A stretch of 41,394 bases of DNA from Thermodesulfobacteriota bacterium (GTDB taxonomy: Bacteria; Thermosulfidibacterota; Thermosulfidibacteria; Thermosulfidibacterales; B14-G1): NCBI GenBank assembly GCA_024274915.1, contig JAJSAC010000027.1:1-41394 (forward strand), in the 5' to 3' direction. The notes below the pieces were generated by a model. The model ran no database searches, was not told the origin of the DNA, and was given only the letters and a program-made list of their open reading frames with translations. Within the stretch, counting starts at the first letter, position 1. Each line of letters begins with the position of its first letter. A program made the position numbers and the translations under genes. Shown piece by piece: positions 1 through 41,394 of the stretch.

Positions 1-86
1 AGAGATGATAGCTCATAGCTCGTAGTTCATGGTTCATAGCTCATAGTTGCTATCAGCCATGAGCCATCAGCTATCAGCCATGGGCA
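1..86. repeat. Degenerate short tandem repeat of 'agctcatag / atcagccat' units
   Basis: The first 86 bases are made of drifting copies of two related words, 'tagctcat'/'tagttcat' (about 10-50) and 'gctatcagcc'/'gccatcagc' (about 50-82). Such repeats are non-coding in appearance and I recall similar ones between genes of Nitrospirota and Desulfobacterota genomes, though I could not check this. The window begins inside the repeat, so its full extent is unknown. Confidence 0.6.
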
Positions 87-127
87 AGGGAGGAATGCCC
101 CGCCCTTTCACTTGTTGGAGAGAAAAA

Positions 128-183
128 ATCCAGGATTCTGAACATGATGCCTTTACCAGGAAGGGAATTTTTGGGGAAGTCCT
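128..183 (+). repeat. Left copy of long-range inverted repeat (partner at 39712-39767)
   Basis: Bases 128-168 are the exact reverse complement of 39727-39767 (41 of 41 bases). Similarity continues to 183 with only substitutions. Read in one frame, both copies encode nearly the same peptide, with core residues QDSEHDAFTRKGI followed by G-x-V-L. The differences give two synonymous changes plus F/L and E/K, so the repeat may derive from a coding sequence. It adjoins gene debris at both sites. Confidence 0.85.
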
Positions 184-318
184 GGGGCTTGTAGTGACCC
201 CAAGGGCCCTTCGGACCACCGTCACCGCCCTGGTTTCCCACCAGCTGGCGGACATGGGCATTGAGCTACATCTAGGAGAGGCCGTGGAATACCTGGTGGT
301 GAACAACAGGGAAAAGGT
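170..318 (+). pseudogene. Possible fragment of an FAD/NAD(P)-dependent oxidoreductase
   Basis: In the frame that runs through the left repeat copy, the peptide reads VTPRALRTTVTALVSHQ followed by LADMGIELHLGEAVEYL. This resembles the piece of pyridine nucleotide-disulfide oxidoreductases in which a Pro-Arg, a run of helix, and a 'GIelhlg..Vee' strand follow each other. Nothing before or after it in this frame resembles the rest of such an enzyme, and no ribosome-binding site precedes it. I read it as a decayed fragment. The match is short and judged by eye, so a chance resemblance is possible. Confidence 0.25.
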
Positions 319-452
319 GGGGTGTTGGAAGGTAGTGCCTGTCTCAATGTACGGGGGAGAAGGTATGATGAGGAGTGTTATGCGGGGTTGGTGGAGGAGG
401 GGTGGAAGGAGATAGAGGGAAATTGAAATACATTGTTGTGGAGCGATAAAGT

Positions 453-707
453 TCACTCGAGCAGATTTTGGGCGGCAAGCCATTTTTTACTTGAGAAATA
501 TATTGCTCGGCTATGACCATCTTTTGACCGTTCATCTATCAGTTTCTTGATGATTGATTCTTTTCGTAAGGGCTTCCGGCGCATAGTGAAGCCCGTCAGA
601 GTACCAGCGATTGTGTAACCTGACAGAGCATTATAATGTTCCTCTACTTCAAGTTTAACCAAGGGTGAAGTGGACCTGTTAGTACTAAACAGGTCCACTT
701 CAGGCAT
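453..707 (-). CDS. Small ORF of unknown function (84 aa), possibly real
   Basis: An 84-residue reading frame in an AT-rich stretch that contrasts with the GC-richer genes around it. The protein is basic in its middle part (MRRKPLRKESIIKKLIDERSK) and has no signal peptide, membrane segment or motif I recognise. Its ATG lies at the edge of the palindrome at 667-701, so the first codons read through that palindrome, which is odd for a real gene start. An internal start is possible. It may be a transferred small gene, a transposon remnant or a chance frame. Confidence 0.3.
   Translation of the reverse strand: MPEVDLFSTNRSTSPLVKLEVEEHYNALSGYTIAGTLTGFTMRRKPLRKESIIKKLIDERSKDGHSRAIYFSSKKWLAAQNLLE
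667..701. repeat. 35-bp near-perfect palindrome upstream of the sensor kinase
   Basis: The 14-base arm gaagtggacctgtt (667-680) is the exact reverse complement of 688-701, with a 7-base centre (agtacta) that is itself nearly symmetric. No T-run follows on either side, so it is not an obvious intrinsic terminator. It could be a transposon end, an operator for the kinase gene at 776, or a target site. The word TGGACC also occurs in the IS3-type hairpin at 3506-3528. Confidence 0.75.
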
Positions 708-775
708 TTGATTTTATATCCAGATTGAAATAATTCAGTATACATTAAGAATTAAAGGGTCAAAGGGGAGAGCTG

Positions 776-3358
776 GTGCTGGAAACCGGGAGCCGGGGAT
801 TCCCAGATAACCTCAGAGATTTGAAACCTGGGGATCACCTGTGCTGTTTCTATGAGACCGGGGAGGAGCACCGGGCCGTCCTCACTTCTTTCCTGAGCCG
901 GGGGCTGGAGCGGGGTGAAAAGGTTGTCTGCTTCGTGGACAGCTATACTGCCGAAGTTCTTCTAGACTACCTGACCGGGAAGGGAATTCATGTAGATGCC
1001 TATTTGGAGAGGGGGCAGCTCTCTATCCTGGGTGGGAACCAGACTTATCTGAAGGGAGGGGCCTTCCATCCTGACAGGATGATAGCCCTGTTGCGGGCGG
1101 AGACAGAGCGTGCGCTGTCAGAGGGGTATTCTGCCCTTAGGGTGACTGGCGAGATGACCTGGGTGTTGAGGGGACTGCCAGGTTCTGAGAGGCTCATAGA
1201 GTACGAAGCCAGGCTCAACGACTTCTTTCCCGGCAGCCAGTGCCTGGCCATTTGTCAGTACCACCGGTCTAGCTTCCATCCTGGTCTCCTTTTGGATGTT
1301 CTCCGTACCCACCCTCTGGTCATTATTGGCCAGCAGGTTTACGACAATTTCTACTACATTCCTCCCGCCGAGTTGTTGGGGGAAGGGCGGGAGGTGGCTG
1401 AATTAAACCGATGGCTGGAGGCCCTGGAGACCCGTAAACAGGCGGAAGATAAACTTAAGGAAAGGGAGAAGTTTTTGAGTGCCATCCTGGAGAGTGTCCA
1501 GGATGGCATTTCCGTCCTCAATAAGGATTTGACCATTCTCCACACCAACAGCGTCATGAAGAAGTGGTATGCCAAGCACCTTCCCCTGGAGGGGAAGCCC
1601 TGCTATGTCTGTTACAGGGATGCCTCCGAACCATGCCATCCCTGTCCCTCCATCCGTTGTATGAAGACGGGAAAGGTGGAGATGGAGATAGTCCCGGGGC
1701 CTCCCGAGTCGGCCGTCAAGTGGATAGAACTCTATTCATACCCCATGAAGGACCCTCTCTCGGGAAAAGTGACGGGCGTGGTAGAGTTCGTTAGGGATGT
1801 CACTGCCCGGAGAGAGGCGGAGGCCGAGCGTGACAGGCTGGCCGTGGCCATAGAGCAGGCGGGGGAGGCCATTGTCATCACCGATCCCCAGGGGATGATA
1901 CAGTACGTCAATCCGGCTTTTGAAGCCATTACCGGATATAGCCGGGGAGAGGCCGTGGGTCAAAATCCCCGCATCCTGAAGAGTGGAAAGCAGGACGAGG
2001 CCTTCTACAAAGAGCTGTGGGGTACCATCACCAGTGGCCGTACCTGGAAGGGTCGCTTTGTCAACCGCAGGAAAGACGGCACTCTCTACACCGAGGAAGC
2101 CACCATATCCCCCGTAATGGACCCCTGGGGTAACATTGTCAATTTCGTGGCCGTTAAGAGGGACATAACGGAGCATTTGGAGACCTCCAAAGAAAAAGCC
2201 CTGTTGCAGGAGCAGTTGTACCAGGCCCAGAAACTGGAGTCGGTGGGACGCTTGGCGGGGGGTATTGCCCATGACTTCAACAACATGCTGAACATCATCA
2301 TAGGTTACGGTGAGATCATCCTTCAGAAGCTCTACCCCTGGGATCCATTGAAGGAAGATGTGGAGAAGATTCTGGACGCTGGGAGACGAGCAGCTACCCT
2401 GACCCGCCAGCTTTTGGCCTTTAGCAGAAGACAGGCTCTTAGACCTGAGGTGGTGAACCTGAATGACCACCTGCGTGGTATGAGGGATATGCTCAGGAGA
2501 CTGATAGGCGAGGATATAGATCTCCAGCTCATCTTGGCTGAGGAGCTTGCTTCTGTTTTCATTGATCCGGGACAATTTGACCAGGTGATCATGAATCTAG
2601 CTGTCAATGCCAGGGACGCCATGCCCCGGGGGGGCAGGTTGATCATCGAGACCGCAAATGTGAGGCTGGGCGAAGACTATGCAAGAAGGCATCAGGGAGT
2701 TGAACCTGGGGATTACGTGCTCGTAGCCGTGACAGATACAGGATGTGGCATGGATAGAGAAACTATGTCCCGTGTCTTTGAACCCTTCTTCACCACCAAG
2801 GGGGAGGAAAGAGGGACGGGGCTGGGTCTCTCCGTGGCCTATGGCATTATCAAGCAGTCCCATGGACACATCTGGGTCTATTCGGAACCTGGACAAGGCA
2901 CAACATTTAAGGTCTACTTACCCCAGGTTATGGAGGTACCCGGTGGACGGGAGGTTCCCACCGAAGTGAAAGACACAGTGGTGGGAGAGGGTCTAACCGT
3001 TTTGGTGGTGGAGGACGAAGAAGCCTTGCGTGAGCTGATAAATGAAATGCTGAAGAGGCTGGGTTTTGAGGTGGTTACTGCCGCCAACGGTGGAGAGGCC
3101 CTTTTATTGGTGGAGGAGAAGGGAGTGAGACCCCATCTAGTCATTACAGATGTGGTCCTCCCAGGGGTGAGCGGAGACGTGCTAGTGAACCGCCTCAAAA
3201 AAAGGCTTTCTGATCTAAAGGTGCTCTACATGTCGGGGTACACGGACAACGCCATCGTGCACCATGGTGTCCTAAAACCTGGAACGCCTTTCATCCAGAA
3301 GCCTTTCAGCTTTGAAGAGCTGGCCGGCAAAATCAGGGCTGTTTTACATGGGTGGTGA
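776..3358 (+). CDS. Hybrid sensor histidine kinase: MEDS - PAS - PAS - HisKA - HATPase - receiver
   Basis: This 860-aa soluble protein has no membrane segment. Residues about 15-195 match the MEDS sensory domain (start LKPGDHLCCFYETGEE, later QYHRSSF), known from DcmR-type regulators. A PAS domain at about 228-345 carries five cysteines (276, 279, 287, 290, 295) in a CxxC..CxxC arrangement. A canonical PAS follows at 352-468. The dimerisation helix has the phospho-acceptor His499 (GGIAHDFNN). The ATPase has its N box at about 607-620, DTGCGMD and GTGLGLS. The C-terminal receiver has Asp747/Glu748, acceptor Asp792 and Lys842. The start is GTG with AGGGGAG just upstream. The receiver carries no output domain, so signal probably passes by phosphorelay to an unlinked partner. 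No cognate regulator is adjacent, and the stimulus is unknown. Confidence 0.93.
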   Translation: MLETGSRGFPDNLRDLKPGDHLCCFYETGEEHRAVLTSFLSRGLERGEKVVCFVDSYTAEVLLDYLTGKGIHVDAYLERGQLSILGGNQTYLKGGAFHPDRMIALLRAETERALSEGYSALRVTGEMTWVLRGLPGSERLIEYEARLNDFFPGSQCLAICQYHRSSFHPGLLLDVLRTHPLVIIGQQVYDNFYYIPPAELLGEGREVAELNRWLEALETRKQAEDKLKEREKFLSAILESVQDGISVLNKDLTILHTNSVMKKWYAKHLPLEGKPCYVCYRDASEPCHPCPSIRCMKTGKVEMEIVPGPPESAVKWIELYSYPMKDPLSGKVTGVVEFVRDVTARREAEAERDRLAVAIEQAGEAIVITDPQGMIQYVNPAFEAITGYSRGEAVGQNPRILKSGKQDEAFYKELWGTITSGRTWKGRFVNRRKDGTLYTEEATISPVMDPWGNIVNFVAVKRDITEHLETSKEKALLQEQLYQAQKLESVGRLAGGIAHDFNNMLNIIIGYGEIILQKLYPWDPLKEDVEKILDAGRRAATLTRQLLAFSRRQALRPEVVNLNDHLRGMRDMLRRLIGEDIDLQLILAEELASVFIDPGQFDQVIMNLAVNARDAMPRGGRLIIETANVRLGEDYARRHQGVEPGDYVLVAVTDTGCGMDRETMSRVFEPFFTTKGEERGTGLGLSVAYGIIKQSHGHIWVYSEPGQGTTFKVYLPQVMEVPGGREVPTEVKDTVVGEGLTVLVVEDEEALRELINEMLKRLGFEVVTAANGGEALLLVEEKGVRPHLVITDVVLPGVSGDVLVNRLKKRLSDLKVLYMSGYTDNAIVHHGVLKPGTPFIQKPFSFEELAGKIRAVLHGW

Positions 3359-3505
3359 TTATTTGGAGTTATAGCCAAATTTCGTGTATGGCGTCTCAAG
3401 TGGCCTCCCGCCGAGGTGGCTCTACCGGACGAATTTTCGGGCGAGGGTGACAACGAAAGATATAAAGGAGAACCCCTAGACCGGCCTCTACTATGGATAG
3501 TTGAA

Positions 3506-3666
3506 ATGGTCCCTAAAAACTGGACCATGTGGTAAGCTTTCTATCCACAAACAATTTCAGGGAGAATTCTATGAAAAGGGAGCGCAAGAAGTATTCAGCT
3601 GAATTCAAGGCAAAGGTGGCCCTGGAGGCCACCAAAGAAGATGGGACCATCCGCCGCTTCTTATGA
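3506..3666 (+). mobile_element. IS3-family insertion sequence remnant (left end plus start of orfA)
   Basis: The left part is ATGGTCC-ctaaaaact-GGACCAT (3506-3528), a hairpin of the type seen at the ends of some IS3-family elements, followed by a ribosome-binding site and the first 31 codons of a transposase OrfA. No OrfB or right end is found downstream, where a tRNA promoter and tRNA-Leu follow. The element is truncated and cannot move by itself. I see no recognisable gene in the stretch 3359-3505, apart from a weak 6-bp hairpin (3361-3380) just after the kinase gene. Confidence 0.65.
3571..3666 (+). pseudogene. Truncated IS3-type transposase OrfA (31 aa)
   Basis: The frame starts with ATG after GGGAG and encodes MKRERKKYSAEFKAKVALEA, then TKEDGTIRRFL and a stop. 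The first 20 residues match the N-terminal helix of IS3-family OrfA proteins, which typically read MKRKRKSYSPEFKAKVALEA. A normal OrfA is about 90-100 residues with a helix-turn-helix, so two thirds of it is missing. The sequence after codon 20 departs from the family, which suggests a deletion junction there. Confidence 0.75.
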
Positions 3667-3742
3667 TCGGTGCCATTCTAGCTGCTAACAGATTGCTGAC
3701 AAAACCAGCCTGATTTTGCCTATTTTTATTGATATCGCTACC

Positions 3743-3771
3743 TTGACAGATTTCAGCCAAAGGCATATAAA
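3743..3771 (+). promoter_or_regulatory. Sigma-70-type promoter for tRNA-Leu
   Basis: TTGACA (3743-3748) and TATAAA (3766-3771) are separated by exactly 17 bases. The bases after the -10 box (cccgc) are GC-rich, as in the discriminators of stringently controlled stable-RNA promoters. Transcription would start near 3778, about 23 bases before the tRNA. Confidence 0.8.
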
Positions 3772-3800
3772 CCCGCTTGAGCTCCTGGTTTGATGCGGGT

Positions 3801-3889
3801 GCCGAAGTGGCGGAAATGGGAGACGCGCTGGACTCAGGATCCAGTGGCTGTAATAGGCCGTGCGGGTTCGAATCCCGCCTTCGGCACCA
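3801..3889 (+). tRNA. tRNA-Leu (anticodon CAG)
   Basis: The acceptor stem pairs GCCGAAG (3801-3807) with CTTCGGC (3879-3885), followed by the discriminator A and an encoded CCA. The anticodon arm is CTGGA-CTCAGGA-TCCAG, giving anticodon CAG for leucine CUG codons. The T arm contains GGTTCGAATCC. The long variable arm makes it a type II tRNA, as expected for leucine. It stands alone behind its own strong promoter, next to an IS3 remnant. Downstream to 4163 I see no gene. Confidence 0.97.
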
Positions 3890-4052
3890 TTTCTAATTTC
3901 TATTTGCTTGGGCTTCCCTGGTTTTGCAATCACTTGGCGTCTTGGCCTTGGCATCCACCAAAGTTCTTCCTCTGGGACGTTTGTTTAGGGAATTATGAAA
4001 TCAGAAGATACCCTGCGGCTTGGTGCCGGGTTGTTCATTGAGCCAGCGGTTT

Positions 4053-4078
4053 TCTTAGGTCGTTCTCATGACCTAAGA
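4053..4078. other. Perfect 9-bp hairpin between tRNA-Leu and the next gene
   Basis: TCTTAGGTC (4053-4061) pairs exactly with GACCTAAGA (4070-4078) across an 8-base loop. The following bases (catagcact) are not a T-run, so it is at most a weak terminator. It might instead be an operator for the gene at 4164. Confidence 0.5.
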
Positions 4079-4163
4079 CATAGCACTTTCATAAACCAGC
4101 TCATTCAATTCGGTTGGGGCAGGGGACTGGCGATGGGGTTCTGTATAGGGTAATCTTCATTCC

Positions 4164-5144
4164 ATGAATAGGTTACTGGTTTATCTGTCGGCCCGCCCTG
4201 TTACCGGAAGCCTTTTTCGCTTCCGGAGCCTCTGGGGGGCACTCCAGAGGTGGGGGAGAGACTGGGAGGTGGTGGTAAGAACTCCCCTGGAGTGTCCCTG
4301 GGAACCTCCTCCGGGACTTCTCTGGGAGAGGACTCCCCTCCCTGAGCCTTCCCCTTCCCTTGAAGATAGGCGGATGAAGGAGTGGATCGGGGAGTGGGTG
4401 AAGGGATGGTCTCTATGGGTGGAGGGAGAGATAGGGGTGGTGGAGGAGTACCGTCCCCGGGTCATTCTCTCCGATATGGCGCCCCAGCCCCTCCTTTTGG
4501 CCAAGGAGACAGGGGTGTTGGGCTGGTTTCTGGGTCATTTCAACTGGTTTTCCTACCTCTCCCAGTTCATTGAGGTATCTGGTTTGCTGGATGACGTGGC
4601 TCTGGCCTACGAGTCTGCCCATGTGGCCTTGGTTCCTCCCCTTTCTTGGGGCCAGGGCATATTTCCCATGGTCCAGGAGGTGCCTCTGGTGGGTGGAGGG
4701 GTCCATGGGGATAGGGTGAGGGGGATGCGTAGGAGGTTTCTACCCCAAGGAATCCCTATCTACCTGGACGAGGGCTTGACCGGGAAAGAGGTGCGGAAAG
4801 GAATTGAAGAGATCTGGGGAGGTGTGGTGTGGCTGAGAAACTTGGAGGAGCTACCCGCCGCCCAGGTGGCCTATGTGGGTTCCGGCTATGCCCAGCTGGT
4901 TACGGCTATCAGGGGTGAGGTGCCCTGTGTGGTCTTCCATCACAATGAGGAGTTGGGTCTCTCCATGGCCAAAGAGATGGAAGGCCTGGGAGTGGCTCTG
5001 GCCCTGGAGGAGACCCGGGAGATGCCTTCTGCCCGGGAGATGGCCCTCCTCATTAATGGGGCCTCAGAGGCCTACAGGGCTTTACCTTCATTGTTTCGCC
5101 TGGAGGGTGCCCAGTTCTTTGTAGAGATCTTGGGCCATATTTGA
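4164..5144 (+). CDS. GT-B-fold glycosyltransferase-like protein
   Basis: A 326-residue protein with the look of a two-domain GT-B fold. The N-terminal half has alternating strands and helices ending in ILSDMAPQPLLLAKETGVLG and FLGHFNWFSYL. This resembles the D-x-x-P-x-x-x-x-A-A-x-x-x-G-(I/V)-P stretch and the following F-T/N-W motif of MurG/UGT-like and L-arabinokinase-type glycosyltransferases. The C-terminal half (AAQVAYVGSGYAQLVTA, then EVPCVVFHHNEELGLSMAKEMEGLGVAL) looks like the nucleotide-sugar domain, where a G-x-G is followed by a conserved P and a distal E/N. The usual HGG motif is not evident, so the enzyme may be atypical. No signal peptide is seen. The ATG lacks a clear ribosome-binding site. 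It stands alone between tRNA-Leu and nrdD, and its substrate cannot be inferred. Confidence 0.6.
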   Translation: MNRLLVYLSARPVTGSLFRFRSLWGALQRWGRDWEVVVRTPLECPWEPPPGLLWERTPLPEPSPSLEDRRMKEWIGEWVKGWSLWVEGEIGVVEEYRPRVILSDMAPQPLLLAKETGVLGWFLGHFNWFSYLSQFIEVSGLLDDVALAYESAHVALVPPLSWGQGIFPMVQEVPLVGGGVHGDRVRGMRRRFLPQGIPIYLDEGLTGKEVRKGIEEIWGGVVWLRNLEELPAAQVAYVGSGYAQLVTAIRGEVPCVVFHHNEELGLSMAKEMEGLGVALALEETREMPSAREMALLINGASEAYRALPSLFRLEGAQFFVEILGHI

Positions 5145-5183
5145 TGTTTAGAAATTTTTTCCAATTGCCTAAGGCCCGGAAAA

Positions 5184-5231
5184 ATCAATATATAGTGACT
5201 TATCCACAAAAACACCACAATATATAGTGTT
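5184..5231 (+). promoter_or_regulatory. Paired NrdR boxes in front of nrdD
   Basis: The 12-base core CAATATATAGTG occurs twice, at 5186-5197 and 5218-5229, on the same strand and exactly 32 bases apart (three helical turns). The second 16-mer, cacaatatatagtgtt, is close to the known NrdR consensus acaCwaTATATwGtgt. Paired boxes with this spacing upstream of ribonucleotide reductase genes are the hallmark of repression by NrdR in response to ATP/dATP. No nrdR gene lies in the window. Confidence 0.9.
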
Positions 5232-5258
5232 GACCTTGGGTAAGGGTTGTGTTAATCC
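5230..5258 (+). promoter_or_regulatory. Candidate nrdD promoter overlapping the second NrdR box
   Basis: TTGACC (5230-5235), 17 bases, then TAATCC (5253-5258). The -35 element abuts and partly overlaps the second NrdR box, so bound NrdR would block polymerase. The -10 element is only a fair match. Confidence 0.5.
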
Positions 5259-5302
5259 CTCTTTTGGAATTCCTTCCCAACCATGGAGAGCGAGGTGAAC
5301 CT

Positions 5303-7372
5303 ATGGAATACTTGGTGAGAAAGAGGGACAGCAAGATCGTTCCCTTCGACAGAGAGAGAGTAACAAACGCCATTTTTAAAGCTGCCAGGGCTGTAGGGGG
5401 CAGCGACAGGGTAAAAGCCGAAGATCTGGCCAACCAGGTGAGCCTCATCCTCTATGAGCGCTTTTTCAGGAAGGGTTCCATTCCCCATGTGGAGGAGATC
5501 CAGGATCTGGTGGAGAAGATCCTCATAGAGAATGGCCATGCCCAGGTGGCCAAGGCCTATATTCTCTATCGGGAACAGAGACGAGTGGCCAGGGACCTGA
5601 AGAAGGCCCTGGTAGATGGCATGGAGCTTGTGGACCACTACCTGGGCAGGGAGGATTGGCGGGTCCGGGAGAACTCTAACATGAACTACTCCCTCCAGGG
5701 ACTCAACTTTCACATTGCCTCTTCCGTAGTGGCCCGCTACTGGCTCAATCGCCTCTATCCCCAGGAGGTAAGGGAAGCCCACGAAGAGGGAGATTTCCAC
5801 ATCCACGATTTGGGGATTCTAGCAGCCTACTGCGTGGGCTGGGACCTGGAGGACCTTTTGCGTAGGGGGTTCGGTGGCGTGCCTGGCAAGGTGGAGGCCC
5901 GTCCTGCCCGCCACTTGAGGACGGCTCTAGGCCAGGTGGTCAACTTCTTCTACACCCTCCAGGGCGAGGCGGCGGGGGCTCAGGCCTTCAGCAACTTTGA
6001 CACTCTCTTGGCCCCATTTGTCCGGTACGACAACCTAGACTATAAAGGGGTGAAGCAGTGTCTCCAGGAGTTCCTCTTCAACCTCAACGTGCCTACCCGG
6101 GTTGGTTTTCAGACTCCCTTCACCAACATCACCCTGGATTTGGTGCCTCCCTCCACTTTCAGAGACCGCAAGGTGATCTGGGGAGGGGATGAACAGGAGG
6201 CCACCTACAGCGAATTCCAGGGGGAGATGGACATGATCAATCGGGCCTTCGCCGAGCTTATGCTAGAGGGTGATGCCAAGGGGCGCATCTTCACTTTCCC
6301 CATTCCTACCTACAACATCTCCAAGGATTTCTCCTGGGATAAGGAGGAATTGAGGCCCTTGTGGGAGATGACGGGTAAGTACGGCATCCCTTACTTTGCC
6401 AACTTTGTCAATGCCGACATGAGGCCCGAGGATGCCCGTTCCATGTGTTGTCGACTGCGTTTGGACAACAGAGAGCTTCAGAGGAGGGGAGGGGGGCTTT
6501 TCGGGGCGTCCCCCTTGACAGGTTCCATTGGGGTGGTCACCCTCAATCTCCCTCGTATGGCCTACCTCTCCAGGAACGAATCGGAGTTCTTCCAGCGGTT
6601 GGAGCGTTACATGGAGCTGGCCAAGATTTCCCTGGAGATCAAAAGGAAGGTGATAGAGGATTACACAGAAAAGGGGCTCTATCCTTATTCCCGGGTCTAT
6701 CTCTCGGAGGTGAAAAAGTGCCAGGGGCAATACTGGTATAATCATTTTTCTACCATAGGGCTTATTGGAATGAATGAGGCCTGCCTCAACTTCCTGGGTC
6801 TACCTATATACGAGCCTGAGGCCAGGGAATGGGCCGTTAAGGTGCTGAACTTTATGAGGGAAAAGCTCTCCGAGTTTCAGGAAGAGACGGGTAATCTTTA
6901 CAACTTGGAGGCTACCCCAGCGGAAGGCGCTTCCTATAGACTGGCTAAGAAAGATGTCGAGAAGTTCCCCGGCATCATCACCAGGGGCAGGGATTATCCG
7001 TACTACACCAACTCCGTTCATCTGCCCGTGGACTACACAGGGGACCTGTGGGAGATCCTGGAGCACCAAGACGCCCTCCAGATTCTCTTTACAGGGGGCA
7101 CGGTGGTCCACTTGTTTCTGGGGGAGGCTATAAGGGACTATCGAGGGGTGAGGGAACTGGTGCGCTCCATTGTGACCAACTACCATCTGCCCTACTTCAG
7201 CATCACTCCCACCTTCTCTGTGTGTCCCGTTCACGGTTACATTCCAGGGGAGCACACCATCTGTCCTTATCCCCATACCTTGGACGAATTGGGCTCCTTC
7301 GGAGAGGAGCTGGAGGTGGATAGGGAGGCTTTGGAAGAAGCGGCCCAAGGGGCCTATTTAAAGATAGAATAA
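5303..7372 (+). CDS. nrdD: Anaerobic (class III) ribonucleoside-triphosphate reductase, catalytic part lacking the glycyl-radical segment
   Basis: It reduces ribonucleoside triphosphates to dNTPs under anoxia. Start ATG 5303 is chosen over upstream starts because GAGGTGA precedes it and the protein then begins MEYLVRKRDSKIVPFDRERV, a normal ATP-cone N-terminus (about 1-95). The barrel includes FHIHDLG, Cys177 (AAYCVGWD) and the finger-loop MCCRLRLD with Cys382/383. The C-terminus has the first zinc knuckle CPVHGYIPGEHTICP (Cys641, Cys654), but the last expected CPxC knuckle reads CPYPH. The protein then ends after an unrelated acidic tail at 689 aa. The radical-bearing S-R-x-V-G-Y segment is absent here and is encoded by the next ORF, 11 bases downstream. 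Two NrdR boxes precede the gene. It should form an operon with the small ORF and nrdG. Confidence 0.93.
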   Translation: MEYLVRKRDSKIVPFDRERVTNAIFKAARAVGGSDRVKAEDLANQVSLILYERFFRKGSIPHVEEIQDLVEKILIENGHAQVAKAYILYREQRRVARDLKKALVDGMELVDHYLGREDWRVRENSNMNYSLQGLNFHIASSVVARYWLNRLYPQEVREAHEEGDFHIHDLGILAAYCVGWDLEDLLRRGFGGVPGKVEARPARHLRTALGQVVNFFYTLQGEAAGAQAFSNFDTLLAPFVRYDNLDYKGVKQCLQEFLFNLNVPTRVGFQTPFTNITLDLVPPSTFRDRKVIWGGDEQEATYSEFQGEMDMINRAFAELMLEGDAKGRIFTFPIPTYNISKDFSWDKEELRPLWEMTGKYGIPYFANFVNADMRPEDARSMCCRLRLDNRELQRRGGGLFGASPLTGSIGVVTLNLPRMAYLSRNESEFFQRLERYMELAKISLEIKRKVIEDYTEKGLYPYSRVYLSEVKKCQGQYWYNHFSTIGLIGMNEACLNFLGLPIYEPEAREWAVKVLNFMREKLSEFQEETGNLYNLEATPAEGASYRLAKKDVEKFPGIITRGRDYPYYTNSVHLPVDYTGDLWEILEHQDALQILFTGGTVVHLFLGEAIRDYRGVRELVRSIVTNYHLPYFSITPTFSVCPVHGYIPGEHTICPYPHTLDELGSFGEELEVDREALEEAAQGAYLKIE

Positions 7373-7383
7373 AGGAGGAGAAG

Positions 7384-7560
7384 ATGCAGGAGAAGGCCAT
7401 GGTAGAGAGGAGAAGGGCAGAGAGGGCAGCCAGCAGTGTACGGGTGAGGGCCGTGCCCGTGGAGGTCTATTCTAGGATAGTGGGTTACTACAGACCCGTT
7501 AAGAATTGGAACGATGGGAAGAAGGAGGAATTCAAGGATCGTAAGTACGTCAAGCTGTGA
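7384..7560 (+). CDS. Stand-alone glycyl-radical segment of NrdD (58 aa)
   Basis: This short gene encodes what is normally the C-terminus of NrdD: VEVYSRIVGYYRPVKNWN followed by DGKKEEFKDRKYVKL. Gly34 in S-R-I-V-G-Y-Y is the predicted radical site, which NrdG would activate by hydrogen abstraction. Residues 1-25 (many Arg/Glu) replace the usual linker to the zinc site. It has its own strong signal, AGGAGG (7373-7378), five bases before the ATG, and lies in another frame from nrdD, so it appears to be translated separately. By analogy, GrcA/YfiD is a free glycyl-radical subunit that repairs pyruvate formate-lyase. Here the piece would be obligatory, because NrdD itself has none. A sequencing error is less likely because the intervening sequence would not restore a normal NrdD linker. 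Confidence 0.85.
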   Translation: MQEKAMVERRRAERAASSVRVRAVPVEVYSRIVGYYRPVKNWNDGKKEEFKDRKYVKL

Positions 7561-7561
7561 A

Positions 7562-8290
7562 ATGGCTGGATCTTACCCTTCTAAAAAGGGCTGGGGAATA
7601 AGGGGTTTTCAAGGGGTCACCCTTCTGGACTTTCCTGGAAGGGTGGCCTCCTTGGTCTTTCTGGGGGGCTGCACCTTCCGGTGTCCCTTCTGTCACAATC
7701 CAGGCCTGGTTCTGCCCCGGCTCCTTTCCTTGGGGGAGGAGCTTTCTCTCCCCCGGGTCATGGAAGACGTGATAAGGAGGAGGAGACTGGTCACCGGAGT
7801 GGTAGTTTCGGGGGGGGAACCCACTCTCCAAGAGGACCTTTTGATTGAGTTCCTGGCGGAGGCCAGGAGGTTGGGCCTGGCCACCAAGCTGGACACCAAC
7901 GGCGCCCGTCCCGAGGTTTTGGAAAGGGTGCTGGGGGATGGACTGGTGGACGTGGTGGCCATGGACTTGAAGACCTCTCCAGATAAGTATCCTTCGGCTA
8001 CCGGAGGGGGGAACTTCACCCCTGTGGCGGAGAGTCTGAATCTTGTCAAACGGAGGGCTCCCAGGTACATCCTCCGCACCACCCTGGTGCCAGGGGTGGT
8101 GGGATTGGAGGACATGAAGGAGTTGGCCTCCCTGGCCCAGGGGGCCCCTGAGTATCATCTTCAGCCTTTTAGGGGAAAGGTCACCCTAGATCCTCAGTAT
8201 GAAACCTTGAAGCCGTATCCCCCGGATGTGATGAATGCTATGGCCAGGGTTTTGGAGGGAGTTGTGGACAGGGTACTCAGACTCTGGTGA
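7562..8290 (+). CDS. nrdG: Anaerobic ribonucleotide reductase activating protein (radical SAM)
   Basis: This 242-aa radical SAM enzyme has the cluster motif CTFRCPFC (C-x3-C-x2-C) near residue 40, preceded by GFQGVTLLDFPGRVASLVFLGGC, the usual entry of NrdG/PflA activases. The glycine-rich SAM stretch VVSGGEPTL follows. The function is to use a 4Fe-4S cluster and SAM to place the radical on the glycine of NrdD, here on the separate 58-aa protein. I chose ATG 7562, one base after the stop of the small ORF, because upstream codons overlap that gene and have no family similarity. A frame from 7514 would add 16 residues. Translation is probably coupled, since no strong ribosome-binding site is visible. 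This longer type is often called pyruvate formate-lyase 1-activating-like, but the neighbours fix the role. Confidence 0.9.
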   Translation: MAGSYPSKKGWGIRGFQGVTLLDFPGRVASLVFLGGCTFRCPFCHNPGLVLPRLLSLGEELSLPRVMEDVIRRRRLVTGVVVSGGEPTLQEDLLIEFLAEARRLGLATKLDTNGARPEVLERVLGDGLVDVVAMDLKTSPDKYPSATGGGNFTPVAESLNLVKRRAPRYILRTTLVPGVVGLEDMKELASLAQGAPEYHLQPFRGKVTLDPQYETLKPYPPDVMNAMARVLEGVVDRVLRLW

Positions 8291-8304
8291 GGGGGATCCC
8301 GGTT

Positions 8305-9408
8305 TTATGGAGGACTCTCCGGGGTTTCTCTTTTCTTCTCTTGAGATTCTTCAATCTGGGCCCTTAGTTTTGGTAGTGCATGGGGATAGTTCTTTCTGAT
8401 GAAATCTATCAGTTTTTCTCTCACTTCACAGCGCAGGTCCCAGGCGGTAGAGGAGTCGGGCGCACTCATGAGGGCTCTCAGCTCCATAGTATGTTCTGTG
8501 GCGTTGGTCACCTGGAGATTCCATACCTTCCCATCCCACAATGGGGAGTTTTTAAGGATGCGTTCCAGCTCTTTCCTCACAGCTTCCACCGGGATGGTGT
8601 AGTCTGTATAAAGGTAGACGGTACCCAGCAAATCGGCAGAAACTCTGGTCCAGTTTTGGAATGGTTTTTCTATGAAGTGGGTGATGGGAAGGACCAGGCG
8701 CCTCAGATCCCAGATGCGCACCACCACGTAGGTGAGGGTTATCTCTTCTATCCAGCCCCATTCATCTTCCACGATGACCACGTCGTCGAGCCTGATAGGT
8801 TGGGTTATGGCGATTTGGATCCCTGCCAGGAGGGTGGCAATGGTGCGTTGGGCGGCGAAGCCCACGATGATACCCAGGACACCAGCAGATGCTAGGATGC
8901 TTATCCCTAGCTGGCGAACCTGCTCGAAGCTGATAAGCACGGCAGAGAGGCTCAAAGCGAGGATGACGAAGGTGATCACCTTTTTCAAAATGTTCACCTG
9001 GGTGTACACCTTCCTGGCCATAAGGTTGTCTCTCACTTCTACGTCGTAATGGCTTAGGATCACGTCTTCCAGTACAGAGGTGGCCTGGATGAGGAGCCAG
9101 GCTACAGAGAGGATCAGCGCCAATTCAATTCCGTGGGCCAAGAGGCCATGGAGGCCTTTGGGGAGATGGGCTTTGGGGAGGGCCAGGCCCATTGTTATGA
9201 GGGGTACGACTGCTTTGAGAGGCTTTTGGCAGCGTTTCACAATGGAGTCGTCCAGGACACTACTGGTCCGTCGGGCCCAGCGCCTCAGGAGGTTCAGTAG
9301 CAGGTATTGGAAGATGAGCCCTGCTATTCCGGCTCCCCCTAAGATGAGGATGGGGAAAACTAAACTTTTCCACGATGCAGTGGGGCCGGTCACTTTGCCT
9401 CCCAGCAT
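8305..9408 (-). CDS. MscS-family mechanosensitive ion channel
   Basis: It encodes 367 residues with about four hydrophobic segments, at roughly 15-40, 65-80, 88-110 and 140-165. The last leads into the pore helix and beta domain signature: SAGVLGIIVGFAAQRTIATL, then GIQIAITQPIRLDDVVIVEDEWGWIEEI. This is the MscS TM3 plus upper vestibule pattern (G-F-A-A-Q, D-x-V-x-V, G-x-V-E-x-I). The C-terminus forms the alpha/beta cage (residues about 270-350) and ends in a charged tail. Such channels open on membrane tension and release solutes after hypo-osmotic shock. The gene runs toward nrdG and is separate from recA, which diverges from it across 218 bases. It is longer than small MscS (about 286 aa), matching the medium-sized YnaI/MscK-like subgroup. 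No strong ribosome-binding site is seen. Confidence 0.92.
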   Translation of the reverse strand: MLGGKVTGPTASWKSLVFPILILGGAGIAGLIFQYLLLNLLRRWARRTSSVLDDSIVKRCQKPLKAVVPLITMGLALPKAHLPKGLHGLLAHGIELALILSVAWLLIQATSVLEDVILSHYDVEVRDNLMARKVYTQVNILKKVITFVILALSLSAVLISFEQVRQLGISILASAGVLGIIVGFAAQRTIATLLAGIQIAITQPIRLDDVVIVEDEWGWIEEITLTYVVVRIWDLRRLVLPITHFIEKPFQNWTRVSADLLGTVYLYTDYTIPVEAVRKELERILKNSPLWDGKVWNLQVTNATEHTMELRALMSAPDSSTAWDLRCEVREKLIDFIRKNYPHALPKLRAQIEESQEKKRETPESPP

Positions 9409-9566
9409 TTCAATTTCTTTCTCAGTATCATCTCGGGGCCATCTGTTCCAAGAGATTCTTTTGGACGATTCCTTTGTTTATATCCGGGTTACGGAGGTGC
9501 CGATACAACCACCTTTTGAGTGTTAGGTTTTCCCTTCTCCCCGGGAGAGTCCCATTGGATCTTCGT

Positions 9567-9583
9567 GTTGCAATGAATGCAAC
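9567..9583 (+). promoter_or_regulatory. Small palindrome upstream of recA, possible operator
   Basis: GTTGCA-atgaa-TGCAAC lies about 45 bases before the recA start. Its symmetry and position suit a repressor site such as a LexA box, but it does not match the LexA boxes I know (CTGT-N8-ACAG or GAAC-N4-GTTC), and LexA boxes differ between deltaproteobacterial groups. The rest of the interval 9409-9626 shows no gene. Confidence 0.35.
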
Positions 9584-9626
9584 CCTATGGTAGCTTTTTT
9601 CCCAAATCCTCGGCAGGAGGAGAGTT

Positions 9627-10658
9627 ATGTCCCTTTCCAAAGAGAAAGAGAAAGCCATAGAGGGTGCCATCGCCCAGATAGAAAGGGAGTTTGGCAAAGG
9701 CTCCATCATGCGTCTGGGGGATAGAGGGCGCCTTATGGACGTGAAGGTGATTCCTACGGGGGCCTTGCCCCTGGATCTGGCCCTGGGGGTGGGAGGCATT
9801 CCTAGGGGCAGAATCACGGAGATTTACGGTCCCGAAGCCTCGGGCAAGACCACCCTGGCCCTCCACGTGGTGGCTGAGGCTCAAAAGGAGGGAGGGGTGG
9901 CGGCTTTCATTGACGCCGAGCACGCCTTGGATCCTATTTACGCTCGGAGGCTCGGGGTGAACACAGAGGATCTTCTTATATCCCAGCCCGATACCGGAGA
10001 ACAGGCCCTGGAAATCGCCGAGACCTTGGTGAGGAGCGGGGCCGTGGACGTGGTGGTGATAGACTCGGTAGCGGCCCTTGTACCCAGGGCAGAGCTGGAA
10101 GGAGACATGGGGGACAGTCATGTGGGGCTCCAGGCTAGGCTCATGTCCCAAGCCCTCAGGAAGCTCACTGGGGCGGTGAGCAAGTCCCATACGGCCCTCG
10201 TCTTCATAAACCAGGTGAGGCAGAAGATATCCACTTTCGGTTTCGGTCCTTCGGAGACCACCACGGGCGGTATGGCCCTCAAGTTCTATGCGACGGTGCG
10301 CCTGGAGATTAGGCGTATCGGTTCCATTAAGTACAGGGAAGGTGGTGTTTTAGGCAATCGGGTGAAGGTGAAGGTTGTTAAGAACAAACTGGCGCCCCCG
10401 TTCCGGGAGGTGGAGTTCGAGATCCTTTATGGGCAGGGAATATCCAGGGAGGGGTGTCTCATTGACATGGCCCTGGAGCTGGGGGTCATTCAGAAGAGTG
10501 GGGCCTGGTTCTCTTTTGGTGATATGCGCCTGGGCCAGGGTAAGGAGAATGTGAGGGATTATTTACGCACCAACCCTGAGGTTAGAGAGAAGATAGAGGA
10601 AGAGGTGAGGTCCAGACTGGAGCCGGAGGCAAAGGAAGCTCTGGGCCAAGGGGTTTGA
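9627..10658 (+). CDS. recA: Recombinase RecA
   Basis: At 343 aa this is a full-length RecA with unmistakable motifs. The start [20 protein letters not shown] leads into [11 protein letters not shown]. Walker A is GPEASGKTT (about 66-74) and Walker B lies in [12 protein letters not shown]. The DNA-binding L1/L2 region includes [20 protein letters not shown] and INQVR. The charged C-terminal tail is short. RecA forms filaments on single-stranded DNA, promotes homologous pairing, and triggers LexA cleavage. GGAGGAG stands six bases before the ATG. pilT follows after only four bases, so the two are probably co-transcribed. No recX is present, although recA-recX-alaS is a common order; here pilT occupies that place. 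No intein or other insertion is seen. Confidence 0.98.
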
Positions 10659-10662
10659 AGGA

Positions 10663-14530
<3,868 letters not shown>

Positions 14531-14531
14531 T

Positions 14532-14897
14532 TTGGAGTTCTTAAAGGAGAACGCTCAAGCCTTCTATCAGAATGCCCTGGACCTGCTGACAAAGGGTTCC
14601 TACAGGCTGGCTGCCTTTTCTGCGGAACAGGCCTTGCAGCTTACCTTGAAGTACCTCTTGGCAAAAAGGATGGGAGATTATCCCAAAACCCATGCCTTGA
14701 GGAGGCTTTTCCTCATTGCCGGGGCAGAGTGTCCTGCCCTAGAGCATCTTTTTATGGAGAACCTGGCTTTGGTGGGGGATATGGAAGGGGCCTACCTGGG
14801 GGCCAGGTATTATCCTGTGGACTATCTCAGGGAAGAAGTGGAGGAGATGATGGCCTTCCTGAAGAGGGTGATGGAGGCAGTGGAAGGATGTCTTTAA
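14532..14897 (+). CDS. HEPN-domain protein (partner of the MNT nucleotidyltransferase)
   Basis: This 121-aa helical protein has the HEPN core YRLAAFSAEQALQLTLKYLLAK followed by GDYPKTHALRRLF. The signal AGGAGGG (14521-14527) inside the end of alaS supports the TTG start at 14532. HEPN proteins of this kind are usually encoded with a minimal nucleotidyltransferase, as here, and some such pairs are toxin-antitoxin systems in which the nucleotidyltransferase AMPylates the HEPN toxin. In this copy Arg46 and His54 are separated by seven residues, outside the R-x4-6-H spacing of RNase-active HEPN proteins. It may therefore be a non-catalytic, substrate- or partner-binding version (COG1895/COG2250-like). 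The sequence looks closest to those of archaea and thermophiles, judged from memory only. Confidence 0.85.
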   Translation: MEFLKENAQAFYQNALDLLTKGSYRLAAFSAEQALQLTLKYLLAKRMGDYPKTHALRRLFLIAGAECPALEHLFMENLALVGDMEGAYLGARYYPVDYLREEVEEMMAFLKRVMEAVEGCL

Positions 14898-15250
14898 ACA
14901 CCTTCTGGGAGTCTATAAGGGGTGTAGCTGAAAGGGAGAGAAAATATTTCAAGGACCCCATGGCCTTGGCAAGGGTGGTTAAGGAAGTGATGGAGGAGGA
15001 GCTGGGGGAAGTTGAGGTCTATCTCTTTGGTTCCAGCGTGGAAGGGAGAGCCATTCCCGGCAAGAGCGATATAGACCTCTTGGTGGTTTCCCATAAAGTC
15101 CCGGAAGGGGCCAGGGAACAAAGTCTTCTCAGGGTAAAGGTGTGGAACCGGATAGGGGATCCCTGGGTACCCCTGGAGATCCACTTTGCTTCCCAAGCAG
15201 TATTAGAGGGCTGGTACAAGAGGTTTGTTAGGGATTTAAAGAGGATATGA
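14888..15250 (+). CDS. Minimal nucleotidyltransferase (MNT)
   Basis: This 120-aa protein carries the polymerase-beta-like signature LFGSSVEGRAIPGKSDIDLL, with G48-S49 and catalytic D61/D63, plus a later third acidic residue in VPLEIHFAS. The spacing between GS and DxD is 11 residues, one more than the textbook GS-x10-D-x-D. The ATG at 14888 overlaps the end of the HEPN gene by 10 bases and has AAGGA close before it. The longer frame from 14729 lies inside the HEPN gene and has no similarity. The P-x-E-I-H and WYKRFV elements near the C-terminus are typical of archaeal MNT proteins. It probably modifies or neutralises the HEPN partner by transferring AMP. Its stop lies just inside a possible upstream purD start but before the preferred one. 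Confidence 0.88.
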   Translation: MSLNTFWESIRGVAERERKYFKDPMALARVVKEVMEEELGEVEVYLFGSSVEGRAIPGKSDIDLLVVSHKVPEGAREQSLLRVKVWNRIGDPWVPLEIHFASQAVLEGWYKRFVRDLKRI

Positions 15251-15273
15251 ACCCAAAATTGGGGGAGGTCGCT

Positions 15274-16578
15274 ATGAAGGTTTTAGTGGTGGGAGGTGGT
15301 GGCAGGGAGCACGCCCTGGTGTGGAAGATTGCTCAGAGCCCCTTGGTGAAGGAGATTTACGCCACTCCAGGCAATGGAGGCATCTGCAGGGAAGCCAAGA
15401 CCCAGTGTATCCCTTGGCCCGGGTCTCTGGAGGCCTTGGCAGACTTTGCCAGTGAGAAGGGAGTGGACCTCACCGTGGTGGGTCCCGAGGACCCTCTGGC
15501 CCAGGGTATAGTGGATGTCTTCCAGGCCAAGGGGCTTAAAGCCTTTGGCCCCTGTAAAGAGGCGGCTCAGCTGGAGGGCAGCAAGGCCTTTTCCAAGGAT
15601 TTCATGAAGCGTTACGGCATACCCACCGCTGAGTACAAGGTTTTTTCTGATCCCCATGCGGCCAAGGAATACATAAAGGCCCAAGGTGCCCCAATAGTGG
15701 TCAAAGCTGACGGGCTGGCGGCGGGCAAGGGGGCACTGGTATGCAGGACCCTGGAGGAAGCCTTGGCAGCAGTGGACAGGATAATGGTGGAGCGGGCCTT
15801 TGGAGACGCGGGGGATAGGGTGGTAGTGGAAGAGTTTCTTACTGGTGAGGAGGCTTCTTTCCTGGCCATCACTGACGGAGAACACCTCTATCCCTTGGCC
15901 GGTTCCCAGGACCACAAGCCCGTTTATGACAACGACGAGGGTCCCAATACGGGGGGTATGGGGGCTTACTCTCCCGCTCCCGTGATCACTCCTGCCGTCC
16001 ATCAAAAGGTGATGGAGAGAATCATGAGGCCTGTGGTGGAAGGCATGAAGGATATGGGTCACCCCTTCAAAGGGGTGATCTATGCGGGTCTTATGATCAA
16101 GGAAGAAGAACCCAAGGTCCTGGAGTTCAACGTACGTTTTGGCGACCCCGAGGCCCAACCCATCCTTATGCGCATGGAAAGCGATCTAGTGCCGGCCCTT
16201 GTAGCTTCCATAGAGGGAGGTCTGGACCAAGTGGAGATCACCTATAAGCGCCAGGCAGCGGTTTGCGTGGTTATGGCTTCGGGGGGATACCCCGGAAAGT
16301 ACGAGAAGGGCTTTGTCATAGAGGGTCTGGACCAGGTGGAAAATATGGAGTGTGTGAAGGTTTTTCATGCTGGAACTGCCGAGAAGGATGGAAAGATAGT
16401 GACCAATGGAGGCAGGGTTCTGGGTGTGACCGCTTTGGGTGGAACCATTAAAGAAGCCATAAACCAAGCCTACGAAGCCGTGGAGAGAATTTACTGGCCT
16501 GGGGTTCATTATCGCAAGGACATAGGGGCCAAGGCCCTCAAGAGGCTCGAGGGCAGAGGTGGCCCTGGGGCCTGCTGA
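15274..16578 (+). CDS. purD: Phosphoribosylamine-glycine ligase (GAR synthetase)
   Basis: PurD joins glycine to phosphoribosylamine with ATP in step two of purine synthesis. I chose ATG 15274 because GGGGGAGG lies at 15261-15268 and the protein then begins MKVLVVGGGGREHALVWKIA, the canonical N-terminus; an upstream ATG at 15247 adds nine unconvincing residues. It is 434 aa, of normal length (about 420-430). The family stretch VVKADGLAAGKGALV lies in the ATP-grasp fold. Downstream come EASFLAITDGEHLYPLAGSQDHK, DNDEGPNTGGMGAYSPAP and FNVRFGDPEAQ. It is preceded by the HEPN/MNT pair and followed by an intrinsic terminator. No other purine gene is adjacent. Confidence 0.97.
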   Translation: MKVLVVGGGGREHALVWKIAQSPLVKEIYATPGNGGICREAKTQCIPWPGSLEALADFASEKGVDLTVVGPEDPLAQGIVDVFQAKGLKAFGPCKEAAQLEGSKAFSKDFMKRYGIPTAEYKVFSDPHAAKEYIKAQGAPIVVKADGLAAGKGALVCRTLEEALAAVDRIMVERAFGDAGDRVVVEEFLTGEEASFLAITDGEHLYPLAGSQDHKPVYDNDEGPNTGGMGAYSPAPVITPAVHQKVMERIMRPVVEGMKDMGHPFKGVIYAGLMIKEEEPKVLEFNVRFGDPEAQPILMRMESDLVPALVASIEGGLDQVEITYKRQAAVCVVMASGGYPGKYEKGFVIEGLDQVENMECVKVFHAGTAEKDGKIVTNGGRVLGVTALGGTIKEAINQAYEAVERIYWPGVHYRKDIGAKALKRLEGRGGPGAC

Positions 16579-16600
16579 GGGATTCATACACTGGAGGTAG

Positions 16601-16634
16601 GGGGAAGCCACGGGCTTCCCCTTTATTCTTTATT
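16601..16634 (+). terminator. Intrinsic terminator after purD
   Basis: GGGGAAGCC (16601-16609) pairs perfectly with GGCTTCCCC (16613-16621) around a 3-base loop and is followed by tttattctttatt. This separates the recA-pilT-alaS-purD stretch from the UPF0282 cluster that starts at 16648. Confidence 0.9.
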
Positions 16635-16647
16635 GGGGAGGTGAGAG

Positions 16648-17544
16648 GTGAAAATCACGCCTCTAGCCGCTGACAGCATGGGAACCAGGAGCATGGCCAC
16701 TCTTGTGGAGGCTGGCCAGTGGAAGATTCTGTTGGATCCGGGAGTGGCTTTGGGTCCCAGTAGATACGGCCTTCCTCCCCATCCCAGGGAGTTAGGGAGG
16801 AAGGAGGAGCATTGGAAGAGGGTTAAAGAGGCGGCCATGGATGCCCAGATTCTGGTCATCACCCATTACCACCACGACCACTATCATCCCCGAGAGTTGG
16901 AAATTTATCGTGGGAAGACCCTTATCATCAAGGACCCTAAGGGTCACATCAATAGGAATCAGTCTAGAAGGGCTGGGGCCTTTCTCAGGGATTTGGAGGG
17001 GGTTCCTGAAGACATAGTGGTGGGGGACGGCAGGTCCTTCCAGTTTGGGGATGTGGAGTTGACTTTTTCCTCTCCTGTGCCCCACGGGAAGTCCCCTCGG
17101 CTAGGGTACGTGATTCAAGTGGCTGTAGACCACGGAGGAGAGACCTTCCTCTTCACTTCCGATGTTCAGGGGCCCGTCCTGCCCCAGCAACAGGGGTTCA
17201 TCTTGGAAATGGATCCTTCGGCCCTCTACTTGGATGGGCCCATGACTTATATGTTAGGGGTCAGATTTTCTTGGGAGGACCTGGAAATGGTCATGAAGAA
17301 CCTCATGGAGATCCTTACTGGCACCCGGGTGGGAGTGATGATACTGGATCACCATCTCACTAGAGACCTCCAATATAAGAAGGCAGTGGCCCCTGTGGTG
17401 GGGTTGGCTGGAGAGCTGGGAAAGAAAGTGGTGTCTGCCGCCGGCTACTTGGGATTGGAGGACGATTTATTGGAGGCGCGGCGAAGGGAGCTTTACAAGG
17501 GGGACAAGAGTGAAGGTGACTCGGGTGGTGATATACCCCTTTGA
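16648..17544 (+). CDS. UPF0282-type metallo-beta-lactamase-fold hydrolase
   Basis: This 298-aa protein belongs to the metallo-beta-lactamase superfamily. The metal motif HYHHDH (His73, His75, Asp77, His78) is clear, and later ligands are probably in PVPHGK, FTSDVQGP and LDHH. The N-terminus (MKITPLAADSMGTRSMATLV, then PGVALGPSRYGLPPHPRE) matches UPF0282, a family I know mainly from archaea and without established biochemistry. The start is GTG, with GGGGAGGTGA immediately upstream, right after the purD terminator, so a promoter may lie near 16580-16640. The 3' end overlaps spoVG by 35 bases. The tight overlap with spoVG, a nucleic-acid-binding protein, suggests a role with nucleic acids or a phosphodiester, but this is inference only. 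Confidence 0.85.
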   Translation: MKITPLAADSMGTRSMATLVEAGQWKILLDPGVALGPSRYGLPPHPRELGRKEEHWKRVKEAAMDAQILVITHYHHDHYHPRELEIYRGKTLIIKDPKGHINRNQSRRAGAFLRDLEGVPEDIVVGDGRSFQFGDVELTFSSPVPHGKSPRLGYVIQVAVDHGGETFLFTSDVQGPVLPQQQGFILEMDPSALYLDGPMTYMLGVRFSWEDLEMVMKNLMEILTGTRVGVMILDHHLTRDLQYKKAVAPVVGLAGELGKKVVSAAGYLGLEDDLLEARRRELYKGDKSEGDSGGDIPL

Positions 17545-17779
17545 TACATCCTCTCTGGGGGGACAGGTGAAGGCCATGGCTGATGTGGAGCTGGACGGGG
17601 AACTCCTCATCAAAGGCTTCAAGGTGGTGGCTAGCAGGAAGGGGGGAGTTTTCATAAGCTACCCTTCAAAGCGGGCTCATGGTGGAAGATACTTCGATTT
17701 GATCATTCCCCTGTCCAGGGATTTGAAAGAGCACATCAGAGAGGAGATTCTTAAGGCTTACAAAGAGAAGATGGAGTGA
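17510..17779 (+). CDS. spoVG: SpoVG-family nucleic-acid-binding regulator
   Basis: This 89-residue protein closely follows the SpoVG pattern: KVTRVVIYPFDTSSLGGQVK, then MADVELDGELLIKGFKVV and GGVFISYPSKRAHGGRYFDL, ending with the helix EHIREEILKAYKEKME. SpoVG of Bacillus, Listeria, Staphylococcus and Borrelia binds DNA and RNA and tunes gene expression. The family is also found in anaerobic deltaproteobacteria and thermophiles, where its targets are unknown. The start is GTG inside the end of the UPF0282 gene (35-base overlap), and the stop overlaps the radical SAM start (GTGA), so the three are translationally linked. No sporulation genes occur in the window, so a sporulation role is not implied. 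Confidence 0.92.
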   Translation: MKVTRVVIYPFDTSSLGGQVKAMADVELDGELLIKGFKVVASRKGGVFISYPSKRAHGGRYFDLIIPLSRDLKEHIREEILKAYKEKME

Positions 17780-18966
17780 GGACCTTGCCCCGGCTGGTTT
17801 TGAGGGTCACCCGACATAACAGATACAGCTGGACACCTCTACTGGTGGCCCTGGAGGCTCGTGGTGTCACCAGGGAGTGGGAGGTGGTTTTGGTCTGGGA
17901 CGAAGGTTCCCTTGTGAAGGGGTTAATGGGGGGAGAGGCGCCTCTTGTCCTGGCCTATTCTTTCATGACCTTTGACCTTTACCAGGTGAAGGAGGAGTTG
18001 GAAAGGATCAGGGTGCTGTTTCCCCATGAGGTCCTGCTGGTGGCGGGAGGCCCCCACCCGTCGGGAGATCCCCAGGGTACCTTGGAGATGGGATTTCACT
18101 ACGTCTTCGTGGGCGAGGGGGAGGAAACCTTTGTCAGGTTTTTGGATAGGTTGCTTGTGGGGGAACCCCAGCCCAGGATTCTTAGGGGCAGCCGGGTTCC
18201 TTCGCTGGACTTTCCCTGTTTTCCCCGGAGCTTTCATCACCGTTCCCCCATTGAGCTCACCCGGGGTTGCTCCTATGGGTGTAAGTTCTGTCAGGTGAGT
18301 TACCTCTTCGGTTTCACTCCCAGGCACAAGCCCGTAGATCGGGTTTTATCCTGTATACGTGAGGGGGAGGACAGGTCTTTCGTGAGGTTCATCACCCCCG
18401 ATGCTTCTTCTTATCTTTCCCGGGGAAAGGAGAGGGATCTCAAGGCTCTGGAAGCCTTCTTCAAGGGGCTTAAAGGTGCTGGGGTGGATCAGATCTTTTG
18501 GGGTACCTTTCCTTCGGAAGTGAGGCCCGAAGGAGTGACACCTCCCTTTCTGGAGCTGGTGAAAAAGTACTGTAACAATAAGAGCTTGACTATTGGTGCC
18601 CAGAGTGGCAGTGAAGAGAGGCTTCGAGCTATTGGCAGGGGACACGGGGTGGAGGAGATAAGAAGGGCGGCCCGTTGGGCCAGAGAATATGGTTTTACAC
18701 CTCATCTGGACTTTATCTTTGGTTTTCCTGGGGAAAGGGAAAATGAGAGAAGGGAGACAATGGCCTTCATAGAGGAGTTGGTCTCCCTTTATGGGGCTAG
18801 AATCCACGCCCACTGTTTCATCCCCCTGCCGGGTACGCCTTATGAAAGGGCCAGGCCTGAACCTCTGTCCCGGTGGCTCGTTAGGAGGCTGGGAGATCTC
18901 AGCCGTCTGGGTGTGTTGGATGGGTCCTGGCAGAGACAGGCTAGGGAGGTGGGAATATGGGGCTGA
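17776..18966 (+). CDS. B12-binding-domain radical SAM protein, MJ_1487-like
   Basis: This 396-aa protein has an N-terminal cobalamin-binding-like Rossmann half (about 1-140; LVLAYSFMTFDLYQVKEEL, LLVAGGPHPSGDPQGTLEMG, VGEGEETFVRFLD). The radical SAM half has the cluster motif CSYGCKFC near residue 163, with IELTRG before it. Later GFPGERENERRETMAFIEEL and HAHCFIPLPGTPYE are typical of the radical SAM TIM barrel in B12-dependent methylthio- or methyltransferases. The overall pattern, including QVSYLFG just after the cysteines, recalls the MJ_1487 family (TIGR04013), which has no known reaction. The usual DxHxxG cobalamin His is not visible, so B12 may not be bound through His. The start is GTG overlapping the spoVG stop, and the 3' end overlaps ispH by 10 bases. 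Confidence 0.85.
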   Translation: MRTLPRLVLRVTRHNRYSWTPLLVALEARGVTREWEVVLVWDEGSLVKGLMGGEAPLVLAYSFMTFDLYQVKEELERIRVLFPHEVLLVAGGPHPSGDPQGTLEMGFHYVFVGEGEETFVRFLDRLLVGEPQPRILRGSRVPSLDFPCFPRSFHHRSPIELTRGCSYGCKFCQVSYLFGFTPRHKPVDRVLSCIREGEDRSFVRFITPDASSYLSRGKERDLKALEAFFKGLKGAGVDQIFWGTFPSEVRPEGVTPPFLELVKKYCNNKSLTIGAQSGSEERLRAIGRGHGVEEIRRAARWAREYGFTPHLDFIFGFPGERENERRETMAFIEELVSLYGARIHAHCFIPLPGTPYERARPEPLSRWLVRRLGDLSRLGVLDGSWQRQAREVGIWG

Positions 18967-19838
18967 AAGTGGCAGTGGCGCAACATGCCGGGTTTTGCTT
19001 CGGCGTAAAAAGAGCTGTCAAGATAGCCTTTGACGCTGCTGCCAATGGTTCGGAGGAACCCATTCATACCCTTGGCCCTTTGATCCACAATCCCCAAGTG
19101 GTTAAGAAGCTGGAGGAGATGGGTATTAAGCCTGTGGACTCCTTGGACATACTGGAAAAGGGCCGTCTCATCATCCGATCCCATGGTGTGCCCCCCCAGG
19201 TGCTAGAGGAAGCTAAAAAGAGGGGAATGGAGATAACGGATGCCACCTGTCCATTTGTCAAGAAGGCTCAGCAGAAGGTGGCCGAGTTGGTGGATGAGGG
19301 TTTCTGGGTCTTTATAGTAGGGGATAGGCGTCATCCAGAGGTTCAGGCCCTGCTGGCTTACGGTAAGGGCAGGGCCTTTTTGATGGACGATTTTGACAGC
19401 CGGATGGATTTTCCCAGGGTGGGTATCGTGTGCCAGACCACCCAATCTCGGGAGAATCTAACCCGGGGGATCATGAAGGTGCTGGGGGGCATGGGCGGTA
19501 GGCTGGAGGAGTTGAGGATACACAACACCATTTGTGAGTCCACGTTGATCAGGCAGAAGGAGTGCATGACCCTTGCGCAGGCCTCTGATGTGGTGATAGT
19601 AGTGGGAGGAAGGAATAGCGCCAACACCACGAGACTTGCGGAGATTTCCAGGGCTATCCTGGAGGATACCTATCACATAGAAGGTGCCGAGGAGTTGGAT
19701 CCCCAATGGTTCAGGGGTAAACGCCGGGTAGGAGTGACCGCTGGAGCTTCGACCCCTGATTGGATCATTGGGGAGGTGGTGGAAAGGATAAAACTGATGG
19801 GAGGTAACGGGGAACATGGAAGAGAAAATGGAAGATAG
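18957..19838 (+). CDS. ispH: 4-hydroxy-3-methylbut-2-enyl diphosphate reductase
   Basis: IspH (LytB) performs the last step of the MEP isoprenoid pathway with a 4Fe-4S cluster. The three cluster cysteines are visible: Cys14 in AGFCFGVKRAV, one in ITDATCPFVKKAQ, and one in HNTICESTLIRQ. Substrate residues are in RSHGVPP, GDRRHPEVQ and the NSANTTRL motif. At 293 aa the length is typical. The gene overlaps the radical SAM gene by 10 bases and rpsA by 23. The ispH-rpsA-sppA-HU order is familiar from deltaproteobacteria. Some bacteria carry an IspH-S1 fusion; here the genes are separate. Confidence 0.97.
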   Translation: MGLKVAVAQHAGFCFGVKRAVKIAFDAAANGSEEPIHTLGPLIHNPQVVKKLEEMGIKPVDSLDILEKGRLIIRSHGVPPQVLEEAKKRGMEITDATCPFVKKAQQKVAELVDEGFWVFIVGDRRHPEVQALLAYGKGRAFLMDDFDSRMDFPRVGIVCQTTQSRENLTRGIMKVLGGMGGRLEELRIHNTICESTLIRQKECMTLAQASDVVIVVGGRNSANTTRLAEISRAILEDTYHIEGAEELDPQWFRGKRRVGVTAGASTPDWIIGEVVERIKLMGGNGEHGRENGR

Positions 19839-21513
19839 GGACGAAATTACTCAAGAGGAACTGAAATCCATTTATGAGAAGACCATAAAAGGGGTTTCGC
19901 CGGGGGACGTGGTGAAAGGGAAGGTGGTGGCTGTCACGGATCAAGAGGCCATGGTGGATATCGGTTACAAAGCCGAAGGGATGGTACCTATCTCGGAGTT
20001 TGATTCACCTCCCCAGGTGGGAGACGAGCTGGATGTCTATGTGAGGACCCTCTCCCATAAAGGAGAAGGGCCCCTCCTTTCTAAAAAAGAGGCAGATAGG
20101 ATCAGGGCCTGGGAGCAGTTGAAGGAGTCCCTTGAGAAGGGTACTCCTGTCACTGGCAAGGTGGCTCGGAGGGTAAAGGGCGGATTCAGGGTGGATGTGG
20201 GAGGCGTGGAAGCCTTCTTGCCCATGTCCCAGTCCGATGTCAGGCCGGTGAAGAATCCCGATGACCTGCTTGGGAAAGAGTTTCAGTTTAAGGTGGTGGA
20301 TCTTAACGAGAGGAGCAGCAACGTCATTCTCTCCAGAAAACAGCTTCTTGAAGAAGAAGTAGAGCGGGAGAAAACGGCCTTCTGGGAGCGGATGAAGGTG
20401 GGTAAGGTATTTGAGGGTAAGGTGAAGAGCATCACCACTTACGGGGCTTTCATAGACCTTGGAGTGGTGGACGGTCTTCTTCACATCAACGACATCTCGT
20501 GGAAGAAGATAAAACACCCCTCCGATGAGCTGAGTAAGGGCCAGAGGGTGTGGGTGAAGGTCTTGGATTTTGACAAAGATAAAGAACGCATTTCCCTGGG
20601 AATGAAGCAGCTCACCCCCGATCCCTGGGATAAGGTGGACGAAAAGTATCCCGTGGGTTCCAGGGTGAAGGGTAAAGTGACAGGTATTGTGGATTATGGC
20701 GCCTTTGTAGAGATCGAAGAGGGACTGGAGGGCCTGGTCCACATATCGGAATTTTCCTGGTCCCGGAGGATAAAGCATCCCTCCGAGGTGCTGAAGGAAG
20801 GGGATGATGTGGAGTGCGTGGTTACCGCTGTTGACAGGGAGAATAGGCGTCTCTCCCTATCCCTCAAGCAGGTTGCTCCCGACCCGTGGGAGACGGTGGA
20901 GGAGAGGTACCCCGTGGGCAAGGTAGTGGAGGGTGTGGTCACCCGTATCTATCCCGATCGGGCCCTCTTGGAGTTGGAGGAGGGGGTGGAAGGTGTCCTC
21001 AGGGCTGAAGATCTCGCCTGGAACAGGAGGGTGCGCCATCCTGGGGATCTGCTTCAAAGAGGCGACAAAGTGGAAGTTAAGGTTTTGGGGGTGGATGTGG
21101 AAAGGCGCAAGGTGAGGGTGGGCTATAAGCAGACCAAGCCCGATCCTTGGGACGACTTCCTCCGCACCTATGCCGAGGGCGACGATGTGAGGGGTAAGGT
21201 CTCTAGCGTCACAGACTTTGGCGTCTTCCTGGAGATTATGGAGGGGGTGGAAGGCCTCATCCACGTCTCCCAGTTAGACGACAAGAAGGTGAAAGATCCC
21301 CGGGACCTGGTGAAGGAAGGGGAAACCCTTTCTGCCAAGATAGTGAAGATAGATCCTGCAGCCCGGCGCATATCCCTCAGCGTCAGGGAGTATAAAAAGG
21401 CCAAGGAAGTTGAAGAGACCAGCAAATTTATGGATACCCAAACCCATGGTGAGGGATTCCTCAAACTGGGGGAGATTCTGGGCAAGATGATAAATCGGGA
21501 TAACAACAAATAA
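19816..21513 (+). CDS. rpsA: 30S ribosomal protein S1 (six S1 domains)
   Basis: It encodes 565 residues with six consecutive S1 RNA-binding repeats. The domain entries are GDVVKGKVVAV, GTPVTGKVARRV, GKVFEGKVKSIT, GSRVKGKVTGIV, GKVVEGVVTRI and GDDVRGKVSSVT. Repeats 3-6 show the strongest YGAF(I/V)-(D/E)-(L/I)-x-EG-GL-H-(I/V)-S pattern. Six domains agree with the proteobacterial form, which binds mRNA leaders and feeds them to the 30S subunit. The ATG lies inside the end of ispH (23-base overlap), and the acidic N-terminus EEKMEDRDEITQEE suits ribosome docking through S2. sppA follows after about 11 bases. No unusual feature is seen. Confidence 0.95.
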   Translation: MEEKMEDRDEITQEELKSIYEKTIKGVSPGDVVKGKVVAVTDQEAMVDIGYKAEGMVPISEFDSPPQVGDELDVYVRTLSHKGEGPLLSKKEADRIRAWEQLKESLEKGTPVTGKVARRVKGGFRVDVGGVEAFLPMSQSDVRPVKNPDDLLGKEFQFKVVDLNERSSNVILSRKQLLEEEVEREKTAFWERMKVGKVFEGKVKSITTYGAFIDLGVVDGLLHINDISWKKIKHPSDELSKGQRVWVKVLDFDKDKERISLGMKQLTPDPWDKVDEKYPVGSRVKGKVTGIVDYGAFVEIEEGLEGLVHISEFSWSRRIKHPSEVLKEGDDVECVVTAVDRENRRLSLSLKQVAPDPWETVEERYPVGKVVEGVVTRIYPDRALLELEEGVEGVLRAEDLAWNRRVRHPGDLLQRGDKVEVKVLGVDVERRKVRVGYKQTKPDPWDDFLRTYAEGDDVRGKVSSVTDFGVFLEIMEGVEGLIHVSQLDDKKVKDPRDLVKEGETLSAKIVKIDPAARRISLSVREYKKAKEVEETSKFMDTQTHGEGFLKLGEILGKMINRDNNK

Positions 21514-21524
21514 ACAGGGTGTCT

Positions 21525-22397
21525 ATGGAAAACAGAGGGTTCTGGAAGGGGCTATTCCTTTTCCTCTCGCTTTTGTCACTCCTCCTGGTGCTTTATTACG
21601 GGTTTCAGAGATGGAGGGTGATCTTGCAGAGATCCACCTATGTGGGGGTGGTCTCTTTAGATGGGAGGATCACTGCCCAGAAGGCCAGGGTGTTTATAGA
21701 CCTGCTTCAGCGTGCCAGAGAGGATCCTAGAGTGGGGGCCGTATTGGTACGGATAGATAGTCCTGGAGGAGGGGTTGCCCCTTCCCAGGAGATTTACAGG
21801 GCTATTATGAGTGTGAGGAGGGAGAAGAGGGTTGTGGCTTCCCTGGGTTCTGTGGGGGCCTCTGGGGGTTACTACGTGGCTGCGGCGGCCAATGAGATCT
21901 ATGCCGATCCTGGAACCATCACAGGGAGTATAGGGGTGGTCTTCACCTATCCTCAGCTCCAAGAGCTTCTTAAAAAGGTGGGTGTAGGGAAGGTGGTGGT
22001 GAAGAGTGGGGAATATAAGGACATAGCTTCTCCTTTTCGCTCTCCTACGCCCCGGGAAAGGGCCATCCTCCAAGGAGTGGTGGATGACATCTACCAGCAG
22101 TTTGTGGAGGACATTGCCCGGGCCCGGGGTATGAAAGAGGAAGAGGTGAAGGCCCTGGCCGATGGCAGAATCTTCACTGGTCGGCAGGCCCAAAAGTTGG
22201 GTTTGGTGGATGGTCTCATGACCCAGGACGAGGTGCTCAGCTATATTAGCTCCAAGATCCTCAAGATTAAAGGTAAACCCAGAGTCTTGCTATTGCGCGA
22301 AGAGGAGGGCTGGAGAGACCTCTTTCGTAAAACGAGGGGGTTGTTTGAGTCCTTTTTATCCAAAACATCCAAGATATCTATGTGGGAGGTAGAGTGA
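21525..22397 (+). CDS. sppA: Signal peptide peptidase SppA (short form)
   Basis: This 290-aa membrane protease has one N-terminal transmembrane segment (about 10-27, LFLFLSLLSLLLVLYYGF). Its ClpP-like catalytic domain includes VLVRIDSPGGGVAPSQEIY, the serine in GSVGASGGYYVAAAANEIYA, and the lysine in KSGEYKDIASPFR. It cleaves signal peptides and damaged proteins in the membrane. The length matches the single-domain bacterial form rather than the 618-aa E. coli form. ATG 21525 is preferred because AGGG precedes it. A GTG two codons upstream is the alternative. It is followed directly by the HU/IHF gene, with one base between stop and start. Confidence 0.95.
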   Translation: MENRGFWKGLFLFLSLLSLLLVLYYGFQRWRVILQRSTYVGVVSLDGRITAQKARVFIDLLQRAREDPRVGAVLVRIDSPGGGVAPSQEIYRAIMSVRREKRVVASLGSVGASGGYYVAAAANEIYADPGTITGSIGVVFTYPQLQELLKKVGVGKVVVKSGEYKDIASPFRSPTPRERAILQGVVDDIYQQFVEDIARARGMKEEEVKALADGRIFTGRQAQKLGLVDGLMTQDEVLSYISSKILKIKGKPRVLLLREEEGWRDLFRKTRGLFESFLSKTSKISMWEVE

Positions 22398-22398
22398 C

Positions 22399-22677
22399 AT
22401 GACAAAGTCTGATCTTGTAGAGAGGATAGCAGAGAAATTGGACATCACCAAGAAAGAGGCCGAGGCTGTAGTGAACGTGGTTTTCCGTTCCATTGTGGAT
22501 GCCATCAAAAGGGAGGAGAAGGTGGAGCTAAGGGGTTTTGGGTGTTTTAAAGTGAAGACTAAAAGGGCCAGGAAAGGACGTAACCCCAGGACAGGGGAGG
22601 AGATTGACATACCTCCCAAGCGGGTGCCCTATTTCAAGCCTGGAAAAGATATGAAGGAGGCGGTGAATAGAGAATGA
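22399..22677 (+). CDS. HU/IHF-family DNA-bending protein, IHF-beta-like
   Basis: It is a 92-residue histone-like protein. The N-terminal helices are MTKSDLVERIAEKLDITKKE, and VELRGFGCFKVKTKRARKGR leads into the beta arm NPRTGEEIDIPPKRVPYFKPGK. The RNPRTG arm with its conserved proline intercalates into DNA. IHF and HU are hard to tell apart by eye. The KSDLVERIAEKLD start and position behind rpsA-sppA parallel ihfB behind rpsA in enterobacteria, so an IHF-beta role is favoured. It helps to fold the chromosome and to bend promoters. The stop overlaps the metallophosphoesterase start by four bases. Confidence 0.92.
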   Translation: MTKSDLVERIAEKLDITKKEAEAVVNVVFRSIVDAIKREEKVELRGFGCFKVKTKRARKGRNPRTGEEIDIPPKRVPYFKPGKDMKEAVNRE

Positions 22678-23174
22678 CCCTGATCGGGGTCCTCTCGGAC
22701 ACCCATATACCCGTGGTGGCCCCCAGGTTACCTCGGGAGATTTTGGAGATCTTAGAAAGGGAAGGAGTGTCCCTTATTCTCCATGCCGGGGATATGGTAG
22801 TCCCCGGTGTGGCAGACGATCTTTGGGAGGTGGCGCCTGTGAGGGCGGTGGCAGGTAATATGGATTATCCTCCCGTCCAAGAGGCCTGGCCTTTGAGGGA
22901 CGTTGTCCAGGTGGAGGACGTGAAGATAGGACTCATTCATGGCTGGGGGCCGCCTCATGGACTGTTTTCCAGGGTGATGGACGCCTTTGGTCAAAGGGAA
23001 GTGGACTGCGTTGTTTTTGGCCATTCCCATCTCCCATTTAACGAGAGGAGGGGAGGGGTGCTCCTCTTCAATCCCGGTACGCCTACCGATACCCGCTTTT
23101 CCTCCGTCAGAACTCTAGGAATCTTGGAGGTGGAGGGTGGGGAGATCAGGGGACGCCACATTTTTCTCCCATGA
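22674..23174 (+). CDS. YfcE/MJ0936-type metallophosphoesterase
   Basis: A 166-residue calcineurin-like phosphoesterase with all the metal-site motifs: GVLSDTH near the start, LHAGDMV, GNMD and VFGHSH, with a final FNPGTP. The small size and the order of motifs match the YfcE/MJ0936 group, which hydrolyses phosphodiesters in vitro and has no settled physiological substrate. The second motif reads AGD in place of the GDxxD of larger enzymes, as normal in this group. The start overlaps the HU/IHF gene (ATGA), and its 3' end overlaps nfeD by 38 bases. No membrane segment is visible. Confidence 0.93.
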   Translation: MTLIGVLSDTHIPVVAPRLPREILEILEREGVSLILHAGDMVVPGVADDLWEVAPVRAVAGNMDYPPVQEAWPLRDVVQVEDVKIGLIHGWGPPHGLFSRVMDAFGQREVDCVVFGHSHLPFNERRGGVLLFNPGTPTDTRFSSVRTLGILEVEGGEIRGRHIFLP

Positions 23175-24474
23175 GGGAAGGCTCGTAGCAAGGTTTTTTG
23201 GGTTTTGCTTTTTCCTCTTCCTTTCACTTTACGGTTCCAGTAGGGCATCTCAGGTGACTGTGTTGGAACTCAAAGGTATTCTCAATCCTCCCATGGCCCG
23301 TTATCTGTCTTCCGGCTTGGAGAAGGCCGCTTCCTCAGGGTCATCGGGGGTGATGATTCTCATAGATACTCCCGGGGGCCTTGATCCTTCTATGAGGGAG
23401 GTGGTGAAGGCCATTATGAACTCCCCAATTCCCGTCATCACCTTTGTTTATCCCCCTGGCTCTCGGGCTGCCTCTGCAGGTCTGTTCGTGTTGGAGGCGG
23501 GGCACATAGCTGCCATGGCCCCAGGCACCAACACAGGGGCGGCTCACCCTGTCTCCATGACTGGAAAGATGAGCGAGACCATGAAAGAGAAGGTGGCCAA
23601 CGATGCCCTGGCCTTCATAAGGTCCATTGCAAGGGAGAGGGGGCGGAATCCCGGTTGGCTGGAAGAGGCGGTGCTGGCCAGTAGTTCTGTAACTGCTCGG
23701 GAGGCTTTGAAACTGGGGGTGATAGACGTGGTGGCTTCATCCCCTTCCCGGCTTCTAGAAGAAGTGGACGGGCGAAAAGTGAGGGTGGCGGGGAAGGAAG
23801 TGACTCTCAGGCTTAAAAGCTCCACCCTGAGGAAGGTGGAGCCCACCGCGAAGGAGAAGATTCTCTACTTCCTCTCCATGCCCAATGTGGCGTATATCCT
23901 GGCGGTGCTGGGTTTTTACGGGCTCCTCTTTGAGCTCTCCAATCCTGGTCTGATCTTTCCTGGTATAGTAGGGGTGGTCTTTCTCATCCTCTCCTTCTAT
24001 TCCTTTCACACTTTGCCCCTCAATTACGCCGGGGTTTTTCTTATCATTTTCGGGGTCGGATTGATGGTCCTGGACATCAAGGTCCCGTCCCACGGTCTGC
24101 TCACCTTGGGGGGTGTGATATCCTTCTTTCTGGGTTCTGTTATGCTGGTGGACACCTCTGTCCAGTTCTTGAAACTCTCCCTCAAAGTGATACTGCCGGT
24201 GGTGGTGTTCACCGCCCTTTTTATAGGGCTTATAGTGGCGGCCGGGTTGAGGGCTCAATTCAGGAGGCCTGTTTCTGGAGCCGAAGGGTTGGTGGGTGAA
24301 GAGGGGGAGACCAAAACCCGGGTGGATTCTCGTGGTGGCCAGGTCTTTGTCCACGGTGAGATATGGAGGGCCACCTCTTCCAAGCCCATTATGCCGGGGA
24401 CCAAGGTGAAGGTGGTAGGAGTTAGGGGGTTGATACTGGAAGTAGAGCCCCTGGAGGGGGCCAGGGGCCCTTGA
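23137..24474 (+). CDS. nfeD: NfeD long form: membrane-bound ClpP-class serine protease
   Basis: At 445 aa this is the long form of NfeD. A signal-like hydrophobic stretch (about 20-35) precedes the ClpP-like protease domain (VTVLELKGILNPPMARYL, ILIDTPGGLD, then PPGSRAASAGLFVLEAGHI with the nucleophile Ser, and GAAHPVSM). Four transmembrane helices follow (about 250-375), and an NfeD OB-fold (EGLVGEEGETKTRVDSRGG, VHGEIWRATS) ends the protein. Relatives in archaea cleave hydrophobic membrane proteins such as stomatin, and a slipin gene is often adjacent, but none is here. The only possible start in frame is GTG 23137, which overlaps the upstream gene by 38 bases. Convergent fmdB begins five bases beyond the stop. 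Confidence 0.93.
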   Translation: MGRSGDATFFSHEGRLVARFFGFCFFLFLSLYGSSRASQVTVLELKGILNPPMARYLSSGLEKAASSGSSGVMILIDTPGGLDPSMREVVKAIMNSPIPVITFVYPPGSRAASAGLFVLEAGHIAAMAPGTNTGAAHPVSMTGKMSETMKEKVANDALAFIRSIARERGRNPGWLEEAVLASSSVTAREALKLGVIDVVASSPSRLLEEVDGRKVRVAGKEVTLRLKSSTLRKVEPTAKEKILYFLSMPNVAYILAVLGFYGLLFELSNPGLIFPGIVGVVFLILSFYSFHTLPLNYAGVFLIIFGVGLMVLDIKVPSHGLLTLGGVISFFLGSVMLVDTSVQFLKLSLKVILPVVVFTALFIGLIVAAGLRAQFRRPVSGAEGLVGEEGETKTRVDSRGGQVFVHGEIWRATSSKPIMPGTKVKVVGVRGLILEVEPLEGARGP

Positions 24475-24479
24475 TGGGT

Positions 24480-24767
24480 TCAAGATGAGGTGCAACTGGA
24501 GCAGCTGGTGGCAGAACAGCTGGAACAGGAAGACTTGGTGTTGGAACCGGTGTTGGAAGTACTGCTGGATGAGCTGCTCCCCCCGTTTTTCCTTGCATGG
24601 TCCGTGGCGTACCAACCCGATCCTTTAAGTATAAAGGAGGATCGGGAGATGAGCTTCTTCACCTCTCCCCCGCACTGGGGACAGGTCCTCACTGGTCCTT
24701 CACTGAAAGACTGGAGCTTTTCAAACCTGTGACCGCACGCGCTGCATTTATACTCGTAAATGGGCAT
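24480..24767 (-). CDS. FmdB-family zinc-ribbon regulatory protein with Ser/Cys-rich tail
   Basis: A 95-residue protein starting [20 protein letters not shown], followed by [25 protein letters not shown]. The two CxxC knuckles (CSAC, CPQC) form the zinc ribbon of the FmdB/CxxC_CXXC_SSSS family, named after a putative regulator in Methylophilus. ATG 24767 is chosen because AGGAGG stands seven bases ahead; a GTG two codons earlier lies too close. The tail after residue 60 is almost only Ser, Thr, Asn and Cys and holds four CxxC-type pairs (CSSC, CSAT, CSSC), so it may bind further metal or be disordered. Such tails are common in the family. Its role is unknown. Confidence 0.9.
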
Positions 24768-24794
24768 GGCCACACCTCCTGAGACTAGCCTTTT

Positions 24795-25709
24795 CTATTC
24801 CACGTAATCCAACCATTTCTCATACCTTGGGTCTTCTCCCCTGGCCGCCTTAAAAAAGGCTTCTTGAAGATGCCTGGTGACAGGTCCGGGTTCTCCCTTC
24901 CCTATGGTTCTTCTGTCTACCTCCCTCACAGGGGTCACCTCGGCGGCGGTGCCGCACAGAAAGACCTCATCCGAAATGTAGAGTTCGTCTCTGGATATCT
25001 TCTCTTCTCTTATTGGGTAGTTCCTATCTTCTGCCAGCTCCAGGACCGAGTTTCTGGTGATACCCTCCAGTATCCCTGTGACGGGTGGAGTTTTTATGAT
25101 GCCTTTGCGGACTACAAAGAGGTTTTCCCCCGAGCCCTCTGCCACAGTGCCGTCTACGTCCAACATGAGGGCCTCGTCGTATCCATCTTCTAGGGCCTCC
25201 ATCTTGGCCAATTGAGAGTTTACATAGTTGCCGCACACTTTGGCCTTGGTCATGGCGATATTCACGTGGTGCCTGGTGAAGGAAGAGATCTTGCATCGTA
25301 TCCCTTTTTTCAGACCCTCTTCTCCCAAATAAGCCCCCCAAGACCAGCAAACTATAGCCACTTCTACAGGGTTGTCTAGAGGGTTTAATCCCATAGCCCC
25401 CACACCGTAAAAGATAATGGGTCTTACATAGCATTCTTTCAAGTCATTGATTTTGATGGTCTCGAAAATGGCCTTCCTGATCTCTCCCTGGCTGAAGGGC
25501 ACCTTCATCCTCACAATGTGGGCGGAGTTGAAAAGCCGCTCAACATGTTCCTGATTCCTGAACACGGCGGGTCCCTTAGGTGTGTTGTAACATCGTATCC
25601 CTTCGAAGACTCCCAATCCATAATGGAGGGTGTGGGTAAGGATGTGAACCTGGGCCTGGTCCCAGGGGATAAATTCACCGTTGAACCAGATGTGCTTTGC
25701 CTTTTCCAC
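24795..25709 (-). CDS. ilvE: Branched-chain amino acid aminotransferase
   Basis: This 304-aa fold-type IV PLP enzyme transfers amino groups between glutamate and the keto acids of Leu, Ile and Val. Lys157 in [13 protein letters not shown] is the PLP lysine. Other family marks are [55 protein letters not shown] and [16 protein letters not shown]. The start is GTG behind AGGAGG. It lies between the cupin gene (10 bases upstream) and fmdB (27 bases downstream) and is probably transcribed with them. No other branched-chain genes are nearby. Confidence 0.97.
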
Positions 25710-25719
25710 CTCTAACCTC

Positions 25720-26049
25720 CTATCTGTAGTCTTCTCGAGGGGGAGAGAAGAAGTCCAGGACCCTGGCTCCTTTGGCTCCTGCTACGGCTCCGTGGGGGAT
25801 ACCAGATGGGGCGATGTAACCGTCTCCGGCCTTCAGCAGCATATCCCTCCCATCAATCTTGAGGGTTATCTCTCCCTTCAGGACAGTGCCCATCTGTTCA
25901 TGGGGATGGGAGTGGACTTCTATCTCCGCGTTGGGGGCTATTTCGAAGAGAACCATCATGCCTTTCTCACCTGAAAACACCCTCATGGTTACCCCTTCTT
26001 TGGGTGTTCTACCGGGAATCTCCTTCCAGCTGAAAAGCTTGGGCTCCAC
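25720..26049 (-). CDS. Cupin-domain protein
   Basis: This 109-aa single-domain cupin contains the two metal motifs: [18 protein letters not shown] (His, His, Glu) and the second around [14 protein letters not shown]. The start is GTG with AGGAGGG five bases upstream. Proteins of this size bind a divalent metal and range from enzymes to small-molecule sensors; the sequence does not decide which. It is first in a likely operon with ilvE and fmdB, whose promoter should lie within 26050-26175. That interval also holds the hairpin at 26136-26165. No DNA-binding domain is present. Confidence 0.9.
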
Positions 26050-26135
26050 CGTTCCCTCCTTTCCTGTGCTGGGTTAAGGTATATACGCCAAAAACCCTTT
26101 AATGGGAAGGCCTGGGTTTTAGGTGTACAGAGTAG

Positions 26136-26165
26136 GGGGCAGGCGCTGAAGTCAGTGCCTGCCCC
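26136..26165 (-). terminator. Stem-loop at the end of the pilus operon
   Basis: GGGGCAGGC (26136-26144) is exactly complementary to GCCTGCCCC (26157-26165), and the loop holds further pairs (CTG/CAG). It lies 10 bases after the pilY1 stop. A clear T-run is lacking on either strand, so the terminator call is provisional. Confidence 0.5.
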
Positions 26166-26175
26166 AACTTGCTTT

Positions 26176-29100
26176 TTACCGCTCTATCCAGAACTGGATC
26201 TTGGAGGGGAGGAATACGGGTTGATTGGTGAGCTCTACGATCTGGCCCGTGGAGAGCTGGATGTAGGTTTTGAGTTTCCTCCCCACCTTTTTTGACACGA
26301 TGCCCTCTCCGATGGCGGGTGCCCCCTGGCCCAGGGATACAGACTTCTCCAAAATACCGTTCAGGTACGCTTCTTCTTTGAGGATGGTAGGTTGCTTATA
26401 GGGTATTCCAGCCCTGTAGTAGAGGGAGTAGAGGTAGGAATTGCCCCCAAAGCCGCAGACGTCTGAATTTGGTGTGAAGGTGGTGAACATGGCTACCTGG
26501 CCGATCACAGAAGGCTTGGCGATCACCCTTTCGGCAGGGCTGGATGTACTCAGGCTGATCCTCCAGCCGTCATAATTGTTGGCTATGTAATTGGCGCAGG
26601 CTTGCCAATCTGTGTAACTGCTGCAGTTGCTCACTGTGACCCCGGTCACTTTTGTCACCACCTTCACTGCTCCTGAACAGCTCCCCGTGCTTAAGCATCC
26701 GCCGTTTCCATCTTTGCAATCTGCTTCTCCTCCTTCGCACATGCAGACATAGTCAGCGGCGGTTGCAGATACCACCACGTTGGTGGTGTCGAATATGCTG
26801 GTCACAGCGTTACATGAAGATCCATATTCCCAGGTCCCATTGTTGTATCCCCAGCAGGTGTCTTTAACGCCGTATATGTATTGCTGGTTAGTGCTGGTTT
26901 TGTCTGTTTCTCCAAAGTACTTCCCTGTGCCAAAATAACACCAGAGGTTCCCCTGGCTGTCGAAGGCGAACTCGGGAGAGGCAGTGATGGGACCATCAGT
27001 GTTTACCAGGGTTGTCACGGTCCAGTTTGTGATAATGTCGTTGGCGTCTTTAACGGGGACCGCTTCTCCTGTTAAAATCCTCACCATCCTGCCTGTTATA
27101 TCCCCATTGGGCTGTTTCTCTGCCGTGCCACAGTAGATGGCATCTACCGAATAGTCGCTTTCCGGATCGACAGCAACACAATCTCCCGTGTAGGAGTTGG
27201 CAGCCGGTAGTGGGAGCTTTCCTGCCAAGGACCCATCCCGGAGGTTTATCACGTAGATGTACCCCTGGGAGGGGGGAGTGTCTCCGCTGTAATCGGTGGG
27301 GCCGGATCCGACCACTACATACCAGTTGCCATTTTTGCTTGCGTCTCCAATTCTCACTACCGTGGGATAAGAGATGGTGAATCCCAGGCCAGAGTCCGAG
27401 AACTCCCAAAGAAGGGAAGGATTTTCCGGATCGGTGATGTCCAGGGCAAAGATGGAGGAGAGCCCTACCGTTTTCCCATTCACTGTAGGGGAACCGCTTG
27501 GAGGATTGGGATTTCCTCCAAACCGGAGCTCACCAATGAGTATGGTTCGCCAAGAATCTTTTGTTTTGTCCGCAGACGCGGACCCGTTTATGCTGGCGTC
27601 TAGAAGCATGGATCGCTGATCCACGTAGTAGATGTGGCAATAGTCGGTGTAGGCTAAGTACTTCAAGTAGGGCAGCACGTTCATGGGAATGTAGGCCCAC
27701 ACCTCTTCGCCGACATCGTAGCTCGCCCCAGATGGTTTAATCACGGCCGCCTTGACGTTTGGGTAATTGGCAAGATCAGGATTTTCTTTTATTCTGCCCA
27801 TGTAGAAACAGTGGAGCATCCCATCGTTGGCACCGACGAATAGATAATCGTTCCTTTTTACGGGGTCCGTGAGGGTTGGATCGTAAACCTTCTCTCTGGT
27901 GAAATCTTTGTATGTTGTATCGTTGTATCGGATGTCATAGGTACCCAGAGGGAAGTGGGACAAGACCCGGGGATTCGAGTAGACAATGTCTCCAAGCTTC
28001 CAAACATGCGTAACACTGTCAACAGTTAAGCTCCTGTTGCGATGGCCTGTTGAAGAGCAGGTGCCATCATCGCTATCCAAACAGATATCGACATCCTCTC
28101 CTCTGACGTACTTGATGATGTTTAAGGCGTCGGTATCGTCATATGCCCTCAAGTAGGGTTTTAGTAAGCTGGCAGTGGAGCTCTCCGCCGTGAGTTCGGT
28201 TAGGCTGCTGGCGTCCAGGGAGGTGTATATCTTTCTGCTGCTTGGGCTTTTTCCCCAGAGTTTTTCACCTACATTCCAGATGGTTCTTAATAGCAGGTTT
28301 GCATTGTTGGTGTCCAGCAACCTTGTAGTAGTGGGTGTACAGGGTGATTCCACTTTCCCGGTAGAATCGGAGGTATACAAATGGACCTTCGTCTGGCTGT
28401 CTGTTGTGTCGAAGAAGAATTTTGCAACGTAGTCCTCGCTATACTCTAGCTGGGCTACTGAGTTGGTTATGTCATGACTTTGGTCGGTGTCTTCCCTTAT
28501 TTGGCCAAATAGATCTACCCACAGGCCCTTCATTTCTCCGATCCATGTAAGGTCTTCGCCGCTGGCGGAAGTCTTTGAAGGGATGAAATAGGCCTGGGAT
28601 AGGTAGGCACTTCCACGCGTGGATGTAGACAACACAGATACGGCTGTACCGGATGAGGTGCGTTTGAGAATATCTATTATTGCCTTGTTGATGGCGCTTC
28701 TCAGCTCTCTAGCGCTGGTCGCTGAATAGAACGTGTCTGGAACCCCGTCGTTGTTATGGTCCCAATCCGAAGAAGAAGGTGGAAGCGAGGTACATTGGCC
28801 GCCCTTGCCGCAGTTTGATCCATCACAACAATCGTCAACTGGGCCACAAGTTGAAGAGGGATAGTTGCTCAATGCATCAGGCCAGTCTCCGTGTAGTGTA
28901 TCAAAGGAGCCATACATGGCAACGTTTTTTAAGGCGTTTTCCCCTGTTCCACCAAGCCAAAGCCCAATTGTGTACACAGATTCTATGTTGGTATCTATAC
29001 CGGTTTTGCTGTTTGTGAAACCCTTATGCATCCAGTAGGCAGGAACAACTGGATCTGCAGAGTGTCGTTCGAATCCAGTGTCTATTGAGCATGTCACGCC

Positions 29101-30150
29101 TACCCATCCAGGATTTCCACCCACATTCCACTGTCCATCTGTCATGAGGATCACGAAGTTCTTAGCGCATTGAACCAGTGTTAGCTCGCTTCCTTCACAC
29201 ACCCCGTTGTCATTTTCATCAAAGCACTGGTACATGGGGTTTCGCCACTTGTCTCCACTGCCCTGCTGGGGAGTGAATCCTCCATACTCCGGGTCGTTTT
29301 GGGCAAAGTAGTTGTATGCGTCCCACATTGCAGGGCCTGTAGGGGTGGCTCCGCTGGCGTATTCATAGTTTACGTAGGTTATCAGGTTTTTATATGGGTT
29401 TAATCCATCAAAGTTTGCGCTGGCAGTGAAGTCTCCTATGTAGACTTTATCGCTCCTTACACCATACCCACTAAAGAATAAAACTCCCAGTCTTGGTGTG
29501 GTACTGAGATCTTTAAACTTGAAGGCTAGTCCTTCATTGATTCTGTTCCAGGGAACCTTGACTTTTACCCCGTCGCTTGTCTCTAGAATACACCCATAAC
29601 TATCGCAGCTGACTTGGCTTCCAGGATTACCATAGGTTTCTGGGTCACACCTGTTTATTTGGGGCCAGGTACAGGATTCGAGTTTTCCTCCGGTTATTGC
29701 CCATCTGACAAGGTCAATTCTGCTCATATAAATAAAGTTTAAGCAGCTGCCAGAGTATATGTTAGATTCATTTATATCGGAGGCCCTTTTAGGACACGTA
29801 GAAGGGGTTCCTGTTGTTTCTTGCCAGTATCCATCCCTGCACCAACGACCTCTCCAACTTGTGCAGTAAAATTCATAAACTTTGTCGGGGTCGAAGTAAC
29901 CTTCTTCGTTCCCTTGGTAGGTCCATCCACAACCGCTTGAGTAGTTGCAGCAGTACTCTTTGTTTGAATCTGGGTTGTAAGCGCACCATCCCATGGAACC
30001 GCTTGTATCGATGGCGAAGAGCACATTTGGTTGGACAGCTGTACCGATGAAAGGGGGTACAGCACAGTAATCGCTTATTGATGCCACTGAGTTTAGTTGA
30101 GAGAGGAGAACGAGAAGGAAGGAGTACATTACAATCTTAAGGATTTTCAT
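26176..30150 (-). CDS. pilY1: Type IV pilus tip/biogenesis protein PilY1
   Basis: A large secreted protein of 1324 residues with a signal peptide (MKILKIVMYSFLLVLLSQLN, cut near SVAS). The N-terminal third has a von Willebrand A domain with the MIDAS motif DTSGSM at 48-53, interrupted by many cysteines. A calcium-loop-like DHNNDGVPD and the linker SSGTAVSVLSTSTRG follow. The C-terminal half is the beta-propeller known from PilY1: VGANDGMLHCFYMG, EVWAYIPMNVLPYLKYLA and YYVDQRSMLLDASI. PilY1 sits at the pilus tip with minor pilins and controls pilus extension, adhesion and surface sensing. It is last in the minor-pilin operon, three bases behind the 98-aa gene. The cysteine pairs in CCNYSSGCGW, CSTGHRN and CEGGEADC imply disulfides, so oxidative folding outside the cytoplasm is expected even in an anaerobe. 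Confidence 0.93.
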   Translation of the reverse strand: MKILKIVMYSFLLVLLSQLNSVASISDYCAVPPFIGTAVQPNVLFAIDTSGSMGWCAYNPDSNKEYCCNYSSGCGWTYQGNEEGYFDPDKVYEFYCTSWRGRWCRDGYWQETTGTPSTCPKRASDINESNIYSGSCLNFIYMSRIDLVRWAITGGKLESCTWPQINRCDPETYGNPGSQVSCDSYGCILETSDGVKVKVPWNRINEGLAFKFKDLSTTPRLGVLFFSGYGVRSDKVYIGDFTASANFDGLNPYKNLITYVNYEYASGATPTGPAMWDAYNYFAQNDPEYGGFTPQQGSGDKWRNPMYQCFDENDNGVCEGSELTLVQCAKNFVILMTDGQWNVGGNPGWVGVTCSIDTGFERHSADPVVPAYWMHKGFTNSKTGIDTNIESVYTIGLWLGGTGENALKNVAMYGSFDTLHGDWPDALSNYPSSTCGPVDDCCDGSNCGKGGQCTSLPPSSSDWDHNNDGVPDTFYSATSARELRSAINKAIIDILKRTSSGTAVSVLSTSTRGSAYLSQAYFIPSKTSASGEDLTWIGEMKGLWVDLFGQIREDTDQSHDITNSVAQLEYSEDYVAKFFFDTTDSQTKVHLYTSDSTGKVESPCTPTTTRLLDTNNANLLLRTIWNVGEKLWGKSPSSRKIYTSLDASSLTELTAESSTASLLKPYLRAYDDTDALNIIKYVRGEDVDICLDSDDGTCSSTGHRNRSLTVDSVTHVWKLGDIVYSNPRVLSHFPLGTYDIRYNDTTYKDFTREKVYDPTLTDPVKRNDYLFVGANDGMLHCFYMGRIKENPDLANYPNVKAAVIKPSGASYDVGEEVWAYIPMNVLPYLKYLAYTDYCHIYYVDQRSMLLDASINGSASADKTKDSWRTILIGELRFGGNPNPPSGSPTVNGKTVGLSSIFALDITDPENPSLLWEFSDSGLGFTISYPTVVRIGDASKNGNWYVVVGSGPTDYSGDTPPSQGYIYVINLRDGSLAGKLPLPAANSYTGDCVAVDPESDYSVDAIYCGTAEKQPNGDITGRMVRILTGEAVPVKDANDIITNWTVTTLVNTDGPITASPEFAFDSQGNLWCYFGTGKYFGETDKTSTNQQYIYGVKDTCWGYNNGTWEYGSSCNAVTSIFDTTNVVVSATAADYVCMCEGGEADCKDGNGGCLSTGSCSGAVKVVTKVTGVTVSNCSSYTDWQACANYIANNYDGWRISLSTSSPAERVIAKPSVIGQVAMFTTFTPNSDVCGFGGNSYLYSLYYRAGIPYKQPTILKEEAYLNGILEKSVSLGQGAPAIGEGIVSKKVGRKLKTYIQLSTGQIVELTNQPVFLPSKIQFWIER

Positions 30151-30153
30151 GAT

Positions 30154-30450
30154 TTACTCCTCCACTTCTGTAATTTTGTCTGTCTTTCTTTTGTGGCAAA
30201 CGTCGGAATCTATCGCAAAATAGATTCTGACGCTGTATTTATCCTTGTTTTTATTGATTATTTTATAAGTTTCGTCATCAATTTGGAACTTCCTTTCTCC
30301 TCTACAATTTTCAGAGATTACATAAATGACTGCAAAGTCTTTGTTCAGGATTTCCAGTCTTCCCGTTAGGAAAAGATTGTCTTTTGCTATTACTTCATTA
30401 GTACCAATACAGAACAAGAGAAAGACTATTGTTAATAGCATTTTTTTCAT
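30154..30450 (-). CDS. Small secreted protein of unknown function in the pilus operon
   Basis: This 98-aa protein starts with a signal peptide (MKKMLLTIVFLLFCIGTNEV, likely cut after VIA) and then has a mixed charged domain, DNLFLTGRLEILNKDFAVIY, ending in ITEVEE. Two cysteines (in ENCRGER and DVCHKRK) could form a disulfide. I recognise no family. It lies 24 bases after pilX and three before pilY1, so it is clearly part of this operon and may help PilY1 or the pilus tip. The DNA is visibly AT-richer than its neighbours, with many AAA, AAT and ATT codons. It may be a late addition, or a fast-evolving accessory. Confidence 0.75.
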   Translation of the reverse strand: MKKMLLTIVFLLFCIGTNEVIAKDNLFLTGRLEILNKDFAVIYVISENCRGERKFQIDDETYKIINKNKDKYSVRIYFAIDSDVCHKRKTDKITEVEE

Positions 30451-30474
30451 TTCTTCCTCTCCTATTAAACAGTA

Positions 30475-30930
30475 TTAATATCCCTTTACATACATTACAT
30501 AAAGGTCTGCCTGGCTACTTTCTACCGTGGCTTGAGAGTGTACTAGGTAGTACACTCCTGTTCCCGCCACACCGGAATAGGCTCCAGATACTGGTGGGAA
30601 CACCGGTGCTCCTCCAAATCCCGACAGGTTGTTCCAGAAGACCCTCCATATCCGGTACTTGGCGCCGGAGGCTGCGGTCTCTTCGGTACCCAACTGGTTT
30701 TCGATGGTGTCGTAGGAGTTGTTGTCGATGAACACCACAGCTTCTGCTATTCCACCTTGGGCCAGGTTTACAGCCTTGGCATAGTTCTTCGTGGCCTTGT
30801 AGGTCTGGTTCCCTCTGGTGACAAGGTAGTAACTGAGGGCTGCCAGAATCAATCCTATGATCATAACCACGAACACGGCGAGGAGGGCTACTCCCCTGTT
30901 GTTCCTGGGGATGCTTGAAAGCCCGTTCAT
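30475..30930 (-). CDS. Minor pilin PilX-like protein
   Basis: It encodes 151 residues with the prepilin pattern NNRGVALLAVFVVMIIGLIL. After the cleavage glycine there is a hydrophobic helix without the Glu5 of major pilins, as usual in PilX. The body has the long helix QTYKATKNYAKAVNLAQGGI, matching the PilX N-terminal domain (annotated PilX_N). The last part (VYYLVHSQATVESSQADLYV) is likely beta structure. PilX-type minor pilins join PilV, PilW and PilY1 in the complex that starts pilus assembly. It overlaps pilW by four bases. Confidence 0.8.
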   Translation of the reverse strand: MNGLSSIPRNNRGVALLAVFVVMIIGLILAALSYYLVTRGNQTYKATKNYAKAVNLAQGGIAEAVVFIDNNSYDTIENQLGTEETAASGAKYRIWRVFWNNLSGFGGAPVFPPVSGAYSGVAGTGVYYLVHSQATVESSQADLYVMYVKGY

Positions 30931-32000
30931 TCCACTTCCCTCAGTGGCACCACCAATCTGATGGTTCGCCAGTGGTAGTGTTTCTGCTCCGTGGTGAGGG
31001 TAACGGTGTTGTCCGCAGTTTGAATGGTGGCAGAGGCGTACTGGTATCTTGGGTCTTTCTTCCCCTGTTGCACCACAATGTTGACCCTCACCAGCTCGGG
31101 GTAGTTTCCCTGGCTGTCTGGAAGAGAATTAAGCCAGGTTATTCCGCTGGAACCTGGGTAACCAAATTCCACCTGAAAGTCTAAGACACAGTCTATGACG
31201 GGGTCATGCCCGCCTCCGTAGACCCTGATCAAGGTCCTTGTCCCTGGGGCACAGATGGCTTCGCCGCTGGTGCTGGAGCTCAGTTTATAACCTGTGAAGC
31301 CGGATACGTAATTGGAGAATAAGCTGTTCTGCACCGTTAGATAGCCTATGCTGAAGATCAGGCTTCCCTTTTCTCTTATGCTGAAATCGGTGGTGGTACC
31401 AAGGGTTATAACAGAGGTGTTGTTTGAGGACTGTACTCCTGTAACTGGGTAGACCTTGCTGCCAAGGATGTCTTTTGTCTCTGCGTCAAGAAAGACTATC
31501 TTCTCATGCTCTCCACTACCATTTGTGCTGGAGCTGAAGCTGGGAAACGTCGGGAAGCTGCTGCATTGGGGGTCCGATGGGGAGGTGACACATGCCTCGG
31601 GATAGGTGGCAATGGTTACTGAACTTGTGCCTTGGGGTATGTAGGAATAGTTGTAGCCCCATTTCATGAATGTATCGACCCTGGAGGATATGATCGGTCC
31701 CTTGATGATCAGTTCGTCGTGGTTCTCGGATTGGCCATAGGAGACGTTGTTGTTGGAATCTATAGGCACGAAGCTGTTGCTGTACTCTTTGGGCATTCCC
31801 AGCCCGGCCATGGTGATGTCTCTGATCAACACCAGTTCGGAAATGATGTTGCTTTGCATGCTTTCCGCCTTTGCCGCTTCTTTGTAGGAGGTCTTTGTCT
31901 GGTTAATCAACAGGGCAAACACCCCTGCCAGGGCGATCACCAGAACGGCCGTTGCCACGACAAGTTCTATGAGAGTGAGTCCTTTTTCGTTTTTCACCAA
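30927..32000 (-). CDS. Minor pilin PilW-like protein
   Basis: This 357-aa prepilin begins MVKNEKGLTLIELVVATAVL, with type III signal cleavage before Leu (G|LTLIE) and Glu5 present. The following helix (VIALAGVFALLINQTKTSYK) and the large globular part up to the C-terminus fit PilW, which is the longest minor pilin. It has a single pair of possible disulfide cysteines near the end (AICAPGTRT, IDCVLDF). The gene lies four bases after pilV and overlaps pilX. It probably acts as a structural primer of the pilus tip. Confidence 0.82.
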   Translation of the reverse strand: MVKNEKGLTLIELVVATAVLVIALAGVFALLINQTKTSYKEAAKAESMQSNIISELVLIRDITMAGLGMPKEYSNSFVPIDSNNNVSYGQSENHDELIIKGPIISSRVDTFMKWGYNYSYIPQGTSSVTIATYPEACVTSPSDPQCSSFPTFPSFSSSTNGSGEHEKIVFLDAETKDILGSKVYPVTGVQSSNNTSVITLGTTTDFSIREKGSLIFSIGYLTVQNSLFSNYVSGFTGYKLSSSTSGEAICAPGTRTLIRVYGGGHDPVIDCVLDFQVEFGYPGSSGITWLNSLPDSQGNYPELVRVNIVVQQGKKDPRYQYASATIQTADNTVTLTTEQKHYHWRTIRLVVPLREVE

Positions 32001-32004
32001 TGTC

Positions 32005-32553
32005 CTAAGGCCTCCTTTTGTAAGTTGTCAAAGAGACATAGTGGACATGTTGGATGTCTGTCGAGCCTCCTTCAAACCAGTAAACCACAACGGTGATCCT
32101 TTTCATGTCGGTTAAGTTCTCAATCCCCCACACCTTATAATAGGTTACGGGGCTTATCCGCTCTATGGGCTGGATAGAGGCGTAGTTGTTGGATCCTGAG
32201 GGATGGTCTATTCCCTTGGCAGCGTCCCCTGAGTCGTTGATGTCCGTGCTGGAGTAGCTGCCGTTATGGTCTTTGTCCAAGATGTAAACGTTACCGTCAC
32301 CATCCGGGTCAGGAGTGGGGGAGCTCAGAAAGGTCGTGTCGGTTGTTACGTCCGATAGAAGATTGCTGGTGTACGATAAAGAGCTGAGGGAGTTTAAGGC
32401 TTCCTGGGCCAGGGTCAGTGCGGTTTTTCGATGCTCGAAGCGGGCGTTGTTCCTTATGATCACTACCGCTGCATGGGTCAGCGCCACCAGGATGATGGCT
32501 AACAGGGCAATGGATATCATTATCTCTATAAGCGTAAATCCTTTTTTATCCAT
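32005..32553 (-). CDS. Minor pilin PilV-like protein
   Basis: It encodes 182 aa, beginning MDKKGFTLIEIMISIALLAI. The prepilin leader is cut after Gly5 (G|FTLIE), with Glu5 and the standard hydrophobic helix. The later PVTYYKVWGIENLTDMKRIT and VVYWFEGGSTDIQHVHYVSL match the PilV C-terminal pattern. Such proteins are minor components at the pilus tip. The start overlaps the fimT gene by eight bases, and pilW follows four bases after the stop. Confidence 0.82.
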   Translation of the reverse strand: MDKKGFTLIEIMISIALLAIILVALTHAAVVIIRNNARFEHRKTALTLAQEALNSLSSLSYTSNLLSDVTTDTTFLSSPTPDPDGDGNVYILDKDHNGSYSSTDINDSGDAAKGIDHPSGSNNYASIQPIERISPVTYYKVWGIENLTDMKRITVVVYWFEGGSTDIQHVHYVSLTTYKRRP

Positions 32554-32998
32554 TTCTCAACCTCGCTTTGAACAGGGAGACGGAGATCCGTTTTTCCTGA
32601 TTCTTCTCGTTCGTGAGGGTGAGGGTAAAGGTTGAAGAAGCGATTCCCCTCCTGGAATACACATATCCGTTTTGGGGATATCCTGATAGTGTAATCTTTT
32701 GGAATTCTTTTTCTTTGATTTTTGTGTCTGTTCCGTTATCGAAAACCCCGTTATCATTGAGGTCTTCGAAGACAACATATTTATGGATATCGAAAGAGAT
32801 TCCAAATCCGTGGGAAGAACCCATGGACTTTTGTTGACACCACACCATGTCGGAGTAAAGAGTGTTGACGGCATTGTATAGATCGTATTTGGTCTTAAAA
32901 TCTCTGTAAGACGCGAAGCCTATGGATACAAGCACGGCAGCTATGGCAATTGTTACCAAGACTTCTACCATAGACACACCACTGTTGGGATTTCTCAA
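32546..32998 (-). CDS. fimT: FimT/GspH-type minor pseudopilin
   Basis: This 150-aa protein, first in the minor-pilin operon, begins MRNPNSGVSMVEVLVTIAIA. Cleavage at G|VSMVE leaves Glu5, as in other pilins. The body YDLYNAVNTLYSDMVWCQQKSMGSS and ISFDIHKYVVFEDLNDNG matches the GspH/FimT fold. The start codon is TTG, with AGGGG about eight bases upstream. In other genera FimT binds DNA and helps uptake in transformation, but that function is not shown here. The major pilin gene pilA/pilE is absent from the operon and window. Confidence 0.78.
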   Translation of the reverse strand: MRNPNSGVSMVEVLVTIAIAAVLVSIGFASYRDFKTKYDLYNAVNTLYSDMVWCQQKSMGSSHGFGISFDIHKYVVFEDLNDNGVFDNGTDTKIKEKEFQKITLSGYPQNGYVYSRRGIASSTFTLTLTNEKNQEKRISVSLFKARLRNG

Positions 32999-33050
32999 CC
33001 TTAACCCCTTTTGTTTGTACTAGCTTTGTATGGTTAGTATCTCTTCGCTA

Positions 33051-33078
33051 ATATTAACGGTGAAGGTGGATAAATCAA
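33051..33078 (-). promoter_or_regulatory. Candidate promoter of the minor-pilin operon
   Basis: Read on the minus strand, TTGATT (33078-33073), 16 bases, then TAATAT (33056-33051). Transcription would start near 33044, about 45 bases before the TTG start of fimT. Confidence 0.55.
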
Positions 33079-33106
33079 GGCACACCACTTGGCTTCAGGT
33101 GACAAA

Positions 33107-33122
33107 TTTGATCACTATCAAA
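33107..33122. promoter_or_regulatory. FNR-type operator (TTGAT-N4-ATCAA)
   Basis: The bases TTTGAT-cact-ATCAAA form a perfect inverted repeat whose core is the textbook FNR/DNR consensus TTGAT-N4-ATCAA. Its centre lies about 70 bases upstream of the estimated pilus transcription start, the position of class I activator sites. It lies about 90 bases upstream of the yajC promoter. FNR-type regulators sense oxygen or NO; none is encoded in the window. Confidence 0.65.
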
Positions 33123-33209
33123 CGAGGGCGTGATTTGACGAAGGCTTGGAGAGTTGGAACCGTCGAATGAGTTGCTATCGTCTGGGTGTTCTGATTTCCG
33201 GCTTTTTAA

Positions 33210-33239
33210 TTGACAGCCGGACCTTTTCGGTGCTATCTC
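33210..33239 (+). promoter_or_regulatory. Candidate promoter of the yajC-secDF operon
   Basis: TTGACA (33210-33215), 18 bases, then TATCTC (33234-33239). The alternative is 17 bases and CTATCT. The -35 is consensus and the -10 is weak. Transcription would start about 35 bases before the yajC ATG. Confidence 0.5.
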
Positions 33240-33281
33240 AGCCCTTGTTTTTAAGGACAAAAAACCTTGGGGGGATGGATC

Positions 33282-33623
33282 ATGTACGCAATGGGTTTGC
33301 ACATCTTGAGTTCGGTGGCTTGGGCAGCGGGGGGGCAGGCGCCTTCTGGAATTCAACGATGGGGAGGTTTCATTACCCTTATCTTTATTTTTGTCATTTT
33401 CTATCTCCTCCTCATCCTGCCCCAGCAGAAGAGGCAGAAGCAGCACAAAAAGATGATAGAGGCCCTGAAGAAAGGGGACGAGGTGGTCACCATGGGTGGT
33501 GTCCATGGGACCATTGTTCAGATCAACGATACCACGGTCGTCCTTAGGATAGACAAGGAGAAGGATGTGAAGGTCAAGGTGAACAGGACCGCTATAGCTG
33601 CTGTTAAAGGCGGAAGAGAGTGA
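33282..33623 (+). CDS. yajC: Preprotein translocase subunit YajC
   Basis: A 113-aa protein with one membrane segment (about 32-50, ITLIFIFVIFYLLLILP) and the hallmark PQQKRQKQHKKMIEALKKGD, followed by EVVTMGGVHGTIVQI. YajC associates with SecD and SecF, encoded next, and helps the proton-driven pulling of exported proteins. ATG 33282 is preferred because GGGGGGA precedes it by six bases, and the TTG five codons upstream would place the start in that site. It is somewhat longer than E. coli YajC. A stretch of 70 bases separates it from secD and holds no other gene. Confidence 0.95.
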   Translation: MYAMGLHILSSVAWAAGGQAPSGIQRWGGFITLIFIFVIFYLLLILPQQKRQKQHKKMIEALKKGDEVVTMGGVHGTIVQINDTTVVLRIDKEKDVKVKVNRTAIAAVKGGRE

Positions 33624-33693
33624 AGGCTTGGGGAGGCTTAAGGGACATAACCTAAAATTGCTTAAAGTTTACCGTGTCAGGGGGGCTGGCTGA

Positions 33694-35238
33694 ATGAAAG
33701 GTTGGTTTAGGCTCCGTGTGGTGGCGATTTTTCTGGTGGTAGTGGCCGCTGCCTGGTACTCCTATCCTCCTTCCCAGAAGATCCGTCTCGGCCTGGATCT
33801 GAAAGGGGGGATGCACCTGGTGTTGGGCGTGGATATGAAGAAGGCTGTGGATGCCGCGGTGGAAAAGGAGATCACTCTTCTCCAGGGCGACCTGGAGGAG
33901 GAGAAGGTGGACCTGGACTACATCAAGAGGAAAGATTTGTACACCTTTGAAGTCAAGGTGATAATTCCCGAAGACCTGGAGAAGGTGAAGAATGTACTGA
34001 ACCGGTACTCAGAACTGGAGCTGAGGGGAGAGGGAAATGACTATGTGGTGATGGCCCTGAAGGCTTCTGAGATTAGGCGCATAAAGGAGAACGCCATCAA
34101 CCAGACCTTGGAGGTCATCCGCAACAGGATAGACCAGTTTGGGGTGGCTGAGCCCACCATAACCAGGGTGGGAAATGACAGGGTATTGGTTCAGCTCCCT
34201 GGCGTGAAGGACCCCAAGAGGGCCATTGGCATTATAGGTAAGACAGCCAGACTGGAGTTTAAACTGCTAGATGAGGGGCACAGCGTCCAGGAGACCCTGA
34301 GTAGGGGGGTGCCCCCCGGCGACGAGATCCTCTATGGCAAGAGGGTGGACAAGGCCACGGGTAGGGTCATAAAGGTGCCCTATCTGGTGAAGAAGAGGGT
34401 GCTTCTCACGGGTGACCACATCTCGGATGCTCGGGTGAAGATAGACCCCATGTACAACGAGCCTTACGTGGCCCTTACATTTGACAGGGTGGGTGCCAAA
34501 ATATTTGCCCGGATCACCAAGGAGAACGTGAAGAAGCGTTTAGCCATCATTTTGGATAACGTGGTCTATTCCGCACCCGTCATCCAGGAACCTATTCCCA
34601 ACGGTCGGGCCCAGATCACGGGTCGTTTCACCTCCCAGGAGGCCCACGATTTGGCCATCGTTCTCAGGGCAGGTGCTCTCCCCGCTCCTGTCAAGATCCT
34701 GGAGAACAGGACGGTAGGGCCTTCCCTGGGCAGGGATTCCATTCGTAAAGGTGTGAAAGCGGCCATGGTGGGTCTCATTCTGGTACTACTATTTATGGCA
34801 GGCTATTATCGCTTTTCTGGTGTGCTGGCAGATGTGGCTTTGCTCCTCAACATGGTTCTTATCATGGGTGCCCTGGCAGCTTTTGGGGCTACCCTTACCC
34901 TTCCGGGCATAGCCGGCATCATCCTCACCATTGGAATGTCCGTGGATGCCAACGTTCTCATATTTGAGCGCATCAGGGAAGAGTTACGGCTGGGCCGTAC
35001 GGTCAGGGCAGCGGTGGATGCCGTCTTCTCAAGGGCTTTTATCACCATCCTGGATGCCAACGTCACCACCCTCATCGCGGCACTGGTACTCTTTCAGTTT
35101 GGCACGGGACCCATCAAGGGTTTCGCTGTCACCCTGAGTATAGGTATCGTGGCCAGCATGTTTACGGCCATCGTCTTCTGCAAGACGGTTTTCGACCTGG
35201 TGCTGGATAGGATCAGAGTGAAGTCTTTGAGCATATGA
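33694..35238 (+). CDS. secD: Protein translocase subunit SecD
   Basis: It encodes 514 aa, shorter than the E. coli form (615) but normal for many bacteria. An N-terminal membrane segment precedes LGLDLKGGMHLVLGVDMKKA (the P1 head start). The large periplasmic domain runs to about residue 340, and five more transmembrane helices follow. These include the conserved GIAGIILTIGMSVDANVLIFERI with the Asp of TM4, and FGTGPIKGFAVTLSIGI. SecD with SecF uses the proton gradient to complete export from SecYEG. It is followed by secF after 10 bases. GGGGGG stands 15 bases before the ATG, a loose distance, so the start is moderately sure. Confidence 0.96.
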   Translation: MKGWFRLRVVAIFLVVVAAAWYSYPPSQKIRLGLDLKGGMHLVLGVDMKKAVDAAVEKEITLLQGDLEEEKVDLDYIKRKDLYTFEVKVIIPEDLEKVKNVLNRYSELELRGEGNDYVVMALKASEIRRIKENAINQTLEVIRNRIDQFGVAEPTITRVGNDRVLVQLPGVKDPKRAIGIIGKTARLEFKLLDEGHSVQETLSRGVPPGDEILYGKRVDKATGRVIKVPYLVKKRVLLTGDHISDARVKIDPMYNEPYVALTFDRVGAKIFARITKENVKKRLAIILDNVVYSAPVIQEPIPNGRAQITGRFTSQEAHDLAIVLRAGALPAPVKILENRTVGPSLGRDSIRKGVKAAMVGLILVLLFMAGYYRFSGVLADVALLLNMVLIMGALAAFGATLTLPGIAGIILTIGMSVDANVLIFERIREELRLGRTVRAAVDAVFSRAFITILDANVTTLIAALVLFQFGTGPIKGFAVTLSIGIVASMFTAIVFCKTVFDLVLDRIRVKSLSI

Positions 35239-35248
35239 GGAGGCAGAC

Positions 35249-36196
35249 ATGGGTTTCTTTCAATTCATAAGGCCGGGAACCAAGGTAGATTTCATGGGTG
35301 CCCGCAAGGTGGCCATTTCCGTCTCCTTGGCTCTGGTACTCCTGGGTCTAGGTTCCATGGCTTACAACAAGGTGACCACAGGGAAGCTTTTCAACTACGG
35401 GGTGGATTTTGCAGGTGGTACCTTGGTTCAGCTCCGTTTCGAGGAGAAGGCCAATTTGGATAGGTTGAGGAGTGCCCTTAAAAAGGCTGGACTTAAAGAC
35501 GTGGTGATTCAGGACTTCGGAAGCCCTCGGGAGGTCCTCATTCGTATGGAGAAGTCCTCTGCCTCCCTGAAAGGACTCCAGGACCAGGTTGCTGAAGCCG
35601 TCAAGAACTACTATCCCGATAACCCTTTTGAGGTGCGAAGGGTAGAGATGGTAGGGCCCAAGGTGGGTAGGGAGTTGAAGGAGAAGGGTTTGGAGGCCAT
35701 CATCTACGCCTTGATAGGTATACTTCTGTACGTCTCTTGGCGCTTTGAGGTCCGTTTTGCCCTGGGGGCTGTGGTTGCCCTCTTCCACGACGTGACCATC
35801 ACAGCAGGGGTCTTTGCCTTGCTCAGAAAGCAGATGGACCTCCAGATCCTAGCCGCCCTCCTAACCATCGTGGGTTACTCCCTTAACGATACCATTGTGG
35901 TCTACGATCGTATTAGGGAAAACATGGCCATGAAGAGAGGGGAGGGTTTCGTTTCTTTGGTGAATAGGAGCATAAACGAGACCTTGTCCAGGACCATACT
36001 CACCTCTCTCACCACCTTCCTGGCTGTGGCGGCCTTGTGGGTTTTGGGCAGCGAGGTTATTAGGGGCTTTGCTTTTGCCATGATGATAGGTATCATTGTG
36101 GGTACTTACTCCTCCATCTTTATTGCCAGTCCCCTGGTGGTCTGGTGGGAGGAGTTGAGACGTGAGAGGAAGCTGAGTACGAAAGGGGTGGGCTGA
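35249..36196 (+). CDS. secF: Protein translocase subunit SecF
   Basis: This 315-aa partner of SecD has six predicted membrane helices. The first is at about 22-42 (AISVSLALVLLGLGSM), followed by the periplasmic head with YGVDFAGGTLVQLRF. The helical bundle contains GAVVALFHDVTITAGVFAL and the conserved VGYSLNDTIVVYDRIREN with Asp. The later motif VNRSINETLSRTILTSLTTF is typical of SecF. The ATG follows AGGAGG by five bases. The stop overlaps the rpoZ start (TGATG). Confidence 0.97.
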   Translation: MGFFQFIRPGTKVDFMGARKVAISVSLALVLLGLGSMAYNKVTTGKLFNYGVDFAGGTLVQLRFEEKANLDRLRSALKKAGLKDVVIQDFGSPREVLIRMEKSSASLKGLQDQVAEAVKNYYPDNPFEVRRVEMVGPKVGRELKEKGLEAIIYALIGILLYVSWRFEVRFALGAVVALFHDVTITAGVFALLRKQMDLQILAALLTIVGYSLNDTIVVYDRIRENMAMKRGEGFVSLVNRSINETLSRTILTSLTTFLAVAALWVLGSEVIRGFAFAMMIGIIVGTYSSIFIASPLVVWWEELRRERKLSTKGVG

Positions 36197-36414
36197 TGTA
36201 CGAGAAAATATGGCTGATGAACGAGGCTCTTTCCAAAGTGGATAGCCGTTACCGCTTGGCCGTCATTGTTTTTAAAAGGGCTCGGTTGTTGGCGGCAGGG
36301 GATGAGCCCCTGGTGAAGAGCCGATACACCAAGCCGGTTACCGTCGCTTTGGAGGAGTTTGCCAAAGGTTATTTGGAGTGGAAGACCCCTGAAGAAGAGA
36401 ACTGGGTGGAATAG
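36196..36414 (+). CDS. rpoZ: RNA polymerase omega subunit
   Basis: This 72-aa protein has the omega signature VDSRYRLAVIVFKRARLLAA followed by EPLVKSRYTKPVTVALEEFA. Omega binds the beta-prime C-terminus and helps polymerase assembly. The ATG overlaps the secF stop, so translation is probably coupled to the Sec genes. The usual rpoZ neighbours (gmk, spoT) are not here. The C-terminal WKTPEEENWVE is short. The next gene overlaps its 3' end by 56 bases if its TTG start is right. Confidence 0.88.
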   Translation: MYEKIWLMNEALSKVDSRYRLAVIVFKRARLLAAGDEPLVKSRYTKPVTVALEEFAKGYLEWKTPEEENWVE

Positions 36415-38041
36415 GCAGGGTTTTCCTTGGAAAACTGGGGGGCCAGATCCTCGAAAAGGGCTGGCCTTCGTTCTTTCATTGATCCTCTTTTTCCCCCCAT
36501 GGGGTATTGCCTGGGGACGGGGTAAGTGCCCTGCCTATGGGGACGCCCTGGTCATGGGTTCCATCGGTGAGCCCAAACGTCTCCTACCTCTGTTGGCTTC
36601 TGACTCGGCCTCGGCCACCATTGCGGGTTTCATCTTTAATGGGCTCCTCAAGTACGACAAGGACGGCAACCTGGTGGGAGACCTGGCCGAGTCTTGGGAG
36701 GTGAGCAAAAACGGTAAGGTGATCACCTTCCATCTTAGAAGGGGGGTCAAATGGCAGGACGGCAAAGTCTTCACTGCTTGGGATGTTATGTTCACCTTCA
36801 ATAGACTCCGGGACCCCAAGGTGGCCACTCCCTATAGCGGCGACTATCTGGAGGTCCAGAAGGCTGAGGTACTGGATAAGTATACCTTCCGGGTCTATTA
36901 CAAGCAGCCCTTTGCTCCAGCCTTGTCTAGCTGGACCATGGGCATCATTCCCAAGCATCTTCTAGAAAAGGAGGACCTCAATACCACCCGGTACAATCGC
37001 CGTCCTGTGGGTACAGGGCCTTACAAGCTGGTGGAGTGGGTGACGGGTCAGAAACTGGTCCTGGAGGCCAATCCGGATTATTTTGAGGGCAGGCCCTGCA
37101 TAGATCGCATCATATACCGGATCATTCCCGATCCTTCCACCATGTTCATGGAACTCAAGGCAGGCAACCTGGACTACATGGGCCTCACTCCCTTCCAGTA
37201 CAGGCGCCAGACCAACGATCCCTTCTTTGAAAAGTACTTCAGGAAGTTCAAGTATCCTTCTTATGGATACACCTATATGGGCTACAACCTGCGTCTTCCC
37301 ATCTTCCGGGACCGGCGGGTGCGCCAGGCTCTGACCTATGCCATAGACAGGAAGATGATAGTGGACGTGGTCCTTTTGGGTCTGGGACAGGTGAGCACAG
37401 GTCCCTTTCCCCCTTCCCTGTGGGCCTGCAATCCCCACGTCAAACCCTATCCCTACGATCCCGCCAGGGCCAGGAGGCTCTTGGCCCAAGCAGGATGGCG
37501 GGACACCGATGGAGACGGCATTTTGGACAAAAACGGCAGACCCTTCGTTTTCACTGTGACCACCAACCAGGGGAATCTCCAGAGGGCTGCCGTGGCCGAG
37601 ATCATACAGTATGAACTGGCCCAGATGGGGGTTAAGGTGAAGATCAGGATATTGGAATGGCAAGCCATGCTCCATGCCATAATGGAGGGCAATTTTCAGG
37701 CTGTGATTTTGGGCTGGGCCTTGGGGTACGAGCCTGACCCTTATGATATCTGGCACTCTAGTAAGACAGGACCGGGAGAGTTCAATTTCATTGGCTACAA
37801 AAATCCCGAGGTGGACAGGATTTTGAAGGAGGCCCGGGCCACTTTCGATAAAGAGGAGCGGAAGAGGCTCTACTACCGCTTCCATGAGATCATTGCCCGG
37901 GACCAGCCCTATACCTTTCTCTATGTGCCCGATTCTCTCTCCCTCCTCAGCGCCAGGTTCAAGAATGTGAAGCCGGCCAAGACGGGAATATGGTATAACT
38001 ACATCCACTGGTATGTGCCTAAAAATCGGCAGAAATACTGA
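36359..38041 (+). CDS. ABC-transporter peptide/oligopeptide-binding protein (SBP family 5)
   Basis: A 560-residue family 5 extracellular solute-binding protein. The signal region RKGLAFVLSLILFFPPWGIA is preceded by an unusually long basic stretch. The mature part starts YGDALVMGSIGEPKRLLPLL, then SASATIAGFIFNGLLKYDKD, GDLAESWEVSKNGKVITFHL and the family motif KWQDGKVFTAWDVMFTF. It ends with DPYDIWHSSKTGPGEFN and TFLYVPDSLSLLSARFK. The fold binds peptides, nickel or similar solutes. The start is doubtful: the only in-frame candidate with any signal is TTG 36359 inside rpoZ, and a base slip in the G-run near 36440 would join the TTG at about 36430 to this frame. No permease or ATPase genes are adjacent. 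tsaD follows closely. Confidence 0.9.
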   Translation: MPKVIWSGRPLKKRTGWNRQGFPWKTGGPDPRKGLAFVLSLILFFPPWGIAWGRGKCPAYGDALVMGSIGEPKRLLPLLASDSASATIAGFIFNGLLKYDKDGNLVGDLAESWEVSKNGKVITFHLRRGVKWQDGKVFTAWDVMFTFNRLRDPKVATPYSGDYLEVQKAEVLDKYTFRVYYKQPFAPALSSWTMGIIPKHLLEKEDLNTTRYNRRPVGTGPYKLVEWVTGQKLVLEANPDYFEGRPCIDRIIYRIIPDPSTMFMELKAGNLDYMGLTPFQYRRQTNDPFFEKYFRKFKYPSYGYTYMGYNLRLPIFRDRRVRQALTYAIDRKMIVDVVLLGLGQVSTGPFPPSLWACNPHVKPYPYDPARARRLLAQAGWRDTDGDGILDKNGRPFVFTVTTNQGNLQRAAVAEIIQYELAQMGVKVKIRILEWQAMLHAIMEGNFQAVILGWALGYEPDPYDIWHSSKTGPGEFNFIGYKNPEVDRILKEARATFDKEERKRLYYRFHEIIARDQPYTFLYVPDSLSLLSARFKNVKPAKTGIWYNYIHWYVPKNRQKY

Positions 38042-38058
38042 ATGAATGGGGATTCGCG

Positions 38059-39068
38059 GTGATACTGTTGGCCATAGAGACCTCCTGTGACGATACCGGG
38101 TGGCCCTTATGGAGGATGGGATGGTGGTGGCTCAGGCCCTGTCCTCCCAAGTGGATATTCATGCCCTTTTTGGGGGAGTGGTACCTGAGCTGGCTGCTAG
38201 GAAGCACCTGGAGGCCCTCTACCCTCTGACTCTCAAGGTCCTGGAGGAAGGGGAGACCTCCCTGGGTGATCTAGACTGCATAGGGGTTACGGTGAAACCG
38301 GGGTTAGTGCCTTCCCTCTTGGTAGGTCTCTCTTTTGCCAAGGCCGTGGCCTTTGGAAAAGGCCTGCCTTTGGTGGGTGTGGACCATCTTGAGGCCCATG
38401 TCTTCTCTATTTTCCTTAAGGAGGAAGTGGCCTTTCCTTTTGTAGGGCTGGTAGTGTCAGGAGGTCACACCTCCCTCTTTTTTGTGGAAGGGTACGGGGA
38501 CATGGCTTTGGTGGGCCAGACCCGGGACGATGCCGCGGGGGAAGCTTTTGACAAGGTGGCCAAGCTCTTGGGCTTGGGTTACCCAGGGGGCCCCGTCATA
38601 GACCGTATGGCCAGGAAAGGGGACCCTGAGGCCGTGGAGTTTCCCAGGCCCATGCTGGGTAAGGGATGGGACTTTAGCTTCAGCGGTCTTAAGACTGCGG
38701 TGGTCCAGTACGTGAGAGAACACGGGGAGGACCTCAAAGACTCCCGGCACCTTGCCCACGTGGTGGCCTCTTTTCAGCAGGCGGTTGTGGACGTCCTGGT
38801 GGATAAGACGGTGGATGCTGCCCGCTGTCTGGAGGTGCCCCGGATAGTGGTTGCAGGAGGGGTGGCGGCCAATTCGGCCCTGAGAAGGACCATGGAGGAG
38901 AGGGCAAAGGGAGAAGGTATGGAGGTCTTTTTTCCTCCTCTTTCCCTCTGCATGGACAATGCCGCCATGGTGGCCTTTGTAGCTTCCTACCGCTTTGCCC
39001 GGGGAGAAAGTCACTCCCTGGACCTGGACGTCTCTTCCCGGGTATCCTATCCCAGGATAGAACCGTGA
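38059..39068 (+). CDS. tsaD: tRNA N6-threonylcarbamoyladenosine transferase, with an apparent one-base frameshift near the start
   Basis: TsaD makes t6A37 in ANN-decoding tRNAs and is normally essential. GTG 38059 opens a frame that reads ILLAIETSCDDT, the exact TsaD N-terminus, but breaks off after Thr (ACC, 38095-38097). The rest, from GTG 38100 on, reads VALMEDGMVVAQALSSQVDI and is normal TsaD. Insertion of one G in the GGG run at 38098-38100 would give DDTGVALMEDG, a family-typical join. Motifs downstream are intact: VDHLEAHVFS (metal histidines), VVSGGHTS, DDAAGEAFDKVAKLLGLGYP, FSFSGLKTAV and VAGGVAANSALR. A sequencing or assembly error is likelier than a real mutation. Without the missing base, translation would have to restart at 38100 and lose the ATP-binding start of the fold. 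Confidence 0.93.
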
Positions 39069-39298
39069 AGGTAGAGTGGTACCAGGGCCACGGACTAGTA
39101 AGGCCCTTGGCACTTTGGAGAGAGGAGAGACGCCTCCTGGTAGTGAAATGGAAACCCCTGGCCATCAGGCGGGATGAGGATAACCGGGAGTACCGGGAGT
39201 TTGCCGTGGAGCTGGAAGACGGCTCCGCTTATCGAGTGTCCCTCCACCCGGAAGATGTGATCATAATTATGCCTATACCTGGGGGATGGGACTTTTGA
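39065..39298 (+). CDS. Small protein of unknown function downstream of tsaD
   Basis: A 77-residue frame whose GTG start overlaps the tsaD stop by four bases, typical of a translationally coupled operon gene. The peptide ([20 protein letters not shown], then [20 protein letters not shown]) has several tryptophans and arginines and ends in [20 protein letters not shown]. It shows no signal peptide, membrane span or known motif. The regular alternation of beta-like strands suggests a small beta-barrel, but I cannot name a family. Coding bias and the overlap support it being real. The glycerol-3-phosphate dehydrogenase pseudogene begins directly behind it. Confidence 0.6.
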
Positions 39299-39720
39299 CC
39301 TATTTCTGGGACGGGGTACTGGGGAGAGCTGCCCGGTTGGGGCTTAAGGCCCTTCTCCTGGAGCATAGGGACTTCTTATGGGGCACCTCCAGCCGGTGGG
39401 GAAAACTGGTCCACGGTGGGCTGAGACGCATCAAGCAAGAGCGGCTGGTCCTCACCTACCATGCCGTGAGAGAGAGGGAAGCTGCTTCAGGTTTATAAAA
39501 GGCTGGTGTTCTCTTTTTGCGGTGTTGAGGGGTGTGCTCAACACGGGCAAGAGAGATCCCTCCAGAGAGACCAGGGATTACCTCTTGAAGGCAGGGAACG
39601 GCTCATATCGGTGACGGGAGGAAAGCTCACCACTTTCGATTTCGTGGCCAAAAGGATCCTTAAAGAGGCCCTGAAGCTTCTAAATGGCAAGATAGCAGGG
39701 GAAAGGGTAATAGGACTTTC
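39286..39720 (+). pseudogene. Decayed FAD-dependent glycerol-3-phosphate dehydrogenase (GlpA/GlpD-like)
   Basis: Three frames show pieces of one enzyme in the right order. The first (39286-39498) reads [20 protein letters not shown], then [20 protein letters not shown] and VREREA, matching the FAD domain of glycerol-3-phosphate dehydrogenases (the family pattern is AARDAALRGLxVxLxExxDFAxGTSSRSSKLxHGGLRYL). A second frame (about 39525-39580) gives GVLNTGKRDPSRETRDYL, and a third (about 39606-39680) gives VTGGKLTTFDFVAKRI, both from the C-terminal half. The Rossmann G-x-G-x-x-G start is lost, most of the middle is deleted, and at least two frameshifts separate the parts. It cannot encode a working enzyme. 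Confidence 0.85.
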
Positions 39721-39767
39721 CCCAAGATTCCCTTCCTGGTAAAGGCATCATGTTCAGAATCCTGGAT
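39712..39767 (-). repeat. Right copy of long-range inverted repeat (partner at 128-183)
   Basis: Bases 39727-39767 are the exact reverse complement of 128-168, and 39712-39726 remain similar with three substitutions. The copy starts where the glycerol-3-phosphate dehydrogenase pseudogene fades out, so it may mark a recombination or insertion end. On the minus strand it encodes the shared QDSEHDAFTRKGI peptide. Confidence 0.85.
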
Positions 39768-39774
39768 CTGAGGA

Positions 39775-39890
39775 GTTAATGGGTTAATAAGTAGATGGGT
39801 GAAAGGGTAAAACCACAGGAGAACTCCCACACTAAAAACCCCCTTTCCCCATAAACCCATTCCCTCATCCACCCATCCACCTATCATTGA
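39775..39890. repeat. Low-complexity intergenic repeat ('gatgggtgaa' / 'acccatcc' units)
   Basis: Words such as agatgggtgaaagggt (about 39792-39808) and, on the other strand, ggtggatgggtggatgaggg (about 39865-39884) recur here in opposite orientation. The stretch has no coding appearance. It resembles the short repeats at the start of the window in kind, though not in sequence. Confidence 0.5.
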
Positions 39891-39912
39891 AGTGGCCCAA
39901 GTTACGGGGTCT

Positions 39913-39935
39913 CCAAAAAGTCCGAGACTTTTTGG
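39913..39935. other. Perfect 10-bp hairpin in the gap before the alcohol dehydrogenase
   Basis: CCAAAAAGTC (39913-39922) pairs with GACTTTTTGG (39926-39935) around cga. The flanks continue as 'tct...ggt'. The rest of 39891-40091 holds no recognisable gene, although a short frame at 39892-40080 stays open. The hairpin might be a terminator or a mobile repeat end. Confidence 0.5.
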
Positions 39936-40091
39936 GGTAGAAATACGGATCTGCTGTCGGAACGCTCCGCCCTGCCCCATAAGAGTAAAGGTGGGGGAAG
40001 TCCTGTGTTCCTTCTCCTTGACCCTGGAAGGACCCCTCTATTATCCTGAAGTCAAAGAAACACACCCTTTTAGAACCAGGGAGGTGAAAGG

Positions 40092-41354
40092 ATGATCCTG
40101 GATTACAGATCCCCCAATGACACGGTGTTTACCGTGAGGAATGTCCTGGTGAAGTTCGGGGAGGGTGTGGCGACAGAGGTGGGTTATGAGGCTAAGAGAC
40201 TGGGTATGTCCCGGGCCCTCATCGTGACCGACAGGTTCATCGCCACGGAGACGGAGATGCCCCAGATGATCAAGGGCTGCCTGGAAAGAACAGGGGTGGA
40301 GGCCGAGGTTTTCGATGGTGTTTCCATCGAACCTGTGGAAGGTAAGGTTCTGGAAGCCATAGAGTTTGCTGCTTCTGGGAACTACGACGGCTTCGTAGGC
40401 TTAGGCGGGGGCTCTTCCATTGATACGGCCAAGATGGTCAACCTCTACACTACCCATCCCACCGGGGACTTGAGGGACTACATCGCTCCCCCCACCGGAG
40501 GGGGCAAGCCCGTGCCAGGTCCTCTGAAACCCCTCATTGCTATTCCCACCACGGCGGGCACGGGGAGCGAGAACACCCCCGTGGCCATCGTGGATCTGGA
40601 GAAGGAGCAGCTCAAGGTGGGTATCTCCCACCCCTACCTCCTGCCCGACTATGCTCTGCTGGACCCTGTCCTCACGGTGACCCTGCCTCCCTATTATACG
40701 GCCTCCACGGGCATGGACGCCCTGCTCCATTCCATAGAGGCCTACACCAGCCTGCCCTATTATGCCCGGGTGAGGCCCGGGTCCCTTGAAGAGAGGCCCG
40801 TTTATGTGGGCTCCAACCCCGTGTCGGACCTCTTTGTGGAGAAGAGCATAGAACTCATCGGCAAGTACTTGCGCCGGGCCTATCACAATCCCTGCGACCT
40901 GGAGGCCCGTCACCACATGCTTTTGGCAGCTCATCTGGGGGGGGCCTTTGGCAACGCCGGAGTCCACATTCCCCATGCCCTGGCCTACCCCATTGCCGGC
41001 CGAAATCACGACCTGCCCCATGGCATTAGCGTCTGCCTCACGGCCCCGGCAGCCTTGGAGTTCATCATTCCCGCTTCCAGGGAGAAGCTGGCCAGGGTGG
41101 CCCAACTCTTGGGGGAAGATACGGAAGGTCTCTCCCTGGAAGAGGCGTCCCTCATGGCCAAGGAGGCCGTGGTGAACCTCATGATGGACGTGGATTTTCC
41201 TTCGGGCCTGGAGGAGGTGGGCTTCACCAGGGATCAGGTGGACGAATTGGGCGAAGCAGCCATGAAGATCCAGCGGCTTTTGAGCTGCAGTCCCCGAAGA
41301 GTTACCCAGGAGGACGTGAAGAGGATCTACACCGGAAGCATGAGGAACTGGTAG
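40092..41354 (+). CDS. Iron-containing alcohol dehydrogenase, hydroxyacid-oxoacid transhydrogenase type
   Basis: This 420-aa type III iron-dependent dehydrogenase has the NAD-binding GLGGGSSIDTAK and the later AIPTTAGTGSEN. Its metal ligands lie in STGMDALLHSIEAY (Asp, His), NAGVHIPHALAYP (His) and RNHDLPHGISVCL (His). A longer insert after EAYTS that ends YVGSNPVSD is characteristic of the ADHFE1/HOT branch, which in mammals interconverts 4-hydroxybutyrate and 2-oxoglutarate with succinic semialdehyde and 2-hydroxyglutarate. The start also fits that branch (TVFTVRNVLVKFGEG). The ATG follows GGGAGGTGAAAGG. Whether the substrate is 4-hydroxybutyrate or another alcohol cannot be told. The window ends 40 bases after the stop, and the downstream neighbour is unseen. 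Confidence 0.92.
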   Translation: MILDYRSPNDTVFTVRNVLVKFGEGVATEVGYEAKRLGMSRALIVTDRFIATETEMPQMIKGCLERTGVEAEVFDGVSIEPVEGKVLEAIEFAASGNYDGFVGLGGGSSIDTAKMVNLYTTHPTGDLRDYIAPPTGGGKPVPGPLKPLIAIPTTAGTGSENTPVAIVDLEKEQLKVGISHPYLLPDYALLDPVLTVTLPPYYTASTGMDALLHSIEAYTSLPYYARVRPGSLEERPVYVGSNPVSDLFVEKSIELIGKYLRRAYHNPCDLEARHHMLLAAHLGGAFGNAGVHIPHALAYPIAGRNHDLPHGISVCLTAPAALEFIIPASREKLARVAQLLGEDTEGLSLEEASLMAKEAVVNLMMDVDFPSGLEEVGFTRDQVDELGEAAMKIQRLLSCSPRRVTQEDVKRIYTGSMRNW

Positions 41355-41394
41355 TAAATAGGGGGGCACTCAGTCGGGGCAGGACCCCTTCAAA

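Follow-up and report, generated by a model that had tools for sequence, protein, structure and literature searches.

A split class III ribonucleotide reductase with its glycyl-radical loop encoded by a separate 58-codon ORF, and body-less relatives of that loop in prophages and viruses

Ribonucleotide reductases (RNRs) make the precursors of DNA, and in their anaerobic form it is the glycyl radical that is sensitive to oxygen. Class III enzymes such as the NrdD proteins of phage T4 (1h79), T. maritima (4coi) and P. copri (8p23/8p2s), are single chains, and they have in common with the locus described here the ATP cone, the NRDD core, the zinc motif, the SRxVGY loop and an adjacent NrdG. The difference is that at this locus the radical loop is a separate gene. 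Small stand-alone glycyl-radical proteins are also known from pyruvate formate-lyase (PFL), for which YfiD/GrcA of E. coli and Y06I of phage T4, the latter encoded by the phage, serve as spare parts that complete a loop-less body (PMC8683613). Such spare-part repair has been validated for PFL only (PMC8683613). The 58-aa protein of this locus, in contrast, is NrdD-type, shorter and encoded in an nrdD-nrdG operon, and its partner body never had a loop of its own; the likeness is one of working principle, in that this protein and the viral loops discussed below may restore a body much as GrcA does.

Another relevant system is the split class II enzyme NrdJa/NrdJb of Pseudomonas aeruginosa, which is likewise an RNR made from two adjacent genes, both of them needed, and which has been called the sole split RNR of a non-viral organism (PMC4520616). 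Unlike the enzyme considered here, it is B12-dependent, and NrdJb bears reducing cysteines, not the radical. A further parallel is a RefSeq pair in C. necator H16, WP_011154155 ("ribonucleoside triphosphate reductase") and WP_011154154 ("nrdD", ~65 aa), whose two-gene arrangement is identical to that of the window and which is annotated by name only. No description of a split NrdD, of a separate glycyl-radical gene or of a phage or prophage NrdD radical domain was found in the non-subscription literature searched. The split NrdD is thus annotated in RefSeq yet undescribed in searchable papers, and its novelty in the literature is provisional. One published RNR survey used a length filter of 400-1100 residues (PMC9531940), and surveys or annotation pipelines that filter in this way miss the small subunit.

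The window, that is, the whole stretch of 41,394 nucleotides that was analysed, carries the operon whose features are collected in Table 1. Its NrdD matches PF13597 (NRDD) at 3.2e-179, above the gathering score, over profile positions 1-525 of 562, and scores 1024.9 bits against NF006126. The finger-loop cysteine motif is MCCR at residues 381-384 (M = 381), one of the two described motif classes (MGCR or MCCR; PMC9669993). The protein ends in CPVHGYIPGEHTICPYPH followed by the acidic tail, and a scan of all 689 residues found no R-x-x-GY glycyl-radical motif, so that an NrdD with an acidic tail and without a radical site, as the initial annotation had it, holds to the base. All seven PDB sequence matches to this NrdD are single-chain NrdD or other RNR proteins that have just the ATP cone in common with it; the 58-aa protein has no PDB sequence match.

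Table 1. Features of the nrdD region (positions in the window unless given as residues)
Feature	Position	Strand	Remarks
NrdR-box-like repeat 1, CAATATATAGTG	5186..5197	+	read directly
NrdR-box-like repeat 2	5218..5229	+	32 bp downstream of repeat 1
nrdD body	5303..7372	+	689 aa; ATG 5303 to TAA 7370-7372; read from sequence
ATP cone in NrdD	residues 4-94	+	Pfam PF03477, 6.7e-24
Zinc half of glycyl-radical domain, kept on NrdD (CPVHGY...CPYPH)	7223..7276	+	residues 641-658
Acidic C-terminal tail of NrdD, 31 aa	7277..7369	+	conserved in the order and in Fermentibacteria
T_TTA_AAG heptamer, NrdD frame	7357..7363	+	possible -1 frameshift site into the small ORF
AGGAGG ribosome-binding site of the small ORF	7373..7378	+	5 nt before ATG
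Glycyl-radical ORF, 58 aa	7384..7560	+	stop TGA 7558-7560; Gly34 = GGT 7483-7485
nrdG2, radical SAM activase of class III RNR	7562..8290	+	TIGR02495

The small ORF begins 11 bases after the nrdD stop in another frame and encodes a protein with a basic N-terminus and the motif EVYSRIVGYYRPVxxWNxGKxxEFxxR, within which lies EVYSRIVGYYRPVKNWNDGKKEEFKDRKY with Gly34. It matches PF13597 at profile positions 533-560 (E 3.1e-10, above the gathering score), and the two proteins together cover the NRDD profile in a complementary, non-overlapping manner. A Pfam search of the small ORF with E values up to 1 returned NRDD alone, and the PFL-type glycyl-radical domain was not matched. The radical motif expected of a class III RNR is therefore in the enzyme, on the separate ORF and not on the core polypeptide, which makes this a split variant and not a canonical NrdD. 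The activase gene nrdG2, which scores 172.9 bits against TIGR02495 (cut-off 131; 4.6e-51), is adjacent; it probably starts at ATG 7562, though its frame is open from 7514. The sequence thus confirms the separate ORF with its own AGGAGG, its other frame, its Gly34 and nrdG next in line. The initial annotation had gone further and called the small ORF exactly the glycyl-radical segment, which is right for the radical loop and too broad for the domain. In fused NrdD, the zinc motif CPxHGY...CPxCG directly precedes the radical loop, and the zinc half of the window's NrdD aligns with that motif, so the cut runs through the glycyl-radical domain. Judged from these alignments, the separate piece is the radical loop and tail only, and the zinc half remains with NrdD.

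Upstream of nrdD, the two repeats in Table 1 are the only perfect copies of CAATATATAGTG in the 2.03-Mb genome, and comparable repeats precede nrdD in four further genomes of the set (G001-G004). They resemble the NrdR-box consensus and are putative NrdR boxes. Elsewhere in the window (3529-3666 and 3801-3889), a short ORF that by eye looks like the N-terminus of an IS3-type transposase lies beside a tRNA-Leu (CAG) gene.

The search of related genomes that had been proposed shows the split to be conserved: in nine of nine genomes of the order, the NrdD body ends at profile positions 525-533 and the radical ORF is separate. As to the ribosome-binding site and the linker, Shine-Dalgarno (SD) sequences are locally present for most small ORFs of the order (purine-rich in G001-G004). 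The small ORF starts anywhere from 26 nt inside the body to 18 nt after its end (-26 to +18 nt), and its frame relative to the body is 0, +1 or +2, differing between genomes. In all 11 members compared, the body tail carries a negative charge (-6 to -15) and the N-terminus of the small protein a positive one (+1 to +5). Among G000 (the window's genome) to G003, the small ORF has a dN/dS of ~0.04-0.1, with 17-27 changes at third codon positions against 1-8 at each other position.

These comparisons bear directly on whether the split is real. The window comes from a draft assembly of 77 contigs, which would leave room for a sequencing or assembly indel or for a decaying pseudogene; against this, the split is shared by all nine related genomes and by Fermentibacteria, it is found also in single-contig genomes and finished plasmids, and the small ORF is under purifying selection. 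The unbroken relatives that were to be watched for did not appear among the genomes of the order, and with all nine of these split and the dN/dS values, error or decay is ruled out, its chance being next to nil. A fused protein without a free small subunit could also be made by programmed -1 frameshifting at T_TTA_AAG, which lies in the right frame, with the -1 frame running open as far as the small ORF. This is very improbable, as none of the relatives' junctions shown has the heptamer, all three frame relations occur across the order, and each small ORF has a start of its own, with an SD sequence for most. Considering that both spacing and frame relation vary, neither an indel nor a conserved frameshift can explain the pattern, and frameshift fusion was rejected as the mechanism on the variable frame relation and the unconserved heptamer.

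Work with a broader sample of 386 genomes, 151 of them with NRDD, gives by our own count ~44 of the 151 with a split NrdD, meaning that the body ends ahead of the loop and the loop has an ORF to itself. Examples come from Fermentibacteria, Desulfuromonadales, Halanaerobium, Burkholderiales, Spirochaetes and archaea, and from plasmids of Cupriavidus and Sulfuricurvum. Its presence in so many other groups rules out that the split is unique to this lineage; the early doubt on this point was well placed, as the split is common and the short protein already has a name in RefSeq. In a further, class-wide sample, one genus had short-frame loops (~71-117 aa) in each of its 26 matched genomes. The junctions are of several types: besides that of the window, there is one in which both pieces have helical tails, a short one bearing Cys, a proteobacterial one (CEIWTRVMGYHRP) and one led by GNLILDDGTVIP. 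At least 12 changes between fused and split forms, in either direction, were counted on a tree of the body only, at least six of them forced by well-supported branches; the tree was made by a quick method. With these well-supported branches of the quick tree, a single origin of the split is incompatible.

Several variants of the arrangement were also seen. The loop gene lies on another contig than NrdD in two genomes (L237, G337 C50; L238, G308 C205) and after nrdG in Halanaerobium (L098). In Spirochaetes and a few others (L050, L074, L088, L100, L102, L203, L205), the radical subunit has a C-terminal thioredoxin-like domain, with a frame of ~160-220 aa and a matching body without a radical loop. 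One stand-alone radical gene on the minus strand (L216, G021) is interrupted, its glycyl-radical ORF lying at ~2130-2274 and 1192-1254; the break comes immediately behind the codon for the radical glycine (KTEIYSRVVG, followed by a stop), and the ~0.9 kb between the parts, which holds a LAGLIDADG ORF, is probably an intron, with no Rfam intron match for the interrupted gene. Another NrdD type (L195, L197 and L241, in G236, G096 and G364) ends at profile position 531 with no loop found by the profile, and a divergent separate loop is possible there. Distant NrdD bodies in G274 and G150 (L224, L227) lie near separate proteins of 100-130 aa with the loop end ITRVTGYF or ITRIVGYYSK, which is probably a further split type.

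As to function, 13 of the 43 split genomes lack a match to PF02867, the profile of class I/II RNR, so the split enzyme appears to be the sole RNR there; G108 (99% complete) and G246 (96%), both single-contig genomes, are among the 13. A PF02867 RNR (class I/II type) is, however, present in the genome of the window itself (G000:C43:34789-36240), so NrdD need not be essential in this organism. On pHG1 of C. necator H16, the body, the loop and the activase are three adjacent genes, and one study reports NrdDG of this strain as essential for complete anaerobic denitrification (PMC2864759); the literature searched yielded no experiment that addresses the loop gene itself.

The operon very probably encodes a working two-subunit class III (anaerobic) RNR, an assignment made from gene content and conservation. 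In such an enzyme, NrdD would contribute the ATP cone, the zinc half of the glycyl-radical domain and the 10-stranded barrel, which holds the active-site cysteines, while the 58-aa protein would contribute the radical loop with Gly34 and the C-terminal tail, docked at the normal barrel position. NrdG, from the next gene, would install the radical on Gly34. We infer the heteromeric assembly, the radical installation and the benefit alike. Oxygen cleaves glycyl-radical proteins at the glycine, and the likely benefit is that a cheap 58-aa subunit, not a 77-kDa enzyme, would be lost, the damage being confined, as we propose, to a replaceable part.

The structural models, single-chain AlphaFold2 predictions of in-frame read-through pseudo-fusions from relatives, are compatible with canonical docking. 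In one of them (L040), the radical piece (731-770) has a pLDDT of ~68-83, the linker is disordered and the acidic NrdD tail is a folded part. It superposes on single-chain NrdD from barrel to radical loop, with a Z of 34.0 to P. copri NrdD 8p2s over 95-772 (563 residues at an rmsd of 3.0) and a Z of ~20 to PFL-type enzymes; since both model alignments contained fused relatives, the loop placement is biased to the canonical position. In a Spirochaete pseudo-fusion, confident helices are predicted for residues 660-691 of the body tail and 710-725 of the small N-terminus (block means reaching 96 and 94), which would fit a docking pair.

Radical loops also occur away from any NrdD. Some split genomes have extra loop ORFs (L239 in G002 C117; L240 in G025 C55; L242 and L243 in G042 C68 and C83). 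The one in G002 is flanked by a Terminase_6C protein and a Portal_Mu protein (7.6e-83), that in G025 has GemA, TniB-like AAA and capsid proteins in its vicinity, and the two in G042 adjoin GemA-like proteins (Pfam match below the gathering score). By their gene content, these are Mu-like prophage neighbourhoods in hosts with a split NrdD. A scan of IMG/VR gave 551 relatives, and the best 80, picked by similarity to short loop proteins and so not representative in their proportions, comprise 63 stand-alone loops (no body within 6 kb), 14 fused forms and three split forms with a body. The whole contigs of all 63 (L245-L323), which may be fragments of genomes with a body elsewhere, hold only the NRDD loop part and no NrdD body, and the same is true of the ANMV-1 virus (L325, AJP62049, 145-aa frame). 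Among the tested neighbours of the viral loops are terminases, portals and a DnaB-like helicase. The radical glycine is invariant in all 63 viral copies, as are P at +4 and R at +19, which lie outside the search patterns, and 954 of 1461 differences between viral loops fall at third codon positions (pairs not independent). Upstream of six of the viral loops stand two CxxC motifs, which together resemble a complete zinc ribbon. In PHROGs, no family is devoted to the viral loop pieces.

The body-less loops of prophages and viruses look like the "spare parts" that are so far only a proposal for enzymes beyond PFL. That many viruses carry the radical tip alone suggests that the tip is an exchangeable part, and we see an even chance that body-less viral and Mu-like prophage subunits complete, repair or take over the host class III RNR during infection, with the cellular split being the same exchangeable-subunit principle, fixed in genomes many times. 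Small phage proteins often inhibit host enzymes, and the viral loops might instead inhibit or titrate host NrdD or NrdG; this is unlikely given the invariant glycine, P +4 and R +19, which are what would be expected of an active part. A better contender, if somewhat short of even, is a permanent two-chain enzyme in which damaged parts are not exchanged and the split either has no effect on fitness or serves regulation, as it would by limiting the active sites per dimer or by allowing varied radical subunits such as the fusions of the glycyl-radical domain (GRD) to thioredoxin. The thioredoxin-like domain on Spirochaete small subunits would fit such an enzyme, as would the confident helices of that split type, expected for tight docking, and P. 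copri NrdD orders one GRD only per dimer (PMC11226230). The repeated origin of the split and the viral carriage of the radical piece alone point the other way, to an interchangeable part. That the subunit may dissociate and that damaged radical parts may be exchanged is a good hypothesis, and it is indirectly backed by the body-less radical loops of prophages and viruses.

With the radical on a small separate subunit, labelling, mutation, damage and replacement could be applied to that subunit independently of the enzyme body. Such an enzyme would also answer the question raised in PMC8683613 of whether enzymes other than pyruvate formate-lyase have glycyl-radical spare parts, and the viral copies would be a new phage route to dNTPs in anaerobic hosts.
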